From Pyrobaculum oguniense TE7 (lineage in GTDB: Archaea > Thermoproteota > Thermoprotei > Thermoproteales > Thermoproteaceae): 64,000 nt of DNA. This document shows positions 1-64,000 of the stretch, piece after piece; position 1 is the first letter of the stretch; every line of letters starts with the position of its first letter. The position numbers were made by a program, and so were the translations under genes. Location of the stretch: assembly GCA_000247545.1 (NCBI GenBank), contig CP003316.1, positions 839,233-903,232 on the forward strand. The letters run 5' to 3'. The notes below the pieces were generated by a model. The model was not told the origin of the DNA, ran no database searches, and saw nothing but the letters and a program-made list of their open reading frames with translations.

Positions 1-231
1 GACGCCATTTCTCTTGCCAGTGCCGTAACGGGACAGTCGGACGTGTTAAGACAGTTCTTCTTCCTCATAACTTTCACCTCCATAGGGCTAACTACTAACT
101 TTAGAAAGTTTAAAGAAATCGGCGCCGGCAAGGCCGTGGTGGCTTACTTTATATCCTTGCTGGTTATAATATTCATAGCCTTAGGCCTCTCCGTGGCTTT
201 CTTCGCAGGAGTGCCTCTGCCCAAGTCCTAA
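1..231 (+). CDS. C-terminal end of YeiH-type putative sulfate exporter (partial)
   Basis: The reading frame is open from the first base of the window, so the gene begins upstream and only its last 76 residues are visible. They form two hydrophobic segments around a short polar link containing TSIGLTTNF, the pattern of the last helices of the YeiH/UPF0324 family of putative inorganic anion (sulfate) exporters. A decayed relative lies at 10655-11570 on the other strand. The family assignment rests on this tail and on the similarity of the context; transport of sulfate is a family-level prediction, not shown here. The stop overlaps the convergent radical SAM gene by 4 nt. Confidence 0.6.
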   Translation, partial: DAISLASAVTGQSDVLRQFFFLITFTSIGLTTNFRKFKEIGAGKAVVAYFISLLVIIFIALGLSVAFFAGVPLPKS

Positions 232-1223
232 ATCCAGTAAAGTCTATAACATTTTTTGCACGGCCCCGGCGGGTCCGTGGGGATAAAATCCGATTTTTTC
301 CTCGCTTCAAATATACCGACAAATTCTCTACGTCTTTTTAAAATGGCTCTAATTCCCTCCCTAATATTGCCAAAAGAGAGCCGAGGATTTTTCTCGCACT
401 TTTCTTCAAAACACCTCAGGGCGTAGTCAGGCAGGCTTAGGTAGACACAGGGATACACCTCGCCGTCGGCGTCAATGTATAAAGTTGAAGTTGGTGCCTC
501 TGGACATTCTAGGTGTTCCCAAGGCGAGAACCGCCTGTGGCTCAGCTTTACGCCGCTCTTCTCAGCCACCTCTTTTGCCTCTCTTATTGTCGCCAATACG
601 TGGGGAGGCTCTGGTTCGAACATTTTAGAAAAGACTTTCAACCGCCAGAGGCTGGGGTGTGGCAGGTAGGACAAGTTGCTAAGCCTCACTTCGTCTACGC
701 CGAGCTCGGCTGCCAATTTGACAAAGAAAGGGAGTTCTCTATAGGTATCTCCCAGCATCATATATATCGCCACTATCCTCGTCCCCAAGGCTTTTAACTG
801 GGGCGACAACCTGCGCAGGTTTTGTAAAATTGTATTAAAGTCATTACCTGGCCTATATCTATTGTGTGTCTCAGCCCTGGCACCTGCAAATGTGACAGCT
901 AAAATATCAACGCCAGTTTTAACTATCCCATTTGCTAAACTCCCTGCTAATAAAACCCCGTTGGTGGTAAACCCTACAGAAAAGTGGCGACGCGCAAGCA
1001 TTAACATTTCCAAAAACTGGGGATGTAACAAGGGCTCGCCCCAGCCTTGTAGGTGAACATATTTAACCCCCGCACCTACTCCCTCTTCTATCACGCGTTG
1101 AAAAAGAGAGAATTCCATAAACCTCCCCACCCACTTGTCGCGGTAAATAGTAAGCGGACAGTAGACACAACGCCCATTACACGTCGTGGAAACACCCACT
1201 TGGAAGACGTTTATCACAAACAC
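228..1223 (-). CDS. Radical SAM protein with SPASM-like C-terminal cysteines
   Basis: 331 residues from a GTG start. Near the N-terminus is CNGRCVYC, the CX3CX2C motif that holds the SAM-cleaving 4Fe-4S cluster, followed by a TIM-barrel-like stretch with LQGWGEPLLHP, the usual glycine-rich GGEP-type motif. The C-terminal third has further cysteines (CPEAP, YPCVY, CEEKC, GPCKKC), as in SPASM or Twitch extensions that carry auxiliary clusters. Such proteins modify peptides, cofactors or enzymes; the substrate cannot be told. It stands alone, convergent with the transporter gene upstream and divergent from dsrM1, so any link to sulfur metabolism is positional only. Confidence 0.8.
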   Translation of the reverse strand: MFVINVFQVGVSTTCNGRCVYCPLTIYRDKWVGRFMEFSLFQRVIEEGVGAGVKYVHLQGWGEPLLHPQFLEMLMLARRHFSVGFTTNGVLLAGSLANGIVKTGVDILAVTFAGARAETHNRYRPGNDFNTILQNLRRLSPQLKALGTRIVAIYMMLGDTYRELPFFVKLAAELGVDEVRLSNLSYLPHPSLWRLKVFSKMFEPEPPHVLATIREAKEVAEKSGVKLSHRRFSPWEHLECPEAPTSTLYIDADGEVYPCVYLSLPDYALRCFEEKCEKNPRLSFGNIREGIRAILKRRREFVGIFEARKKSDFIPTDPPGPCKKCYRLYWI

Positions 1224-1293
1224 GTCGACAGAGTTAATTTATATGTTTTGTGCAGAGGTTTATATTAAAAGTCGGACATGACAAGCCTCTCTT

Positions 1294-1335
1294 TAATTAG
1301 TACTCTAATTAGAATAATAAAAGCTATATTTAAGC
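1294..1335 (+). promoter_or_regulatory. dsrM1 promoter with inverted repeat upstream of TATA
   Basis: A perfect inverted repeat TAATTAG-TACT-CTAATTA occupies 1294-1311. It is followed by an AT-rich TATA-like element (GCTATATTTAAG, about 1322-1333) placed roughly 20-25 nt before the dsrM1 start, which fits a leaderless transcript. The repeat sits just upstream of the core promoter, where an activator or repressor dimer could bind. Function is inferred. Confidence 0.45.
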
Positions 1336-1351
1336 TTGCTTACACACTGCT

Positions 1352-2125
1352 ATGTTCCATTTTATAGTGTTCGGCATCATTGCATGGATCGCGTTGGCGG
1401 TTTTGGTAATGGGCGTTATTTACAGAGTAGTGAGGTGGGTTGCGCCCAGAGATTTGACAGGACTTGCATCTGTGGCAGTCATATCATATAACTGGGGGGC
1501 GAGTAGCCGTATAGGCGAAGTTTTAAAAAGAATTTTAACATTCTACACACTGAGAACTATTGACCCAATGCTGTTCTGGGGAACCTTTCTATTTCACTGG
1601 GGCATTTTCTTAACATTATTCATAGGACACATCGCACTTTTCTTTACACCTGGTCAACTCCAAGCGTTTGGAATATCTCCAGAAACTAGGAAAATAGCCG
1701 CTATATATTTAGGGGCTGCCTTTGGATTTATAACATTAATAGGCCTTGTAATGCTGTGGTATAGGCGGCTTGTTAAAAAAGAAGTACGGACATTTACATA
1801 TTTAGATGATTGGTTTGCACTATCATTAATTACTCTAATTGTTTTACTAGGCGTTATTAATACTGTTGTCATACACCCAGATTATGTAAATACAGTCACG
1901 CCGTGGCTTATTAACTTACTAAGTGGTAATATCGATGTTGCCACAAAGGCTATTTCTACCGCCCACCCGCTACTTCAATTGCACATTTTTCTTGCCGAGG
2001 TTTTAATGATCTACGTACCTCTAGGCAAGATGATTCATCCATTTTCTATCTTCTTTCAACCAACAATAACTACTGCCCCTTACAAAGTTAAAGGCTCTGA
2101 AGAAGTCAGCATAAAACTTTCTTAA
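1352..2125 (+). CDS. dsrM: DsrM-like membrane cytochrome b subunit, copy 1
   Basis: 257 residues with about five membrane spans (roughly 3-27, 74-98, 115-137, 154-173, 208-228). This is the NarI/DsrM fold that takes electrons from menaquinol through b-type hemes. Candidate heme ligands are His82 and His93 in span 2 and His205, His211 and His229 in the last span. It is expected to pair with DsrK (8403-9812) to reduce the DsrC trisulfide or disulfide. A GC-richer paralogue is at 17825-18592, with the same FLFHWGI and YVPLGKMIHPFS motifs. First gene of an AT-rich, same-strand dsr island; dsrA1 follows after 43 nt. Confidence 0.88.
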   Translation: MFHFIVFGIIAWIALAVLVMGVIYRVVRWVAPRDLTGLASVAVISYNWGASSRIGEVLKRILTFYTLRTIDPMLFWGTFLFHWGIFLTLFIGHIALFFTPGQLQAFGISPETRKIAAIYLGAAFGFITLIGLVMLWYRRLVKKEVRTFTYLDDWFALSLITLIVLLGVINTVVIHPDYVNTVTPWLINLLSGNIDVATKAISTAHPLLQLHIFLAEVLMIYVPLGKMIHPFSIFFQPTITTAPYKVKGSEEVSIKLS

Positions 2126-2168
2126 ATTTAAGTAACAACTTTTTTAATCTACTCCATAATATCTCTAT

Positions 2169-3407
2169 ATGTCCGCACCCCCGGGACTGCCGTCCCCCGA
2201 TGAATTGTTAAAAAAAGCCGAGGAATATTTAAAAGAGCTTGAAAAGGGGCCGTGGCCCAGCCACGTGGCTGAAATGAGAAAAACGGGCTATCCTTTACAT
2301 GTATATGGCGTAGGCCTCGTGGCAAGGAAAAGCCCATGGGGTCCCAGCGTTGTGAAGACAAAGCGCCTAACCGGCGTCTTGGCTAGGATAGCCCGCGACT
2401 GGGTGCCAGGAGGAGGCGAAGAAGTACATTTTAGAGTATTTAACACCCCGGGTAAGTTCTATCCCACGGACTATTTAAGAAAGCTAATTAAGATCTCTAG
2501 AGAATTGGGAATCGGCCTTATAGAAGCAGTGGGACAGACGGGAGCAATTGTAATAAATGTAAAGGGAAAAGACGTGGCAGATAAAATGATAGATGCCTTA
2601 CGCGAAATTGGAACAGATGTGGGAGGTAGCGGCGACGCAATTAGAGAACTAAACGCCTGCGTGGGGCCTGCTCTTTGCGAATTCGCCCTATATGATACAC
2701 TGCACTGGTTTGTAGAATTTAGAAAAGATAAGAGAATTCACGACGCAATTACAGTACCTGGCTTACCATACAAGTTCAAGATCAAGTTTTCAGGTTGCCC
2801 AATGGACTGTGCAAGAGCTAATAGGGCAGACCTAGGCTTTATCGGCGTCTGGAAGGGCGCGCCGGAGGTAGACCAAGAACTACTAAGAAAGAAAATTGAA
2901 AATAAAGAAGTAGATGTCCACGAACTAGTAGCTGGGTGCCCGGCCAAAGCTATAACTTGGGATGAGACAAAGAAAGAACTCATCATAGACGGTTCTCGCT
3001 GTAAGAAAAGTATGAATTGTATAAGAAAGGCGTTTCCAGCTATAAAACCTGGAAAAGAAAGGAGAGTGGCCGTGGTTGTAGGCGGTGGATCGAAGGGACG
3101 TTACGGTCCAAAGCTTGGGTGGTTCATAGGCTACTTAAAACCTGACGAGGTTAAAAAAGCTATTGACTTGACTTTCAAAGTAATAGAACCTTGGGATAAA
3201 GAAGCACCCGCAAAGAATAGACTTGGCGATTATATCCTCATGGAGGGGCTTTATAAATTTATTGAAAAGGCAGGCATCGACTTAGAAGATACACCTAGGA
3301 TAATTGAAAAGCTTCCAGATAATGTGCCCTATAGAGTGTTGCCAGAAGAAGAAAGAAAGAAATATGCAGACTTTGCAGAAAAAATTAAACAGGTGGTAAA
3401 AGTATGA
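2169..3407 (+). CDS. dsrA: Dissimilatory sulfite reductase alpha subunit, copy 1
   Basis: 412 residues, normal DsrA length. The siroheme-4Fe-4S binding cysteines are Cys164/Cys170 (CVGPALC) and Cys210/Cys214 (CPMDC), and the basic stretch KFKIKF before the second pair supplies substrate-binding lysines in this family. An inserted ferredoxin domain follows (about 250-292), but it keeps only Cys257, Cys278 and Cys284: the position that is normally CX2C reads CKKSMNC, with Ser instead of Cys. DsrAB carries out the six-electron reduction of sulfite, delivering a trisulfide to DsrC. The stop overlaps dsrB1 (ATGA). The codons are visibly AT-richer than in copies 2 and 3. Confidence 0.95.
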   Translation: MSAPPGLPSPDELLKKAEEYLKELEKGPWPSHVAEMRKTGYPLHVYGVGLVARKSPWGPSVVKTKRLTGVLARIARDWVPGGGEEVHFRVFNTPGKFYPTDYLRKLIKISRELGIGLIEAVGQTGAIVINVKGKDVADKMIDALREIGTDVGGSGDAIRELNACVGPALCEFALYDTLHWFVEFRKDKRIHDAITVPGLPYKFKIKFSGCPMDCARANRADLGFIGVWKGAPEVDQELLRKKIENKEVDVHELVAGCPAKAITWDETKKELIIDGSRCKKSMNCIRKAFPAIKPGKERRVAVVVGGGSKGRYGPKLGWFIGYLKPDEVKKAIDLTFKVIEPWDKEAPAKNRLGDYILMEGLYKFIEKAGIDLEDTPRIIEKLPDNVPYRVLPEEERKKYADFAEKIKQVVKV

Positions 3408-4537
3408 GTATCCAGCTCTCATACCCTGTAGAAGTAGAGAAGTATCTGCCAGAAATAATTAAGAAAAACTACGGCAAGTGGGTTGAGAGAAAATTCCACG
3501 GGCCGGGAATCATTGAACACGTCTCTGAAACAGGCGATAGGGTATTTACCATCAAAGTTGCCTTGCCGCCTAATGCAAGAGTCAGTGCAGATACTTTAGA
3601 AAAATTTGCAGATCTTGCAGATAAGTACGGAGTAGGGGCTTTGCGCATCACCATGGCAGGCAACGTAGAATTCATCACAACTTCACTAGAAAACGCCCTA
3701 AAAATAAAAGAAGAGCTAGAAAAACTAGGCTTCCCAGTAGGCGGCTGGGGCGGGGCTCTGTGGGGAATAAACACTTGTACAGCTTTCTTAACATGTCAAA
3801 TTGCCGTAGTAGACGCCGTAAGCATAGGCAAGGCGATAGGAGATGCCTTAAAGCCGTACTTCACGGGAGAAATTCCACTCCCAGCTAAACTAAGAATATT
3901 CATCTCCGGCTGTCCCTCGGGTTGTGCAGGTGGCATAGCAACAGACATCGCTATTGTAGGCATGTGGGGCGCACCGCCGAGGATTAGAGAAGAAGTGCTT
4001 CCCATGTGCATGCCGCCCCCCAAGGCCCTGGCTAAGATACCTGAAAGCCAAATATTCCTAGTCCAAGTCTGTCCCACCGGCGCCTTGACGCTTAGGAGGG
4101 AGGGAGACAAAATAAAGCTGACATTGATAGGAGAGAAGTGTATAAACTGTGGTAGGTGTAAAGACAATTGCGATGCCTTTGACTATGATCCAAAAGACGT
4201 GGGAGTTGCAATACTCGTAGGTGGGAGAATGTCAAACACAGGCACAGGCCCCAGACTTGCGAGAAACCTTGTTCCCTGGATTCCTGCAAACCCGCCTAGA
4301 TATGAGGAAATAGTGGCTATTGTAAAACACGTCGTAGAGATATGGCGCCAAAATGCAAAACCGGGTGAAAGACTGGGAGACTTCATAGAAAGAATAGGCT
4401 GGCCTAAGTTCTTAGAAATGGTAGGAGTTCCCAAACTCGCCGCAGAATACATGTGGATGCCTGACGCGGCTAGGACTTACTTACTCTACAGGGCACGTGG
4501 CGAGGTAATCTTCAAAGGATTTAGAGATGCAGTTTAG
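3404..4537 (+). CDS. dsrB: Dissimilatory sulfite reductase beta subunit, copy 1
   Basis: 377 residues. Siroheme/cluster cysteines are at Cys125/Cys131 (CTAFLTC) and Cys170/Cys174 (CPSGC), and the ferredoxin domain has a full set (Cys223, Cys246, Cys249, Cys252, Cys256). It forms the alpha2beta2 sulfite reductase with DsrA1 and holds the catalytic siroheme in this family. Translation is coupled to dsrA1 by a 4-nt overlap. The 3' end overlaps the next small gene by 11 nt, an arrangement close to that at the other two dsrB copies. Confidence 0.95.
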   Translation: MSIQLSYPVEVEKYLPEIIKKNYGKWVERKFHGPGIIEHVSETGDRVFTIKVALPPNARVSADTLEKFADLADKYGVGALRITMAGNVEFITTSLENALKIKEELEKLGFPVGGWGGALWGINTCTAFLTCQIAVVDAVSIGKAIGDALKPYFTGEIPLPAKLRIFISGCPSGCAGGIATDIAIVGMWGAPPRIREEVLPMCMPPPKALAKIPESQIFLVQVCPTGALTLRREGDKIKLTLIGEKCINCGRCKDNCDAFDYDPKDVGVAILVGGRMSNTGTGPRLARNLVPWIPANPPRYEEIVAIVKHVVEIWRQNAKPGERLGDFIERIGWPKFLEMVGVPKLAAEYMWMPDAARTYLLYRARGEVIFKGFRDAV

Positions 4538-4970
4538 GACAATCCCGCCTAAAACGCTTAATTTTTTTCTAACATATCAAACCGAAGAGGAATCTTATTT
4601 TTTCATACCTGAATATAACCTGTACGTATTTTCTAAATTATATAAAAATGAGTATAATCTTGCATTTGTTTTAAACAAAAAAATTAAAGTTGATAAATTT
4701 TGTAAAGACATTGAAGAAAAATCTAGTGTATTATTAAAGAAAAAAGACATACCATGGAGGGGTTTTGAAACAGATTTTCTACTTACACTTACGCCCATAG
4801 ACTGTGAGAAGAACATTGTAGTCCCAACTTTAAAAGTTAACATTAACTCAGGGGACACAATCTTCCACTGGGATCAAATTGCTAAAATTATTTTTTCAGA
4901 TGAATTATTCAACTATCTTGAATGGATAAAAGAAAAATATGGAATTAACTATGAAATACTTGATACTTAA
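4527..4970 (+). CDS. Small dsrAB-linked protein of unknown function, copy 1
   Basis: 147 residues, no recognised domain. The segment IPWRGFETDFLLTLTPIDCE aligns with VPWPGYTTKFAFSVYPIGCE of the 159-residue product directly behind dsrB2 (19456-19935), including one cysteine, and both are followed by a strand-like KVNIN/KVNT stretch and an acidic helical tail. A more remote relative sits behind dsrB3. The gene overlaps dsrB1 by 11 nt, so it is almost certainly cotranslated. It is not DsrD, which is a shorter winged-helix protein. An assembly, electron-transfer or regulatory partner of DsrAB is an inference from position only. Very AT-rich. Confidence 0.75.
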   Translation: MQFRTIPPKTLNFFLTYQTEEESYFFIPEYNLYVFSKLYKNEYNLAFVLNKKIKVDKFCKDIEEKSSVLLKKKDIPWRGFETDFLLTLTPIDCEKNIVVPTLKVNINSGDTIFHWDQIAKIIFSDELFNYLEWIKEKYGINYEILDT

Positions 4971-5013
4971 AATAGAGTAATAAGAGTTAAAAATTATAAT
5001 CTAAGATCAAACC

Positions 5014-5349
5014 ATGCCAGCAAAATGTCCAGGCGAGTACACAGTAGATGGAACTACAGTAGTACTAGACGAAGAGTGTTTTATGCAAAACCCCGAGGCG
5101 TGGAATGAAAAAATTGCCGAATGGCTAGCAAGAGAACTTGAAGGAATTCAACAAATGACAGAGGCACATTGGAAAGTAGTTAAGTACTTAAGAGAGTATT
5201 GGGAAACCTACGGCGTTTGTCCACCAATCAAAATGTTACTTAAAGAAACTGGATTTACATTAGAGCAGATATACCAGCTCTTCCCCTCGGGACCTGCAAA
5301 TGGGGCATGTAAAGTGGCAGGCGCTCCGAAACCCACAGGCTGTGTTTAA
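5014..5349 (+). CDS. dsrC: DsrC sulfur carrier, copy 1
   Basis: 111 residues of the DsrC/TusE family. The flexible C-terminal arm ends GACKVAGAPKPTGCV, giving the two conserved cysteines Cys99 and Cys110, exactly ten residues apart with the last one penultimate. This is the signature of a true DsrC able to form the intramolecular trisulfide, not a TusE-only homologue. It shuttles the sulfur product from DsrAB to the DsrMK membrane complex. Nearly the same protein is encoded at 18649-18984, with the arm almost identical. A TATA-like AT stretch (AAAAATTATAATC) precedes the start by about 20 nt. Confidence 0.95.
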   Translation: MPAKCPGEYTVDGTTVVLDEECFMQNPEAWNEKIAEWLARELEGIQQMTEAHWKVVKYLREYWETYGVCPPIKMLLKETGFTLEQIYQLFPSGPANGACKVAGAPKPTGCV

Positions 5350-5378
5350 AATTTAAATAAAATCGATTTTTATAAAGC

Positions 5379-5990
5379 GTGGAAAAATTCCTTCTGTCAT
5401 TTTTAAGAGATTCTTGGGAAAAATGCCTCCCATACTTAACCGATGATGAGTTGCTAGTTTTAAAATATTATGTGGAAAATTTTCCAAATAGGTACACAGC
5501 ATATACAATTTCTAAAGTTTTGAAATTAAATATTTCAACTTCTTATAAAATAGTTAAAATGCTGTATGAAAATAGGCTGATTCTACCAGATCCTGATAGG
5601 AGATATAGGGCAACTGTAAAAGGTGCGCTTACTCTACTAGTGAAAAAATCTGATTTAAAATATTTAGAAATTGTTAAAAAGATATGGAGAGTGAATAGTA
5701 GCTCCATAAGCTTGCTTGCGTATTTAATTATACTAGGCGAGGCAATTAGTTTTTACAAATTTAAAATTGATGAGGCATTTATATGTTCGCTGACAGGTTC
5801 TTTAGGATATGTAATATCTTTTATATCAGAAGGTGGATTAAAACATATATTGCCTTATATTGTCAATGAAGCGTTTGAATTTTTAAAATTAGCTCCTATG
5901 TCAAATGTATTAAATTTTGAAATATTACAAAAACTCTGCCTTAATGATGAGCGATGTGTTAAATATGGCATTTGCTATACGTTAAGTTAA
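5379..5990 (+). CDS. Winged-helix regulator with cysteine-containing tail (dsr island, first)
   Basis: 203 residues from GTG. Residues about 20-80 form a winged helix-turn-helix (YTAYTISKVLKLNISTSYKIV as recognition region, wing ending in a TVKGALTLL motif). A helical middle domain follows and the tail has cysteines in CLNDERCVKYGIC. The same plan (wHTH, T-x-x-G-A-L-T-L, helices, Cys-rich end) is seen at 7783, 16951 and 53002, so this is one member of a local family. A redox, metal or sulfur sensor controlling the dsr island is inferred. A TATA-like TTTTTATAAA lies about 10-15 nt before the start; readthrough from dsrC1 is also possible. Confidence 0.75.
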   Translation: MEKFLLSFLRDSWEKCLPYLTDDELLVLKYYVENFPNRYTAYTISKVLKLNISTSYKIVKMLYENRLILPDPDRRYRATVKGALTLLVKKSDLKYLEIVKKIWRVNSSSISLLAYLIILGEAISFYKFKIDEAFICSLTGSLGYVISFISEGGLKHILPYIVNEAFEFLKLAPMSNVLNFEILQKLCLNDERCVKYGICYTLS

Positions 5991-6042
5991 GTTACATAAA
6001 TTTGGGTAATATCTTTTATTAAATATTTCTATAGTTAACTCG

Positions 6043-7230
6043 ATGAAAAGAATTGCCATACTTGGAGCCGGTACTGGCGGCCTAATTGTTGCTAATCTCT
6101 TGGCACGAAAACTTCGCCATGAAATTGCCAAGGGAAACGTTGAGGTTTCCATCGTTGATATTTCTAAAATTTATACCTTTGAGGCTGGGTTGCCTTTATA
6201 TGTAGTAGGGGCATTTAATGAGGAAAGTTTGACTTATAACAAGATTAATCTTATAGATCCTGTGGTGAAGTTTTACCATGGGGAACATGGACATGTTGTT
6301 AAGATAGATCTTAAGAATAGGCAGTTTGCCACAGCAAAGGGCGGTGTCTACAACTATGACTATCTAGTGTTAGCACTGGGAGTAAGTTATGACCCCTCTC
6401 TCGTAAAAGGTTTGCTCGACGATTATAATACTTACTACTCTTATGATAAGGCTAAAGAACTAAGGTCCATCTTAGCGGAATTTAAAGGAGGCGTAGTAGT
6501 TCACTTGATCTCATCTCTTGAAGTGCCGATAAAATGTCCCATTGCCCCAAGCAAGTTTTCTCTCCTCTTAGACTCTTACCTTAGAAATGTAAAACTATTA
6601 CGAAATTACAAAATTATTGTAGCCACACCTGCTGACCACTTACATGCACAGCCTGAAGTAAATAAAGTTTTAGAAGAGAGATTTAAAGATCTTGGAATTG
6701 AATTTATTTATAACTTTGAAGTAGATGAAGTAGATTCAAAAAATAAAATAGTTAAATCTACTAAAGGTGATACTTTAAAATACGATTTTCTCATTACGGT
6801 GCCACCTCACCGCGGCCCTAAAGTAGTTCACGAATCAGGTATCGGAGACCCCCTTGGACTTGTCCCAGTGGACAGACATACTCTGACATATAGAAAGGGT
6901 AGAGAACGCTATGACGAAGTGTATGCCGTGGGGGACGTCACGAATCTAGGAGTGGCTAAAGCAGGCTCTGTGGCTCATTACGAGGCGCTTGTCGTCGCAC
7001 ATAACATTGCCAGCGAAGTTTTGGGCTTTTCAGATAAGTGGAACTTCTTTGGAGAGACTATATGTCCCTATCTTGAGGCAATTTACAGTCCATCTAGCAA
7101 AGGAAGGGGCTGGATGCCGTGGTGGACCTATGGAATGCTCGGAAGACCATTTGTGGGAAATAGGTGGGCTTGGCTATTATTAAGAATGTATTACCATACA
7201 ATACCACTAACATTAAAAGGATTGATATGA
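6043..7230 (+). CDS. SQR-like FAD-dependent oxidoreductase, copy 1
   Basis: 395 residues of the sulfide:quinone oxidoreductase / type II NADH dehydrogenase superfamily. The N-terminus has the dinucleotide fold GAGTGG, and AVGDVTNLG near residue 300 is the second FAD-binding motif. Cysteines in the KCPIAP segment and in ETICPYL match the positions of redox cysteines of SQR; the first cysteine of classical SQRs was not found, so sulfide oxidation is probable but not certain. The aromatic C-terminus (MPWWTYGMLG onward) looks membrane-associating. The stop overlaps the DUF1641 gene (ATGA), the same pair as at 26510-28092. Confidence 0.8.
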   Translation: MKRIAILGAGTGGLIVANLLARKLRHEIAKGNVEVSIVDISKIYTFEAGLPLYVVGAFNEESLTYNKINLIDPVVKFYHGEHGHVVKIDLKNRQFATAKGGVYNYDYLVLALGVSYDPSLVKGLLDDYNTYYSYDKAKELRSILAEFKGGVVVHLISSLEVPIKCPIAPSKFSLLLDSYLRNVKLLRNYKIIVATPADHLHAQPEVNKVLEERFKDLGIEFIYNFEVDEVDSKNKIVKSTKGDTLKYDFLITVPPHRGPKVVHESGIGDPLGLVPVDRHTLTYRKGRERYDEVYAVGDVTNLGVAKAGSVAHYEALVVAHNIASEVLGFSDKWNFFGETICPYLEAIYSPSSKGRGWMPWWTYGMLGRPFVGNRWAWLLLRMYYHTIPLTLKGLI

Positions 7231-7715
7231 CAGAGTTAAGACGCAAGTGGCTAGCGACGGATAGAGTAATTGCCACGCCCTCTGGAAAGTCTATACCCGC
7301 ACTGCCAGAGGAAGAAGTGAGACAACACTTGTGGGCAGCTGCAGAATTCTTAGTAAGATCAGGCGCCCTTGACCATATAGTAGAATTAGCAACATTAATA
7401 GCCATGATACACGACGTTGTGACTGATAGGATGGTAGACGAGTTTTCTCAAAATGTCATTAAGCCTATAGGGATGCTTATGGATGCAATTTCAAGGTCAT
7501 CACTAATTGAAATTTTAAATAATGCCGTAATGGATCCAGAATTAGAAAAAACAATTGTAAATATAAATACAGAGTCTATTACTTTGAAAAAAATAATATC
7601 GCTTATTAACGATAAAGAGGTAAAAACTGGGCTTTATATACTTTTAATATTTTTAAAGGCATTAGGCAGGGCAGCGAGGAGTAGATTTAGTGAACAACAA
7701 ATATATGGGGTGTAA
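7227..7715 (+). CDS. DUF1641 protein, copy 1
   Basis: The ATG at 7227 overlaps the stop of the flavoprotein gene, so the product is 162 residues; the frame is open further upstream but that start is unlikely. The all-helical sequence with repeated hydrophobic heptads (LDHIVELATLIAMIHDVV) matches DUF1641, a family often encoded beside SQR-like flavoproteins or heterodisulfide reductase-like sets in archaea. Its role is unknown; a partner or membrane-docking subunit of the flavoprotein is plausible. A paralogue has the same position at 27652-28092. Confidence 0.75.
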   Translation: MTELRRKWLATDRVIATPSGKSIPALPEEEVRQHLWAAAEFLVRSGALDHIVELATLIAMIHDVVTDRMVDEFSQNVIKPIGMLMDAISRSSLIEILNNAVMDPELEKTIVNINTESITLKKIISLINDKEVKTGLYILLIFLKALGRAARSRFSEQQIYGV

Positions 7716-7782
7716 AGTGAAAATATAACTTCTGGTGGAGTGAGAGAATAAAAAATTTAAATTAAAAAATTCTATATTGTCA

Positions 7783-8337
7783 ATGGATCCTATAGTAAAA
7801 GAAATTTTAGAAATAGTCATTAAGGAAACTTTACAAGATGCTATGGGAGTTACTCCTTATAAAATAATGAAAAAAAGAAATTTCTATCCATCATTCCTAT
7901 ACAAGTTAATAAGAAAATTAGAGAATAGCGGCTATATAAAGTGCAGAAAAGGTAACAAGGGAAGGCGATGTGTTCCCACGCTAAGAGGTGCGTTGACTCT
8001 TTATAACCAAAATACAAACATGAAAAGTTTAATAGAGTCATATATTTCACGATTACTAAGTATTGATATAAATCATGTTAGAAAAATTATTAATGTTCTT
8101 TTAACTGAGAAGTATTATCCAATTGAAGTTTTTGAACTTCTCGGGTGGTGTATGTATAAAATTCACATTTATGAATGTCGAGTTCTATTACGACAATTTG
8201 CTAGATGTAATAATATGTCCTTAGTAGTGGATAGTAATTGTTGTTTGTTTAAAATGAATGGTCAACTTTTTTTAGAGTGTTCAAAAAATTGTAATAATTG
8301 TATAATAAAATCTTGTAAAGTTTTTGTAACAAATTAA
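7783..8337 (+). CDS. Winged-helix regulator with cysteine-rich tail (dsr island, second)
   Basis: 184 residues from the ATG at 7783; a TTG two codons earlier is less likely. An N-terminal wHTH (VTPYKIMKKRNFYPSFLYKLI, wing with TLRGALTLY) is followed by a helical region and a tail holding a dense cysteine group, CSKNCNNCIIKSC, preceded by NCC. This is the richest cysteine tail of the four related regulators and could bind an iron-sulfur cluster or zinc. It lies between the flavoprotein pair and dsrK1. An AT-rich core promoter (AAAAATTTAAATTAAA, about 7750-7766) suggests a leaderless transcript. AT-rich composition. Confidence 0.75.
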   Translation: MDPIVKEILEIVIKETLQDAMGVTPYKIMKKRNFYPSFLYKLIRKLENSGYIKCRKGNKGRRCVPTLRGALTLYNQNTNMKSLIESYISRLLSIDINHVRKIINVLLTEKYYPIEVFELLGWCMYKIHIYECRVLLRQFARCNNMSLVVDSNCCLFKMNGQLFLECSKNCNNCIIKSCKVFVTN

Positions 8338-8391
8338 TTATATATCCTACTTTCTTTTATTAGAGTAGCAAATTACTTAAATTTCACCTAT

Positions 8392-8405
8392 CATGTTAAT
8401 ACATG
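8392..8405 (+). promoter_or_regulatory. Palindrome overlapping the dsrK1 start codon
   Basis: CATGT-TAAT-ACATG is an inverted repeat with 5-bp arms and a 4-nt centre; the ATG of dsrK1 (8403) lies inside the right arm. The core GTTAAT matches the palindromes in the dsrC2/dsrE and dsrK2 promoters (GCTTGTTAATAAGC, GATTGTTAATAATC). Operator function is inferred. Confidence 0.35.
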
Positions 8406-9812
8406 CACCTCGAGTTTAAGTTGGGAGATACTTCTAATTTCAAACCTTTAAAAGCAACCGACTCTCTTGTATTTAAGTTACATAAGAAAATAGGGATGGA
8501 ATTGCCCTCAGATAAATACTACTACATAGAAACGAGACTAAGGGATGAGTATTTGCGAAACAAAAATATAAGAGTTGCTGTTGAAACTTGCGTCCACTGC
8601 GCGGCGTGTATTGACGCGTGTCCTACCTACTTAACTACCAAAGATATTAGAAATTCGCCAGTAGGACGTGCAGAAATGTTAAGAAATATAATAAAAAGAA
8701 AGCAAAAAGTTAATGACTCTACCATAGAACTTTTATATACATATTATTGGCAGTGTCTTACGTGTCGACGTTGTGGATATATATGTCCCTTCGGCATAGA
8801 TCAGGCTGATATTACCAGAGTTGTGAGAGGTGTGTTGTATGAAGCTGGCATTGTGAGTAGATTTGCAGCTATGACTATAGACAAACATGAAGACACTGGT
8901 AATAATATGGGCATAACGCCCACCGCGGCTATTAATATCATATCGTACTTTGCAAAAGAGATAAAAGGTGAAAAAGGTGTAGATGTTGAATATTATATTT
9001 ACAGACATGACCAGAAAAAAATGTTAAAATTCAAAAGCGGCGAATTAGTAGGAGAAGTAGAGAGAAGCGAATGGCCACGGCTGTTGCTCTACCCATCATC
9101 TGCGGATTTATTCTTAAACACAGAGGCGTTGAAAGGATTTATTGCCTTTTTTAATGCTATAAAGACGCCATTTGTAATTCACACTAAGTGTATTGAAGTG
9201 GCTAACTTTGGGATTTGGACACATGAAAAACACATGAAATTAATAGCTCAACATTATATCAACGCCGCGGAAGAATTAGGCGTAAATATGGTCGTATTTG
9301 GAGAATGTGGCCACGGCTGGAGGGCCTTTAAAAACATAGTAGCTCCTGAATTAGAGCAAAAGGGTATTAAAACTTACCACATCCACCATCTAGTTGTAAA
9401 GGCAATTAAAGAGGGCAAAATTAAGCTTAACCCAGAGGCTAACGGCGACTTGGTTTATATGTATCAAGATCCTTGTCAATATTCACGTGGCGGCGATTTA
9501 ATAGAAGAGCCGAGGTTTATTATGAGCCACGTGGTTAAGAAATGGATTGAGTGTCCACAGAATCGCCATCTTAACTGGTGTTGTGGGGGTCAAGCTGGTA
9601 TGCTCGCCGAAGAGCTTAAGCCGCTTAGATTGCAATATGCGCGGCTTTGGTATGAATGTGCAATAAATGCCGGAGCACAACATGTCGTAAGGCCTTGTTC
9701 TATGTGTAAGGGCACTTTAAATAGTATAATAGGTGACTTAAATAAAAAATATGGGAGGAATATTACATATAGTGGTGTAATGGAATTAGTTTATAAAGCC
9801 TTACTATTTTAA
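8403..9812 (+). CDS. dsrK: DsrK-like iron-sulfur subunit, copy 1
   Basis: 469 residues of the HdrD/DsrK family. Two ferredoxin-type clusters are bound by CVHCAACIDACP and CLTCRRCGYICP. The C-terminal half has cysteine-rich CCG-type motifs (GECGHGW, DPCQYSRGG, WCCGGQAGM, RPCSMCKG) that in this family hold the special noncubane cluster acting on disulfides or the DsrC trisulfide. It is the cytoplasmic catalytic subunit that accepts electrons from DsrM. The paralogue at 24959-26437 is closely similar throughout. Last gene of the AT-rich dsr island; the composition changes sharply downstream. Confidence 0.92.
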   Translation: MHLEFKLGDTSNFKPLKATDSLVFKLHKKIGMELPSDKYYYIETRLRDEYLRNKNIRVAVETCVHCAACIDACPTYLTTKDIRNSPVGRAEMLRNIIKRKQKVNDSTIELLYTYYWQCLTCRRCGYICPFGIDQADITRVVRGVLYEAGIVSRFAAMTIDKHEDTGNNMGITPTAAINIISYFAKEIKGEKGVDVEYYIYRHDQKKMLKFKSGELVGEVERSEWPRLLLYPSSADLFLNTEALKGFIAFFNAIKTPFVIHTKCIEVANFGIWTHEKHMKLIAQHYINAAEELGVNMVVFGECGHGWRAFKNIVAPELEQKGIKTYHIHHLVVKAIKEGKIKLNPEANGDLVYMYQDPCQYSRGGDLIEEPRFIMSHVVKKWIECPQNRHLNWCCGGQAGMLAEELKPLRLQYARLWYECAINAGAQHVVRPCSMCKGTLNSIIGDLNKKYGRNITYSGVMELVYKALLF

Positions 9813-9859
9813 TTTTTCTGTAATGTATATATCTAAGAGGAACATACACACTGTCCTCT

Positions 9860-10655
9860 CTATTGTTTAATAGATAGGTAAGCGCCGACCATTGCGAGAG
9901 TCATTCCAAGTAGTTGTGCCTCTGTAGCCAGCTCGTGCAGGAGTATTGTGGAGTTGATTTAAGGTGTATACTGGCATGAAGGGGAGGGCAGACGGCGCGT
10001 GGGGCCCCCCTTTGCCATTGCCAAGTTCCAGATAGTGTAAGCCAAGACTCCCGGCACGAGCGAGATGTTTGCCAAGGCGGCTAGCTTCTCTACGGACATT
10101 AGGGTTTGGAAGTGGGCCGCGACGCCGAGGAGGGCCAGCATAACCGCGCTGGCAGGCTAATCCAAGCTCAAGCCTCTGCTGGGGCGTAGGACGAGTATAT
10201 GCGCCTCACGTAGATTGTATATAATTCCCACGATGTAGTCGTTGCGAGGGCTTGGGCGGTGCCTGCAAGCGAGTTGCCCTGTATGTAGGGTTGCAGTATA
10301 AAATACGCCCCCGCGGCGGAGAGGGCGCCGCCGAGAGCTACGACGGGGGGAGGCCGCCTTTTAGATGACAGAGCTGTAAGCGCGCCAGTTAGGGGGGATC
10401 CGAGTACTAAGAATAAGGAGGCGGCGGTTGGGGACATGTAGTTAAGGGAGGTGTATAAAGCCACGTTGAAGAGGGCTACTCCCAACAGCCCAGCAGCGCC
10501 TATTTCAAGCGCCTATCCGCGAAACTTTGCAAACTTGACCGAGGCGAATACCGCCGGCGTATTGATGGCAAATCTAGCCGCCGATATTGCCAACGGATCA
10601 GCGCCGCCTAGCGCAAGAAATCTACCGGCCACGCAATTGTTACTCAAAGCAACCC
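9860..10655 (-). pseudogene. Decayed EamA-type (drug/metabolite) transporter gene
   Basis: Reverse-strand translation gives consecutive EamA-family pieces in different frames: CVAGRFLALGG and SAARFAINTPAVFASVKFAKFRG (to about 10513), MSPTAASLFLVLGSPLTG and YFILQPYIQGNS (10168-10485), ISLVPGVLAYTIWNLAMAKGGP (9959-10141) and the proper C-terminus LHELATEAQLLGM-TLAMVGAYLSIKQ ending in TAG at 9860-9862. At least three frameshifts or stops separate them, so no intact product can be made. The N-terminus is joined directly to the broken YeiH-type gene. Confidence 0.75.
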
Positions 10656-11570
10656 CCACGTAGCGGGTGACTATTTCAGCAGACGCCGTGGCGGCCCCGT
10701 CGGTCTTAACAGAGAGGCCCATCCACGCCCCCGCGGCGGCAGGGCTCATTATCCCTGCCTTAACCAGCCACTGCGCCACGTACGGCAAGATGATGAGCTC
10801 AACCGCCGCGTATATCAGGATTGCAGCTGACACCATTGTGGGGTAAATAGCGGGGCCCCAACGGCGCCGGCCGTTGCGATAGACGCCGACACGCCGCACA
10901 CGCCTATGCCTACGGAAGCCACGACGCTTAGATCGGTATTCTTGGCGCAGAGCCTGAACACGGGGAATGCCAAGAGCATAAACACTGGGAAGGACATAAG
11001 CACCATGACGAGAACAGAGCCTCCGTATCTAATCCAGTCTGTGAAGAGGATCTTGGCGCCTAGGGGCACAATTGCCGTTTTTATAAACCACTCCCCCCTC
11101 GCCGATCAGTGCAACCCCTGAGGCACCTTGGGCAAATTGCCCATGAGCATCCCAAGGAGGAGGGCTAGGGTGAAGGCAAATTCTGTGGTCACAACGTCGG
11201 CTATGGGCTTATACCCGACGATAAATGCGGAAAGCCACCACAACTATCAAATTACAGAAAAGCCCTTGGCCCAGTCGCTCGGCTTAACACCGATTAGCTT
11301 TGCGGGGCCCATCAGAAGGAGCATTAAGACAACCCATGCAACTATGATATTTACCCACGGGCTCCCGAATGCAAGCTTTGGGTTCGGCACCGCGAAGGCC
11401 TTTGCCGGATCAGTCCACTTAGTCCACATCGGAACCCACCCCAGATAGTCGGCGTAGGCCCAAAACCCTACAAAAGCGTAGAAGAACAGCGCTAGGCCGA
11501 GCCAAAGAGCCCACCAATCCTCTTTTCTATATAAAGAACTCTAATCAATCTTGGGAGAAGCTTTTGTCAT
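10655..11570 (-). pseudogene. Decayed YeiH-type putative sulfate exporter gene
   Basis: From ATG (11568-11570) the frame reads MTKASPKID, a TAG stop, then SSLYRKEDWWALWLGLALFFYAF. It continues with EFAFTLALLLGMLMGNLPKVPQGLH, a TGA stop at about 11110, then SARGEWFIKTAIVPLGAKILF and VGIGVCGVSASIATAGAVGAP. A frameshift near 10870 leads to YPTMVSAAILIYAAVEL and AGAWMGLSVKTDGAA, after which the gene is cut where the EamA remnant begins. The order and motifs match YeiH/UPF0324 proteins. A related gene whose visible end is intact enters the window at 1-231. Confidence 0.8.
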
Positions 11571-11704
11571 GATCTGTAATTATGTTATAAACTTATAACT
11601 TCTATTCCTTAACCAACTGAGAAACAACATGAAATCAATTTTTCAAAACTTAATTATCAGAATTATTATTACTATATAAATTTGTTCATTAAAAAATAAA
11701 AAAT

Positions 11705-13594
11705 TTATGGTGGGATTATGTGTATCACCGGCGAGGTCCTGAAGCTCCACTGGCCGCTCTTAGGGTCGCGCCTCACGTGGCTGAAGACGTGCCAGTTCTC
11801 CTCGTCTATGTATGGGTAGTCGGCGTGTAGGTAGTAGCCTCTGGACTCCTTGCGGTTCATCATCGAGAAGACCACGGCCTGGCCCACGAGGAGGCGGTGG
11901 TAGGTCTCCCATACCCGGAGAAGCTCGTGGAGGCTGGCCGCCGCGGCGAAGCGGAAGTCCTCCTCAAGCATTCTCAACAGCTCCCACCCCCTGTTAAGCA
12001 GATAGTTGTTCGTGATGTAGAACATGCCCCAGCCTGCGGCGTACTCGTCCATAATCTTCTGCAGACGCGTCAAAAGCTGGTACCAGTTGAGGTAGTTGGG
12101 GTGTATCTCGAACCAGTTGGTATAGCCAGGAGGCATCTCCGGCGTCGTTGTGAGGGGCCGGTTCTTGTGATACCACTCCAACGGGCGGTATACGATCTCC
12201 TTGTACCTCTCTATTGTGTCGTTGCTGATCGCCGGCTTGTAGTCCTTGCCTGGGCCGGCCAGAACGTACCGCGCCGCCGCCTTCCCCGCGATGCGGCCCT
12301 CTGTGAACGACCCGCTTGAGAACTTGTGGCCCGAGGCCCCCACCACGTCCCCGGCGCCGAACATGCCCTCCACTGTCAACATCCTGTTGGGGCCCCACCT
12401 ATACTCCTCAGGCGCTATGTCAGGCGGACCGCTGGCCCACATCCCGCCGGAGGATCCGTGGCTCGCCTGGACGTAGGGCTCTGTCGGCACCAGCTCGCTG
12501 GGTTGTTTCTGCGGGTGGATGTTCTGCGACGCCCAGAGAAAGACCTGGGTGGGGGTCATGTCGAGATAGTCCTCGAAGAGCACCTTAAGCGACTCCTCGT
12601 CTGGTAGCCTCTCCTGGGTCTGCATCAAGTCGGGGCCGCGGCCCTCCTTGAGGTTCTGGATGGTCACCCACGTCCTTATAGGCGTCGGCGTCGGCCTCGC
12701 CCAGGCGTAGTCGTAGAAGATCTTAGCCAGCTTGGCCTTCTCCTCGTCCGGCAAGGGCTCCCACTGCTTGCCGTAGACGTCGGTAGACCTCATCTTGAGG
12801 AGCAGGTAGGGGAAGCCCACCGGCCCGTAGGCGTCTTTAAATCTCACAACCACTAGGCGGAATTCCATGTTGACTGTCTCGGCGCCTGCGAGTAGCGGTA
12901 TAGCGTATGCGCTGCCGTTGGCCCAGGTAGGGTACCAGGCACGGCCAAGGCCCTCGCCGGTGGAGCGCGGCCTATACAGCAATGAGGTACCTCCCGCCGC
13001 CACTATTACAGCCTTGGCCCTGAAGACGTAGAAGGTGCCGTCGCGGACGCCGAACCCCACCGCTCCGGCGATTCTGTTCGGCCTCTCCTCGTCGAGGAGC
13101 GGGTGCGTTATGAACACCCTCTCGTACACCTCGTCTGCAGATTTCCTGCAAGGCTCGGCAATTATGGCCTTGTAGGACTCGCCGTGTATTGGGTGTTGCC
13201 ACCTCCCCGTGCGGAGGTATTTGCCCGTCTTCGGGTCGCGCCATATGGGGAGACCCCACTCGTCGAAAAGCTTTATAGTCGAGGTCATGTGCCTGGCGAT
13301 GTCGTAGACGAGGTCTTCCCTAATGGTGCCCAGCAGATCGTTTCTGACGTACTGCACGAAGTCCTCGGGCTTGGGGTCGTCGGGATCTGTTGTGAATACT
13401 CCGAGGTTGCACGCGGAGAGGCCCATGCCCACCGCGCCTGACTTCTCGGTATTTGCCTTCTCCACCAGCGTGACCTTGCACTTGCCCCGGCACCAGTACT
13501 TCGCCTCGAAAACTGCGCCGCACCCCGCCATCCCGCCGCCGATGACGAGTATGTCGGTCTCGACGACCCTGGTGGGGAAGTGTAGCGCAGACAT
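11705..13594 (-). CDS. aprA: Adenylylsulfate (APS) reductase alpha subunit
   Basis: 629 residues, full AprA length. The N-terminal FAD-binding dinucleotide fold is DILVIGGGMAGCGA, followed by the family motif KSGAVGMGLSACN. HGSSGGMWASGP and GDVVGASGHKFSSGSFTEGR are the flavin and substrate regions near residues 390-440. The enzyme reduces APS to sulfite and AMP, supplying sulfite for DsrAB. aprB lies one base upstream on the same strand, with no spacer. Sulfate adenylyltransferase is not in this window. Confidence 0.95.
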   Translation of the reverse strand: MSALHFPTRVVETDILVIGGGMAGCGAVFEAKYWCRGKCKVTLVEKANTEKSGAVGMGLSACNLGVFTTDPDDPKPEDFVQYVRNDLLGTIREDLVYDIARHMTSTIKLFDEWGLPIWRDPKTGKYLRTGRWQHPIHGESYKAIIAEPCRKSADEVYERVFITHPLLDEERPNRIAGAVGFGVRDGTFYVFRAKAVIVAAGGTSLLYRPRSTGEGLGRAWYPTWANGSAYAIPLLAGAETVNMEFRLVVVRFKDAYGPVGFPYLLLKMRSTDVYGKQWEPLPDEEKAKLAKIFYDYAWARPTPTPIRTWVTIQNLKEGRGPDLMQTQERLPDEESLKVLFEDYLDMTPTQVFLWASQNIHPQKQPSELVPTEPYVQASHGSSGGMWASGPPDIAPEEYRWGPNRMLTVEGMFGAGDVVGASGHKFSSGSFTEGRIAGKAAARYVLAGPGKDYKPAISNDTIERYKEIVYRPLEWYHKNRPLTTTPEMPPGYTNWFEIHPNYLNWYQLLTRLQKIMDEYAAGWGMFYITNNYLLNRGWELLRMLEEDFRFAAAASLHELLRVWETYHRLLVGQAVVFSMMNRKESRGYYLHADYPYIDEENWHVFSHVRRDPKSGQWSFRTSPVIHIIPP

Positions 13595-13595
13595 A

Positions 13596-14090
13596 CTACC
13601 GCCCAGAGCCGCCCTGTTGCTTCGCCTTTATGATACTGCCTAGGAGACGCACAGTCTGTTTCGGCCGCGGGAGCTCTGGGAAGCCGAGGTACTCCGGCTT
13701 GTCCTCCATGGCGAGTAGCTCTGAGTCTAGGTCTGTGCGCTCGGGGTATTCGAGGGCGCCCTTGGCCGAGCCCCATGGCGTCGTCCTGATAGGAGACGCC
13801 ATTTCATACACCGTACCATCTCTGTACATAATTCGCCAGTATATGATATTCTTCTTGGTATCCCTAACCACGCCTATCCTCGCCCCCAGCGGGGCGAAGT
13901 CCGCATACGGCCTCACATCTACGGCGTGTTCTGGGCAGTACTTCACGCAGTTCATGCACTCGGCGCACATTATTGGATCGGCGTTGTATCCCTTGCGGTT
14001 TTTTGGGTTGTACTGCATGTTGTCGGCGGGGCAGATGTCTACGCACTTCCCGCACCCCTTGCAAAGGGAGCTGTACACAAATGTTGGCAT
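13596..14090 (-). CDS. aprB: Adenylylsulfate (APS) reductase beta subunit
   Basis: Start set at the ATG 14088-14090 (MPTFVY), which gives 164 residues, normal for AprB; the open frame upstream has no family similarity. Two 4Fe-4S clusters are bound by Cys10/13/16/20 (CKGCGKCVDIC) and Cys42/45/48/52 (CAECMNCVKYC). The C-terminal tail wraps around AprA in known structures. It passes electrons to the AprA FAD. A TATA-like element (GATATTAAAAAC, about 14110-14121) lies about 20-25 nt before the start, which supports the chosen ATG. Confidence 0.95.
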   Translation of the reverse strand: MPTFVYSSLCKGCGKCVDICPADNMQYNPKNRKGYNADPIMCAECMNCVKYCPEHAVDVRPYADFAPLGARIGVVRDTKKNIIYWRIMYRDGTVYEMASPIRTTPWGSAKGALEYPERTDLDSELLAMEDKPEYLGFPELPRPKQTVRLLGSIIKAKQQGGSGR

Positions 14091-14172
14091 GGCAACACTG
14101 TGTTTGTTTTTAATATCGGTTATTCTCCACCTATTGGAAATAATCGATTTATAAGCTCCCGCGCAAATCTCC
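14091..14172. promoter_or_regulatory. Divergent aprBA / membrane cytochrome promoter region
   Basis: 82 bp carry two opposed core promoters: GATATTAAAAAC on the minus strand for aprB and CGATTTATAAG (about 14147-14157) on the plus strand for the membrane protein starting at 14173. Both place the start codon about 20 nt beyond the TATA element. The short shared region suggests joint control of APS reductase and its presumed membrane partner. Confidence 0.5.
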
Positions 14173-15081
14173 ATGGCGTTAGCCGAGGCTTGCCCAGCAC
14201 CAGCTTCAGGATATACGTGTGTAAAATCGCCAGTAGACTGGTTTGCAATTGACGTCTTGGCCATCGCCACAGTTATATGGATACTCGCCACGCTCTGGTA
14301 CAAAGGGGTTAGGCATGCCAACTTAATGCGCTACCCCCAAATCCAGATGTTGATCCCCTACGCCCAGTGGGAGAGCAAGCTTCTACGGGAGAAGCCCCGG
14401 ATAAGTGCTGGCAAAGCCATCTCTGCCTTTTTCAGGACATTGTTCGTTGATGTGTTAGCCATGAACATCCTCAAGTGCGAATTCGGCCTATCTGAGAAAG
14501 AGGTGGTGAAGACGAGGAAGGCGAAGAGGACGGCCAAGCTGTTGATTGTGTGGGGATTTATATTCGCCGGGATAGCCACCACTTTGGCCTACTTGATGTT
14601 CCCCCATAACATGATAGTACTTGACCTCACACACCCAGCTAGGATATTTGGCATGCTGGGAGGCGTGTTTATGATAGTCGGCTCCCTCATATGGTTTTCG
14701 GCGAGGTATAAGGAGGCCAAGTACGCGGGGCCCTTCACGCCTGCAAAGTTTGACTGGATCGGGGCAGACTACCTCCCGCTGATGGTGCTGTTGATGAGCG
14801 TGTCGGGCTTTGTCCTACAGGGGGCTATACTAGCCTACGCCTACATGGGCGAAGCCGCCGTGCCATTTCTCTATTTCGCCATCCACTTCCACGCCATTCC
14901 CGTCGCGGCGTTTTTCTGGCTCTTCTTCTGGACAAAGGCTGACCACATCATTTACCGCATCTTCTGGCGCATATACGAGTACGCAGACAAGGACTTTGCA
15001 GGCACCAACACAAGACTCCCATCACCCACCATAAAGTATCTAAATAAGACAGGCAAGGAGATCAAAGGCGGCTACGCATAG
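14173..15081 (+). CDS. Heme-b-type membrane protein divergent from aprBA (AprM/QmoC-like role)
   Basis: 302 residues with an N-terminal span (about 25-45) and at least five more between 118 and 270. Histidines sit in membrane context in LDLTHPARIFG and FAIHFHAIP, with another in TKADHIIYRIFW, as in NarI/DsrM/QmoC-type diheme cytochromes. It shares only a 82-bp divergent promoter with aprBA, so a quinol-oxidising electron donor for APS reductase is the best guess. No QmoA or QmoB gene is present in the window. The product is larger than DsrM and differs in sequence. AprM-type anchor is the alternative name. Confidence 0.6.
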   Translation: MALAEACPAPASGYTCVKSPVDWFAIDVLAIATVIWILATLWYKGVRHANLMRYPQIQMLIPYAQWESKLLREKPRISAGKAISAFFRTLFVDVLAMNILKCEFGLSEKEVVKTRKAKRTAKLLIVWGFIFAGIATTLAYLMFPHNMIVLDLTHPARIFGMLGGVFMIVGSLIWFSARYKEAKYAGPFTPAKFDWIGADYLPLMVLLMSVSGFVLQGAILAYAYMGEAAVPFLYFAIHFHAIPVAAFFWLFFWTKADHIIYRIFWRIYEYADKDFAGTNTRLPSPTIKYLNKTGKEIKGGYA

Positions 15082-15501
15082 CCTACCACACCTCTTTTTA
15101 ATAACTACTCCTGTGATTTTTTGAGGCCGCCACCCACACTTGCATCCATGGCTTGGAGGAAGAAGTCCCTATGAATCCTTATACCTACTGCTCCTCAAAC
15201 GCCGCCTTTTAGCGATGCGAAATCCATTTTGATCACGCCGGAGAGGCGAAGGCACCGCCCCGTTACCACTCAGCGGCCCATGGAGCTTCCCACTATCTGG
15301 GCGGGGTCTTACTCTGCCCTCCTCTAGCATGAAAATTTCCACATCTAAACACTATCTCCTTGATATCTCGGTTGGAGGGCGTGGCGCGCGGCTGTCAACA
15401 TATGGGGTGTTAGGCAGATCACTAGGTTACGGCACAACGACGTATGTGCTAATTATGTCACCAGCTGTAAATAGTTTTAAAGTGTCGGCTATTTTTCTAC
15501 A
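15082..15501. other. Intergenic region, no gene recognised
   Basis: 420 bp. A T-rich stretch (CTCTTTTTAATAA, near 15090) just after the upstream stop may end transcription. The middle shows no convincing coding, RNA or repeat structure. The last 35 bp hold a TATA-like AATAGTTTTAAAG (about 15469-15481) for the gene at 15502. Confidence 0.5.
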
Positions 15502-15981
15502 ATGCTTCTGGGGCTCTGCCTAACCAGATCTATCCTTGACTACCGACCTGTGGCATTTCTCAAGAGCTGGGGCCCCTACGCCAAGCTCACGGCTGTTAGT
15601 GGCCGTAGTATGTATGTCCGCGTGCTGGAGGGTCCGTGCGTCGGCGTTTCTAGAGAGGTCGCGCTTAGTTTATACCCCTACTACGGCTGGGGCCGCATGG
15701 AGATCGAGGCGGAGTTCGGGGTGGAGCCCGCCAATCCGCCTAAGGCGGTTCGGGCAGTTATGAGGGTGCCCTTCGGCATCTCCGAAGCTGTGGTGCGCCG
15801 ACAGCTGGAAGGCTTCCCGCTGTACGAGGGGTCAGTGGCGCTGGAGTATCTTGAACATGTGGAATTCGGCGAGGTGGTCCACGTCGAACCCCACCCAGGC
15901 GCTGTGCTTGTGCATGAGACTAGGCTGAGGCTGGTGGAGATCCCAGTGGAGGACGACGCGGTTGTTTTTAGAATTGGGTAG
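15502..15981 (+). CDS. Protein of unknown function, possibly CDC48-N-like barrel
   Basis: 159 residues, beta-rich and without cysteine clusters. The C-terminal half (ISEAVVRRQLEGFPLYEGS then EVVHVEPHPGAVLVHETRLRLVE) resembles the second subdomain of the CDC48/VAT N-terminal module, where a VRRQL-G-P-x-x-G-D segment precedes a T/EP-x-G-P-V strand. No AAA ATPase part follows. This resemblance is by eye and weak. The 3' end overlaps the convergent phosphodiesterase gene by 14 nt. TATA-like sequence about 25 nt upstream fits leaderless expression. Confidence 0.6.
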   Translation: MLLGLCLTRSILDYRPVAFLKSWGPYAKLTAVSGRSMYVRVLEGPCVGVSREVALSLYPYYGWGRMEIEAEFGVEPANPPKAVRAVMRVPFGISEAVVRRQLEGFPLYEGSVALEYLEHVEFGEVVHVEPHPGAVLVHETRLRLVEIPVEDDAVVFRIG

Positions 15982-16489
15982 AGGGGAGCGAGGCCTCCAC
16001 GAGCTCTACATCCAGCGTCTTTAAGTTGAGGATGGCCGCGGTCTTCTTCTCAGTGGCGCAGCCGCACGCCTCGCCTGGATTTAAAACCAGCGTCCCGTTT
16101 ACCCTCCTTATGTCGACTTTATGGGTATGGCCGTATATCACCACGTCGAACATCCCAGACCTCGCCATGGCCTCAACAAGCACCTCAGCCGTGCCGTGGT
16201 AGACGCCGATCCTCCGCCCCCCGATTTGCAGAAGAGCCCCCTCGCCTAGGATCTCAACTTTGGCGTCTGCGGCGCGTTTGGCGAACATGTAGCGGTCTCC
16301 ATCGTTGTTGCCAAAGACGGTGTATATCGGCACTTCGGGGAAGACCCTCCTCATCTTGAGCATCATAAAAGGCGAGGTCCAGTCGCCTGCGTGGATTACC
16401 GCCTCTACGCCCCTATGTTTGAAGATCTCGGCCAGTCTCCTAACCGCGGTATAGTCGTCGTGAGTGTCTGAAATCACGCCGATTAACAT
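15968..16489 (-). CDS. YfcE/MJ0936-type metallophosphoesterase
   Basis: 173 residues with all calcineurin-like phosphoesterase motifs in order: DTHDD (SDTHD near residue 8), AGDW, GNNDGD, HG in VYHGT and GHTHK. These bind two divalent metals. Small archaeal members hydrolyse phosphodiesters such as cyclic nucleotides or model substrates; the true substrate is unknown. Probably cotranscribed with the two genes upstream (16510 and 16951), with 20 nt between it and the 145-residue gene. Confidence 0.9.
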   Translation of the reverse strand: MLIGVISDTHDDYTAVRRLAEIFKHRGVEAVIHAGDWTSPFMMLKMRRVFPEVPIYTVFGNNDGDRYMFAKRAADAKVEILGEGALLQIGGRRIGVYHGTAEVLVEAMARSGMFDVVIYGHTHKVDIRRVNGTLVLNPGEACGCATEKKTAAILNLKTLDVELVEASLPSTQF

Positions 16490-16509
16490 ATGCCGTAAAG
16501 CGAATAGTC

Positions 16510-16947
16510 TTAATATACTTTACCCACAGCGGTCTGGTCTAACAGCGCGGCATGCCACCTCATTAGTACGTCCACAGCCTTTTTGAAAACCTCTATATTC
16601 AAATCGACTTTGCATATACACCTTATGCTGGCCCCCTCGTTTTCCACCAAGTAGACACCGTCGCGCCCAACAGCCGCCAGTAAGGCGTAGTCGCCAAGCG
16701 CTATGTATTCCACATACGGCGGAGCTAGCATTGAGGTCTTTTTCTCAACGCATTGGGGATTAGCCGTTACCCTAAGCGCATCTGCTAAGTCCTGGGCCCT
16801 CACACATTTGCCGCCACTGGATATAAAGTCTCCTGAGATGTATAATCCGTCCCACAATACCAGCTCATGGTCGACGCGGCAAGCTCCTCCCTGTTGCCTT
16901 ATATACTGCTTGAGCAGGTGGAAAAAATCGGGAAGGTTAATTGACAT
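16510..16947 (-). CDS. Protein of unknown function downstream of a dsr regulator
   Basis: 145 residues, no recognised domain. Cysteines are at GGACRV, GGKCVRA, PQCVEK and IRCICKV, the last a CXC pair. A helical N-terminus (FFHLLKQYIRQQGG) precedes strand-rich sequence. It begins 3 nt after the stop of the winged-helix regulator, so the two are almost surely one operon and might form a sensor pair; that is inference. Confidence 0.65.
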   Translation of the reverse strand: MSINLPDFFHLLKQYIRQQGGACRVDHELVLWDGLYISGDFISSGGKCVRAQDLADALRVTANPQCVEKKTSMLAPPYVEYIALGDYALLAAVGRDGVYLVENEGASIRCICKVDLNIEVFKKAVDVLMRWHAALLDQTAVGKVY

Positions 16948-16950
16948 GTC

Positions 16951-17667
16951 TCAGTCATTTGTCGCCCAGTTGCCCACTCTGGCCACTCCCCGCTGGACGA
17001 TTACCTTTAGCCTTGGCTCCACTTCGTTGCTGAGAGTTGGGCAGGGATCGAGACTGCAGTACTTATCCCGGCCGCAAAGCCTGCAATGGGCGGCCACGAG
17101 TCTCATTTTCTCCACGTCGTATACGACGAAGTAGTCCCTTCCAGTTATGATTAGGCTCTGGGTATAGAACCGCCTTATAAGGGAGATAATGCCGTACGAT
17201 ATCACCCTGGTGGCGAGTATAAGCTCTTTCTCTCGCAACTTGGCGCACCTCTCTACCTCCCAGCCGCAACGCTCTAGGAGGTAAGACACCATGGTGACAA
17301 AACCGCCGAGGGGGGCGTAATGATCCGCGACAGATATGTAGAGCTTGAGGAAGCTCTCCACTTCCTCAACGGAGAAATGGTCTAGGCCAAGCATCTTCGA
17401 GATTTTGGACACCACAACCTCCCGTGGCTCCACACCAGCTACGTAGCAGTAGACATAGCCCCCGAGCGTCGCCTCGTATAGCGCCGCCCGGCCGTTGCCC
17501 ACCTTCTTAATAAGGCCCTGCTTCTCAAGCTTGTAGGCCTTTCTGTAAGTATGGGAAAAATGGTAGGAGAGATCCCTCGCCACGCGATACATTGTTACAG
17601 GCCCCTTGATGGCGATATAGCTGAGAATTTCATGTGCACTGTGATCCAAAGACGGAAGGTTCAACAT
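16951..17667 (-). CDS. Winged-helix regulator with cysteine-rich region (dsr cluster B)
   Basis: 238 residues. wHTH at about 12-70 (VTMYRVARDLSYHFSHTYRKA, wing ending in EATLGGYVY), helical middle, then CRLCGRDKYCSLDPC near the C-terminus and an extra 25-residue tail. It has the same layout as the regulators at 5379, 7783 and 53002. It precedes and is transcribed in the same direction as nothing in dsr, but dsrM2 and dsrC2 end just upstream on the same strand, so it could control them or be cotranscribed. A redox or metal-sensing role is inferred. Confidence 0.75.
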   Translation of the reverse strand: MLNLPSLDHSAHEILSYIAIKGPVTMYRVARDLSYHFSHTYRKAYKLEKQGLIKKVGNGRAALYEATLGGYVYCYVAGVEPREVVVSKISKMLGLDHFSVEEVESFLKLYISVADHYAPLGGFVTMVSYLLERCGWEVERCAKLREKELILATRVISYGIISLIRRFYTQSLIITGRDYFVVYDVEKMRLVAAHCRLCGRDKYCSLDPCPTLSNEVEPRLKVIVQRGVARVGNWATND

Positions 17668-17824
17668 TAGGATTAGTAAATTGAGAATTTATATGTGTTA
17701 TTAGTATATTATTATATAGGGCAATTTTTATGTATTTTTATCAAAAATTAAAGTTTATTAAGTTAATTTTTTCTAAAAGGAAAACCAACAATATAATCTT
17801 TAAATTTTCAAAAAAATATTTTTT

Positions 17825-18592
17825 TTATTTGACTTCTATCTTTGAATGTGTATAACCGTACAGCTCTGTGGGCTTGTTCCACAACGTCGGCATTGCAATG
17901 AAGGAAAAGGGATGGATCATTTTGCCCAGCGGTACGTACATCATAAACACCATGGCGAGAAGAGCGTGTGCCTTAGTCGCCGGATCGGCCTCAGCCATTA
18001 GGCTTACCCCCTTCGCCACTTCTCCGGTAAAAATGCTCTGCAACCACGGCGATACTGTCTCCATGTAGTCGGGGCGCACCACGAGCGTCTGGTAGTTGCC
18101 AAGCGCCACAAGAGCCAGCAACAAAAGTAGGGCGAACCAATCGTCGAGAAAGCTGAGCCGTCTCACGTCGGCCCGGGCAAGCCGCCGCACCAAGAGGATT
18201 ACGAGACCTATCATTGCCAACACGCCGGCGGCGCCGCCTACGTAGAGCGCTACTGCCTTATGCACCTCTTTAGGCATGCCGAAGTTCTCAGGGGGTATCA
18301 ACATGGATAGATGGCCCAGCAACGCGACCCAGATCCCCCAGTGGAAGAGGAAGGAACCCACAAGCACGAGGCGGTCGGAGGTGGTTAGGGTGTAGAGGAG
18401 GAAAATCCTCTTCAATACCTCTCCCCCCCTTGCGGATAAGCCCCACCTATAAGCCGGTATGGACACCGAGTACAGCCCCGTGGCGCCGCTGGCTGATACC
18501 CACCGCCACGTTCTGTACAGGACGCCCACCACCAGCGTAGCGAGCGAGATGTAGGGCAACACGCCAAAAAGGAACCAGTCTACTGGAGACAT
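17825..18592 (-). CDS. dsrM: DsrM-like membrane cytochrome b subunit, copy 2
   Basis: 255 residues, five predicted spans, colinear with dsrM1 (shared motifs FLFHWGIW, SFLDDWFALLLL, YVPLGKMIHPFS). Heme-ligand candidates are the histidines in FLFHWG, GHLSML, ADPATKAH and KMIHPF. Partner of DsrK2 (24959-26437) is inferred because both belong to the GC-rich set. Upstream lies dsrC2, 56 bp away on the same strand. The 157 bp downstream, before the regulator gene, is very AT-rich and probably contains a terminator and that gene's promoter. Confidence 0.88.
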   Translation of the reverse strand: MSPVDWFLFGVLPYISLATLVVGVLYRTWRWVSASGATGLYSVSIPAYRWGLSARGGEVLKRIFLLYTLTTSDRLVLVGSFLFHWGIWVALLGHLSMLIPPENFGMPKEVHKAVALYVGGAAGVLAMIGLVILLVRRLARADVRRLSFLDDWFALLLLLALVALGNYQTLVVRPDYMETVSPWLQSIFTGEVAKGVSLMAEADPATKAHALLAMVFMMYVPLGKMIHPFSFIAMPTLWNKPTELYGYTHSKIEVK

Positions 18593-18648
18593 GGTGCCCT
18601 AGACGGCGTCTTAAAAAAATCTTATTTCCCAAGAGCCGGGAATAAAGC

Positions 18649-18984
18649 CTAGACGCAACCGGTGGGCTTGGGGGCGCCGGCTACTTTACAAGCGCCGTGC
18701 GCTGGGCCGGAGGGGAACAGCTGGTATATCTTCTCCAAGCTAAACCCCGTCTCCTTAACGACCATCTTAATCGGGGGGCAAGAGCCGTAGGTCTCCCAGT
18801 ACTCTCTTAGGTACCTAACAAGCTTCCAGTGCTCCTCTGTCATCTGCTGTATACCCTCTAGCTCCCTGGCCATCCACTCGGCGACTTTCTCATCCCAATC
18901 CTCCGTGTTTTGCATGAAGCAGTCTTCGTCTAGAACTACCTTTTTGCCGTCTACTGTATATTCACCGGGACATTTTACCGGCAT
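18649..18984 (-). CDS. dsrC: DsrC sulfur carrier, copy 2
   Basis: 111 residues, nearly the same as the copy at 5014-5349, with both C-terminal cysteines at 99 and 110 (GACKVAGAPKPTGCV). Strong protein conservation despite very different base composition indicates that both are under selection. It carries the trisulfide product of DsrAB. It is read with dsrM2 and is divergent from dsrE; the 120-bp region between dsrC2 and dsrE holds candidate palindromic operators. Confidence 0.95.
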   Translation of the reverse strand: MPVKCPGEYTVDGKKVVLDEDCFMQNTEDWDEKVAEWMARELEGIQQMTEEHWKLVRYLREYWETYGSCPPIKMVVKETGFSLEKIYQLFPSGPAHGACKVAGAPKPTGCV

Positions 18985-19026
18985 AGAAGAGCTGATGACT
19001 CGTTTTAATAACTTTTATTCCGTATA

Positions 19027-19077
19027 GCTTGTTAATAAGCCGGCGTCTTCGGCATTACCAAGAGCTTGTTAATGAAA
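19027..19077. promoter_or_regulatory. Candidate operators between dsrC2 and dsrE
   Basis: GCTTGTTAATAAGC at 19027-19040 is a near-perfect palindrome, and GCTTGTTAATGAAA at 19064-19077 repeats its left half. The core TTGTTAATRA also occurs upstream of dsrA2 (reverse complement of 22364-22373) and dsrK2 (24923-24936). TATA-like TTTAAAAAC follows at about 19078-19086, 20 nt before dsrE. A regulator-binding site is inferred. Confidence 0.45.
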
Positions 19078-19104
19078 TTTAAAAACTGATGATGAAAAGC
19101 GGCC

Positions 19105-19455
19105 ATGGCCGACAAGGTGGCGTTCCTCGCCACGATGCCGCCGGCGGATGCGCCAAGGATATCCACAATGCTGGGCTACGCCCTCGCCGCAGCGTCGATG
19201 GGCTTCGAAGTGTTGATATTCTGGACCCTCGACGGGGCCCACGTAGTGAAGAAGAAGGTATTTGAAAAGCTAGATCCACAGATAAGGGAGAGGTTCAAGC
19301 AATGTCTCGACATGGGGTGCAAAATGTGGCTCTGCTCCTCGGCGGCCGCCACCTTCAACATAAAGGAAGACGAAGTGGTGGACGGGGTCAAGATAATGGG
19401 CATCGCCTCCTTCTACGAATTCGCCAGCGAGGCTAAAATAACGCTGACTTGGTAG
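19105..19455 (+). CDS. DsrE-family protein next to dsrC2
   Basis: 116 residues. DsrE/DsrF-like fold: an N-terminal strand KVAFLATM, a helix with TMLGYALAAASMG, strand EVLIFWTLDG, and C-terminal GIASFYEFA. Three cysteines lie in CLDMGCKMWLC, a spacing typical of persulfide-carrying DsrE-like proteins. It probably moves sulfane sulfur with TusA and DsrC in the cytoplasm. It is transcribed divergently from dsrC2 and converges on the small dsrAB-linked gene with no gap. Confidence 0.75.
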   Translation: MADKVAFLATMPPADAPRISTMLGYALAAASMGFEVLIFWTLDGAHVVKKKVFEKLDPQIRERFKQCLDMGCKMWLCSSAAATFNIKEDEVVDGVKIMGIASFYEFASEAKITLTW

Positions 19456-19935
19456 CTACACCACTTCGACGGCGTCGACAACCCTAATTTTTCTATTAAG
19501 TTCCTGGAGGTACTCCTCAGTCCTGTCCCTGAGGAGAGAGTAGGCCACCGCGCCCCAGTTAAAGAATAACTTCTCCGATGTGGTGTTTATCTTCACCGCC
19601 ACGAAGCCGTAGGCGTGGCCACCCTCGCAGCCGATGGGGTAGACCGAAAAGGCGAATTTCGTGGTGTACCCAGGCCAGGGCACGTCGTCGGCCTCCGCCC
19701 AGAGGGTGGAGTCCTCCTCGAGCGCTTCGCAAGACTCGGCGGCGAGAAGGACCCTCTTCCGGAGGTCTAAAAAGCCGAGTCTCACCCCGTTGCTATCTTC
19801 CTCGAAGGCCATCAGGAGCATTAAATCCCTCACGAAGTAGACCCCGGGCTCTCCATATGCCAAGACGTAGGGTATCTGGCGGGAAAAAATAGGGTTCTGC
19901 GACTCGGCCCAGTTGAGGAACTCTTCGAAGTTCAC
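19456..19935 (-). CDS. Small dsrAB-linked protein of unknown function, copy 2
   Basis: 159 residues from a GTG that overlaps the dsrB2 stop (GTGA). It shares VPWPGYTTKF and YPIGCE with copy 1 at 4527, and LGFLDL and EALEEDS with copy 3 at 32523 (LAFLDL, EALEEAS), so copy 2 bridges two copies that hardly resemble each other. No known domain. Translational coupling to dsrB in each case argues for a role tied to the sulfite reductase itself. Confidence 0.8.
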   Translation of the reverse strand: MNFEEFLNWAESQNPIFSRQIPYVLAYGEPGVYFVRDLMLLMAFEEDSNGVRLGFLDLRKRVLLAAESCEALEEDSTLWAEADDVPWPGYTTKFAFSVYPIGCEGGHAYGFVAVKINTTSEKLFFNWGAVAYSLLRDRTEEYLQELNRKIRVVDAVEVV

Positions 19936-21089
19936 AAGGCGTCCCTAAGCCTCTTGTATACGTCGCCGCGGCCTCTAAACGCCAGGAACGTCCTCGCGAA
20001 TTCTGGCACCCGCTGGTAGTAGTCGTGCACCTCTTTCAAGCCCACCATCTCCAAGAACTTAGACCATCCAACTCTGTCTATGAAGTCGGCTAGTCTCTCG
20101 CCGGGTTTGGCGTTTTGCCTCCACACCTCGACGACGTGTTTAACAACCGCCACGATCTCCTCGTACTTAGGCGGTATTGCAGGGAGCCACGGTACTAGCA
20201 CTCTGGCAAGCCTAGGCCCGGATCCCGTGTTGGAGAGCTTGCCACCCACCAATATCGCCACACCGACGTTTTCGGGGTCGTAGTCGAAGGCGTCGCAGTT
20301 CTCCTTGCAACGGGCACAGTTAATGCACTTCTCACCGATGAGGGTAAGCTTCACCTTGTCGCCCTCCCTTCGCAAAGTGAGCGCGCCGGTGGGGCATACC
20401 TGGACGAGGAATATCTGCGTCTCGGGGATCTTAGCTAAAGCCTTCGGCGGCGGTAGGCACATGCCAATTACCTCCTCCCTGATCTTCGGCGGGGCGCCCC
20501 ACTGCCCCACAATGGCGATGTCGATGGCTGTGCCGCCGGCGCACATCGAGGGACAGCCGGATACGAATATCCTAAGCTTCGCTGGGAGGGCCTCCTCCTT
20601 GAAGTAGGGCGCCAAGGCGTCGCCTAGGGCCTTGGAGATGGAGGGCGAGTCCACCACCGCAGTTGTGCAGGTCAGATAAGCCGTGCACGAGTTGATGCCC
20701 CACAGGGAGCGGCCCCAGCCGCCTACTGGGAAGCCCATCTTCTCCACTTCCTCCTTAATCTTAAGCGCCTTGTCGAGGGAGTCCGTGAGGATCTCCAGGT
20801 TTCCGGCCATGGTGACCCGCACAGCCCCGATGCCCAAGCTGTCGGCGATGTCGGCGAATTTGTCCAACGTTTCTGCACTTATCCTCGCGTTCGGCGGCAT
20901 ACCCACCTTTACTGTAAATATCCTGTCCCCCGTCGCCGATATGTGCTCAATTATGCCATTGCCGTGGAACTTGCGATCAACCCATTGGCCATAGTTCTTC
21001 AACACCCTCTCGGGCAAGAACTTCTCCAAGTCGACTGGGAATACCTTCTGCAACCTAGCGGCCTTGGGGTTCATGGATGCCGCCGTCAT
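19932..21089 (-). CDS. dsrB: Dissimilatory sulfite reductase beta subunit, copy 2
   Basis: 385 residues; an internal ATG at 21074 would give a protein six residues shorter. Siroheme/cluster cysteines CTAYLTC and CPSMC, and ferredoxin-domain CPTGAL...CINCARCKENC, are complete. Closely colinear with dsrB1, with the longest identical runs in the second half. Parts of the first half are almost identical in DNA to dsrB3 (around the GIIEHIS and DKALKIKEE motifs). Coupled to dsrA2 by ATGA. Confidence 0.95.
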   Translation of the reverse strand: MTAASMNPKAARLQKVFPVDLEKFLPERVLKNYGQWVDRKFHGNGIIEHISATGDRIFTVKVGMPPNARISAETLDKFADIADSLGIGAVRVTMAGNLEILTDSLDKALKIKEEVEKMGFPVGGWGRSLWGINSCTAYLTCTTAVVDSPSISKALGDALAPYFKEEALPAKLRIFVSGCPSMCAGGTAIDIAIVGQWGAPPKIREEVIGMCLPPPKALAKIPETQIFLVQVCPTGALTLRREGDKVKLTLIGEKCINCARCKENCDAFDYDPENVGVAILVGGKLSNTGSGPRLARVLVPWLPAIPPKYEEIVAVVKHVVEVWRQNAKPGERLADFIDRVGWSKFLEMVGLKEVHDYYQRVPEFARTFLAFRGRGDVYKRLRDAL

Positions 21090-22318
21090 ACCCTCCCCTT
21101 AAGTTGCTGTGCAAATGAGAGAAACCTCTCCCGAACCTCCTTGGGCAATACGGCGTACGGCACCTCATCGGGCATCTTGGCTGTAGACACTGGCATGCCC
21201 TCAAGCTTTATGCCAGCCTTCTCGATAAACTTGTCCAGCCCCAAATGCATGATGTAGTCGCCGAGGCGGTACTTGGGTTGCGCCTCCGCCTCCCACGGGC
21301 CAATTACCTTAAACGTCAGGTCGATCGCGTCCTTCACCTGGTCAGGCTCTAGGTAGCCGATGAACCACCCCAGCTTCGGCCCGAAGCGCCCCTTCGACCC
21401 GCCGCCCACCACCACTGCAACCTTCCTCTTCTTCCCCGGCTTTATTGCTGGGAAGGCGGCTCTTATGCAGTGCATTGATTTTTTGCACCTCGTGCCGTCT
21501 ATTCTCAGCTCTTTCTTCTCCTTGTCCCAAGTTATGGCGCCGCTTGGGCAGTTGGCGGCCAGCTTCTCCGGGTCCACCTCCCCAGCCTCGATCTTCTTCC
21601 CAAGAAGCTCTTGATCCACCTCCGGAGCCCCCTCCCAAACACCGATAAAGCCTATGTCCCCCCTCTGGGCGCGGGCGCAGTCGAGGGGGCAACCGGAGAA
21701 CTTTACCTTGAACTTATAGGGGTAGCTGGGAGTTACGATGTTGTCGTTCACTCTCTTGTCTTTGTAGAACTCTGCGTACCACTTCAACGTGTCGTATAGG
21801 GCGAACTCGCAGAGGGCAGGCCCCACGCATGCATTTAAGGCGCGGATGGCGTCGCCGCTACCGCCGACGTCTGTGCCGATTTCGCGAAGAGCGTCGACCA
21901 TTGCCTCGGCAGTTTCGGGCGTGAGGTTGAGGACTAAGGCCCCGGTCTGTCCAACGAGTTCAATCAGGCCCACGCCTAGCTCCCTTGATATCTTGGTGAT
22001 CTTCCTGAGGAAGTCTGTGCGGAGGAACTTACCCGGTGTGTGGAAGACGCGGAAGTGCACCTCCGAGCCGCCGCCCGGGACCCAGTCCCTGGCCCACCTC
22101 GAAAGGACGCCGGTGTTGAGGAACTCGACCTTAACCGCGGCTGGGCCCCATGGGGACTTTCTCGCCACTAGGCCTACGCCGTACACGTGGAGCGGATAGC
22201 GGGTTTTCCTCAGCTCAGATACATGGCTCGGCCACGGCCCCCCCTCTAGTTGCTTCAAAATCTCCTCAGCCCTGTTCAACAGCTCCTCTTTTGGGGGGAG
22301 ATTAGCCGGAGCTGACAT
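21086..22318 (-). CDS. dsrA: Dissimilatory sulfite reductase alpha subunit, copy 2
   Basis: 410 residues, colinear with dsrA1 (shared DWVPGGG, CVGPALC, YKFKVKFSGCPLDC). As in copy 1 the inserted ferredoxin domain lacks one of its usual cysteines: CKKSMHC where CX2CX2C is expected. The segment encoding that domain (21429-21652) is base-for-base identical to part of dsrA3. The GC-rich composition matches the surrounding chromosome, so this is probably the resident copy. Confidence 0.95.
   Translation of the reverse strand: MSAPANLPPKEELLNRAEEILKQLEGGPWPSHVSELRKTRYPLHVYGVGLVARKSPWGPAAVKVEFLNTGVLSRWARDWVPGGGSEVHFRVFHTPGKFLRTDFLRKITKISRELGVGLIELVGQTGALVLNLTPETAEAMVDALREIGTDVGGSGDAIRALNACVGPALCEFALYDTLKWYAEFYKDKRVNDNIVTPSYPYKFKVKFSGCPLDCARAQRGDIGFIGVWEGAPEVDQELLGKKIEAGEVDPEKLAANCPSGAITWDKEKKELRIDGTRCKKSMHCIRAAFPAIKPGKKRKVAVVVGGGSKGRFGPKLGWFIGYLEPDQVKDAIDLTFKVIGPWEAEAQPKYRLGDYIMHLGLDKFIEKAGIKLEGMPVSTAKMPDEVPYAVLPKEVRERFLSFAQQLKGRV
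21429..21652 (-). repeat. 224-bp tract identical to 30825-31048 (inverted)
   Basis: Compared base by base, this stretch of dsrA2 equals 30825-31048 of dsrA3 on the opposite strand, with no mismatch over 224 bp. It spans the code from GFIGVWEG to AIKPGKK and covers the whole inserted ferredoxin domain. Just outside, the two genes differ in both DNA and protein. The pattern is that of a recent gene-conversion event. Confidence 0.93.
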
Positions 22319-22534
22319 GTGAAATTACTATATCAAAAATAAAAATATCTTATTAACACAAAATCATTAACAATAACATTAAATAAAAAAGTTGATTTAT
22401 ACATATTAAAATATTGAGTTATATAAATAGATATAAAAATATGCCCTTATAGAAAAATATAGATAGATATGTATTTGGCGTTCTGTTTCCTGGTATCGTT
22501 AATAAACTTTTTATAGTATAAAGGAGGAGTGATC
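22319..22534. promoter_or_regulatory. AT-rich divergent promoter region of dsrA2 and a small gene
   Basis: 216 bp, strongly AT-rich. Reading towards dsrA2 it contains TGTTAATAAG (22349-22358) and TTGTTAATGA (22364-22373), matching the palindromes at dsrC2/dsrE and dsrK2. Towards the plus strand CGTTAATAAA (22497-22506) and TTTTTATAGTATAAA precede the 82-residue gene. Two or more regulator half-sites plus both core promoters are inferred. Confidence 0.45.
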
Positions 22535-22783
22535 ATGCTGAGCTTCGACAATGTGGTGGAAAAGTTCTGCCTATGTGACGTGGAGATGTACCTCAAGGTA
22601 AAAGACGGCGTAGTCGTCGGCCCCTCCTATTTCGCCGGAATGAAAGTGGAGGAGGTGTTGAAGAAGGCTAAGGGAGTGGTTGTGAGGACTACCCAGGGGG
22701 GGTTTGAACACGTCTTTGTGATTAAGAGATCTGCGTATCTAAAAAAGACGGCTCCTGCCGCGCTGGCCGCCGTCACTGTTTAA
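22535..22783 (+). CDS. Small protein of unknown function in dsr cluster B
   Basis: 82 residues. The ATG at 22535 is preferred over the GTG two codons earlier because AAGGAGG at 22521-22527 is a good ribosome-binding site 7 nt away. Early CLCDVEMYL contains a CXC pair; the rest alternates short strands and helices (VVVGPSYFAGMKVEEVLKKAKG). No family recognised. It lies between dsrA2 and the siroheme genes and converges on the methyltransferase gene with an 11-nt overlap. Confidence 0.65.
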   Translation: MLSFDNVVEKFCLCDVEMYLKVKDGVVVGPSYFAGMKVEEVLKKAKGVVVRTTQGGFEHVFVIKRSAYLKKTAPAALAAVTV

Positions 22784-23429
22784 AACAGCGTCTGATAATA
22801 ATCAGCACGGGTTTTTTCACATCGGCCAGGGGGGTTGTCCCCAGCCTCACACAGCCCCCTCCTCTCGAGACTGAGTGGCATACGAACACCTCAGCGGCGG
22901 GGCCGCAGATTTTGCCAGCCACGTCTAAAACTTCAGCGATTTTATCTCCCATCATGTAAACCACCACGGTGTCCGCCTTAATCGAGGCTAAAATCTCGGC
23001 GTTGAAGTGTGGGTATGAAAGAAGGGCAACGTGCCTCAGCTCAGCGCCGTCTGTGATCTCCAACTGGTAGAGGGCCGCGGCCGCGGCGAAGGCGGAAACG
23101 CCCGGTATTACAAGACACTCAACCCCGTGCCTGCTTGCCTCTTTGCATATCTGAATCCCCCTGCCGAAGATTGTGGGGTCTCCGTTTTTCAATACCACAA
23201 CCGTCTTCCCCCTGGCCGCCTCCTCTATCAGCGCCTTCACGGCGGCGTCGTGATCCGCCTTCTTGTGGCCTATTTTAACCCTGAGGGCTTGGGGGGCAAA
23301 TTTCTCCACTATCTCCTCTGGCACCAAGTCGCCGTATGCCACCACGTCTGCCTTAGCTAAAAGCTCAACAGCCCATAGAGTTAGGAGTCTTGGATCGCCG
23401 GGGCCAGCCCCAACTACGTAGATCGGCAT
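22773..23429 (-). CDS. cobA: Uroporphyrinogen-III C-methyltransferase (SUMT)
   Basis: 218 residues of the tetrapyrrole methyltransferase family. VVGAGPGDPRLLTLWAVELL at the N-terminus, LVPEEIV, KNGDPTIFGRG and IPGVSAFAAAAALYQLEITDG match SUMT-type enzymes that methylate C2 and C7 of uroporphyrinogen III to give precorrin-2, the siroheme precursor. No dehydrogenase/chelatase (CysG-type) domain is attached. It overlaps the CbiA-type gene by 16 nt, so the two form an operon serving the DsrAB prosthetic group. Confidence 0.85.
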   Translation of the reverse strand: MPIYVVGAGPGDPRLLTLWAVELLAKADVVAYGDLVPEEIVEKFAPQALRVKIGHKKADHDAAVKALIEEAARGKTVVVLKNGDPTIFGRGIQICKEASRHGVECLVIPGVSAFAAAAALYQLEITDGAELRHVALLSYPHFNAEILASIKADTVVVYMMGDKIAEVLDVAGKICGPAAEVFVCHSVSRGGGCVRLGTTPLADVKKPVLIIIRRCFKQ

Positions 23430-24775
23430 AGTTGCCTAATTACGCTGTATGTGTCGGGGTGTATGTGCATGTACTGGGCGTGTATGTTGCCCTTCACCAC
23501 GCCGTCCCACCCGCCCCCCACGCCGACGCCCCTCTCGAGCCTTATTGCCAGCCTCACCTTCTCCCTCAACGCTATTTTGCTGTAGTGGAACTCATGGCCC
23601 TTCAGCCTAGTGCCGGGGGGCGCTATGGGGGTTTCCCCCACCACCTCCCCCCATACGTAGCCCTTGCCCACCGGCTTTTCCAGCATGTAGGTCACGCCGT
23701 CTATGGCGCCCACCATTTCGTACTCGGAGCGGTCTATGACAATAGACGAGGTCAAGTACATGAAGCCGCCGCATTCAGCGTACAGCCTGCCGCCCCTCTC
23801 GATGTATGTGAGAAGAGACTTCCTAAACGCCTTATTGCGCTCAAGTCTCTCCGCGAGCACCTCTGGGAACCCGCCACCTATGATCAACACGTCTACATCT
23901 GGAACGGCGCTGTCCCTCACAGCGCTTGTGTAGACCACTTCGCCGAGAGCCTCAGCCTCCTCCAGCAACTCGGGGTAGTAGAAGTTGAAGGCCCCATCCA
24001 TCACCACCCCCACTCTACAACCTAGGCGGGGAGGCGGATCGCTGGGTAAATCCGGGGCTCCCAGCTCCTCGGCGGACTTCGCGATCTCCACGAGCCTCTC
24101 CAGGTCGATGTAAGGCTCGACGTAGTTGTCCAGCACCTCCTCCAGCGTCGGCGCATCGCTCCGCTCCGCCATGGGGACAAGGCCAAGGTGGCGGTAGGAA
24201 AAGGCCTCAGCAACGGCTCTGCTCTTGGGCACAACGCCCAGCACCTCCACCCCCTCCTCGGGGAGGGCCTTTACCAGCTTCTCGGCTTGTCTAGGAGTGA
24301 CGTTGGTGAGGATGACGCCCGGAATTTTTACGGCGGGGTCGAAGGCCCTCAGCCCCCTTACCACAGCTCTTAGAGTGCGGTTTATCCTATCGGCGTTGAG
24401 GACCAACACGACGGGGGCCTTGAGCAGCTTTGCCACCTGCGCGGTGGAGCCGAGCTCCGAGACGCCGTCTACTGAGTCGTAGAGCCCCAGCACCCCCTCC
24501 ACCACGGCCACGTCAACCCCCGCCGAGTAGCGGAGGAACCTGTGGAGGACGCCCTCCTCGCCCATCAACACCACGTCTAGGTTCCGGCTGGGGACTTGGG
24601 AGGCCCAGCGGTGGTACGACGGGTCTATGTAGTCTGGGCCTATTTTAAACGGCGCCACCCTAAGTCCCCTCCTCCTAAGTCCCCTCATAACTGCCAGGGA
24701 AATTAGCGTCTTGCCTGACATCCCCTTGAAGGCCGATACGACGATACGGGGAACCACGTATCGTATCGAACACAT
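23414..24775 (-). CDS. Cobyrinate a,c-diamide synthase-type glutamine amidotransferase (DsrN-like)
   Basis: 453 residues. The N-terminal P-loop-like SAFKGMSGKT and FKIGPDYIDP belong to CobB/CbiA-type amidases. The C-terminal class I glutaminase has the nucleophile in YAECGGFMYL and GHEFHYS. CbiA normally amidates cobyrinate, but the homologue DsrN in dsr operons is thought to amidate siroheme. The overlap with the SUMT gene and dsr surroundings favour siroheme amide here; no other cobalamin gene is in the window. A TATA-like ATTTAACT precedes the start. Confidence 0.8.
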   Translation of the reverse strand: MCSIRYVVPRIVVSAFKGMSGKTLISLAVMRGLRRRGLRVAPFKIGPDYIDPSYHRWASQVPSRNLDVVLMGEEGVLHRFLRYSAGVDVAVVEGVLGLYDSVDGVSELGSTAQVAKLLKAPVVLVLNADRINRTLRAVVRGLRAFDPAVKIPGVILTNVTPRQAEKLVKALPEEGVEVLGVVPKSRAVAEAFSYRHLGLVPMAERSDAPTLEEVLDNYVEPYIDLERLVEIAKSAEELGAPDLPSDPPPRLGCRVGVVMDGAFNFYYPELLEEAEALGEVVYTSAVRDSAVPDVDVLIIGGGFPEVLAERLERNKAFRKSLLTYIERGGRLYAECGGFMYLTSSIVIDRSEYEMVGAIDGVTYMLEKPVGKGYVWGEVVGETPIAPPGTRLKGHEFHYSKIALREKVRLAIRLERGVGVGGGWDGVVKGNIHAQYMHIHPDTYSVIRQLCRST

Positions 24776-24922
24776 AGTTAAATACTATATTACTTATGGG
24801 CTGAAATTAATCACGTGGCTAATAGATGGGTGTCGTACGCGTTTGGGTTGATTCCCGACTGTGTGTAAATCCCGGTAGGTTGAGCAGTACGATTTTATAA
24901 GACGCACACGTTGTTACGCAAG

Positions 24923-24936
24923 GATTGTTAATAATC
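24923..24936 (+). promoter_or_regulatory. Candidate operator upstream of dsrK2
   Basis: GATTGTTAATAATC is an inverted repeat (GATT...AATC around GTTAAT). It matches GCTTGTTAATAAGC at dsrC2/dsrE in ten of the inner positions and lies about 10 nt before the TATA-like GTATATAAA. AAGGAG at 24951-24956 follows. Confidence 0.45.
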
Positions 24937-24958
24937 TTTTTTTGTATATAAAGGAGTT

Positions 24959-26437
24959 ATGGCTATGTCCCACGCTGGACATGAAACCGGCGTTTTTAAA
25001 ATGGGGGACACCTCTAATATAAAGCCGTTTAGGGCAAAGGAGGATCAAATCAAGACGCTACACGCCCGGGTTGGCCTCGAGCTCCCTCAAAACCCATTGG
25101 AGCACATAAGGAGGCGCCTCAAGGAGGTGGTGGCCTCTAATAGAAACGTGAGGATGGCTATAGACGTCTGCGTCCACTGCGGGGTGTGTCTAGACAACTG
25201 CCCCACTTACGTGAGGACGAAGGACATCTTCAACTCTCCTGTGGGCCGCGCCGAGCTCATAAGAGCAGTCCTCAAGGCGGACTCCCCCAGCGGGAAGCTC
25301 TTCGGCAAGCTCGTGGGCGCAAAGGTGCTCGACGAGGAGCACCTCGATAAGATATACACCTACTACTACCAGTGCCTGGAGTGCAGGAAGTGCGGCTATG
25401 CCTGTCCATTCGGCATTGACCAAGCCGACATTACGAGGGCTGTGAGGGATGTGCTGTACGAGGCTGGGATAATGTCCCGTTACATTGCCACGGTTATTGA
25501 CGCCGTGGAGAGGACTGGCACAAACCTCGGCATGAAGCCCATGGCTGTGGTGAAGTCCATCGTCTTCGCCGCCGGGGAGATCAAGGAGGAGAAAAAGGTG
25601 GAGGTGGAGTACTACATTTACAGGGATGACCAGCAGAAGATGTACAAGTACAAGGGCGACCAGCTGGTTGGCGAGGTGACGAGGGAGTCCGGCGACTGGC
25701 CAATAGCTCTCCTCGTTCCGCCCTCTGCCGACTTCTTTACTAATATCGATACGCTTAAGGGCTATATGTTGTTCCTACACCTCATGGGTATTAAGTTTGC
25801 CTTATCCACAGAGATGGCGGAGCTGGCCAACTTTGGCCTTTTTGCCAGCGAGAGGCACCTCCAGTACATTGGCCAGAAGCTGGTAAAAGCCGCCGAGAGG
25901 CTGGGCGTGAAGTACGTAATAGCTGGCGAGTGCGGCCATGGGTGGAGGGCCTTCAAGAACTACACAGGGCCGGAGCTGGAGAAGAGGGGGATAAAGACTA
26001 TGCACATATTCCACCTAGTGGTGGACGCCATTAAGGAGGGGCGGCTTAAGCTCAACCCCAGCGCCAACGGGGATATCGTGTACACCTTCCAGGACAGTTG
26101 CAACTACGCCAGAGGCGGCGACCTCACCGAGGAGCCCCGCTTTATCATAAGGCACGTGGTCAAGAACTACGTGGAGAGCCCCAACAACCGCGAGAAGACG
26201 TGGTGTTGCGGCGGTGGCGGCGGCCTCCTCACAGAGGAGCTACTGCCGCTCCGCATACAGTACGCCAAGAATTGGTACGAAGACGCGCTCAAGGTCAACG
26301 CCAAGCACGTGGTGAGGGCCTGCGCCATTTGCAAAGCACAGCTCAGCCACACAATCCCCCATTTGAACAAGGAATATGGCAAGGAGATTACGTACTCCGG
26401 CCTTATGGATCTCGTCTACAGAGCGACTGTTGTGTAA
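24959..26437 (+). CDS. dsrK: DsrK-like iron-sulfur subunit, copy 2
   Basis: 492 residues from the first ATG; a second ATG at 24965 sits at a better distance (8 nt) from AAGGAG and may be the true start. Clusters are bound by CVHCGVCLDNCP and CLECRKCGYACP. The C-terminal GECGHGW, DSCNYARGG, WCCGGGGGL and RACAICKA motifs hold the noncubane cluster. It is colinear with dsrK1 along its whole length. The product should work with DsrM2 to reduce the DsrC trisulfide. SQR2 and DUF1641 follow on the same strand. Confidence 0.92.
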   Translation: MAMSHAGHETGVFKMGDTSNIKPFRAKEDQIKTLHARVGLELPQNPLEHIRRRLKEVVASNRNVRMAIDVCVHCGVCLDNCPTYVRTKDIFNSPVGRAELIRAVLKADSPSGKLFGKLVGAKVLDEEHLDKIYTYYYQCLECRKCGYACPFGIDQADITRAVRDVLYEAGIMSRYIATVIDAVERTGTNLGMKPMAVVKSIVFAAGEIKEEKKVEVEYYIYRDDQQKMYKYKGDQLVGEVTRESGDWPIALLVPPSADFFTNIDTLKGYMLFLHLMGIKFALSTEMAELANFGLFASERHLQYIGQKLVKAAERLGVKYVIAGECGHGWRAFKNYTGPELEKRGIKTMHIFHLVVDAIKEGRLKLNPSANGDIVYTFQDSCNYARGGDLTEEPRFIIRHVVKNYVESPNNREKTWCCGGGGGLLTEELLPLRIQYAKNWYEDALKVNAKHVVRACAICKAQLSHTIPHLNKEYGKEITYSGLMDLVYRATVV

Positions 26438-26509
26438 AAAACTTTTTCCGAAACAACTTCGCTATTCTCAAACGTCTATATAATAATTTTTTTAAATATT
26501 TGTGATTCC

Positions 26510-27655
26510 ATGTATATGCCCAAAAAAGTGGTTATAGTAGGCGGCGGCGTGGGAGGATCTTTTGTGGCAAACAAGCTGGCCCACAAGCTCAGCTCAGAGG
26601 TGAGGAAAGGCGAGGTGGAGATAACTGTCATTGAGCCGGCCCGTGAATTACATTATCAGCCAGGGTATCTCTACGTCCCGTTTATGGAGCTTCCGTCTGA
26701 CGTGATGTTCAGAAGCCCCAAGAAGGTGCTTAGCCCGTTGGTTAAGCTCGTGGAGAAGCCCGCCGCGAAGATCGACCTCAAGGCCAGGAAGGTGCAGACG
26801 GCAGACGGCGCCGAGTATCCATACGACTACTTAGTAGTGGCCACAGGCTCTGTGGCGAGGACCGACGCGATTCCCGGCTTCAACAAGACGTGGTACACCC
26901 TGTGGACTTACGAAGGAGCGAAGGCGCTTAGGCAGAGGCTGAGGTCGTTTACTAAGGGCACTTTGGTCTTCAGCGTGACGTCGACGCCGTATAAGTGCCC
27001 CGTGGCGCCGTACGAGTTCCTGTTCATGTTTGACGACTACCTCATGTCCACTGGGCTTAAGAAGGACGTGAAGATGATCTTCACTACCATCGCGCCGCAC
27101 CTCCACGCACAGCCCAACGTGAACAAGTTCTTGGAGGAGCAGATGAAGTTGAGGGGTATTGAGTACAGGACGAAGTTCGAGGTGAAGGAGATCAAGGAGG
27201 GCGAGGTGGTTGGCCCCGAGACCATAAAGGCCGACCTAGTAGTCGCGGTCCCCAAGCACACGCCCGCCGACGTGGTGGTTAATTCGGGGCTAGTGGATCA
27301 AAGCGGATGGCTCCCCGTGGATAAGAACACATTGCAGATACAAGGCGGCTCAGGTGTGGAGTATGGCCTTGGCGATACCACAAACCTCGCCGTGCCGAAG
27401 GCCGGCTCCGTGGCCCACTTCCAGTCGGAGGTCGTGGCGTCGCGGATACACGAGGAGATTGCCTTGGGCTACGCCGATACGGTGTACAGAGGTCGGGTGA
27501 TCTGTTTCATAATGACAGGTTTTGAGGAGGCTACCCAGGTGTCGTGGAATTACGAAAACCCGGCGCTGTACCCGCCGCCCAGTAGCAAATTCTTCGCGAG
27601 GCTTAAGGACCTCACCAACTACTCGATATGGGGAGTCATGAGGTGCGGCCTATGA
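26510..27655 (+). CDS. SQR-like FAD-dependent oxidoreductase, copy 2
   Basis: 381 residues. FAD-binding GGGVGGSFVA, ATGSVART and GLGDTTNLAVPKAGSVAH. Possible redox cysteines lie in YKCPVAP and RVICFI, the same two positions as in copy 1. HLHAQPNVNKFLEEQ is shared almost exactly with the 6043 gene. Probably a sulfide or persulfide:quinone oxidoreductase acting at the inner membrane face; substrate not proven. The DUF1641 start overlaps its stop (ATGA), and dsrK2 is 72 bp upstream. Confidence 0.8.
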   Translation: MYMPKKVVIVGGGVGGSFVANKLAHKLSSEVRKGEVEITVIEPARELHYQPGYLYVPFMELPSDVMFRSPKKVLSPLVKLVEKPAAKIDLKARKVQTADGAEYPYDYLVVATGSVARTDAIPGFNKTWYTLWTYEGAKALRQRLRSFTKGTLVFSVTSTPYKCPVAPYEFLFMFDDYLMSTGLKKDVKMIFTTIAPHLHAQPNVNKFLEEQMKLRGIEYRTKFEVKEIKEGEVVGPETIKADLVVAVPKHTPADVVVNSGLVDQSGWLPVDKNTLQIQGGSGVEYGLGDTTNLAVPKAGSVAHFQSEVVASRIHEEIALGYADTVYRGRVICFIMTGFEEATQVSWNYENPALYPPPSSKFFARLKDLTNYSIWGVMRCGL

Positions 27656-28092
27656 GCTCGGCGGAGGAGAGGCTGATAAAGGCGCTGGAGAATCCAAAAT
27701 TGCAAGAGGCCCTCGCCGACTTGGCCGAGAGGGCTGACATACTGCGTGATCTCGTAAACACGTTGTGGGAGTTTAAGCGTAGCGGAGTACTTGACGACCT
27801 GCTAAACGCCGCGGCGACGCTAAGGTTCTTCACCGAGGGCATACTCTCCAAGGACTTTATGGAAAAGGTGGCTAAGTTGCAAGACGTGGCCCTGGTGGCC
27901 GGGGTAAATATGGCGCAAGACGTCGCAAAGGTGGACTGCCTCACCCACGCCGTCGCCGCGGCGGATGCCGACAAACAAGTGGGGCTAATGGGCCTCCTCG
28001 CTGCATTGCGCGACCCCGACGTGCAGCGGGGGCTGGGCTTCTTCATATCAGTGCTGAAAAACTTGGGCACCTGCCTCGCCGCCAAGAAGTAG
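27652..28092 (+). CDS. DUF1641 protein, copy 2
   Basis: 146 residues from the ATG overlapping the SQR2 stop. All-helical, with internal repeats of a D-L-x-x-x-A-x-x-L type. Single cysteines at VDCLTH and GTCLAA. It has the same pairing as copy 1 at 7227, which supports a conserved functional unit with the flavoprotein. Function unknown. Confidence 0.75.
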   Translation: MSSAEERLIKALENPKLQEALADLAERADILRDLVNTLWEFKRSGVLDDLLNAAATLRFFTEGILSKDFMEKVAKLQDVALVAGVNMAQDVAKVDCLTHAVAAADADKQVGLMGLLAALRDPDVQRGLGFFISVLKNLGTCLAAKK

Positions 28093-28359
28093 CTACAAGA
28101 CCCAAATTTTTCTACACATGTCGAGCATTTTCAGCGGGCCTATGGGCTTTGCCCCTGGCCTTAAATCCCCGGGGAGGTAGGTGCAGATATACAGCGGCGC
28201 AGTCACGGGGGGGTTGGCCCCCCGGCCCTCAGCCGCTAGCACGACGGCGAACTCGGCGTCCTTGAAGGGCTCCAATGCGGATAAGTCGGCATTTTTGGAC
28301 AAGACGAGGACGCAGAGGTCGTATTTTACCTCTTCCGCAGAATCCAAAACCTCATCCAT
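28093..28359 (-). CDS. Protein of unknown function behind a TusA gene
   Basis: 88 residues, overlapping the end of the TusA gene by 34 nt on the same strand. It has strand-helix alternation (YDLCVLVLSKNAD, EFAVVLAAEG, LYICTYLPGD) and three cysteines (DLCVL, YICTY, DMCRK). The order resembles half of a DsrE-type fold, but no motif proves it. The extreme coupling with tusA suggests a sulfur-carrier partner; that is inference. Confidence 0.6.
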   Translation of the reverse strand: MDEVLDSAEEVKYDLCVLVLSKNADLSALEPFKDAEFAVVLAAEGRGANPPVTAPLYICTYLPGDLRPGAKPIGPLKMLDMCRKIWVL

Positions 28360-28556
28360 CCCTCCCCCAGCTCTTCGATTTTGACGATCTCGTTTTTCGT
28401 AAACTTAGCCCAAACTCTTAAATCCTCCTTGGCGCATGGATCGTTGGTTAGTATCTCCAGCACGCCGCCGATAGGCACGTCGGCAATTTCTTTATTCACC
28501 ACAACTGGGCCCAGGCAGTGGCTCCCGGAGATTCTCACGGACTTAGAAGGGGTCAC
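28326..28556 (-). CDS. TusA-family protein with altered active-site motif
   Basis: 76 residues from the GTG at 28554-28556. An upstream ATG is rejected because TATATA (28577-28582) lies inside that extension at the right distance for a leaderless start. The beta-alpha-beta fold reads VLEILTNDPCAKEDLRVWAKFTKNEIV, typical of TusA. The usual CPxP motif is changed to HCLGP: the cysteine is kept but the first proline is lost. It presumably still carries persulfide sulfur. Divergent from the hemD gene, with an 79-bp shared region. Confidence 0.75.
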   Translation of the reverse strand: MTPSKSVRISGSHCLGPVVVNKEIADVPIGGVLEILTNDPCAKEDLRVWAKFTKNEIVKIEELGEGWMRFWILRKR

Positions 28557-28635
28557 GAAGGCGTCGCCGCTCTTGCATATATACCTTATTACCGTGGGGC
28601 TAGATAACATTTATATTGAAGCCGCATTGATCTGC

Positions 28636-29319
28636 GTGAAAATCGTGGTAACCAGCGGCTGGGCAGGAGAGGCTTTTCGAAAGGCGTTGCGGGGAGCCGA
28701 GGTGTACGCCGTCCCCGTTCTTAGGCTTATACCCGTGGAGGTTGATGTGAAGGCCGTGGAGGAGGCGGTGGCGCAGAGCGACTTGGTGATCTTCGTCTCG
28801 GGGAGGGCGGCGTATCGGCTCAAGGAGCTGGGGGCGAGGTTGGAGCTGACGGGCAAGGTGGTGGCGACAGCTGAGGGGGCAAAGGGCGCCGTCATGGTGA
28901 AAAACGCCTACGGCGTTGAGCCGCAGCTGGTCTACGACACGTCGGAGGATTTAGCCAAGGCCCTGCCTGGATGTAGGCGCGGCGTTGTCTTCCACCACGG
29001 CGAGCGAGCCGCCGAGCTGGTGGAGGCGCTGAAGGCCAAGTGCCCCGTTGCCGAGTTCTACACATACCGGGCTGTCCCAGACGAGGATGCCATTAACTCC
29101 ATACCGCCCGCCGACGTTTACGTCTTTTTCAGTGCCCTCGCGGCTGAGGCCGTTGGGGAGAGGCGGCCTGAGCTCATCAAGGGCGCCTTGGCGGTGGCGG
29201 CGGGCCCGGCGGTGGAGAGGGCCCTCCTGCGCTACGGGGCAGTAGTGAGGCGGCCTCCCCGCGGGAGGATAGGAGATGTGGTGGAGTACGTCAAGAGGCT
29301 ACTTGAGGAGCTTCGCTAG
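28636..29319 (+). CDS. hemD: Uroporphyrinogen-III synthase
   Basis: 227 residues from the GTG at 28636, about 22 nt after TTATATTGA. Low-conservation HemD fold with two Rossmann-like halves: ITSG-like VVTSGWAGE at the start, LVIFVSGRAAY, GKVVATAEGAKGAV, and YTYRAVPDEDA with VYVFFSALAAEAV in the second half. It closes hydroxymethylbilane to uroporphyrinogen III, the substrate of the SUMT at 22773. It converges on a second HemD-like gene with a 21-nt overlap. Confidence 0.75.
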   Translation: MKIVVTSGWAGEAFRKALRGAEVYAVPVLRLIPVEVDVKAVEEAVAQSDLVIFVSGRAAYRLKELGARLELTGKVVATAEGAKGAVMVKNAYGVEPQLVYDTSEDLAKALPGCRRGVVFHHGERAAELVEALKAKCPVAEFYTYRAVPDEDAINSIPPADVYVFFSALAAEAVGERRPELIKGALAVAAGPAVERALLRYGAVVRRPPRGRIGDVVEYVKRLLEELR

Positions 29320-30078
29320 CTCCTCCGCTAAATACGCCAAGAAGGGCTTCACGGGCTTTACCACCTTCTCCACGCCCCACCTCTTCACCTCCTCTTCCGT
29401 CACAGGGCCTATGACAGCGGCTATGGAGCGCCCAGAGTTGAGCGCCTCTACCACCTTCTCCAAGAGGCCGTGGCGCTGAGCCGCGGCGAAGAAGGTACTT
29501 GCCCCCACTGCGCTGGTGAAGACGATTATGTAGCCCCCCTCCGCCACCCGCCTCGCCGCCTCCAACGCGTTTTCCTCCGGCGCCTCCACTGTGCTGTATG
29601 TCTGCACGTACCTCACCTCCCCGGCCACAGCCCTTAACTTTTCGAGTAGCTCGCTGTCCACCACGCCGTAGAAGGACACTAGCAACCTCTTGCCTGAGAC
29701 GTATTGTCCAATTTTCGGCATCATCTCATCGCTGGTCTCGCCTAAGTTGGGGCACTCCACGCCGAACTGAGTCTTGACGTTGCCAGATGCCTTGTTTCCC
29801 CTGCACACCACCACCCTGGACCTAAGCATTTCCTTGGCCTTCTCCAACGCGCTGTGTCTCTTCAACATCTCGGCAAGGCCCCATGCGGACTGCCCAGTCA
29901 TGAAAAGAACAGCCTCGCTCCAAGCCAAGGCCTCCAGAACCTCTTGTGCCTCTGCCCCCCTTTCTTCCACCTTCACAACGGGCAGGTAGAGGGCCTCCCC
30001 GCCGTGTTTAAATACCAACCTTGCCAGAAGGTCTGCCTTAGAGGGGCGGCCCGACGTGATGATCACCGCCCACTTCAT
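29299..30078 (-). CDS. Second HemD-like (uroporphyrinogen-III synthase family) protein
   Basis: 259 residues with the same two-lobed HemD pattern: IITSGRPSKADLLARLV, LPVVKVEER, AVLFMTGQSAWGLAEM, VQTYSTVEAPEENALEAA, IIVFTSAVGASTFF. It is longer than the neighbouring HemD and only remotely similar. Either it is the true synthase and the neighbour a paralogue, or the pair act on different tetrapyrroles (heme b, siroheme). It is divergent from dsrA3 over an 80-bp region. Confidence 0.7.
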   Translation of the reverse strand: MKWAVIITSGRPSKADLLARLVFKHGGEALYLPVVKVEERGAEAQEVLEALAWSEAVLFMTGQSAWGLAEMLKRHSALEKAKEMLRSRVVVCRGNKASGNVKTQFGVECPNLGETSDEMMPKIGQYVSGKRLLVSFYGVVDSELLEKLRAVAGEVRYVQTYSTVEAPEENALEAARRVAEGGYIIVFTSAVGASTFFAAAQRHGLLEKVVEALNSGRSIAAVIGPVTEEEVKRWGVEKVVKPVKPFLAYLAEELAKLLK

Positions 30079-30121
30079 GTACGCGGAAATATACAGAACT
30101 ATAAATTATTTCTCTTTGGAG

Positions 30122-30142
30122 TGAAATAAGGATTTTTTATAC
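30122..30142 (+). promoter_or_regulatory. dsrA3 promoter with conserved GAATAAGG-TATA box
   Basis: TGAAATAAGGATTTTTTATAC precedes dsrA3 by 17 nt. Nearly the same string stands before the large molybdoenzyme gene (54151-54170) and the broken PsrB-like gene (50568-50587). The T-run plus TATAC is probably the TATA box, and the AATAAGG part an extended BRE or activator site. Confidence 0.45.
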
Positions 30143-30158
30143 ATATAGAACTACGCTT

Positions 30159-31409
30159 ATGGAGGTTAAGCAACAAAGGCCCCTAACTGTGGAGGAATGG
30201 GCCGCCGAGGGGATGGAGTTGCTTAAGTACTACGAAAAAGGGCCTTGGCCTAGCCACGTCTCCGAGCTGAAGAAGACCAAGTACCCCATAGAGGCCTACG
30301 CGGCGGGGCTGGCGGCCCGGAAGACCATGTGGGCGGCGGGCTCTGCGAAAATTAGGTACGTCTACACCGGCTTTATAGCTAGGCGCACCCGCGACGGCAA
30401 GATCTCGGAGCTCCACTTCCGCGTCTGGCAGCCCTCCGGCTATCTCTACACCACGGAGAAGTTGAGAAAGCTCATCGAGTTCGCAGAAAAGTACGGCCTC
30501 GGCTTGATAGAGCTCGCTGGCCAGCAGGGCATGATGATTATCAGCGTTAGGCCCGAGGTGGCCGACGAGGCGGTTGACTACTTACGGGACGTGGTGGGCA
30601 CCGACGTAGGGGCCACCGGCGATACTATTAGGGAGATAGCCGCCTGCGTCGGGCCTGCCCTATGCGAATACGCACTGTACGACACGCTTGAGGCGAGGGA
30701 CAAATTCCTCACCCACCCCAAGATATACGAGTGGATGAGCAACCAGCTCTTTCCGTTTAAGTTCAAGGCCAAGTTCTCCGGCTGCCCCTTCGACTGCACT
30801 AGGGCCGTCCACCGCGCCGACTTCGGCTTTATCGGTGTTTGGGAGGGGGCTCCGGAGGTGGATCAAGAGCTTCTTGGGAAGAAGATCGAGGCTGGGGAGG
30901 TGGACCCGGAGAAGCTGGCCGCCAACTGCCCAAGCGGCGCCATAACTTGGGACAAGGAGAAGAAAGAGCTGAGAATAGACGGCACGAGGTGCAAAAAATC
31001 AATGCACTGCATAAGAGCCGCCTTCCCAGCAATAAAGCCGGGGAAGAATAGAAAAATTGCAATTGTCGTGGGGGGCCACGTAAAGGGGAGATTCGGCGGC
31101 AAGATGGGCAAGCCTCTAGCTGTCGTGAACTCGGTGGAGGAGGCCATGGACTGGGTGGTGAAGACGGTGGAGAGCTGGATGGAGCACATGGAGAAGGGCG
31201 TGGTGAAGCACAAGGACCGCATAGGCGACTTCATCATGAAGGTCGGCTTCAAGAAGTACGTCAACGAGATACTGGGTCTAAAGGAGGTGGGCAAGTCTTC
31301 TCTCCATCCGTCGCTTAGGGCCGGCGCAGTCCTCGACGACGAGGAGCGGAAGATGTACGCCGCCTGGGCCTCGAAGATAGTGGAGGAGGTCTTCGGCGGG
31401 AGGGCATGA
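30159..31409 (+). CDS. Dissimilatory sulfite reductase alpha subunit, divergent copy 3
   Basis: 416 residues. Cys163/Cys169 (CVGPALC) and Cys209/Cys213 (CPFDC) for the siroheme cluster are kept, as is the FKFKAKF lysine stretch. It departs from copies 1 and 2 over the first 130 residues; most clearly the DWVPGGG loop before the HFRV motif is replaced by a shorter DGKISEL. The ferredoxin insert again lacks one cysteine and is identical in DNA to that of copy 2. Such a paralogue may differ in substrate or in partner. Coupled to dsrB3 by ATGA. Confidence 0.88.
   Translation: MEVKQQRPLTVEEWAAEGMELLKYYEKGPWPSHVSELKKTKYPIEAYAAGLAARKTMWAAGSAKIRYVYTGFIARRTRDGKISELHFRVWQPSGYLYTTEKLRKLIEFAEKYGLGLIELAGQQGMMIISVRPEVADEAVDYLRDVVGTDVGATGDTIREIAACVGPALCEYALYDTLEARDKFLTHPKIYEWMSNQLFPFKFKAKFSGCPFDCTRAVHRADFGFIGVWEGAPEVDQELLGKKIEAGEVDPEKLAANCPSGAITWDKEKKELRIDGTRCKKSMHCIRAAFPAIKPGKNRKIAIVVGGHVKGRFGGKMGKPLAVVNSVEEAMDWVVKTVESWMEHMEKGVVKHKDRIGDFIMKVGFKKYVNEILGLKEVGKSSLHPSLRAGAVLDDEERKMYAAWASKIVEEVFGGRA
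30825..31048 (+). repeat. 224-bp tract identical to 21429-21652 (inverted)
   Basis: The dsrA3 half of the identical pair. Identity starts at GGCTTTATCGG and ends after CCGGGGAAGAA, where dsrA3 continues ATAGA and dsrA2 GAGGA. Outside the tract the genes are clearly diverged. The two copies are 9 kb apart in inverted orientation, so recombination between them would invert the interval. Confidence 0.93.
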
Positions 31410-32521
31410 CGGCTGATAAAGTTGCCGAGAGGCTGAAGAAGAAGCTCCCGGTGCCGTACATCGAGTGGTTGCCGGAGAAGGTAAGGCGGAATGTTGGTAA
31501 GTGGGTAGATCGTAAATACCACGGCTACGGCATAATTGAGCACATATCGGCGTCGGGGGACAGGATATTTACAGTAAAGGTAGGCACGCCGCCGAATTTC
31601 AGACTATCGACCGACACGCTGAAGAGGTTCGTGGACATAGCCGACACCCTCGGCATAGGCGGCATAAAAATTACGAGAAACGGCAATCTCGAAATCCTCA
31701 CCGACTCCCTTGACAAGGCGCTTAAGATTAAGGAGGAGGTGGAGAAGATGGGGTTCCCAGTAGGCGGCTGGGGGCCTACGCTGTGGTCTGTTAATTCATG
31801 TACAGCCTTCTTGACGTGTACCACAGCTGTGGTGGACGCGCCATCTATTACTAAGGTGCTGTACGATCACCTAAAGCCCTACTTCACCGGCGAGGTGAAG
31901 CTTCCGGCTAAGCTTAGGATAAACGTGTCTGGTTGTCCTAGCGCTTGTGGGGGATTCACCACGGACATAAACATCGTCGGCCACTACGGCGACGCCCCCA
32001 CCTACGATCCCGAGAAGGTCAAGCTGTGTCTGCCAAAAAGCGCAAAGGCGCTTGAGATGGGCCACGTGCCAGAGGTTGCAGAGGTCTGCCCCACGGGCGC
32101 CATTAAGGTCTTCGGCAAGCCGGACGGCACCGTGGGCCTGGAGGTGATTAGGCCTAAGTGCATTGCCTGCGGCCGTTGCCGCGATGTGTGCGACTGGATA
32201 GACTTCGACCAGTCCAAGGCCGGAGTGGCGATACTAATCGGCGGCAAGGCCAGCAACACCGGAAAAGGGCCGTTGCCTTCTATACAAGTCATACCGTGGA
32301 TACCCGCCATACCTCCCGACTACAAGGAGATAGTTGCGGTGGTTAAGAAGATTATTGACGTATGGAGAGAAAACGCAAGGGAGGGGGAGCGCATCGGCGA
32401 CTGGGTCGCCAGAATAGGCATGGAGCAGTTCTACAAGATGCTGAACATACCTGTGACTAAGTGGAACAAGCCCGTTGCGCTGACCGGCGAGTTCGGCATA
32501 AGGCAGTTCGGCCCGATTTAG
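31406..32521 (+). CDS. Dissimilatory sulfite reductase beta subunit, divergent copy 3
   Basis: 371 residues. Siroheme/cluster cysteines CTAFLTC and CPSAC and ferredoxin-domain CPTGAI...CIACGRCRDVC are all kept, so it should bind its cofactors. The second half diverges from copies 1 and 2 (for example GHYGDAPTYDPEKVKLCLPKS) while the first half has short DNA stretches almost identical to dsrB2. The stop is followed after 1 nt by the third small dsrAB-linked gene. Confidence 0.88.
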   Translation: MTADKVAERLKKKLPVPYIEWLPEKVRRNVGKWVDRKYHGYGIIEHISASGDRIFTVKVGTPPNFRLSTDTLKRFVDIADTLGIGGIKITRNGNLEILTDSLDKALKIKEEVEKMGFPVGGWGPTLWSVNSCTAFLTCTTAVVDAPSITKVLYDHLKPYFTGEVKLPAKLRINVSGCPSACGGFTTDINIVGHYGDAPTYDPEKVKLCLPKSAKALEMGHVPEVAEVCPTGAIKVFGKPDGTVGLEVIRPKCIACGRCRDVCDWIDFDQSKAGVAILIGGKASNTGKGPLPSIQVIPWIPAIPPDYKEIVAVVKKIIDVWRENAREGERIGDWVARIGMEQFYKMLNIPVTKWNKPVALTGEFGIRQFGPI

Positions 32522-32522
32522 C

Positions 32523-33008
32523 GTGAGCGTATACGACGTAATCGGCGACCTTCTTTTAAAGCTCCGTTTTAGATACCAAGTTGAGGAGGTGGAGGACGCC
32601 TCTGAGCTCGCTGGGTTGATAAAAGAACAGGTGGAGGGAGAAGAGAAGACGTATATCTACTCCCCGCCGGGCAGACCTAGGCCGTACCTAGTATCTACAA
32701 TGCGCCGCGGAGAGGACGTGGCCTTGGCTTTTCTTGACCTCGACGAGGTGAGGGAGGTCAAATACGGGGGCGACGCCGAGGCGCTTGAGGAGGCCTCACT
32801 AGTTATCCCAGAAGAAGGCGTGGCGCCTTTTCTCTTTCCGTTGAAAAAATCCGACGACGTGGTCTACGCCGCTTTGGGGTTCAAAACGGTAGTCAACGCC
32901 TCGTTGCTCACTGGGGGTTTTCTGGAATCTCTTCTGGAGGATTTTGAGCAAAACAGCGACTATTACTTCTCCCTAGTTAAGAACAAACTGGAGAAAGGCG
33001 AAAACTGA
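32523..33008 (+). CDS. Small dsrAB-linked protein of unknown function, copy 3
   Basis: 161 residues from a GTG one base after the dsrB3 stop. It is the most divergent of the three small proteins behind dsrB genes. Resemblance to copy 2 is limited to YLVST/YFVRD, ALAFLDLDE/RLGFLDLRK and EALEEAS/EALEEDS, in the same order. It has no cysteine. Its position, size and this partial alignment support one family with fast evolution. Confidence 0.7.
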   Translation: MSVYDVIGDLLLKLRFRYQVEEVEDASELAGLIKEQVEGEEKTYIYSPPGRPRPYLVSTMRRGEDVALAFLDLDEVREVKYGGDAEALEEASLVIPEEGVAPFLFPLKKSDDVVYAALGFKTVVNASLLTGGFLESLLEDFEQNSDYYFSLVKNKLEKGEN

Positions 33009-33026
33009 TATTTTTCCCATTTAAGG

Positions 33027-33254
33027 TTATTTTAGCCTTTTCACCACGATTTTTAGAGTGCCGTCGGGTAGCTTCTCGCTTTTAATCACTTCGTGGCCCA
33101 TCCTCTTTGCCCAGGCCTTGATGTCGGGGTCTGCTGCTGGGTCTGTGGCAAGCACCTCTAGGTAGTCCCCCACTGGTATTCTCGTAATCGCCTTAGCTGT
33201 CTCCATTACAGGTATGGGGCAGAACTTACCCCTCACGTCAAGTACTTCAGGCAT
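33027..33254 (-). CDS. tusA: TusA-family sulfur carrier
   Basis: 75 residues, complete TusA. LDVRGKFCPIPVMETAKAI has the active CPxP motif (Cys12), followed by VGDYLEVLATDPAADPDIKAWAKRMGHEV. Carries a persulfide on the cysteine and hands it to DsrE or DsrC in sulfur-metabolising prokaryotes. It is divergent from the next TusA gene and converges on the dsrA3B3 operon. Confidence 0.92.
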   Translation of the reverse strand: MPEVLDVRGKFCPIPVMETAKAITRIPVGDYLEVLATDPAADPDIKAWAKRMGHEVIKSEKLPDGTLKIVVKRLK

Positions 33255-33323
33255 AGTAGCACCCTGTCTTCTTTATAAAAGTTTTATTTCCGGCCCTCGT
33301 CGGAAGGCTCTGCGATGTGTTTT

Positions 33324-33376
33324 GGTGCATCTTTGGCACCTTTTGTCTAATTTTTAAGGAAGGTTTCAACTTCCTT
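33324..33376 (+). promoter_or_regulatory. Two inverted repeats upstream of the TusA-SelD-DsrE operon
   Basis: GGTGC-ATCTTTG-GCACC (33324-33340) followed by TTTTG, and AAGGAAG-GTTTCAA-CTTCCTT (33356-33376), the second ending 2 nt before the ATG at 33379. The second hairpin could hide or replace a ribosome-binding site or serve as an operator. TATA-like AATTTTTAAG lies between them. Confidence 0.4.
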
Positions 33377-33378
33377 AC

Positions 33379-33627
33379 ATGTCGGAGGCCGTGCTGGTCG
33401 GCGACAATGTGTACGTGCTGGACTTAAAGGGCAGGGTCTGTCCTTATCCGCAACTGGCCACGCTGAGGGCTATCAGAGCCCTTCCTCCTGGATCAACACT
33501 TGAGGTGATTACGGACAACCCGCCGAGTTGCGAAAACGTCCCAGCGGTGGCGAGGCGCGAGGGGAAGGAGGTGCTGGGGGTGTTCGAGGTGGAGCCCGGA
33601 GTGTGGAAGATCGTGATTAGGCTATGA
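33379..33627 (+). CDS. tusA: TusA-family sulfur carrier (operon with SelD-like fusion)
   Basis: 82 residues. LDLKGRVCPYPQLATLRAI carries the CPxP motif (Cys22) and GSTLEVITDNPPSCENVPAVARREG completes the TusA fold; a second cysteine lies at PSCEN. The stop overlaps the start of the SelD-like gene (ATGA), so they are cotranslated. In bacteria, TusA/YedF-like proteins are also linked with selenium genes, in keeping with the neighbour. Confidence 0.9.
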   Translation: MSEAVLVGDNVYVLDLKGRVCPYPQLATLRAIRALPPGSTLEVITDNPPSCENVPAVARREGKEVLGVFEVEPGVWKIVIRL

Positions 33628-35324
33628 GCCTGGAGAGGTTTAGGGAGAGGGTGAGGCTGTATAGAGAGGCGGGCATCGCCCTGGAGTCGTTGTCGCTGGG
33701 GTGCTCGGTGAAGGTAGACCTCTACAACGTCTTGTACCCAGCCCTCCAGCTGTTGAAAGACGAGGTGTACAAGCTGAACCTCGTCATCGCGCCGAGGGAA
33801 GACGCGGCGATAATGCCAGGTGAGGGCGCCTACCTAAGGCGGTATTTCCTCAACACGGAGGAGCCGTGGCTGGAGCCCAGCGAGATTGAGAAGCTGGCCC
33901 CCACTGTGGCTATTGTGCTGGCCCAGCTCTACATGGGAAAGGCCGCCTCTGCAGACGTCTTTGCCAAGTACGTAGCCAAGCTCTACAAGGCCCTTGGCTC
34001 CTCGAGGCACAAGGTGTGGCTTGGCAAGGGGCATAGCATAGTCAGCACCAAGAAGGGGGCTGAGTTCTTCATGGTCGACTTCATCAAGGCGGAGGGGTCT
34101 AGGGGCTACGTCGTCGCCAACAACGACACGATACAAGTCATCGACCCTTCTGAGGATCTAGACTCGCAACTACAAATAGCCGTGGCGGTGAACAACGCGC
34201 TCAACGACCTCTTCACCAAGGGCGCCTGGAAGGACTTGCACATAGCCCCGGTATACGACGGGCCCAGCGCCTATAAGGCCTCCATAAAGGCGAAGGTGGA
34301 GGGCTACGTCTCGGCGCTGGGAAAGCTGGTGGAGGCGCCGCAGCCTGATATGGGCTACCTCCTCCTCGGCGCAACGGCCTACGCCTATCTCGACAGGGAG
34401 CCTCCCCTCTTCTACAAACAGCTAGACGAGGGCTTCGTGGTGATCGTCACGAGGCCCTTCGGCGAGCTGGCGTTCTTCACCACCTACGTCGCTGTCCACA
34501 CAGACGAATTCTTGTTGCAGAGGTTTGAAAGGGAGGTTATGTCACTGGAGCAGTTCGAGAGGGAGAAGCGGAGGGTGCTGGAGGTCATGGCCACGCCCAA
34601 CTTGGAGGTGGCTAAGGCGATCTACGAGTTCCTCCCCGACTTGGGCGAGGCCTTCGACCCCGCAAGCCACATCGCCGCCACTATCGACGTGTCGGGGCCC
34701 GGCATATTTGTGTTTAAGGAGGTGGCTGAAAAAGCCGGCGTCGATATAAGGCTACTCGACGTGCCTCTTATGTCCGATCGAATCTCGGCATTCGCCGCGG
34801 AGAACTACGTCATGCCCGACGCTACAGCTGGCACCAACGGCGCAATCGCCATCTTTGCCCACAAGCGGCTAGCCGACGAGCTGATCCAGAGGCTGTCCAA
34901 GGCGCCGCACGCAAGGCCTTTGGTAATAGGCGAGGTCGTGGGCAAGGGGGAGGGGAGGCTTGTGGTGCCCGAGTGGGCACTTAAGTACATCTCCAGCAAC
35001 AAGCTGAGGGAGAAGCTGGGCGCCCGCCAAATCCTCGGCGGCCTTTCCAACGTGGTATCAAGGCCTGTGAGGGCTGTGGCGTATGTAGAGGGGAGAGTCC
35101 AGGGCGTGGGGTTCCGGCCCATGGCCCGGGCCAGGGCAAAGGCCCTATCCCTCGTGGGCTACGCCAAGAACCTCCCCGACGGCAGGGTTGAGGTGGTTGT
35201 GGAAGGCGACGAGGAGAGGGTTAGGAAGTTCGTGGAGGAGCTGTGCCGCGGCTTCGACGACTGCCGCGTCTCGGCGGCTTACAGCCCCGCCACGGGCGAG
35301 TTCAAGGATTTCGAAATTATATGA
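33624..35324 (+). CDS. SelD-like (PurM-superfamily) kinase fused to acylphosphatase
   Basis: 566 residues. Residues about 20-480 look like an AIR-synthase/SelD-superfamily protein: Cys27-x-x-Lys30 (LGCSVK) reproduces the Cys-x-x-Lys pair essential in E. coli SelD, REDAAIM resembles the ATP/metal-binding DDAA motif, and ATIDVSGPGIFVFKEVAEK fits the C-terminal domain. Residues about 481-566 are a complete acylphosphatase: EGRVQGVGFRP with the catalytic Arg and KNLPDGRVEVVVEG with the Asn. A selenophosphate-like (or thiophosphate-like) product is conceivable, but no selenium gene is visible. Encoded between TusA and DsrE with ATGA overlaps on both sides. Confidence 0.75.
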   Translation: MSLERFRERVRLYREAGIALESLSLGCSVKVDLYNVLYPALQLLKDEVYKLNLVIAPREDAAIMPGEGAYLRRYFLNTEEPWLEPSEIEKLAPTVAIVLAQLYMGKAASADVFAKYVAKLYKALGSSRHKVWLGKGHSIVSTKKGAEFFMVDFIKAEGSRGYVVANNDTIQVIDPSEDLDSQLQIAVAVNNALNDLFTKGAWKDLHIAPVYDGPSAYKASIKAKVEGYVSALGKLVEAPQPDMGYLLLGATAYAYLDREPPLFYKQLDEGFVVIVTRPFGELAFFTTYVAVHTDEFLLQRFEREVMSLEQFEREKRRVLEVMATPNLEVAKAIYEFLPDLGEAFDPASHIAATIDVSGPGIFVFKEVAEKAGVDIRLLDVPLMSDRISAFAAENYVMPDATAGTNGAIAIFAHKRLADELIQRLSKAPHARPLVIGEVVGKGEGRLVVPEWALKYISSNKLREKLGARQILGGLSNVVSRPVRAVAYVEGRVQGVGFRPMARARAKALSLVGYAKNLPDGRVEVVVEGDEERVRKFVEELCRGFDDCRVSAAYSPATGEFKDFEII

Positions 35325-35689
35325 AGGTGGGAATTATCGTAGCGGCGGACGACCCCATGCGCCTCTACGCGGCGGCCACCTACGCAGCCACTGAGCTGGC
35401 AAGGGGGAACGAAGTGGGCATCTTCGTCACCGGGAGAGCCGTCCCCCTCTTTGCCAAGGGCTACCACGGCGACTACCCTGAGAGGAGGAGGATGGAGGAA
35501 CTGGGGGTTACCTGGGCAGCAATTCTAAAAGAGGCAAAGCAACTGGGCTTAACCATCGCTGTGTGCGAAACCGTTGCGAAGATATATGGCCTTGGACTAG
35601 GCGACTTCAAGACGCTGGACATCGTGGACGAGGTGACGTCGATGTACACCTTTCTCGAAAAATTTGGAGAGAAGGTGGTGGTCTTTTAG
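35321..35689 (+). CDS. DsrE-family protein downstream of the SelD-like fusion
   Basis: 122 residues from the ATG overlapping the previous stop. DsrE fold: KVGIIVAADDPMRLYAAATYA, then EVGIFVTGRAVPLF, TWAAILKEAKQLGLTIAVCETVAK with the single conserved cysteine, and IVDEVTSMYTFLEK. It would accept sulfane sulfur from TusA. The three-gene operon TusA - SelD-like/acylphosphatase - DsrE looks like one sulfur (or selenium) activation unit. Confidence 0.85.
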   Translation: MKVGIIVAADDPMRLYAAATYAATELARGNEVGIFVTGRAVPLFAKGYHGDYPERRRMEELGVTWAAILKEAKQLGLTIAVCETVAKIYGLGLGDFKTLDIVDEVTSMYTFLEKFGEKVVVF

Positions 35690-35796
35690 ATCATTCTGGT
35701 GACAGCGCTTGGTATAGGGAAAAGGCGGTATTGGCGGCTCTCTACCCCCCTGCGTGGTGGATGCGGAGACGTGTCGAGACGCAACAAAATTCGCCT

Positions 35797-36060
35797 CTAA
35801 AAATCGCCACTTCCCCTCTCCACCACCCCGTACCCCATCCTCCTAGTCTCTTCTACTTTGGCGGCTTCGTCGTCCGTATAGACAATAAGCCACGCCTCCT
35901 CAACCCTGCCCCAGTGCTTTACGATGTACTGCTCGGCGAGGCCCTTGGCAAACCCCGCCGGCACCCCATCCCTCCGCTCTATCTCCTCCCACGTGCAATC
36001 CTTGACAGCCGGCGCGATTAGCGTTTCAAACACGGCGCCAGCCTTTGCGGCCTTCCGCAC
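35797..36060 (-). CDS. Protein of unknown function
   Basis: 87 residues from GTG. VKDCTWEEIERRDGVPAGFAKGLAEQYIVKHWG then AWLIVYTDDEAAKVEETRRMGYGVVERG; one cysteine. Compact, mixed alpha/beta. No family recognised. Divergent from the mercury genes by about 160 bp, so it could be related to their control, but it shows no helix-turn-helix that I can defend. Confidence 0.45.
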   Translation of the reverse strand: MRKAAKAGAVFETLIAPAVKDCTWEEIERRDGVPAGFAKGLAEQYIVKHWGRVEEAWLIVYTDDEAAKVEETRRMGYGVVERGSGDF

Positions 36061-36220
36061 TTTTTCACCTCTACTTCAACCCACCTTCGTTGCGGCCTCG
36101 TACTCCGATGGCGCCGCTTCTTCATCTCATCGCGTCTATGTCTTAGCGCGACGTTTTGCGCTTCTTGGACGTGTACGACAGTGTATGATTAGTTTTAAAT
36201 AGAAAGGAGAACAATATGCT

Positions 36221-36391
36221 ATGGAAATAGACCCGGTCTGCGGCATGCACGTAGATCCCACGAGGGCGAGGTACAAAACTCTGTACAAGGGCAAGGTGTA
36301 CTACTTCTGCTCAGCTGTGTGCAAGGAGGAGTTCGAAAAGCGACCTGACTTCTACCTCCAACACGGCCCACAAGGGATGCCGCACCGCTGA
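36221..36391 (+). CDS. YHS/TRASH-domain small metal-binding protein (MerH-like)
   Basis: 56 residues. DPVCGMHVDP near the start and YYFCSAVCKEEFEKRP make the YHS/TRASH metal-binding unit (three cysteines). AGGAG is at 36205-36209 and TTTTAAATA at 36192-36200. The merA-like gene starts 3 nt after its stop. In Sulfolobus the TRASH protein MerH, encoded with merA, carries mercury to the reductase or the regulator; the same arrangement is seen here. Confidence 0.8.
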   Translation: MEIDPVCGMHVDPTRARYKTLYKGKVYYFCSAVCKEEFEKRPDFYLQHGPQGMPHR

Positions 36392-36394
36392 GCT

Positions 36395-37784
36395 GTGTAC
36401 GACCTAGTTGTGCTTGGCGGCGGCTCGGCGGGCTTCGCCGCGGCTATAAAAGCCTCGGAGCTCGGGGCCAAGGTCGTAATTGTAAACGCCGGCCTGCCGC
36501 CGGGAGGCACATGCGTAAACGTGGGATGCGTCCCAACCAAGTTTTTAGTCAAAGCCGCCGAGGCGCTCCGCTGGGTTCATGCCTACTTCCCTGAGGCCAA
36601 CCTCAAGCCATCGCTGAGGCGCCTCTTGGCGGAGGCCGCGGAGACGTCGGCAAGGCTGAGGAAGGAGAAGTACGTAGACCTCCTCGACTACTACGGCATT
36701 GAGTACATAGAGGGGAGAGGGGTCTTGGCCGGGCAGGGTGAAGGTGGAGGGTAGGGGTGTGCTCGAGGGTAAGAGGGTGGTAGTAGCGACGGGGTCTAGG
36801 CCGGCTGTGCCTAACATAAAGGGGCTAGGCGAAGTGGTCTACTACACAAACGAGAAGTTATTCGACTTGGGTGAGCCGTCTAGCGTGGCGTTTGTTGGAG
36901 GGGGCGCGGTGGCTGTGGAGCTGGCCCAGGCCTTGAATAGGCTGGGGGTCAAGACGGCGATAGTGGCCAGGGGGAGGCTGTTGAAGTACGAGGAGGAGAT
37001 GGCCTCACAGTTCATGGAGGAGGTGCTCAAGGAGGAGGGGGTCGAGGTGGTACGCGACGAGGCCGTGGCCGTTAGGAGGGCTGACGGCGGCGTCGAGGTG
37101 GAGACTAGGGGCGGCAGGAGGATAAGAGCGGAGGCGCTTTTCGTCGCGGCGGGGAGGGTGCCCAACAGCGAGGCGGCGGGGGGTCTGCTTGAGCTCAACT
37201 CAGACGGCTCGATTAGGGTGAACAAGAGGCTGGAGACCTCCATGCCGGGGGTCTACGCCGCAGGCGACGTGGCGGGAGGGGTTTGGCTCAGGGGCGGTCG
37301 CTACGCGGAAAACGCGGCGGCGAGGCAAGGCACGATTGCCGCAGTAAACGCCTTAGGCGGCCACGAGGAGTACAACCCTGCCGCCGTGCCCAGAGTAGTT
37401 TTCACTGACCCTCCTGTGGCTTCGGTGGGGATAAGCGAGGATGAGATGATAGCTTCGGGGATAGGCTGTAGATGCGCCGCGGTGCCCATTGACGTGGTGG
37501 CGGCGGCGTGGGCCTCCAAGCGCACTTCCGGCTTCATCAAGATAAACACCTACCCCGAGACGTGGTGGGTTTCCATGAAGGGGGGCAAAATAGCCGGCGC
37601 CGTCGTGGCGGCTCCCCACGCCGAGGAGTTAATACACGTCTTCGCCATTGCCGTCAAGCTGGGGTTGAGGATAGGCGACTTGGCGGAGCTGGTACCCGCC
37701 TTCCCCTCCTTCGGCGAGGCTCTGAGGGCTGCCGCCCTCGCCTTTGAGAAAGACGTCTCTAAGCTAAGCTGTTGTGCAGGTTAA
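36395..37784 (+). pseudogene. merA: Mercuric reductase gene split by a frameshift
   Basis: From a GTG, the first frame (36395-36754) encodes VVLGGGSAGFAAAIKA (FAD) and the redox-active GGTCVNVGCVPTK. The second frame continues seamlessly from VKVEGRGVLEGKRVVVATGSRP to the C-terminus and ends KLSCCAG, the vicinal cysteine pair that defines MerA within the dihydrolipoamide dehydrogenase family. The frames join near 36734, where one extra base in GCCGGGCAGGG would explain the shift. Without it, a protein of about 463 residues would be made. Recent decay, a sequence error or frameshifting are all possible. Confidence 0.85.
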
Positions 37785-38128
37785 AGACATTGCACTAACA
37801 ACAGGATACGTCTCCCTGTCTCCGTAGCCGTGTCAAGGATTGTTAAACCCCCTAATATGCCGCTGCGGTGTAGAGCTCCGACAACTGCACGCCAGCCTCC
37901 CGAAAATCAGGCGTAGCAGGACAACTAATAGTAATCTTTAAAGGGCGCCCCCTTGTGTTAGGAGGCGTAAAAACTCCGCCTAGTGGGCCCATCGACCTAA
38001 AATCGCGTTGCGAGGCGCAGGATGGACCCATTTGCGTAACGCGCAACTGGTCCCGGCAGTTCTAAACGCCGTAGCTAACGTGGAGAAGGTGTTTTGGAAA
38101 TTATTTTTGGCGATATCGCCAATATTTC
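37785..38128. other. Intergenic region with a palindrome, no gene recognised
   Basis: 344 bp after the merA remnant. No open frame or RNA gene that I can support. A weak stem (AGGCG...CGCCT, near 37960-37980) and, at the end, a 16-bp palindrome listed separately. Confidence 0.5.
38107..38122 (+). promoter_or_regulatory. 16-bp perfect palindrome before the DUF255 gene
   Basis: TTGGCGATATCGCCAA is fully self-complementary and ends 6 nt before the ATG at 38129. It overlaps where transcription or translation of the leader would begin, so it could be an operator or a start-blocking hairpin. It was not seen at other promoters here. Confidence 0.4.
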
Positions 38129-40114
38129 ATGGACAGAGAGGCGTGTTTGAGGAGGTCTACGTCGCCCTTTGTGTTGGATGGGCTGAGGAGCAAGGTGCAG
38201 TGGTGGGCGTGGTGCGAGGAGGCTTTCCAGAAGGCGAGGGCGGAGGACAAGCCTATATTAGTAGACGTGGGCGCCGTCTGGTGCCATTGGTGCCACGTGA
38301 TGGACGAGACGACGTACGATGACGACGAGGTTGCCGATATCATAAACAAGCATTTCGTGCCGATTAAGGTAGATCGGGACGAGAGGCCCGACGTAGATCG
38401 CCGTCTGCAAGAATATGCGGTTTTAATTAGCGGCCAGGCTGGTTGGCCCCTCACCGTCTTCATGACGCCGGAGGGGGAGGTGATCTGGGCCGCCACGTAT
38501 CTCCCGCCGAGGGACTACGGCGGCTTGCCGGGGATGGCCAAAGTGCTGAGGGCTGTTCTGGAGGCGTACAGGGCGAAGAGGGGCGATATCAAGAAGATGG
38601 CGGAGGATCTCTCTAAGGAGATAGCGGCGTGGCACAGCCCTTCGGAGGCCGAGCTTGACCGCTCCGTCCAACTTGACATACTGGCGTCGCTGGCCGCTTC
38701 CTTCGACGAGGAGTACGGCGGCTTCGGCACGGCGCCTAAGTTCCCGCCGATCACCCAGCTGGATCTGTTGCTGTTGCGGCATTTCTACGACGGGAAGTCG
38801 GTGTACGGTAAGATGGCCCAGGCGACCTTGAGGGCCATGGCGCGGGGAGGGGTCTACGACCAGGTGGGCGGCGGCTTCTTCCGCTACTCCACTGACCGCC
38901 TATGGCTCATCCCCCACTACGAGAAGCTCCTGATAGACAACGCAGAGCTGTTGTCGCTCTACGCGAGGGCATACGCCCACTTTGGCGACCAGCTGTATAG
39001 AAAAACTGCGGCGGGGATCATTAAGTGGCTCGACGAGTTCATGAGGGATCCCAGCGGCGGCTACTACGCCAGCCAAGACGCCGACGTCGACGGGGAGGAG
39101 GGCGCCTACTACCGCTGGACGGAGGACGAGCTTAAGGAGGCCCTGGGCGATCTCTTTCCCAAAGCGGCTGAGATGTTCGGCCTATATGAGTTTAAGTGGC
39201 CCGAGGGGCGTGCTACCCTAAGCATAGTTAGGATTGTGCCGGAAGCCGACTTGATCCTTGAGAGGCTGGCAGAGGCCCGCAAGGCGAGGAAGCCTCCGAG
39301 GGTGGACACCACGATTTACGCCGGTTGGAGCTGCGCCATGGCGAAGGCGGAGCTGGAGGCGAGCCGACTGGCGGGGATAGGGGACAAGGAGTTCGCCTTG
39401 AAGACTCTTGACAAGATTAGGAGGGAGGCGTGGGACGGCTCGAGGCTGGCCCGCGGGCTTAGGGGCGGGGGGCCCGTGGGGGAGGGAGTTCTGGAAGACT
39501 ACGCCTACTGCGCCTTAGCCGCGCTGGAGGCCTACTCCCACACCGGCAGATACCTGGACTGGGGCGTAGAGGTGGCGGGGGCGATGGTGGATAGGTTCCT
39601 AGACCAGGGAGGGTTTAGAGATGTGGAGAGGCCAGACCCCGTGTTGAAGACGCCGCACTACCCCGTGGCTGATACCCCCAACTACTCGGGGAACGCACTG
39701 GCCATATTGGCGTGCGACCTTCTGCACTACGCCACGGGTATCCGCAAGTTTAGAGACGCGGCAGAGAGGGCTTTGAAGGCGCTGGCGGGCAAGCTGGCGA
39801 GGCTAGGGCCCTCCGCCGCCGGGTTGGCCATCGCCCTGGACGCCCACTTGGCCGAGCCTCCCCGGACGGTGGTTGTGGGCTCCGCCGAGGAGCTTCTGAG
39901 GGCGGCCCTTGCGGCGTACCGCCCCCTGCACGTGGTGATGCCTGTGGCAAGCGGCTGGGACTACCCCGAGCCCTCCATAAAGGCCATGCTGGCGGGGCCG
40001 AAGCCGGCGGCCTACGTCTGCGCTTGGGGAGCTTGCTCCATGCCGATATCCGACCCGGGGAGGCTGGGGGAGGCCGTTAGGCGGTTTAGGAGGGAGGCCT
40101 ACAGACTGGAATAA
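38129..40114 (+). CDS. DUF255 thioredoxin-domain protein (YyaL/SPATA20 family)
   Basis: 661 residues, standard length. The N-terminal thioredoxin-like domain has VDVGAVWCHWCHVMDETTY with the WCHWCH active-site motif and VKVDRDERPDVD. It is followed by an alpha/alpha-toroid glycosidase-like region (about 190-560; GGFGTAPKFPP, VGGGFFRYSTDRLWLIPHYEKL, YYASQDADVDGEEG). The molecular function of this widespread family is not established. Stands alone, with a palindrome just before the start. Confidence 0.9.
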   Translation: MDREACLRRSTSPFVLDGLRSKVQWWAWCEEAFQKARAEDKPILVDVGAVWCHWCHVMDETTYDDDEVADIINKHFVPIKVDRDERPDVDRRLQEYAVLISGQAGWPLTVFMTPEGEVIWAATYLPPRDYGGLPGMAKVLRAVLEAYRAKRGDIKKMAEDLSKEIAAWHSPSEAELDRSVQLDILASLAASFDEEYGGFGTAPKFPPITQLDLLLLRHFYDGKSVYGKMAQATLRAMARGGVYDQVGGGFFRYSTDRLWLIPHYEKLLIDNAELLSLYARAYAHFGDQLYRKTAAGIIKWLDEFMRDPSGGYYASQDADVDGEEGAYYRWTEDELKEALGDLFPKAAEMFGLYEFKWPEGRATLSIVRIVPEADLILERLAEARKARKPPRVDTTIYAGWSCAMAKAELEASRLAGIGDKEFALKTLDKIRREAWDGSRLARGLRGGGPVGEGVLEDYAYCALAALEAYSHTGRYLDWGVEVAGAMVDRFLDQGGFRDVERPDPVLKTPHYPVADTPNYSGNALAILACDLLHYATGIRKFRDAAERALKALAGKLARLGPSAAGLAIALDAHLAEPPRTVVVGSAEELLRAALAAYRPLHVVMPVASGWDYPEPSIKAMLAGPKPAAYVCAWGACSMPISDPGRLGEAVRRFRREAYRLE

Positions 40115-40219
40115 AGACTTTCGCTACCTTTAGAAACGGCTCTGCGTTGGTTGTGTAAAATTTTTATAGATGTAAACTTTATTACATTTCGAACAACTTT
40201 TATAAATTCAGCTCGAGAT

Positions 40220-40711
40220 ATGGATATGCCACTGCCGGTGGGAACCAAAGCTCCGGACTTCGAGTTGCTTAACGAGGACTTGAAGCCAGTGAGGTTGTCC
40301 GAGGTGCTTAAGAAAGGGAAGCCCGTGGTGTTGCTGTTCTTCCCGGGAGCGTTTACCTCGGTCTGCACCAAGGAGTTGTGCACGTTTAGGGACAAAATGG
40401 CGCTTCTCAACAAGGCCAACGCCGAGGTCTTGGCCATATCTGTGGACAGCCCCTTCGCGCTCAAGGCCTTCAAAGAAGCGAACCGCCTCAACTTCCCGTT
40501 GCTGTCGGACTACAACAGGATAGTGATAGGCATGTACGACGTGGTGCAAGCCAACCTCTTGGGCCTGCCGCTCTACCACTTGGCGAAGAGGGCTGTCTAC
40601 ATAATCGATAAAGAGGGGGTTATCCGCTACGTCTGGTACTCGGACGATCCAAGAAACGAGCCTCCGTACGACGAGGTGATAAAAGAGGCGGAGAAGATCG
40701 GACAATCGTAA
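40220..40711 (+). CDS. Peroxiredoxin (AhpC/TSA family)
   Basis: 163 residues from the ATG at 40220 (or 161 from 40226). The start follows TTTTATAAATT by about 15-20 nt; the longer open frame contains that TATA box and is rejected. VVLLFFPGAFTSVCTKELCTFRD has the peroxidatic cysteine (PGAFTSVC) and a possible resolving cysteine five residues on. LLSDYNRIVIGMYDV completes the family pattern. Reduces hydroperoxides in the cytoplasm; useful to an anaerobe meeting oxygen. Confidence 0.9.
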   Translation: MDMPLPVGTKAPDFELLNEDLKPVRLSEVLKKGKPVVLLFFPGAFTSVCTKELCTFRDKMALLNKANAEVLAISVDSPFALKAFKEANRLNFPLLSDYNRIVIGMYDVVQANLLGLPLYHLAKRAVYIIDKEGVIRYVWYSDDPRNEPPYDEVIKEAEKIGQS

Positions 40712-40755
40712 GCCCACATTTTTCAACATTTTTAAATACACAACAACTTTTTCAC

Positions 40756-41187
40756 ATGGAATTGAAAATTGCAGTGGCGGTGGATAAGGACGGCGTAGTT
40801 TTCCCCGGCCACTTCGCCCACGCCCCGGTATACAGGATTTACAAATATAGCAACGGCCGTCTTGAACTGGTGGAGGAGAGGAGAAACCCGCTGGGGGACG
40901 TGCCAGATCTAGATCATGGTCACCACATATCTAGGCTCAATACTGACTTCGAGGGGGAGTCGCCGGAGACGCCGCCGGCGCATGGACTGCCCAAATACCA
41001 GTGGCTTAGGAGCCGAGTGCTACCAGACGTCTCAGTGGTAATAGCAGGTGGGGCATGCCAGACCAGCTACAGGTACTTCACTTCAGAGGGCGTCAAACTA
41101 CTATTCACAGACCCTGTAGACGTGGAAACGCTTGAAGCATACGTGACCCAGAATAGGGAAGAGTTCGAACAGGCATTGAGGGAGTAG
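40756..41187 (+). CDS. NifX/NifB-type dinitrogenase cofactor domain protein
   Basis: 143 residues. IAVAVDKDGVVFPGHFAHAPVYRIYKY is the typical start of the Nitro_FeMo-Co (NifX/NifY/NafY) fold, with VVIAGGACQTSYRYF as the later strand-turn and a central histidine-rich insertion DLDHGHHISR. Small members occur in many archaea without nitrogenase, presumably handling metal-sulfur clusters. TATA-like TTTAAATACAC is about 25 nt upstream. Confidence 0.8.
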   Translation: MELKIAVAVDKDGVVFPGHFAHAPVYRIYKYSNGRLELVEERRNPLGDVPDLDHGHHISRLNTDFEGESPETPPAHGLPKYQWLRSRVLPDVSVVIAGGACQTSYRYFTSEGVKLLFTDPVDVETLEAYVTQNREEFEQALRE

Positions 41188-41690
41188 AGAGATTAACGGC
41201 ATTTGAGGAATATCGCCGCACCGCGAGTATGTTGCAACCCTTTTATTTTTGTTAACTAGTAAAGCTCACGGCATCACCCTCTTTATCTATCCTCTTTAAC
41301 CACCTGGTCTAAACCCACGCGTAGACTCCCAGCACGCACTGATTAGGGCTATTTACGCAATCCTTTACGACGCGGTACATGCACGAGCTACGCCGCCGGC
41401 GAGCGGGCAAGAGAAGTATAGGAGGTGGCTGGGATATGTGGGGGATGCAATTTGTTGATGGCCTACTTTAATATGGTGTCTTGACAAAAGCGGTTGCGCA
41501 TTATTTACAGAGGCTGGAAGGTGGGTTGTGATGAATTGCCCCAGTGCATTAAGTGGGTGTAGCTGTTTGAATTAATTTTGAGTTCATTACTTCATTATAA
41601 ATTTCATATTTACTTAATACTATTTACATTGTTAATGCTTTAAGATTGACAACGTGGTTGTACCATGGCTGGTTTCTAGATGGCCAACTC
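41188..41690. other. Intergenic region, possible gene remnant
   Basis: About 500 bp. The plus-strand stretch near 41340-41450 can be read as AIYAILYDAVHARATPPASGQEKYRRWLGYVGD before a stop, which looks protein-like but is not tied to a family. The last 150 bp are AT-rich. No RNA gene or terminator hairpin that I can defend. Confidence 0.4.
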
Positions 41691-41699
41691 GGCTGATGC

Positions 41700-42426
41700 T
41701 GTGTTTCCCTTTCAGCCGGTATAACTGTGTTAATGGGTCTTTTATTCATATTAGCTTTTAGAGACCGCCTCAGCGAGACCAAGGTGGCGTTTTTGCAGGC
41801 TGTTGCAGGCGGCATTTTGGCCTACTTGGCCATGGGGATGGGCCACAGCGCGGTTGAGTATGTGGAAGAGCTGGCCAAGTGGGAGACCGCCGGCGAATTC
41901 CTTATAGCCACCGTGGTGACTACAGCGGGCATGATTGTCAACCTCGCCGTGCTTTCCTGTGTGGAGCAAAATATCTCAACGTTGAGGGGCTTGAGGCACT
42001 CGTTACTCGTGGCGACTGTCATTGCCGTGGCGTTTGGAGTCCACGGCGTGGGGGAGGGCTTTCCAATTGCAGCTGCCCTCATGGGCGGATATGTCGCCCA
42101 GGCATATCTGTTCGCCATCGGCTTTGCCGTGCACAACTTCAAGGAGGGGTTCAGAAAAGCAGGGCCCGTAATAGCCGACAGGAGGCTAAAACCGAGGCTC
42201 AGCACCCTCACCCTCCTAAGCCTTCAAGCCGGTAGTTCTAGGAGTTGCGGTGTGCTACGCAGGTGTGAACAGCGGGCTTTTCATATCAACTCTAAACACC
42301 TCAGCAACGGCGTCTATTGTCAATGCGATGCTCCACGTAAATCTCTACGCCACGGGTATGCTCGGAGGTGTGAAAAGCTTTCTCTTCTGGTCTGCAATCA
42401 TCGCCGACGTCGCCGCTGCGTTTTGA
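41700..42426 (+). pseudogene. Broken ZIP-like metal transporter gene
   Basis: The frame beginning near 41700 after an in-frame TGA encodes SLSAGITVLMGLLFILAF, a set of membrane spans and GVHGVGEGFPIAAALMGGY with AIGFAVHNFKEGF, the His/Glu-bearing spans typical of ZIP-family transporters. Around 42225 the frame shifts: the next frame gives VVLGVAVCYAGVNSGLFISTLN and ends MLGGVKSFLFWSAIIADVAAAF before TGA at 42424. No proper start is seen. Frame 1 alone would add a basic, non-membrane tail of about 60 residues. Confidence 0.65.
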
Positions 42427-42544
42427 CAAAAAGCATAATTCTATTCTCCGACGTACATTAATAATTATATTTATTTTTTCTAAAAAATATCCTTTTCATG
42501 ATTTTACAAAATTAAAAGATAAATAATTGAGGATTCTTTTTCAC

Positions 42545-42832
42545 ATGGTCTGGTTTGTGGTGTTGAGTAAATTAACCGACGATGGGGCAAAGACGTTGAA
42601 GGAGAGGCCTGAGAGGGTTAAGGAGGTTAACAAGGAGCTCGAGTCATACGGCGTAAGGGTGGTACACCAATTCGTCACCTTTGGCGAGTACGATTTTGTA
42701 AACATAGTCGAGGTGGATAAGCCCGAGAACTTGTTAAAGGCCCTTATTGAGCTCAACAGTAGGGGTTCTGTGAGGACCACTACGCTATATGCATTTCCTG
42801 TAGATGAGGCTATAAAGGCTCTTAAGTCTTAA
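42545..42832 (+). CDS. GYD-domain protein
   Basis: 95 residues from the ATG at 42545. VWFVVLSKLTDDGAKTLKERPERVKEVNKEL and FVTFGEYDFVNIVEV contain the GEYD version of the motif that names the GYD family, a small dimeric alpha/beta-barrel fold of unknown function common in prokaryotes. An AT-rich region (AAAATTAAAAGATAAATAATTG) is upstream. The CoA-binding gene follows after 29 bp. Confidence 0.85.
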   Translation: MVWFVVLSKLTDDGAKTLKERPERVKEVNKELESYGVRVVHQFVTFGEYDFVNIVEVDKPENLLKALIELNSRGSVRTTTLYAFPVDEAIKALKS

Positions 42833-42861
42833 TTTTTATAAACTCCATTCTATTTTTTTCC

Positions 42862-43302
42862 ATGGATTTGTTAGAGGTCTTCAAACTTAGGACTATCGCC
42901 GTGGTAGGCGCATCTAGAGACCCCTCAAAGTGGGCGCACGTTGTTCCGCTGTATTTAAAAAAGGCTGGATATAGGGTAATTCCTGTAAATCCCTCGGCAG
43001 GCGAGATCTGGGGGGAGAAGGCGTTTCGATCTCTGCTTGAAATTCCGGATGAAGTAGAGGTGGTACAAGTCTTCCGGCCCTCTGAGGAGGTGCCGAAGAT
43101 AGTTAATGAGGTCATTAAGAGGAAGAGGGAAAGGGGGGATGTCAAGGTGGTGTGGCTTCAGCTTGGGATTAGAGCCCCAGAGGAGTCAAAGCAACGGCTC
43201 AAGGAGGAGGGCATCGCCCTGTTTGAGGACATGTGCATGATGGAGACGCATTCAAGGCTCTTCGGCCTAAAACCGCTGGCTCCAGGTGAGTCATCTTCAT
43301 AA
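42862..43302 (+). CDS. CoA-binding domain protein (YccU-like)
   Basis: 146 residues with the CoA-binding Rossmann fold: TIAVVGASRDPSKWAHVVPLYLKKAGYRVIPVNP, then VEVVQVFRPSEEVPKIVNEVI, VVWLQLGIRAPEE and a conserved cysteine in FEDMCMM. Single-domain members bind CoA and may sense its redox or acylation state; the precise role is unknown. Likely cotranscribed with the GYD gene. Confidence 0.88.
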   Translation: MDLLEVFKLRTIAVVGASRDPSKWAHVVPLYLKKAGYRVIPVNPSAGEIWGEKAFRSLLEIPDEVEVVQVFRPSEEVPKIVNEVIKRKRERGDVKVVWLQLGIRAPEESKQRLKEEGIALFEDMCMMETHSRLFGLKPLAPGESSS

Positions 43303-43509
43303 GCCGTTTTCAAAATTTCGGCGGCCTAAGAATTGCATATGCAAGACGTTGTCGGAGAAACGCCACGGACAGCGCAACTGTTTTTTGTTGTGGGAGGCAA
43401 GGTCAAGAAGGCGCATCTTTTTACCGGCGTATTTAACGGCCTCGACATTGCTGTTGAGTAGGCGAGTTCTGGGGCCGGTGTACTCTTATATACTGGACCT
43501 GGTTTAGAC

Positions 43510-44985
43510 ATGCGGATTTTGCTCGCCGCTGCGGGGCTCGTGCTGGTATATGCGGGTATTGTCTCTTTGGTAAGTCCAGGTGAGCCCGCCGCCTCTCCAC
43601 AACCTTGGGGATTCGGCACAGGCGTGGCCGTGAGGCCCCCGGAGGTGAGCTTGTCGGGTGGGCTGTACTTCAAGACCTATCTCTGGGCCCGGGGCGGGGG
43701 CGGGGTCTTGTACCTCCGTTGCTACGTGTATAGTAGGTACGAGGGGGGGACGTGGTTGCCAACTCCGGAGGAGTACCCAGTCCTCGGCGTCTACTCCGTG
43801 ACGGTGGGGAGAGGTCCTTTTACAGAGGGCGGAGCTTTGAACTTAACTCTGCCGCTTATGGGCGGCTGCGTCCCGGTGGCTACTCCTTCTGTAGACGGGC
43901 TTCAGCTGGGGTCTATAAAGGTGTTGGCTCCCGGCGCCAACTTAGCCGCCAGCCGCATAGGCCTGTACGTAGCATACGCCGGGGGGAGATTGGGCGAGGT
44001 GACCTCTTTCTACGGCCCAGGGGATTTGCCGCCTTCGCCGGAGGACTTGTCGCTTCCACCTGGGCAGGCCGGGGTTCTGCTGGCTCTTGCCCGAAACATA
44101 ACCGCCGGTTGTGGGGACGTGTCGTGTAAGGTTGAGAGGATTAAAGAATTTCTAAAGGGGTTTACCTACGACGGGACAATGGACGCGCCGTGGCCCCATA
44201 TCCCCCCCGGCGTGGACCCCTTGATGTGGTTTCTCCAAAACAAGAGGGGGGTCTGCGTCCACTTCGCCACAGCCTTTGTAATGTTGGCGAGGGCCTCCGG
44301 GGTGCATGCCAGGCTCGTGGTTGGCTACATGAGCGATGGCCCCGTGCCGACGCAGTGGTCGCTGACGGCCTTCAGCCCCCACGCCTGGGCTGAGTACTAC
44401 CAGCCGGGCGTTGGCTGGATCGGGGTAGAGGCGACTCCTCCCATGGGCGTCACACCGCCGGCGGCGCCACTGCCTCGCGAGACGCCTACCCCAGTCGCGA
44501 CGACGCCGGAAGCACCGCCCGCCTCGCCGGGTCCCTACCAGTGGCCATCTATTGGCCTCGGCGTGTTTCTGCCTCTGGCTGGGGTAGCCGCGGCGGCGCT
44601 GGTGGGTGGGGCCCTCTTCAAGAAGAGGGTGGTAATCGCTGTGGGTGAGGCGCTGAGGGTAGGCGCACCCAGGGGGTTTTGGGTGTATGTTAACAGAAGG
44701 CGAGTGGGGCGCGCGCCTGTGGAGATCGTCTTCGACAAGCCTGGCCTCTATCTCGTAGCGGCGGGGCCCTTTGTGCGGGTGGTGAGGGTTGTGGACTACA
44801 GGTCTATGGCTGGGAGGGCTTTTGAGAAGCTCCTCAAGAAGCTTAAACTCCCCCCTTCAGCTACGCCGAGGGAGGTCGCTGAGAGGTTTCCGCAGTACCG
44901 CGAAGTGGCGCTTCTCGTCGAGAAGCTTAGGTTCGGCTTACGGGCCAATAAGGAGGACTACCGAAGGTTGAAGGAGATGATATGA
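43510..44985 (+). CDS. Membrane-anchored transglutaminase-like protein
   Basis: 491 residues. An N-terminal span or signal (about 3-24) leads to an extracytoplasmic region with a papain-like transglutaminase core: GVCVHFATAFVMLARASGVHARLVVGY (catalytic Cys), SPHAWAEYY (His) and WIGVEATPP (Asp/Glu position). Two disulfide-prone cysteines lie in GCGDVSCK. A proline/threonine linker (about 315-345) precedes a second span (about 350-375) and a cytoplasmic tail. It is coupled to the next membrane gene (ATGA) and belongs with the MoxR/DUF58 genes beyond it. Confidence 0.85.
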   Translation: MRILLAAAGLVLVYAGIVSLVSPGEPAASPQPWGFGTGVAVRPPEVSLSGGLYFKTYLWARGGGGVLYLRCYVYSRYEGGTWLPTPEEYPVLGVYSVTVGRGPFTEGGALNLTLPLMGGCVPVATPSVDGLQLGSIKVLAPGANLAASRIGLYVAYAGGRLGEVTSFYGPGDLPPSPEDLSLPPGQAGVLLALARNITAGCGDVSCKVERIKEFLKGFTYDGTMDAPWPHIPPGVDPLMWFLQNKRGVCVHFATAFVMLARASGVHARLVVGYMSDGPVPTQWSLTAFSPHAWAEYYQPGVGWIGVEATPPMGVTPPAAPLPRETPTPVATTPEAPPASPGPYQWPSIGLGVFLPLAGVAAAALVGGALFKKRVVIAVGEALRVGAPRGFWVYVNRRRVGRAPVEIVFDKPGLYLVAAGPFVRVVRVVDYRSMAGRAFEKLLKKLKLPPSATPREVAERFPQYREVALLVEKLRFGLRANKEDYRRLKEMI

Positions 44986-45875
44986 TCGGACTGGCGGCGG
45001 GAGCCTTACTGCTCGCAGTTGCCTTTTTCGAGCCGGGGATACGCCCCGTCGCCTTCCCCATGGGGCTCTTCTTCCTAGCATACGGAGCTGGGAGCTACCT
45101 CCACAGGAGGAGGAGGCACTTGGCGGGCTACTTTGCCACCTTCGCCGGAGTCACCGCGGCGGTTTGGTTAATCCCTCTTCCGCTGGGGGATTGGAGGCGG
45201 GCTCTGCTAGTGGGCGTGGCCTTCGGCTTCTTTCTCCACTTCGCCAGGTTTTTTATGGGGAGGGCAGGTCGCTACTTGGCGCCGGTCCCCGCGGCGGTGG
45301 TTTCGGGATTTCTCGGCCTTTTCCTCCAGTCGGCGGGTATTCCGGCATTGCCGCAGGTGGTGTGGGGAGTGGGGGCTGGCGGCTCCCTGGCCTCTGCTCT
45401 GGGTCTCCTCAGAGGGCCGGTGGGCAGGTTTTTCGCGAAGAGGGTTGTGTTTTTCGGCATCGTCGGCGGTTTGGCGGCGGCGTTGTATGTAATCTCGCCG
45501 CTGGTAGGGCGGCCTCTCTACTTGGCGGCTGTGGCCGCAGCCGCGGTGGCCGCCCTCGCCCCGGGGATGGGCGGCCCCAAGAGGCCTAGGCTGTACGACG
45601 ACCCCGACGTCTTGGAGGCGAAGAGGGTGGAGGCCAGGTTTGTGAAGAATGGCGACGTGGCGCTATTGGCGGCTTATGTGGCGTACCACCTGGCCCGGGC
45701 TGGCGCGGACGAGAAGGCCGTGGCTGATGCGGTAAGGGTCGCTCTTTCTTACAGAGATTTGGAGCCGTCTCCCTTCGCCCCGGCGGCGGTGGCCCGGCTG
45801 GTGGAGAGGGCGAATAGGCGGAGGAGGGCTAGACACTTGGAGAGGGTCAAGTCGTACCTAAGGCGCTACTTATAG
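44982..45875 (+). CDS. Membrane protein of unknown function in the MoxR cluster
   Basis: 297 residues. About seven membrane spans fill residues 1-205 (for example AAGALLLAVAFFEPG, GYFATFAGVTAAVWLIP, PLYLAAVAAAAVAALAPG), followed by a charged cytoplasmic helical tail rich in Arg (RRRRARHLERVKSYLRRYL). It overlaps the transglutaminase stop and converges on the MoxR gene with a 10-nt overlap. No family recognised; it probably forms a membrane complex with the transglutaminase-like protein. Confidence 0.7.
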   Translation: MIGLAAGALLLAVAFFEPGIRPVAFPMGLFFLAYGAGSYLHRRRRHLAGYFATFAGVTAAVWLIPLPLGDWRRALLVGVAFGFFLHFARFFMGRAGRYLAPVPAAVVSGFLGLFLQSAGIPALPQVVWGVGAGGSLASALGLLRGPVGRFFAKRVVFFGIVGGLAAALYVISPLVGRPLYLAAVAAAAVAALAPGMGGPKRPRLYDDPDVLEAKRVEARFVKNGDVALLAAYVAYHLARAGADEKAVADAVRVALSYRDLEPSPFAPAAVARLVERANRRRRARHLERVKSYLRRYL

Positions 45876-46774
45876 GGGATAGGGGTGCGGTTCACCACCT
45901 CTTTTACAAGCTCGCGGGGGTCGCCGTCTTTTGGGGCGATTCTGTGGCCCAGTACGGGGACAGCGGTTTTTTTCACGTCGTCTGGGATCACGTAGTTCCT
46001 ACCGTCTAGGAGGGCGAGGGCCCGGGCCATCTTGAGGAGGGCTATTGACCCTCTTGGGCTTGGGCCGTATGTGTTCAATGGGTGGGATCTAAGGGCTTGG
46101 GCTATCTTGACAATATATGTCACTATTGCTGAGTCCACGTAGACCTCCTCTGCCGCCCTCATCCATGCTAATAGCTCCTCTTTGGTCGTCACAGGTGCGG
46201 CGTATATAGAGGGGTCGTCGCCGCGCCAGCTGAGCCTCCGCCTCAGTATCTCTTCTTCTTCTTCTTGGCTGGGGTAGCCCATGGATATCTGGATCATGAA
46301 GCGGTCGAGCTGGGCCTCGGGTAGGGGGTAGACGCCTCTGTGCTCCACTGGGTTCTGCGTGGCGAAGACTATGAAGGGCTCCTCCAACCTGTAGGTAACC
46401 CCGTCGACTGTCACTTGCCTCTCCTCCATAGCCTCTAGCAACGCCGCCTGGGTCTTGGGCGGCGCCCTGTTGATCTCGTCTGCGAGGAGGATGTTGGTGA
46501 AGACGGGTCCCTTGACGAATTCAAACCGCCCCTGGTTAGGCCTCCAGACGTTTACCCCAATGACGTCGCTCGGCAACATGTCGGGGGTGAATTGTATCCG
46601 CTTAAAGACTAGGCCGAGGCTTTTCGCCAACAGCTTAGCCAAGGTGGTCTTGCCTAGCCCCGGGGGGTCGTTGAAGAGGACGTGACCACCCGCAACCACC
46701 GCGGCGAGGATGAGCTTTAGGTTTTCCACGTCGGCGACGTAGAACTGTGTTAGTACCTGCAACACCCTCTGCAT
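45866..46774 (-). CDS. MoxR-type AAA+ ATPase
   Basis: 302 residues. Walker A DPPGLGKTTLAK, Walker B ILLADEINRAPPKTQAALLEAMEE with sensor 1 IVFATQNPVEHRG, the arginine-finger region LDRFMIQI, and sensor 2 GPSPRGSIALLKMARA; all MoxR features in order. MoxR ATPases remodel or activate partner proteins, usually together with VWA or DUF58 proteins such as the one divergently encoded at 46823. Confidence 0.95.
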   Translation of the reverse strand: MQRVLQVLTQFYVADVENLKLILAAVVAGGHVLFNDPPGLGKTTLAKLLAKSLGLVFKRIQFTPDMLPSDVIGVNVWRPNQGRFEFVKGPVFTNILLADEINRAPPKTQAALLEAMEERQVTVDGVTYRLEEPFIVFATQNPVEHRGVYPLPEAQLDRFMIQISMGYPSQEEEEEILRRRLSWRGDDPSIYAAPVTTKEELLAWMRAAEEVYVDSAIVTYIVKIAQALRSHPLNTYGPSPRGSIALLKMARALALLDGRNYVIPDDVKKTAVPVLGHRIAPKDGDPRELVKEVVNRTPIPYK

Positions 46775-46822
46775 GGCCGACTATTGGGAATAAATATTAA
46801 TTTTAGCAGTGGCGGCCCGTCC
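46775..46822. promoter_or_regulatory. Shared TATA region between MoxR and DUF58 genes
   Basis: GGGAATAAATATTAATTTT (46786-46804) contains AT-rich elements usable in both directions, about 15-25 nt from the MoxR ATG at 46774 and 20-30 nt from the GTG at 46823. This spacing is the reason for choosing the later start for the DUF58 gene. Confidence 0.5.
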
Positions 46823-47740
46823 GTGAGGCGGCTTCTCTACATGGCGGCGTTGCTTCTGGGAATAGGCTCGGTGCTGGGCAGCCGCGAGGTGGCTCTCTTA
46901 TCCCTGGCGCCTCTGGCGGCCTTCGCTATAAACGCCGCACTCCCCCCGCCGGGCGTGGCCGCAGAGGCTAGGCGCGCGGGGAGTTATCTAGAAGTCGCCG
47001 TGAGGACGGGAGGCCTTCCAGGGATCGTGGTAGTTTGGGTAGCCCAAAGACTCGGCTCCGCAACCCCTTCGGCAAGGGTCTCCAAGTTCGCCGCCCCGCT
47101 GAAGAGGACGATAAAGATGCGCATCCCCATCTCCGAGACACCTGCGTATCTAGTTGTGGAGTCATACAACGCCGTATTCACTAAGAGAGCCGCGGCGGTA
47201 TACATAGCCGGTGCAAGGCCCACTGAGCCTCTCCAGCTGGCGAGGGGGGCGGAAGAGTTCTTCGAGGTGAGGCCGTATCAGCCCGGCGACGCACCTCGTT
47301 TTATTAACTGGAGGCTGTACGCCAAGACTGGGGAGCTCTACATCAACAAGTACGCCGGGGCCGAGGAGCGGAGGGCGGTGGTGGTTCTAGACACTAGACG
47401 CTTGGCCGCTGCTGTGGCCGACGCGGCCCAGAGGGCGGCCTCGGTGTTGGCAGAGCGGGGCTTCTCCGTGATGTACTACGTTCCTGGCGTGGGGGTGGTG
47501 GACAAGGCCTCGCCCACCCCCGGTGCGAGGTGTAGCGGAGCGATCCCGTGCGGCGACTTGACAGTTTACGTGGGGTCGCTGTCCGATATATGCCGAGTCG
47601 GTTGTCCCTCCGTCGTGTATATAGACGTCGCAGGTGAGGACCCCCTGGCGGCGATTAGGAGGCTACCGCTGTACCGGGAGCTGAGGGCCTCTGGGGCCGC
47701 GGTGTTGACGAGGCCAGAGGACCTCCGCCAGTTTATATGA
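46823..47740 (+). CDS. DUF58 protein
   Basis: 305 residues from GTG (an upstream TTG at 46784 precedes the presumed TATA box). Two N-terminal spans (about 5-45), then a cytoplasmic beta-rich part. EEFFEVRPYQPGDAPRFINWRLYAKTGELYINKY is the DUF58 signature, and VVVLDTR starts a degenerate VWA-like domain. Works with MoxR and transglutaminase-like proteins in a conserved but poorly understood system. The next gene overlaps (ATGA). Confidence 0.88.
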   Translation: MRRLLYMAALLLGIGSVLGSREVALLSLAPLAAFAINAALPPPGVAAEARRAGSYLEVAVRTGGLPGIVVVWVAQRLGSATPSARVSKFAAPLKRTIKMRIPISETPAYLVVESYNAVFTKRAAAVYIAGARPTEPLQLARGAEEFFEVRPYQPGDAPRFINWRLYAKTGELYINKYAGAEERRAVVVLDTRRLAAAVADAAQRAASVLAERGFSVMYYVPGVGVVDKASPTPGARCSGAIPCGDLTVYVGSLSDICRVGCPSVVYIDVAGEDPLAAIRRLPLYRELRASGAAVLTRPEDLRQFI

Positions 47741-48234
47741 AGTTGCTCATCGGCATAGTCTCCGCGTTGTTGCAGTACCAGCTCTTCGCCGCCCACCCCA
47801 TCCTCAGGCTATACCCAAGTCTTGTAGATGGAGCCGCGGGGCCTGGGGCCTTCGCCGGCGTGCTTCTACTGACAAATATAGCCATCGCCGCGAGACACCC
47901 CCAGACCAGCGCCACGACTGCGTTGATGCTGTACATCGCCGAGGCCGCCTTAGCGTCGCCCCTTGTCCATGCCATAGCGCCTCTGCCCCAGCTACCGCCT
48001 CCTGATCTGTGGCTGGGGACCGCGGCGGTGTTGGTCACAGTAGCCTCGGCGGCTGGGGGCGCCCACGGGATCTACCTATCCGCCACTGCAGCGCCCGTGG
48101 CGCTTGCGGCGGCCCTCATCAAGGAGACCCCCACCGCGGGCGAGCACATGGGGATTGCACTTGTGATTGCCGGCGTGCTTCTTGTGGCTATCGCCGCTGG
48201 TTGGCCGAGGAAGAGGTCAAAAAAGGCGTTGTAA
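47737..48234 (+). CDS. Membrane protein of unknown function
   Basis: 165 residues, about five membrane spans, no charged catalytic motif, ending in a basic PRKRSKKAL tail. It is coupled to the DUF58 gene by ATGA, so it is part of the MoxR-DUF58 unit. No family recognised. Confidence 0.65.
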   Translation: MKLLIGIVSALLQYQLFAAHPILRLYPSLVDGAAGPGAFAGVLLLTNIAIAARHPQTSATTALMLYIAEAALASPLVHAIAPLPQLPPPDLWLGTAAVLVTVASAAGGAHGIYLSATAAPVALAAALIKETPTAGEHMGIALVIAGVLLVAIAAGWPRKRSKKAL

Positions 48235-48261
48235 AATTTATGTATACAAAGTATTATTCTT

Positions 48262-49602
48262 GTGAAACATATATTTGTAGACAGAGAGCTGGAGCTCAAG
48301 TACCTTGAGGAGAGATACGCCGAGGACAAGGCGCACCTCATCGTGGTGTATGGGAGGCGCAGGGTTGGGAAGACGGAGCTCTTGAAGAGGTTTATCCAGG
48401 GCAAGCCGTGCGTCTACTTCTTGGCGTCTCGCACATCGCTGAGGGACAACCTAGCGGAGCTGAGGCGCCGCATGGCTGAGGCCACCGGGAGGAGGTATTT
48501 CGAAAAGCTGGAGGCCTCCACACTGGGGGAGCTACTAAGGTACTACTGGGACGAGGCGGAGAGGCCCTGCGTCGTAATAGACGAGTTCGGCTACTTGGTG
48601 GAGGTAGACGCCGGGGTGCTGTCGGACCTCCAGAGGGCGTGGGACGAGCACCTTTCGAAGAAGCCGTCTTTCCTTGTGCTGTGCGGCTCCACGGTGTCCA
48701 CAATCGAGGTGCACGTTTTGGGCCGCAGATCGCCGCTGTACGGGAGGCGTACCGGTAGCTGGGAGGTACGGCCGCTGGACTTTAAGTGGGCCAGGGCGCT
48801 GGTGCCCAGGTACAGCTTTGAAGATGCGGTGAAGGCATGGGCCGTGGCGGGAGGGGTGCCGCTCTACCTTAAAGAGCTCGACGACTCGAAGACGCCAGAG
48901 GAGAACATCGTCGAGGCAGTCTTCTCCGTGGGGCGGTTGCTCTTCGACGAAGGGTACTTCCTCCTGAGGGAGGAGCTGAGGGAGCCCTCCACCTACCTCA
49001 CTGTGCTGAAGTACATAGCCCTGGGCTACGCCTCAGTTGGCAAGCTCTCCAGCGCGACGGGGATGGATAAGGGCAACTTGATGAAGTACCTACACGTCCT
49101 CGAGGCGCTTAGGCTCGTGAAACACGTGGTGCCCTACGGCCAGAGGAGGAAGGGGATATACGCAATTACCGACAACTATATGTGGTTCTGGCTGAAGTTC
49201 GTCCTGCCCAACAGGGGGGAGCTGGAGCTGGGCATGGCGGAGGAGGTGATGAAGCGGGAGAGGGCGAGACTCGAGGAGCACTACGGCTTGGTGTTCGAGG
49301 AGCTGGTCCGGCAGCTAATCGCCGCCGGGGCCGTGAAGCTCCCCTTCAAGCCCAGATACGTGGGCCAGTGGTGGCGCGGAGACGCCCAAATAGACGTCGT
49401 AGCCCTCGACGAGGACAACGCACTATTCGCCGAGGTCAAGTGGGGAAAGGCAGATAGAAGAGACTTCAAGAGGCTGGTGGAGATCTCGCAGAAGGTGGAC
49501 GTCGGCGCGTGGAAGAGGCACTACCTAATCTTCGCCAAGGGGGGCTCCGCGGAGAACCTAGTGGACTTCGACGAGTTGGACAAAGCGACGAGGCAGTGGT
49601 GA
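48262..49602 (+). CDS. Archaeal ATPase with C-terminal DUF234/nuclease-like domain
   Basis: 446 residues from GTG. Walker A VVYGRRRVGKTELLK, Walker B CVVIDEFGYL and sensor LVLCGSTVSTIE define the archaeal ATPase_2 (STAND-like) family. A winged helix follows (about 250-300; GKLSSATGMDKGNLMKYLHVLEAL), then DUF234 with GDAQIDVVALDEDNALFAEVKWGK, a PD-(D/E)XK nuclease-like core. Members are numerous in crenarchaea and often lie near mobile DNA; cellular role unknown. TATA-like TTATGTATAC is 20 nt upstream. Confidence 0.88.
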   Translation: MKHIFVDRELELKYLEERYAEDKAHLIVVYGRRRVGKTELLKRFIQGKPCVYFLASRTSLRDNLAELRRRMAEATGRRYFEKLEASTLGELLRYYWDEAERPCVVIDEFGYLVEVDAGVLSDLQRAWDEHLSKKPSFLVLCGSTVSTIEVHVLGRRSPLYGRRTGSWEVRPLDFKWARALVPRYSFEDAVKAWAVAGGVPLYLKELDDSKTPEENIVEAVFSVGRLLFDEGYFLLREELREPSTYLTVLKYIALGYASVGKLSSATGMDKGNLMKYLHVLEALRLVKHVVPYGQRRKGIYAITDNYMWFWLKFVLPNRGELELGMAEEVMKRERARLEEHYGLVFEELVRQLIAAGAVKLPFKPRYVGQWWRGDAQIDVVALDEDNALFAEVKWGKADRRDFKRLVEISQKVDVGAWKRHYLIFAKGGSAENLVDFDELDKATRQW

Positions 49603-49742
49603 TAGCGCCGGGGCGGGGAACGGGTCGAATCTGATGTTACATAAAAGTTATGATATGAATAACCATGGGCGGCGGGGTCTTGCCGCTGGAGCTTCTGATC
49701 CCTCTCCGAGAACAGTTACTAAAAGTCTCCTGAGTTAGCTAC

Positions 49743-50189
49743 ATGGTGGTGGAGAGGGAGGGGGTTAAAACGGCGCTTCTCGTCAGAGATGAGGCCGTCA
49801 AATTCGCCCACTTTTTAGTAGACTTTTCCTCTCGCGTCGGGGTAATTGCCTGGCGGTTTCCTCAGGCTATAGCATCCTACGCCGCCGAGGTTCAACGCAA
49901 GCGTGGCGCGGCTAAGGTGCGGGATGCCGATAAGGTTGCAGCGGATATGGCCTACCTCAAGGCAGATGTGGCGGTGCAGGGCGATGTGGTGTACTTCGAT
50001 ACTTACTTCCTCGTAAACATGGCCACAGACATACTCAACTTCCGCCTCATGAAAGAGGGACTTGAACAAGAGGTGAGGGAGTTGGTGGTGGGCATGATCG
50101 ACCCCGGCAAGAAGGTTGTGTGGGTGCCCACCCCCTCTTTAATAGATACGCCTCCCGGTTTATCCCCAGACAGCGGGGGAGCTACATGA
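49743..50189 (+). CDS. Protein of unknown function (first of a coupled pair)
   Basis: 148 residues from ATG. Mixed alpha/beta, no cysteines. Recognisable segments VKFAHFLVDFSSRVGVIAWRFPQAIASYAAEV and VVYFDTYFLVNMATDILNFRLM do not point to a known family. The stop overlaps the next gene by ATGA, so both products are likely made together. Confidence 0.6.
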   Translation: MVVEREGVKTALLVRDEAVKFAHFLVDFSSRVGVIAWRFPQAIASYAAEVQRKRGAAKVRDADKVAADMAYLKADVAVQGDVVYFDTYFLVNMATDILNFRLMKEGLEQEVRELVVGMIDPGKKVVWVPTPSLIDTPPGLSPDSGGAT

Positions 50190-50518
50190 CTCTCGGCGCA
50201 GGCTTCTTCATACGCATCATCGAGAGTGGGTTACTGTCAGGGTGGGACGAGTTAACTGAGGAGTACAAGTCGCCTATTGAGCTCAGGTTTGAGAAAACAC
50301 ACTACACGGCGCTAGGCGGCGTGCCGGTGGTGTTCAAGATCTACCGCCTTGGCGAATTCAAAAGAGTCGCCGTAGCAGAAACCGACGACCCGTCGCCACT
50401 GGCGGAGCTGTTGGGAGTGGAAAACTTCTTCGCAAAGAAAGGCAACAGAGTCTACCTATCTGCAACACACGTTGAGACGCTGGAAGAGCTGGGGGTGATA
50501 CCCCCTGCTGAGCGGTAG
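50186..50518 (+). CDS. Protein of unknown function (second of a coupled pair)
   Basis: 110 residues from the ATG at 50186; a longer frame reaching 50120 lies inside the previous gene. LGAGFFIRIIESGLLSGWDELTEEY at the start, then strand-rich sequence and a C-terminal helix THVETLEELGVIPP. No family recognised. Lies between the ATPase and the broken respiratory genes. Confidence 0.6.
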   Translation: MTLGAGFFIRIIESGLLSGWDELTEEYKSPIELRFEKTHYTALGGVPVVFKIYRLGEFKRVAVAETDDPSPLAELLGVENFFAKKGNRVYLSATHVETLEELGVIPPAER

Positions 50519-50567
50519 CTCAAAAGCGCCACCACCCCCTCGGCGTGGGTCTTTTAAGTGGCGTGAC

Positions 50568-50587
50568 TGGAATAAGGTTTTTCTAAA
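50568..50587 (+). promoter_or_regulatory. Promoter box of the broken PsrB-like gene
   Basis: TGGAATAAGGTTTTTCTAAA matches TGGAATAAGGTTTTTTATAC upstream of the molybdoenzyme gene (54151) over the first 15 bases. It lies 17 nt before the ATG at 50605, which suggests that the decayed genes once shared control with the molybdoenzyme. Confidence 0.45.
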
Positions 50588-50604
50588 AGGTAGCTCCTAG
50601 TTCC

Positions 50605-51141
50605 ATGGCTAGGTACGTGTTTATTAATGATATTAAGCGTTGTTTAGTTGCGAGGCGTGCGCGGTTGCCTGTAAGGTGGAGAACAATATCCCCATCAGTG
50701 TGTGGAGACTCTGAGGGTTAAGTACGTGGAAACAGGACTTTGGCCCTCTACGAAAAAATACTTCGTCCAGCTAAGGTGCAACCACTGCGAAAAGACGCCT
50801 TGTGTTAGGGCGTGCCCCACCACGGCCTTATTCAAGAGGCCTGATGGCACCGTCGACTTCGATCAACTAGATGTATTGGGTGCAAGTCGTGTATTATGGC
50901 TTGTCCCTACGACGCGATTTACATCAACCCGCTCAGGGGCGTGGAGGAGAAGTGCAACGCCTGTGCCCATCTAGTAGACGCGGGGTTGCTCCCCGCATGC
51001 GCCAGACAGTGTCCCACAAGCGCCATTATTTTCGGCGACATCAACAATCCCGAGATTCAGCGCATTCTCAACTCAAAGCCTTGGAAGGTGATGAAGCCCG
51101 AGACAGGTGCGGAGCCCATGCATTTTCACCTAATGCCTTAG
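50605..51141 (+). pseudogene. Decayed PsrB/NrfC-type ferredoxin subunit gene
   Basis: From the ATG at 50605 the start reads ARYVFINDIKRC, then a shift gives CEACAVACKVENNIPISVWRL and a stop. Another frame gives LRVKYVETG...QLRCNHCEKTPCVRACPTTALF, and a third gives CIGCKSCIMACPYDAIYINP...EKCNACAHLVDAGLLPACARQCPTSAIIFGDINNP. Together they form the four-cluster electron-transfer subunit of CISM molybdoenzymes, interrupted by at least three frameshifts. Confidence 0.85.
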
Positions 51142-51241
51142 GACGCCGCACTCAACCCACTCGCCGCGAGAGGCCGCAACAATGCGTCTGGGTTGAGATG
51201 CCGGCACCTGGCTCAAAACCGTAGCCCGGTCGCTGGTGACT

Positions 51242-52181
51242 ATGGAGCAGGTAGCCTGGGACGTATTCTTCAAATACCCCTTCGTCTAAAGCCACATAGC
51301 CGCCTACGTCCCCCTAAAGGCGCTGGCCTCGTCCTAATAGCGTCGCACCCCCTCTGGGCCAAGGCTTTCGACGAGAGGCTAGGCAAGAGGATCTTCCCCA
51401 TCGCCTTCGTCGCGACGCTCGGCTATTTCTTCCTGGCCTACGAGGACCTGGCCACCTTCGAGTTCGCCTCCGAGGGCGGCTACCACCCGTAGTGCGATGC
51501 GTACAACCTCTGCGGTAGCTACGGGATTGCGTCGCAGATTTTCCTCACCCCTAACCCCACCTCCATCATAGCGTGGTGGCTTGGAGCACTACGTTGCTGA
51601 CCCTAATCACCTTAATCGACCTGCTTGGCTACAACTTAGCCAAGGGGCTGAGGTCGCTCGCAGACTGGGGGGTAAAGATCGCGGGGCTGCCCGTGGCGTT
51701 GGTGGCGCCGCTCTACACAGCGTATTAGTACATACTGTGGATCTCCAGAGGGGTGTTGGTAGACGCCAGCTACGTCGTTCTCTTCGCCTTATACATGCCG
51801 GCAGCCGCCTTCACGGCCGTGGGTGCCCTGGGGATTAGAGGATACGCCAAGCTGGGCGCCTTTGCCATAGGCCTCATCATCGGGGTCAACTTAGTGCAGA
51901 TGGTAGCAACGTCTATGGGGCTGTATAGGCAAGACGCCTCGGAGGCGGGGAGACTAATGACGACGGGCGCCACTGGGCTATTCGACGCAACGTATCCACA
52001 GATCTCCACGTCCTTCTGGCTTGGCGTGTCCCTCACAGTTGCGTCCCTTATAACCGCCGCCGTGGGGTATTTCAAGGACAAGAAGGCCTTATTGGCCGCC
52101 TCGTTGGCCCTCCTAATCGTGGCCGTAGCCTCTGTCGAGTTCGCGAGGCTCATCTCAGCCCAGCTAGTCCCCAACTCGTGA
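51242..52181 (+). pseudogene. Decayed NrfD/PsrC-type membrane subunit gene
   Basis: From ATG, MEQVAWDVFFKYPFV then TAA, SHIAAYVPLKALASS with further stops. FDERLGKRIFPIAFVATLGYFFLAYEDLA appears in another frame. TLLTLITLIDLLGYNLAKGLRSLADWG...PLYTAY is followed by an in-frame TAG (51726-51728), and YILWISRGVLVDASYVVLFALYMPAAAF runs on to the end at 52181. These are the spans of an NrfD-like quinol-interacting subunit. The last 142 codons are still open and end at the start of the polyferredoxin gene (GTGA). Confidence 0.8.
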
Positions 52182-52972
52182 TTTTTTACACCGACCTCTG
52201 CCTCCGGGCCTACGGCGCCTATTGCGATAGGTGCGCGGCGGTCTGCCCCCGCGAAGCGTTGTATTTTACAGATAGAGGCGTCGAGCTTAGCCCCTTCCGT
52301 TGCACCGAGTGCGGGGCCTGCCAAAGGGTTTGTCCCAACGAGGCCCTTGTCGTGAAGCCTCTGACGGCAATCAACGACAGTAAATGCGAAGGTCTCGGGG
52401 GGTCTATCCCGTGCGCCGCCTATCTAGACGGGAAGGTAGCCAACGCCCTCGGGCTCAAATACGTGGAGATATGCGAGAGGTGTCCAAAAGGCGTAGACGC
52501 CGACGCCGAGGCCAAGAGGCTAGCCCAGGACGGCCTTATAGTGGAGAGAAGGCCGGCGGTGGTCGACGCAGCTAGGCGGAGGTTGCTGAAAGGCCCCCCA
52601 GAATTTGCGACGCTCAGCGGCAGGGGCTCTCCGCCCATTAGGCATAAGCTTGCCGGCGGCATGGGCTGTATTGAGATAAAGGCGTGTATCTTCTGCGGAG
52701 TCTGCGCGGGGGTCTGCCCCACGGGTGCCTTATTAGAGACTGACGGAGTTATTGAGTTCAACCCAGCCAACTGCACGGAGTGCGGCCTATGCGCCGCGCT
52801 GTGCAAATACGGCGAGATTAAAGTTGGGAGAGGGGAGTGCAAGCCATTCGTAGTGAAGGCGGAAAGGAGGTGCATCGAATGCGGCAGGCCCTATATAGGC
52901 CACGGCGAGGTGTGTCCAAGATGCCGAGACCTTAATAGGGAATTTTCATTATTTTTAAACAGTTGGGAATAA
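52178..52972 (+). CDS. Polyferredoxin with conserved cysteine core, first of two
   Basis: 264 residues from GTG overlapping the NrfD remnant. Order: two N-terminal 4Fe-4S motifs (CDRCAAVCP, CTECGACQRVCP), a central unit with IPCAAYL and CERCPKGVDADAEAKRL, two more clusters (CIFCGVCAGVCP, CTECGLCAALC), and a zinc-ribbon-like end CIECGRP...CPRC. The product at 58468 has the same order. It could deliver electrons to the molybdoenzyme; the central unit is not a family I can name. Intact even though the two genes before it are broken. Confidence 0.8.
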   Translation: MIFYTDLCLRAYGAYCDRCAAVCPREALYFTDRGVELSPFRCTECGACQRVCPNEALVVKPLTAINDSKCEGLGGSIPCAAYLDGKVANALGLKYVEICERCPKGVDADAEAKRLAQDGLIVERRPAVVDAARRRLLKGPPEFATLSGRGSPPIRHKLAGGMGCIEIKACIFCGVCAGVCPTGALLETDGVIEFNPANCTECGLCAALCKYGEIKVGRGECKPFVVKAERRCIECGRPYIGHGEVCPRCRDLNREFSLFLNSWE

Positions 52973-52980
52973 TAGTTTTT

Positions 52981-53006
52981 ATCACATAAAAGCATACTTA
53001 TGTGAT
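52981..53006 (+). promoter_or_regulatory. Inverted repeat over the start of a regulator gene
   Basis: ATCACATAA-AAGCATAC-TTATGTGAT: 9-bp perfect arms with an 8-nt spacer. The GTG start of the winged-helix gene (53002) lies in the right arm. Binding here would block the gene's own start, so autoregulation is likely; this is inference. Confidence 0.55.
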
Positions 53007-53643
53007 CTCTGATATTGAGAAGACCATATTAGTAAAGATTATACAAAATTTTCCCACCACGGCGTATAGGCTGGCTAGGGAGCTGGATCTGCCCCTCTCC
53101 ACCGCCTACTACAAGGCCTCACATATGGAAAAGGCAGGCTATATAAAGAGGGTTAAAAAACTGCTGGCGCCGACACATAAAGGCCTTGCCTACTACGCCC
53201 TCCATAAGCTGGGAGACGGCGCTTATGTAAAAAAGATCTCCAAAAAGCTCTGGGGCGTCGAGGTGGAGACCGAGGAGGTCGCGTGCCTTATCGACGTGCC
53301 GGTGATCTTCGGCGATCTTTGCAGAGACGTGGTCTACGGCTGGGCTGCGGGCTTCAAGATACCAACAGCCTTGATGTTGCAGTGCCTCGCCAAGCTGGGT
53401 CTGGCATGGGAGGGTGAGGCGCACATATTCGCAGTGCTAAACGGCGTGCCCAGCGTCTACTGCCGCCTCAACTGCGACGGCGTTAGCTGTCCTCTCCTTC
53501 GGCGTGAGATAGGCGGCTTATTGCCTGGCGGAGGCGCGCCAGAAAATCTTCAAGTTTTTTCAAGGAAAGCTCCACGTGGGGAATCGATGAATAGGGTGAT
53601 AGCAACGCGGCGTAGCTCCGGTAGTATTCGTAAAGCATTGTGA
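53002..53643 (+). CDS. Winged-helix regulator with cysteine motif (molybdoenzyme locus)
   Basis: 213 residues from GTG. wHTH at about 12-65 (TTAYRLARELDLPLSTAYYKA, wing ending in THKGLAYYAL), helical middle (CLIDVPVIFGDLC), then VYCRLNCDGVSCPLLRREIGG, the cysteine motif shared in kind with three regulators near dsr genes. The last 50 residues are not like the other members and overlap a convergent gene by 161 nt. It probably controls the molybdoenzyme cluster that surrounds it. Confidence 0.75.
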   Translation: MISDIEKTILVKIIQNFPTTAYRLARELDLPLSTAYYKASHMEKAGYIKRVKKLLAPTHKGLAYYALHKLGDGAYVKKISKKLWGVEVETEEVACLIDVPVIFGDLCRDVVYGWAAGFKIPTALMLQCLAKLGLAWEGEAHIFAVLNGVPSVYCRLNCDGVSCPLLRREIGGLLPGGGAPENLQVFSRKAPRGESMNRVIATRRSSGSIRKAL

Positions 53644-53851
53644 GAGCCTCCACAAGCCTGCCAGATCTCTCCGCCTCTTCCAAAAGGCTTCTCAACATCG
53701 CGTCTCTGAAGCCACCCCTTATCCTCAGCCCCAAAGCCGTCGCAATGTTGTATATAGCCTTTTTGGTTATGAAAGCCCCGCACCTCGCCGCCGTGGCCGC
53801 CTCCTCGTAGAAGTCCTCTCCGAGGATCTCAGCTACGTCTGCCAGCGACAT
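53483..53851 (-). CDS. Helical protein of unknown function
   Basis: 122 residues, almost entirely helical (MLRSLLEEAERSGRLVEALTMLYEYYRSYAALL), one cysteine. It overlaps the tail of the convergent regulator gene by 161 nt and the upstream 90-residue gene by 23 nt. The size and helical content recall a chaperone or a DNA-binding helper but no family is recognised. Confidence 0.55.
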   Translation of the reverse strand: MSLADVAEILGEDFYEEAATAARCGAFITKKAIYNIATALGLRIRGGFRDAMLRSLLEEAERSGRLVEALTMLYEYYRSYAALLSPYSSIPHVELSLKKLEDFLARLRQAISRLSHAEGEDS

Positions 53852-54101
53852 AGCCCAGGAGGAGGGCCGAGGCCACTATCACAATCCCCCAGAAGGCAGA
53901 GGCGGCTGACGGCGCGTAGAAGTGCGGCACGGACTTCCCAAATAATGCGAGAGCTGCCGCGAGGCCTATAAATGAGGCCCAGCGTCTCCCCACAGCCGCC
54001 GACACCCCCGCCGTAAATAGTGGTATTGTCACACAAGCCGCGTAGTTGCTCAGCACCGCCGCCGTTGCCGCCGCTGTGACCCCCGCTGCTACCCTCCACA
54101 C
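53829..54101 (-). CDS. Small membrane protein of unknown function
   Basis: 90 residues from GTG, about 23 nt after CTTTTATAAAGG on the minus strand. Three membrane spans (GVTAAATAAVLSNYAACVTIPLFTAGVSAAV, ASFIGLAAALALFG, AFWGIVIVASALLLGYVAG). Divergent from the molybdoenzyme gene and coupled with the helical gene downstream. Confidence 0.55.
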   Translation of the reverse strand: MWRVAAGVTAAATAAVLSNYAACVTIPLFTAGVSAAVGRRWASFIGLAAALALFGKSVPHFYAPSAASAFWGIVIVASALLLGYVAGRRS

Positions 54102-54150
54102 AAGCGCTACGGCTCGGCCTTTATAAAAGAGTTGTTTTCAAGACCATGCT

Positions 54151-54170
54151 TGGAATAAGGTTTTTTATAC
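54151..54170 (+). promoter_or_regulatory. Molybdoenzyme gene promoter box
   Basis: TGGAATAAGGTTTTTTATAC ends 18 nt before the ATG at 54189. The same box is found at 50568 and, with two or three changes, at 30122 before dsrA3. The TTTTTTATAC part is the presumed TATA element. Confidence 0.5.
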
Positions 54171-54188
54171 CGGCTGGCGGCAGGCACC

Positions 54189-57100
54189 ATGTCGGTGGCC
54201 TTGGCTAGGAGGGATTTTCTAAAAGCAGCCGCCTCGGTAGGGGCGCTATCTCTGGGCGGGCTTTTCTTCCTAAAGGCTGTCTCCTCGCAACAAGCCCCGA
54301 TCCAGCAAGCCTCTGCGCCCGCGTCGCTGAGCCCCTATCCGCAACCGGAGCGCTGGACTGATGTAAAGGTGGCGGAGCCGTGGTTCTGGCACGCTAGGGA
54401 TAAGGAGAGGAACTTGGTAAGGAGCTACTACTTAATCCCAACTGTCTGCAACAACTGCGAGGCCAACTGCAGTCTCCTTGCATGGGTGGACAAGGAGACT
54501 TTCCAAATTAGAAACGTCACTGGCAACCCCCTCCACCCTGGAAGCCTGGGCACCACCTGCGCCAAGGGGGTGGCGTCGCTGGATCAGGAGTATTCGGTGG
54601 ACAGGATTTGGTTCCCATTGAAAAGGGCTAAGGGTGCGCGTAGGGGGGAGATGAAGTTCGAGAGGATTACCTGGGAGCAGGCATTGAAGGAGATCGGGGA
54701 GCGCATACGCTACGTCTACCAGAAGTTCAAGGAGACGGGGGACGAGAGGTGGCTTAAGACTATTCTAGTGCAAGTGGGGAGGCCGAATGAGGACGGGGTC
54801 ATCTTCAGGATGGGCAGAATGGGCGGTATAGACGGCGCGATAAACCATACCAATCAGTGTAGCTCATCTGGTAGAGTCGCCGCATTAGCGACTTGGGGGA
54901 CTGATAGGCCCAACTCGGCCTTCCACAAGGCGAGGCTTATCATTATGCTGAGCGACCACCTCGACGGGGGTCACTACTTCCAGCAACATGCCAAGAGGAT
55001 AATCGAAGGCAAGGTAGATGGGGCGAGGATAGTCTCCCTCAACCCTAGGCTGAGCAACACCGCAGCCAAGGCCGACGTGTGGCTCCCGGTGTGGCCTGGC
55101 ACAGACGCGGCCGTCTTTCTGGCGGTAGTCCACGAGCTTTTGAAGCGCGATGCAGTTAACTGGAACTTCGTAAAAGACTGGACGAACTGGTACATGTTGC
55201 TGGAAGACAAGGCCCTCCTCTCCGAGCTCGCTGACAGGGGGTTCATAACAAAGGCAATCGTTGATTCAATACCCCCGGCCGAGGAGCTCAGGAAGATGCC
55301 AGAGGCTGAGAGGTTCGCCCTCTTCAAGAAGGTGCTGAGGGAGCTCTACGGCGTGTGGCCCGACAACCCAGACCACCACTACACAGTGGATTGGGCAGCC
55401 GCCGAGATTTTGGGACCAAGGGAGCTGTTGGGCGTAGACGAGGCGACTTATAACGCGTGGCTCAGCGAGGTGAAGAGCCGCATATTGCAATTCGTGGACT
55501 ACGTCATATGGGCGGGGGAGAGGATAGCCAGCTGGACGTGGCGTTCAGTAGGGGCGGGGAACCTGGGCGGCGTTATGGCACAGAGGGCGCTTTATCTGCT
55601 CCACACTCTGACTGGCTCTATAGGTGTGGAGGGCTCCGTTATGCCAGCTGCGTGGCATAAACAGCCAACTCACGAACTGGCCTTCAATTTCAGCACCGCC
55701 GGCGGCGCGGCTCCGGCGCCGAATGTGTGGAACGAGTACACGTACCCGCCCGAGTACCCACTAACAGTCAACGAGGTAAACCAGTTGCTCTCCGTCTTGC
55801 TACTGGACGAGGAGTGGAGAAAGAGGTGGGAAAACGTCGGGTTTAAAATCCCCGACCACTTAGAGGTGTACTGGATTGCTAACGTACACACCGGCATAAG
55901 AACCCTCCCAGCTGGTTTGCTCTTTGCGAAGGTTCTGCTTGAGGGGGAGGGGGCCGATGACCCGCACCTACAGCCGGGCTACAGCAAGATTAGGACACAC
56001 ATTGTGGAGGACTACATATGGAGCGAGAACGCCATGTTCGCCGACTACGTGCTCCCCACCGGTTATATCTTCGAGAAGTCGGACACGGTGAGCATGGAGA
56101 CCTTTGAGGGGAGGTGGACCGCCATGAGGCAGTCCGTCTACAAAAGAGCCTTGGAGCTGTCGGGCAAGCTCCAAGAGGCGCTGAGGGACTGGAAGGAGCC
56201 CACTGAGGAGGACTTCAAGAAGGGGACTGCGGTGCCGCCGTCGTTGTACATCCACAGATACGTCGGCAGGGGGGACATAGTGGACCGCGACGAGTTCTGG
56301 ATCTACCTGTGGTGGTACGTCGACCCCGACGGCTCTCTTGGAATTAGGAAGTACTGGGAGAGCAAGAAGAGGCCTGGCACCCCCGTCACTATAGAAGAGA
56401 TGTACGGGGCGCACTACGACATCATGCAGAGACTGTATCCCGGCGGCGTTGAGAGGCTTAAGAAATTCGCCACCGAGCTGGGCCTGGATCCGAACAACGA
56501 AGACGACCTCAGGAAGGCGGCGGCGGAGTACATAAAAAGGTACGGCGTGATCTTCTGGGACGGGGAGCCGCAGTTGCTAAAAATAGGAGGGAGACCCCAA
56601 GAGGTAAACCAGCCAGTCCTTGGCAAGACAACTTACATAAAGCCGATATCTGGCGACGAAAGGCCAAACACGGCGGTGAAGTTCTCGGCGAGGCCCGTCC
56701 CGCAACAACAAGTTGCCAGGGTCGATCCGTATACTAGGCTTGCGTACAACGATAAAGGTGAGGTGGTAGGCATAGTGATAGGGGGTGTGGAGAGCGAGGG
56801 GACAATAGTCGGGGGCACTGTGGTGGTGGGTTACCCCACCCCCTCGAGGAAGATTGAGGCGATCTACAACAAGACGTGGAGGGAGTTCACGCCGAAGCCA
56901 AAGGGTTGGGTTGTTAACCCATATGCATTGGTGATATATCCCAGAGACGCCAAGGAGAGGGAAGAGATGATTCACCTAGTCAGCCAAGTTCATTGGCACT
57001 ACGTTACCAAGATGCGGGGTGAAAAGGGCAAATACTTCATGGCTGGGGTCAACATCATGAGGAACCCCGTCCACATACACGCCCGTACCCCCAATAGCAA

Positions 57101-57965
57101 GTACCTTGTAGAGCTCGCCCACAAACACCCCGTGTGGATAAGCCCCATTGACGCGGAGAGGCTGGGTGTAAAGACCGGCGACTTAGTGCGGGTCCACGTG
57201 GTGGATCCCTTTACAGGCTTGGAGACGGGCTGGGTGGTGTACAGCGTGTTCGTAACTGACATGATCAGGCCTGGCACAGTGCACACCAATCACCACACGG
57301 GGAGGTTTAGGCTGGTTGACTTTGTCGACGTCGGTGGGGCTAGGATACCCGTCATGCCCTTCGGCTCCAACTTGGTAGACGCGAAGAGGTTGATGGACGG
57401 CCTCTCGTCACCTCAGCTGGGGGTCGTGGAGCTCAAGACGGTGAAGGGGGTGCTGGCGCTGAGGCCCGAGGAGGTGCCAGATAGGGTGAGGACGCTCAAG
57501 ACCCTCGTACCGATGAATGAAGATCTTAGGTACGTCTGGTGGACAAGCAACGGAGCTACGCTTAACTGGATAATCCCGCCGATGACAGATCCAATTTCTG
57601 GCCAGAATGTGTGGAACACCGTGGTGTACATCGAGAAGGCCCAGCCCGGCGATCAAGAGGGCGACGCCTACGTAAACCTAAAGGCGATATTTGACGTGGC
57701 TAGGTGGTGGAGGGACAACTTGACTTGGATCGCCGAACCTGGGCGGAGGTACCCCGGGGTGGACTTCTCCCCAGGCTCCACTCAAGGCAAGCCAGTGAGG
57801 AGGCCTTACTGGTTCCCGCGGCTAAACAAGCCGGCTGCTAGCACCTATCTCTGGCCCGCCGCCGGCTTCAGCCTAGCCGCCTTTAAGCCCGGCGACGAGG
57901 AGGCGCCGCCGAGGGATCTAGCCCAGGAGCTCTGGGGCGCTGGGCCATCGGTTACCGGGGGATGA
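54189..57965 (+). CDS. Tat-exported molybdopterin oxidoreductase, catalytic subunit
   Basis: 1258 residues, larger than PsrA/PhsA and closer to tetrathionate-reductase-type enzymes. The Tat signal has RRDFLK at residues 7-12 and a hydrophobic segment to about 30. Cys87, Cys90, Cys94 and Cys124 (CX2CX3CX29C) bind an FeS cluster. NQCSSSGRVAA may supply the molybdenum-ligating cysteine. The C-terminal molybdopterin-binding domain has HPVWISPIDAERLGVKTGDLVRV and HTNHHTGRFR. It probably reduces a sulfur oxyanion or arsenate outside the membrane; the substrate cannot be told. TorD-like chaperone and polyferredoxin genes follow with ATGA/GTGA overlaps. Confidence 0.9.
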   Translation: MSVALARRDFLKAAASVGALSLGGLFFLKAVSSQQAPIQQASAPASLSPYPQPERWTDVKVAEPWFWHARDKERNLVRSYYLIPTVCNNCEANCSLLAWVDKETFQIRNVTGNPLHPGSLGTTCAKGVASLDQEYSVDRIWFPLKRAKGARRGEMKFERITWEQALKEIGERIRYVYQKFKETGDERWLKTILVQVGRPNEDGVIFRMGRMGGIDGAINHTNQCSSSGRVAALATWGTDRPNSAFHKARLIIMLSDHLDGGHYFQQHAKRIIEGKVDGARIVSLNPRLSNTAAKADVWLPVWPGTDAAVFLAVVHELLKRDAVNWNFVKDWTNWYMLLEDKALLSELADRGFITKAIVDSIPPAEELRKMPEAERFALFKKVLRELYGVWPDNPDHHYTVDWAAAEILGPRELLGVDEATYNAWLSEVKSRILQFVDYVIWAGERIASWTWRSVGAGNLGGVMAQRALYLLHTLTGSIGVEGSVMPAAWHKQPTHELAFNFSTAGGAAPAPNVWNEYTYPPEYPLTVNEVNQLLSVLLLDEEWRKRWENVGFKIPDHLEVYWIANVHTGIRTLPAGLLFAKVLLEGEGADDPHLQPGYSKIRTHIVEDYIWSENAMFADYVLPTGYIFEKSDTVSMETFEGRWTAMRQSVYKRALELSGKLQEALRDWKEPTEEDFKKGTAVPPSLYIHRYVGRGDIVDRDEFWIYLWWYVDPDGSLGIRKYWESKKRPGTPVTIEEMYGAHYDIMQRLYPGGVERLKKFATELGLDPNNEDDLRKAAAEYIKRYGVIFWDGEPQLLKIGGRPQEVNQPVLGKTTYIKPISGDERPNTAVKFSARPVPQQQVARVDPYTRLAYNDKGEVVGIVIGGVESEGTIVGGTVVVGYPTPSRKIEAIYNKTWREFTPKPKGWVVNPYALVIYPRDAKEREEMIHLVSQVHWHYVTKMRGEKGKYFMAGVNIMRNPVHIHARTPNSKYLVELAHKHPVWISPIDAERLGVKTGDLVRVHVVDPFTGLETGWVVYSVFVTDMIRPGTVHTNHHTGRFRLVDFVDVGGARIPVMPFGSNLVDAKRLMDGLSSPQLGVVELKTVKGVLALRPEEVPDRVRTLKTLVPMNEDLRYVWWTSNGATLNWIIPPMTDPISGQNVWNTVVYIEKAQPGDQEGDAYVNLKAIFDVARWWRDNLTWIAEPGRRYPGVDFSPGSTQGKPVRRPYWFPRLNKPAASTYLWPAAGFSLAAFKPGDEEAPPRDLAQELWGAGPSVTGG

Positions 57966-58471
57966 TCCACTATGCCAATCTCATCGGCGCCTTGGGCTAC
58001 ATCTTGGTGAAGGAGCTGGAGGACGTAGAGCCCATAAGGCCGGTCCTCCCCTTTTTGAGGGAGCTCGGCGTGGAGATACCGCGAGATCTAGAGCGGCTTA
58101 GGAGCGAATACGCCGACATCTTCATAATCAACATCCCCCCCTACGAGTCCGCGTTCACTAGCCAGGCAAACCGCCTCTGGGACGCCGCCGCCATCGAGGT
58201 GTGGGGCCACTACAAAGAGGCTGGGTTCCAGCCGGATCTCGCCAAGGCGCGGGCCCTCGCCCCAGACCACGTGGGCCTGGAGTTGTTGTTCCTCTCGATC
58301 CTCCTGGAAAGGGGTCTTAGGGACATGGCTGATGAGTTCTTGTCTATGCACATACTGCGCTGGGTGCCCCAGCTCTACGCCGCTGTGGAGCTCAACTATC
58401 CCAAGTCCTTCTACGCCAAGGTACTCAAGGCGGCCCTTGATTTATCCATAGAGGCTTATAGAGAGCTGTGA
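57962..58471 (+). CDS. TorD/DmsD-type chaperone
   Basis: 169 residues, all helical. SEYADIFIINIPPYESAFTS and PDHVGLELLFLSILLERGL match the Y-x-x-L-F-G/P-P-Y-x-S and D-H-x-x-x-E-L segments of the TorD family. Such proteins hold Tat-exported molybdoenzymes until the cofactor is inserted. The start overlaps the molybdoenzyme stop (ATGA) and the end overlaps the polyferredoxin gene (GTGA), so all three are cotranslated. Confidence 0.85.
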   Translation: MIHYANLIGALGYILVKELEDVEPIRPVLPFLRELGVEIPRDLERLRSEYADIFIINIPPYESAFTSQANRLWDAAAIEVWGHYKEAGFQPDLAKARALAPDHVGLELLFLSILLERGLRDMADEFLSMHILRWVPQLYAAVELNYPKSFYAKVLKAALDLSIEAYREL

Positions 58472-59412
58472 AGGCCTTAGTGGTCCCCGGAAGGTGCGTT
58501 AGGGAGTGGAGCGCCGTGAATCAGTGTACCCTATGCGCCGATGCATGCCCGGTAGGGGCAATATCATTCAACAAGGGGCCTGAAATATCGGAGAAATGCA
58601 CCGCATGCGGCGTCTGTATGCGGACATGCCCAGTGGAGGCCATCGTTGTCTCTGTGCCGTATTCCGAAATCGCGAAGAAGACGCCGATTATCGATGGGGC
58701 AGCTGTGTTGCAGTGCGGCTGGAATATAAACTGCATAGGCCACGTAGATGACTCACTTCTATACTACTTAGCCAAAGGGGCAAGGCGGGTCTTAATCCGG
58801 CACTGCCCCACATGTCCGAGAGGCGTGGACGTGGGGGCGGAAGTGGCGAGGATACAATCGCTGGGGTTGCCGGTGGAGTTCGAGCCGGCAGAGGGGGCGC
58901 CTCCGCCACCGCCGGAGGCGGGCGGCGAGAAAATAATAGAGCTGGCACGGAGGTATGTGCGGATTAACGAAATAATTAAAAAAGAGGGGGTGCTCCTGGT
59001 GAGGGGGATACCCGAGAAGAGGCAGTTGCTCAACGAGGCGGGGCCGCCGCAGAATTACTACGTTCTCAAGGCGGTAGATCCACAGATGTGCGACTATCTT
59101 GGCACGTGTGCCGCCGTTTGTCCAACCGGCGCCCTACAATACGACGGGAAGGGGAGGTTGCTGTACACGCCGGCCCTCTGCGTGAAGTGTAAAAACTGCG
59201 TCTTGCAATGCCGAGCAATCACTAACGCCGAGCCCCCTAGCGACCCGAGCCGCACAGTCGTGCTGGTTTCCTTCAAGTTGGCGAGGTGCAGAGAATGCGG
59301 ACAACCCTACCCCAAAAAAGACGAGACGGGTCTCTGCCCAGCTTGCAGGAGGGAAAGAGAGGAGCTAAAGCAGTGGTTTGGCCCCGATGCCAAGTTCGAC
59401 AAGCTGATTTGA
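58468..59412 (+). CDS. Polyferredoxin with conserved cysteine core, second of two
   Basis: 314 residues from GTG. N-terminal clusters CTLCADACP and CTACGVCMRTCP, a central unit LQCGWNINCIGH...CPTCPRGVDVGAEVARI, further clusters CDYLGTCAAVCP and CVKCKNCVLQC, and a zinc-ribbon-like end CRECGQP...CPACRR. The same order occurs at 52178, with the central C-P-x-G-V-D-x-x-A-E motif conserved. A short proline/glycine linker near residue 145 is unique here. Likely electron donor or store for the molybdoenzyme on the cytoplasmic side. Confidence 0.8.
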   Translation: MKALVVPGRCVREWSAVNQCTLCADACPVGAISFNKGPEISEKCTACGVCMRTCPVEAIVVSVPYSEIAKKTPIIDGAAVLQCGWNINCIGHVDDSLLYYLAKGARRVLIRHCPTCPRGVDVGAEVARIQSLGLPVEFEPAEGAPPPPPEAGGEKIIELARRYVRINEIIKKEGVLLVRGIPEKRQLLNEAGPPQNYYVLKAVDPQMCDYLGTCAAVCPTGALQYDGKGRLLYTPALCVKCKNCVLQCRAITNAEPPSDPSRTVVLVSFKLARCRECGQPYPKKDETGLCPACRREREELKQWFGPDAKFDKLI

Positions 59413-60029
59413 ACTCAGCGGGGGCCGCAATGGAGGTAGCAAACGAGGCAAGGACGAGCGCCCCCCCCCCCGCTTAAAACCTTAGGGCCTTGTTTAAAAA
59501 TCCGCTGTCGTCGCTGCGCCCCTAGGCGCTGGGCATAAGTCAGCACGGATACCATTAGAGGCTCTGCGGCCTTAAACAACGCCGGAGTGTGAGCGCCCCC
59601 CACTGCGCCGCGGCGAAGGCCTTGTTCTTTTTCCACCACTCCGGCCTCTCTCATGGAGACTACCACCAAATACGCCGCCGGGCCCCCTCTCTCTGTCGCC
59701 TATGCCACCTCCTACGGCACCAGCATGCATTGAGAGAAAGGATCCTCGTCAGCAAGTTCTCAAGCGGCTAAAGGCACGTCCCGTTGTCCTGAGCCGCGCC
59801 TCTTAGCGTGATCGCGTCGTGCTGGTCATTGGCGTTTGCTGTTAGGCTGAGGGCGTTGTCGTGCAGTTCCACTACGCCGATGTGATTATGGTTTAGGCTC
59901 CCTGTTTCGTAAGCCACGTCCCGATGTGCTTAGCACCGCGTCAGCCCCGTATGCTGATGCCGGCGGCGAAGCAATACGGTTTCAGCCAAGTTCGGCGGTG
60001 GGTGGGCCGATATAACTGTGGGTGCTTGA
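59413..60029. other. Gene-poor region, probably degenerate
   Basis: 617 bp without a supportable gene. It is GC-rich, with stops in all frames. It contains an 11-base C run (listed separately). Some minus-strand segments look protein-like (near 59600-59670) but cannot be joined or assigned. Confidence 0.5.
59461..59471 (+). repeat. C11 homopolymer tract
   Basis: Eleven consecutive C residues in non-coding sequence, 49 nt after the end of the polyferredoxin gene. Long C/G runs of this length are reported to vary in number within Pyrobaculum aerophilum populations, so this tract may be unstable. Confidence 0.8.
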
Positions 60030-60557
60030 CTAGGCGCGGGTTAGCTTCTTAACGTCGTCGATGTATTTCCTCACTTTTTCCACCTCCCTCTTCAACATCT
60101 CGACGTCTATAATCCCGTCGTAGAAGGTCATCTCGTGAAGGTACCTCTCCCTTCCCCCGTAGCGGTCTCTAAACCCCAGCCTCTCCGCCTCCTCCACCAC
60201 GTCTTCCAACTTCTCTAAAAGCTTCCTCAGCTCCCAGTGGCTAGCCGGCACGACGCCGAGGAAGTGGAGTATCAGCGCATTCGCAGTGTTGACAACGGCA
60301 TTCCACAACTTCTCCGCAACATCGCGGATCATGTACTGATCCCCCCTCTTAATCCCCTCCTCCAGCTCCGACCTCCCCCTCTCGAAAAAACTTTCCGCAT
60401 CCTCTAAAAACGTCCTCACCCTCTCAGCCACGGAACGCAGGAGCCCCGACTTTAAAAACTTAGACGTCTTGACCACGTCGCCAGCGCTTTGCGGTGTATG
60501 GAGGCGGTTTGTTACAGCGCCGTTTTGCTGATCTACTCTACCGTGGTGGCGTTGCAT
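60030..60557 (-). CDS. PaREP1-like helical protein
   Basis: 175 residues from the first possible start; a GTG at 60476 would give about 148 residues and is more likely, since the first 27 residues are low-complexity polar. SVAERVRTFLEDAESFFERGRSELEEGIKRGDQYMIRDVAEKLWNAVVNTANALIL and HWELRKLLEKL match the PaREP1 repeat family first seen in P. aerophilum, related to HEPN-type helical domains. Often present in many copies and in variable parts of the genome; function unknown. Confidence 0.7.
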   Translation of the reverse strand: MQRHHGRVDQQNGAVTNRLHTPQSAGDVVKTSKFLKSGLLRSVAERVRTFLEDAESFFERGRSELEEGIKRGDQYMIRDVAEKLWNAVVNTANALILHFLGVVPASHWELRKLLEKLEDVVEEAERLGFRDRYGGRERYLHEMTFYDGIIDVEMLKREVEKVRKYIDDVKKLTRA

Positions 60558-61382
60558 AGGTGGCTATAACGGCTTTATGAGCGTAGCGTGTAACCATGTC
60601 GCGCCCTCTGTCCCCGTATCTATCTCGTTCTTTCAAGGCTCTTCATGGCTTGCCTAACGCCTACTATATCCTACCCGAGATGTTGGAGGAGGCTGGAGAT
60701 ATCCTTAGCAACGGTGTGGCCGAAGTGCCTTAAGGGCCTGGCCATGGGGGTTGAACACGGTATGATCTCAGCTCTGGGCCCTTTCACGAGGTGCTAGACG
60801 TGGTTTAACAAGGCCAACTTGATGGACGAGGACGTCATCTGTGGGGCAACGGGTTTACGGATAAGGCCACATGGCCTTGTTAAATCAACGCGTGGATATC
60901 ACCCATCTTTGGTGATAGCTCCTGCGTAGGAAGCTTGTGTCTATGATCTCGGCGCCGAACAGGGTCGCGTCGCAGTGAATTCTCTGGCCTTGGTCATAGC
61001 TGTGCTGTTGGCGACCTCCGTGGATCTCTGCCTTCACGATGCTAATGCCGCGGCTCTCGACGTGCCCTCCAGGCAATGACACCTGCCTTTAGAAAAACGC
61101 TACGTAGAGATGCGAAGGCCGGAATTTGGCCCTCTTCAGGGTTATATCGACGTCAGCTCGCCCGGGTGTTCCCTCATTTCCCTCAATACGAGTAGCCCTC
61201 TGGTGCCACCTCCTAGTCTAGGAGCTTATTGGCATTGTACGATAGCAATACGTCGGGACTCCTCCGTTCTTTATAGGCAATTTGACGGGGGCGGCTGGTT
61301 CTGCTTGTTACGTTGGCGGCGGCGCCAATGCGCGGTCAGCCGTCGGCGACAAGCTTATAAGAGCTATACCACGATTGTTGGT
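60558..61382. other. Gene-poor region, probably degenerate
   Basis: 825 bp with no convincing gene. Open frames here lack family similarity and change character abruptly, for example the plus-strand frame that runs into ThiW from 61110 without a plausible start. TATA-like CTTATAAGA at 61354-61362 belongs to the thiW-like gene. Confidence 0.5.
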
Positions 61383-61874
61383 GTGAATGCCAAGACGCTT
61401 GCATACGTCGTGGTCTTCACGGGGCTCGGGCTGGCGTTGGCCCCGATTAGCTTCCCGGTGGGCCCCACCAGAGCCTTCCCTGGGCAACATTTCGTCAACG
61501 GGCTAGCCGGCGTATTGATAGGGCCTTGGGCTCTTCTGGTCGCCTTGCTCATCTCCACAATAAGGCTTATGTTGGGGCTCGGGACGGTCTTCGCATATCC
61601 CGGGAGCTTGCCCGGGGCCTTGGCGGTGGCCCTCGCGTCTTACTTCTTAAGGCGGCGCGGCCTCCACGCCTACGCACCGCTGGCCGAGCCTCTGGGAACA
61701 CTCGGCATCGGCTTCCCGCTGTCGGCCTACGTGGTGGCCCCCGCCTTGGGGCTGGGGGAACGCTTCGCGGCGGGGCTCATACCTATATTCGCCGGCTGGG
61801 CGGCCTCCACGGCGGTGGGTAGCGCCGCCGCGTTTTTTGTAGCCTCTGCGCTGAGGAGACTTGGCAGGTTATAA
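61383..61874 (+). CDS. ThiW-like substrate-binding (S) component of an ECF transporter
   Basis: 163 residues from the GTG at 61383, 21 nt after CTTATAAGA. Five or six membrane spans. FPVGPTRAFPGQHFVNGLAGVLIGPWALLVALLISTIRLMLGLGTVFAYPGSLPG is the characteristic region of ThiW proteins, the S components for thiazole/thiamin precursors. No riboswitch was seen. The following three genes encode the energising module, so this is a dedicated transporter. Confidence 0.8.
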   Translation: MNAKTLAYVVVFTGLGLALAPISFPVGPTRAFPGQHFVNGLAGVLIGPWALLVALLISTIRLMLGLGTVFAYPGSLPGALAVALASYFLRRRGLHAYAPLAEPLGTLGIGFPLSAYVVAPALGLGERFAAGLIPIFAGWAASTAVGSAAAFFVASALRRLGRL

Positions 61875-62370
61875 GCTGTTGATCATAGGCGAGACCGGGA
61901 GGGGCAAGACCAGGTTACTGGTATCTCTGGTGGAGTTGGTGAGGGCTCTCGGGGTGCCGACAACGGTCATTGACCTTGCTCCCGAGAAGGCGGGGGTTGG
62001 CGCCAAGGTGGCCAGATATATCGACGTGTCCGGCCTCGTCTACCTCACGGCTGATTTCAGAGCCCCCAGGCTGGAGGGGAAAGACGCCGCGGAGGAGCTA
62101 GCCTTGGCGAAGGAAAACGCCGAAAAGGCCAGGTCGCTCTTCGCCAAGTACCTCTCGAGCCCCACCCCCTTCCTCGCCGTGAACGACTTGACCATATTCC
62201 TACACGCGGGCGATCTGGAGGAGGCGCTGGACCTTGCCGAATCCGCCAAGGCTTTCGTAGCCACTGCCTATTACGGCGAGTTGTTGAGGGATAAGGGGTC
62301 GGGCATCCTGGAGAGGGAGAGGAGGGCTGTGGAGGAGCTGGCGAGGCGCTGGCCCACAATTCGCCTATGA
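61861..62370 (+). CDS. Small P-loop NTPase inside the ECF operon
   Basis: 169 residues from TTG, overlapping thiW by 14 nt. Walker A IIGETGRGKTRLLVSL and Walker B-like FLAVNDLTIFLH. Unlike an ABC ATPase it has no signature motif or Q-loop. It resembles small SIMIBI-type or cobalamin-locus NTPases. The role in an ECF transporter is unknown. The next ATPase overlaps by 4 nt. Confidence 0.7.
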   Translation: MAGYKLLIIGETGRGKTRLLVSLVELVRALGVPTTVIDLAPEKAGVGAKVARYIDVSGLVYLTADFRAPRLEGKDAAEELALAKENAEKARSLFAKYLSSPTPFLAVNDLTIFLHAGDLEEALDLAESAKAFVATAYYGELLRDKGSGILERERRAVEELARRWPTIRL

Positions 62371-63467
62371 TCAGGGCCAAGTGCCTCACCGTATACGCCG
62401 GGGATAGCCCAGTGGTGAGGTGCGCCGACTTCGAGGTGAAGCCCGGCGAGTTGGCCGTCCTCTTCGGGCCCACCGGCGGCGGGAAGTCGAGCATAGTCAA
62501 GGCCATGGCCGGGATATACAGGTGGACCGGATCCCTTGAGATGCCGCGCTCTTACTTCATCTTCCAAGACGTAGAGGCAAACCTCCTTTTTGCCTACACG
62601 GACGAGGAGCTCGCCACGGTGAGTTGCAGGTCATACGCCGAGAGAAGGCCGATCGCGGAGCTGTCCATGGGGCAGAGGCAACTACTCGCCGTTAGGCTCG
62701 CCCTTGAGTCAGACGCCGAGGCCGTGGCCTTCGACGAACCGCTTGCGTTCCTAGACCCGGCCAGCGCGCTTGAGGTGGCCCGTGCCATAGCGCGGCTGGC
62801 CGAGCTGGGCAAGGCGGTCCTCGTGTCCGAGCATCGGCTGGAGTTCTTCTTGGAAGCCGACAAGTTCTATCTGGTGGATCGCGCGGTGATGCCGGCGGAC
62901 TTAGAGGAGGTGCTGTTAGAGGGCGCTCGCGGGGGCTACGGTCCCTACTTCACCAGAGCACAACGCCGGTTAATCGCCCCGCCGCAAGCCGAGGGTTGCC
63001 CAGTGCGGATTCTCGGGAGGGATTACCCGCCAGGCTCCAAAATAGCGCTGATGGGCCCCGTCGGCTCAGGTAAGACCTATACCCTAATGGCCCTCGCGGG
63101 TGTATACAAGAAGAACGGCGTCGGGGGGTGTAAGCCTGTCGGCTTCGTCCCCCAGAACCCGTATCTCTACTACGGCGATGTGGACTTGTCGAGGGCACCT
63201 AGGGCGTTGCTGGAGGAGCTGGGCATAAGTCCCGCCTCCTCGCCTCTGCGCCTCTCCTACGGTCAGGCAAGGCTACTCGCAGTGTTGTGGGAGATGTGGA
63301 GGAGGCCCCGCTTATTGCTAGTCGACGAGCCCACGGCTGGCGTCGACAGAGGGTACTCAGAGGCGCTGGGCGAGGCGATCGCCTCGTATGGCGGAACGGT
63401 GGTCTTCGCCACTCACGACCCCGTCTTCGCCGAGAGGTATGCCCAGTATAAAGTTCGGGTTGGCTAA
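62367..63467 (+). CDS. ECF transporter ATPase, two ABC domains in one chain
   Basis: 366 residues. First ABC domain: Walker A GPTGGGKSS, signature LSMGQRQLLA, Walker B VAFDEPLAFLDP, H-loop VSEHR. Second, shorter domain: Walker A GPVGSGKTY, signature LSYGQARLLA, Walker B LLLVDEPTAGVD, H-loop ATHD. It corresponds to fused EcfA1/EcfA2 powering uptake by EcfT and the ThiW-like S component. Both sites look catalytically complete. EcfT overlaps by 29 nt. Confidence 0.88.
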   Translation: MIRAKCLTVYAGDSPVVRCADFEVKPGELAVLFGPTGGGKSSIVKAMAGIYRWTGSLEMPRSYFIFQDVEANLLFAYTDEELATVSCRSYAERRPIAELSMGQRQLLAVRLALESDAEAVAFDEPLAFLDPASALEVARAIARLAELGKAVLVSEHRLEFFLEADKFYLVDRAVMPADLEEVLLEGARGGYGPYFTRAQRRLIAPPQAEGCPVRILGRDYPPGSKIALMGPVGSGKTYTLMALAGVYKKNGVGGCKPVGFVPQNPYLYYGDVDLSRAPRALLEELGISPASSPLRLSYGQARLLAVLWEMWRRPRLLLVDEPTAGVDRGYSEALGEAIASYGGTVVFATHDPVFAERYAQYKVRVG

Positions 63468-64000
63468 GGCTCTGATACTACTCTACATACCTATGGAGCC
63501 GACCTCTCTGATAACCCTAATTCCCCTATCGGCCGTGAGGCCAGAGGTGCTTAAAGCATCGGCGCTGTTCGCGGCCACGGTTTATTTGTTCTCGCTGATA
63601 TCGGCCAGCCCGCTGGACGCCGTTGCGCCGGCCCTTACGTTGTTCAAGAACCTGCTGGCCTTGGGCCTCTTCTTCCGCCTCCTGGAGCCCGGGGAGGTGG
63701 CTTGGGCCTTGGGCAAAGTCGGCGTGAGGGGGCCCGCGGCGCATTTGATAATCCTCTCCTTGAGGGCCTCCGACGTGCTGTCGAGGGAGATACGGTCCTT
63801 CATCGTAGCCCAGAAAGCCAAGGGGGTCTCCGGTGCCGTTGCGTTGTTGAGAGCGGCCACGCCCCTCGTAGTATACTCCCTCGACTACGCTGAGTACCTC
63901 TCGGTGCAATTACGCCAGAGGAGCTTCAAGTGCATCGCGGTTAGGCCTCTGGCGTTTACTAAATGGGATCTTTTGGTGATAGCCGCCGTAGCCGCCTCGC
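63439..64000 (+). CDS. EcfT transmembrane component (partial, runs off window)
   Basis: The frame from the ATG at 63439 is open to the window end (187 codons). PSIKFGLAKALILLYIPMEPTSLITLIPLSAV, several membrane spans, SREIRSFIVAQKAKGV and LSVQLRQRSF fit EcfT coupling helices (A-R-x-type arginine motifs that contact the ATPases). It overlaps the ATPase gene by 29 nt. The C-terminus is missing. Confidence 0.75.
   Translation, partial: MPSIKFGLAKALILLYIPMEPTSLITLIPLSAVRPEVLKASALFAATVYLFSLISASPLDAVAPALTLFKNLLALGLFFRLLEPGEVAWALGKVGVRGPAAHLIILSLRASDVLSREIRSFIVAQKAKGVSGAVALLRAATPLVVYSLDYAEYLSVQLRQRSFKCIAVRPLAFTKWDLLVIAAVAAS

Follow-up and report, generated by a model that had tools for sequence, protein, structure and literature searches.

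A small protein family encoded behind dsrB in Thermoproteaceae as a probable non-catalytic partner of the sulfite reductase DsrAB

The 64,000-nucleotide stretch of Pyrobaculum oguniense TE7 DNA analyzed here (positions 839,233-903,232 of the chromosome, hereafter the window) contains three dsrAB pairs, each of which is followed by a gene for a small protein. We called these proteins X1, X2 and X3, and they are best read as paralogues in a single family (the DsrG family), whose members are small and for the most part acidic, evolve fast, and probably have no catalytic role. Judged from its linkage to dsrB, this family is best explained as a non-catalytic partner of DsrAB, either an assembly chaperone or a modulator akin to DsrD. 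The P. oguniense TE7 assembly comprises 2,452,920 bases, with a chromosome of 2,436,033 bases and an element of 16,887 bases (PMC3558965). The organism respires with sulfur compounds and oxygen.

The first-pass annotation had placed the three genes directly behind, or overlapping with, dsrB1, dsrB2 and dsrB3, and all three open reading frames (ORFs) are found precisely there (Table 1). The X1 and X2 genes overlap the stops of dsrB1 and dsrB2 by 11 nt and 4 nt, respectively, and the X3 gene starts 1 nt past the dsrB3 stop. When the whole 2.45 Mb P. oguniense genome was searched with a combined family profile, X1, X2 and X3 were matched and no other gene was. The three-fold coupling of X to dsrB is real and goes beyond chance. 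Elsewhere in the window, dsrA2 and dsrA3, which otherwise differ strongly, have 224 identical bases in common (21429-21652 and 30825-31048, respectively), likely as a result of recent gene conversion, and positions 16510-16947 encode a 145-aa protein without a Pfam match, which several Pyrobaculum genomes have next to dsr and HTH genes.

Table 1. Genes of the X family and their dsr neighbors in the window.
Feature	Coordinates	Strand	Remarks
dsrA1	2169..3407	+	
dsrB1	3404..4537	+	
X1 (DsrG type)	4527..4970	+	147 aa; sits between dsrB1 and dsrC1
dsrC1	5014..5349	+	
dsrC2	18649..18984	-	PF04358, 1.5e-33
DsrE-like gene	19105..19455	+	convergent with X2; PF02635, 2.1e-22
X2	19456..19935	-	159 aa; GTG start; behind dsrB2
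dsrB2	19932..21089	-	
dsrA2	21086..22318	-	
dsrA3	30159..31409	+	
dsrB3	31406..32521	+	
X3	32523..33008	+	161 aa; GTG start; behind dsrB3

The motifs by which the three proteins had originally been grouped are present as claimed: X1 and X2 have WRGFET/WPGYTT and PIDCE/PIGCE in common, and X2 and X3 have FLDL and EALEEDS/EALEEAS. X1 and X2 are 26% identical across 133 aa in BLASTP (E 2e-14; 7e-11 in a whole-genome search). The pairwise match of X2 to X3 is not significant alone (E 0.022), and pairwise BLAST detected no similarity between X1 and X3, which is what would be expected if three unrelated small ORFs happened to lie behind dsrB. We compared profiles derived from P. oguniense and other genomes, namely an alignment of 13 X1/X2 proteins (A1) and another of 15 X3 proteins (A2), using HHalign with a null of 300 column shuffles per direction plus reversed profiles. 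A2 against A1 scored 41.3 (P 4e-6), compared with a maximum of 20.5 for shuffles in that direction, and the reverse comparison scored 30.7 (P 3e-4); shuffles in either direction did not exceed 21.3 and averaged ~12, the reversed profiles reached ~21, and the best true control among 25 families from the same loci also scored ~21. Considering this score, the equal element order of two separate structural models (see below), and the retention of the position in many genomes, a chance juxtaposition of unrelated ORFs deserves hardly any credence. An additional HHalign likeness of X3 to the flavocytochrome-c-like (FCC) family was rejected, because it was due to one ORF of genome G061 in which X3 runs into the FCC gene across an assembly gap; the seeming X3-flavocytochrome fusion at this locus (L103) is a run of X, and no fusion exists.

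X1, X2 and X3 match no Pfam family at the cut-off (scanned to E 10) and no NCBIfam model, and a comparison with PHROGs produced no convincing match for the family. Matches to Pfam 'Sigma70 region 1.1' occur in four proteins of the X3 alignment, the best with 1.6e-4. The profile match on the one hand and the missing Pfam and NCBIfam models on the other bear out the earlier propositions that the three proteins form one family and that no known domain fits them.

AlphaFold2 models of X2 and X3, which were built separately, have pLDDT values of 93.8 and 93.4, respectively, and display the same succession of elements: a helix, a short strand, a helix, three strands of which the third is long, a short helix, two long strands, and a C-terminal helix. 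Compared to X3, the X2 model carries an extra strand ahead of the last strand pair and another at the C-terminus. Three unrelated folds, named at the outset as an outcome that would speak against the family, were not what the models of X2 and X3 revealed. X2 is homologous to X1 by BLASTP, and X3 is homologous to X1/X2 by the profile match and by the element order that its model has in common with that of X2, even though pairwise BLAST alone fails for X3. Foldseek searches of the PDB with the X2 and X3 models returned nothing at E <= 1e-3 (the best E is 9e-3, and TM-scores are low). Among the insignificant matches of top probability are 1xkp_B, a type III secretion chaperone (0.60), and 1tyq_D, an Arp2/3 subunit (0.63), both of which are protein-binding alpha/beta sandwiches (SCOP d.198).

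As no Cys or His is conserved across the family in alignments A1 and A2, an enzymatic or sulfur-carrier role for X is unlikely; X3 proteins contain 0-1 Cys, and three X1 proteins contain none. The pI is 4.2-4.5 for X3 and 4.5-6.2 for nearly all X1/X2 proteins (7.7 for one truncated copy), in contrast to the basic DsrA and DsrB (8.3-9.4). This contrast provides weak support for an X-DsrAB pairing, because the DsrAB proteins of lineages that have no X are likewise basic (pI 8.2-8.8).

One member of the family already has a name. The Thermoproteus tenax genome paper lists dsrABCGK as TTX_1185-1188 and TTX_1191, in which A, B, C and G are four consecutive tags (PMC3189178). X1 is the sole gene between dsrB and dsrC at locus L086, and the same order is found at locus L079. 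We take these loci to be those of T. tenax and P. islandicum, respectively. Since X1 alone stands between dsrB and dsrC in T. tenax, X1 is dsrG. A literature text search for dsrG in connection with Pyrobaculum returned nothing. Molitor et al., in 1998, reportedly used the name dsrG in P. islandicum as well and are said to have suggested a similarity to glutathione S-transferases. The glutathione-S-transferase-like enzyme to which that report would point is very improbable: none of the 28 aligned members has a matching Pfam domain (E up to 1), the element order does not contain a thioredoxin-like beta-alpha-beta core, no such transferase is found among the fold matches listed, and no catalytic residue is conserved. 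The gene position of dsrG was already known, whereas the family, its paralogues and its probable role are not described in the literature that we found.

The occurrence of the family beside dsrB was examined in other genomes. A scan of genome contigs with a DsrB profile matched only three MAGs; the X1/X2 profile A1 is too variable for such a scan. In Thermoproteaceae, 20 of the 21 intact dsrB genes have a family member directly behind them, usually with overlapping stop and start, so that the absence of such homologues from other Thermoproteales, which would have spoken against the first-pass annotation, was not observed. X1 or X2 follows all 14 genes of the dsrB1/dsrB2 type, X3 follows six of the seven genes of the dsrB3 type, and dsrC is often the next gene after X. 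Imperfect copies account for two of the 20. One is an X2 on the minus strand of locus L074 (about 10345-10815; genome G063, presumably P. aerophilum IM2) with a single in-frame TAA in a frame that is otherwise open and conserved, and the other is an X1 of G069 with a frameshift-like N-terminus. Either copy may reflect an error in the sequence or true decay, which for the X2 would be a recent nonsense mutation. Across 19 Thermoproteaceae genomes, a member is present in 12 of the 12 with dsrB and in one of the seven without it (Fisher p 2.6e-4, with the relatedness of the genomes ignored).

The linkage has limits. Genome G072 has dsrAB3 and no X3, and no family member is detectable for deep dsrAB lineages, namely those of family f23 and of genera g5-g7, which are of the Caldivirga type. 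X is therefore dispensable for DsrAB as such, and the scope of a crenarchaeal sulfite reductase factor, as originally proposed, was too broad. The X3 of Vulcanisaeta-type genomes is found upstream of dsrA, at a distance of 0.7-3 kb, where it adjoins dsrM and sometimes an FCC-like gene. The place directly behind dsrB is occupied in these genomes by a different gene, located at L092:12020-12946 and at the corresponding position in L093, L094, L095, L098 and L099. This gene lies 69-91 bases from dsrB; its product is 304-311 aa long in most cases and 223 aa in L098, and the one product that was tested has no Pfam match.

The X3 branch in particular might belong to a wider sulfur-handling module consisting of a flavocytochrome-c/sulfide-quinone-reductase-like flavoprotein, DUF1641 and TusA/DsrE, its place behind dsrB3 being one arrangement of that module. 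Genome G078, which is probably that of Thermoproteus uzoniensis, has an X3 (61% to T. tenax X3) behind FCC-like and DUF1641 genes and has no dsrAB. In three Vulcanisaeta-type genomes (G051, G053 and G062), an FCC-like gene comes directly after X3 and before dsrA, and two of the three have DUF1641 right behind it. X1 and X2, however, are always behind dsrB, as is X3 in six Thermoproteaceae genomes, in several of which the FCC and DUF1641 genes are located elsewhere, and the X3-FCC fusion of G061 is merely an assembly gap. A module of this kind is thus an improbable explanation. The persistence of X3 without dsrAB in G078 nevertheless weakens a strict dedication to DsrAB for the X3 branch. Of the idea of a dedicated sulfite reductase factor, then, the conserved linkage stands, and exclusiveness is not secure for the X3 branch, given G078 and the upstream position of X3 in Vulcanisaeta.

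The divergence of X parallels that of DsrB. Distances between X proteins correlate with those between the linked DsrB proteins (r 0.87, 22 pairs; none of 5000 permutations was as high), and the correlation is retained inside the groups (0.88 for X1/X2 and 0.90 for X3). The dN/dS ratio is 0.08-0.30 for X and 0.015-0.067 for dsrB; X is under purifying selection yet changes faster than dsrB. Where dsr genes decay, X also decays or disappears. In G071 (L083, G071:C1 about 1158700-1159100), a dsrB2 remnant is followed by an X2 remnant. P. oguniense itself has a broken fourth dsr locus outside the window (G000:C1:819740-821332, L091), in which dsrB and dsrC each have an in-frame TAA and are separated by ~120 nt, and dsrA and X are absent. 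The C-termini of DsrB also differ by type: those of the X1/X2 type carry a tail of the form R-T-[FY]...R...[LF]-R-D, and those of the X3 type have no tail and end in F-G-[IV]-R-Q-F. As far as can be judged from sequence, the tail of the X1/X2-type DsrB is a candidate contact site for X.

The explanation that we find best, to which we assign a probability of roughly 0.5, is that each paralogue binds its own DsrAB as a dedicated assembly chaperone. Each X would be co-produced with its DsrAB and would then bind it, most likely on DsrB and during or shortly after translation, and this binding might keep the subunits in a state in which sirohaem/[4Fe-4S] can be loaded and the DsrA2B2 tetramer can assemble. 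Binding to DsrB or DsrAB fits the common operon, the start of X right behind dsrB, and the parallel divergence of the two proteins.

The closest alternative to the chaperone is a lasting regulatory subunit, in which X stands in for DsrD, acting on assembled DsrAB to raise turnover or to couple the enzyme to DsrC. DsrD is a small winged helix protein of about 80 aa. X fills the dsrD slot behind dsrB, often ahead of dsrC, and dsrD is consistently absent from early-branching archaea (PMC10591310). According to work cited in the same paper, DsrD is an allosteric activator (PMC10591310). X proteins, however, have no DsrD Pfam match, either among the three from the window (scanned to E 10) or among the full set of aligned members (scanned to E 1), their alpha/beta models are unlike a small winged helix, and DsrAB of the Caldivirga type manages without any X. 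The original statement that these proteins are not DsrD thus holds, and a substitute for DsrD, while worth considering, is on the unlikely side. Two observations lead us to favor the chaperone over the lasting modulator: other functional DsrAB lineages have no X, and X evolves fast. A slight further argument is that a secretion chaperone is among the weak structural matches.

We tentatively suggest, as a possibility, that a class of DsrAB-binding proteins separate from DsrD, with a fold unseen in solved structures, arose in Thermoproteaceae and Vulcanisaeta. Its genes would have been duplicated along with dsrAB, giving each isoenzyme a private partner matched to the different C-terminal tails of DsrB. 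As an energy enzyme, DsrAB is very old, and its Thermoproteales versions branch near the root and lack DsrD (PMC10504309, PMC10591310). A partner family duplicated along with dsrAB provides a concrete, testable protein in a lineage that has up to three isoenzymes, and what was a bare name, dsrG, now has a family with defined limits, a structural prediction and a role that can be tested.

Among known systems, the nearest is dsrG of T. tenax: X1 is this gene itself, directly behind dsrB and before dsrC, and X2 is its homologue. The papers that we found do not contain the paralogues X2 and X3 that follow the other dsrAB pairs, their common ancestry, the predicted fold, or the family limits. DsrD resembles X in being a small protein that is encoded right behind dsrAB, and acts on DsrAB as X would, and differs in that X has no sequence similarity to it, has alpha/beta models (159 and 161 aa), and occurs in other organisms. 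The sulfur carriers DsrC, TusA and DsrE have a conserved sulfur-binding cysteine, a feature that X does not share. The d.198 sandwiches are, like X, small and acidic, and their alpha-beta3-alpha-beta2-alpha order is that of the X3 model and, with one extra strand, of the X2 model, although the structural match is not significant and the cellular setting differs.
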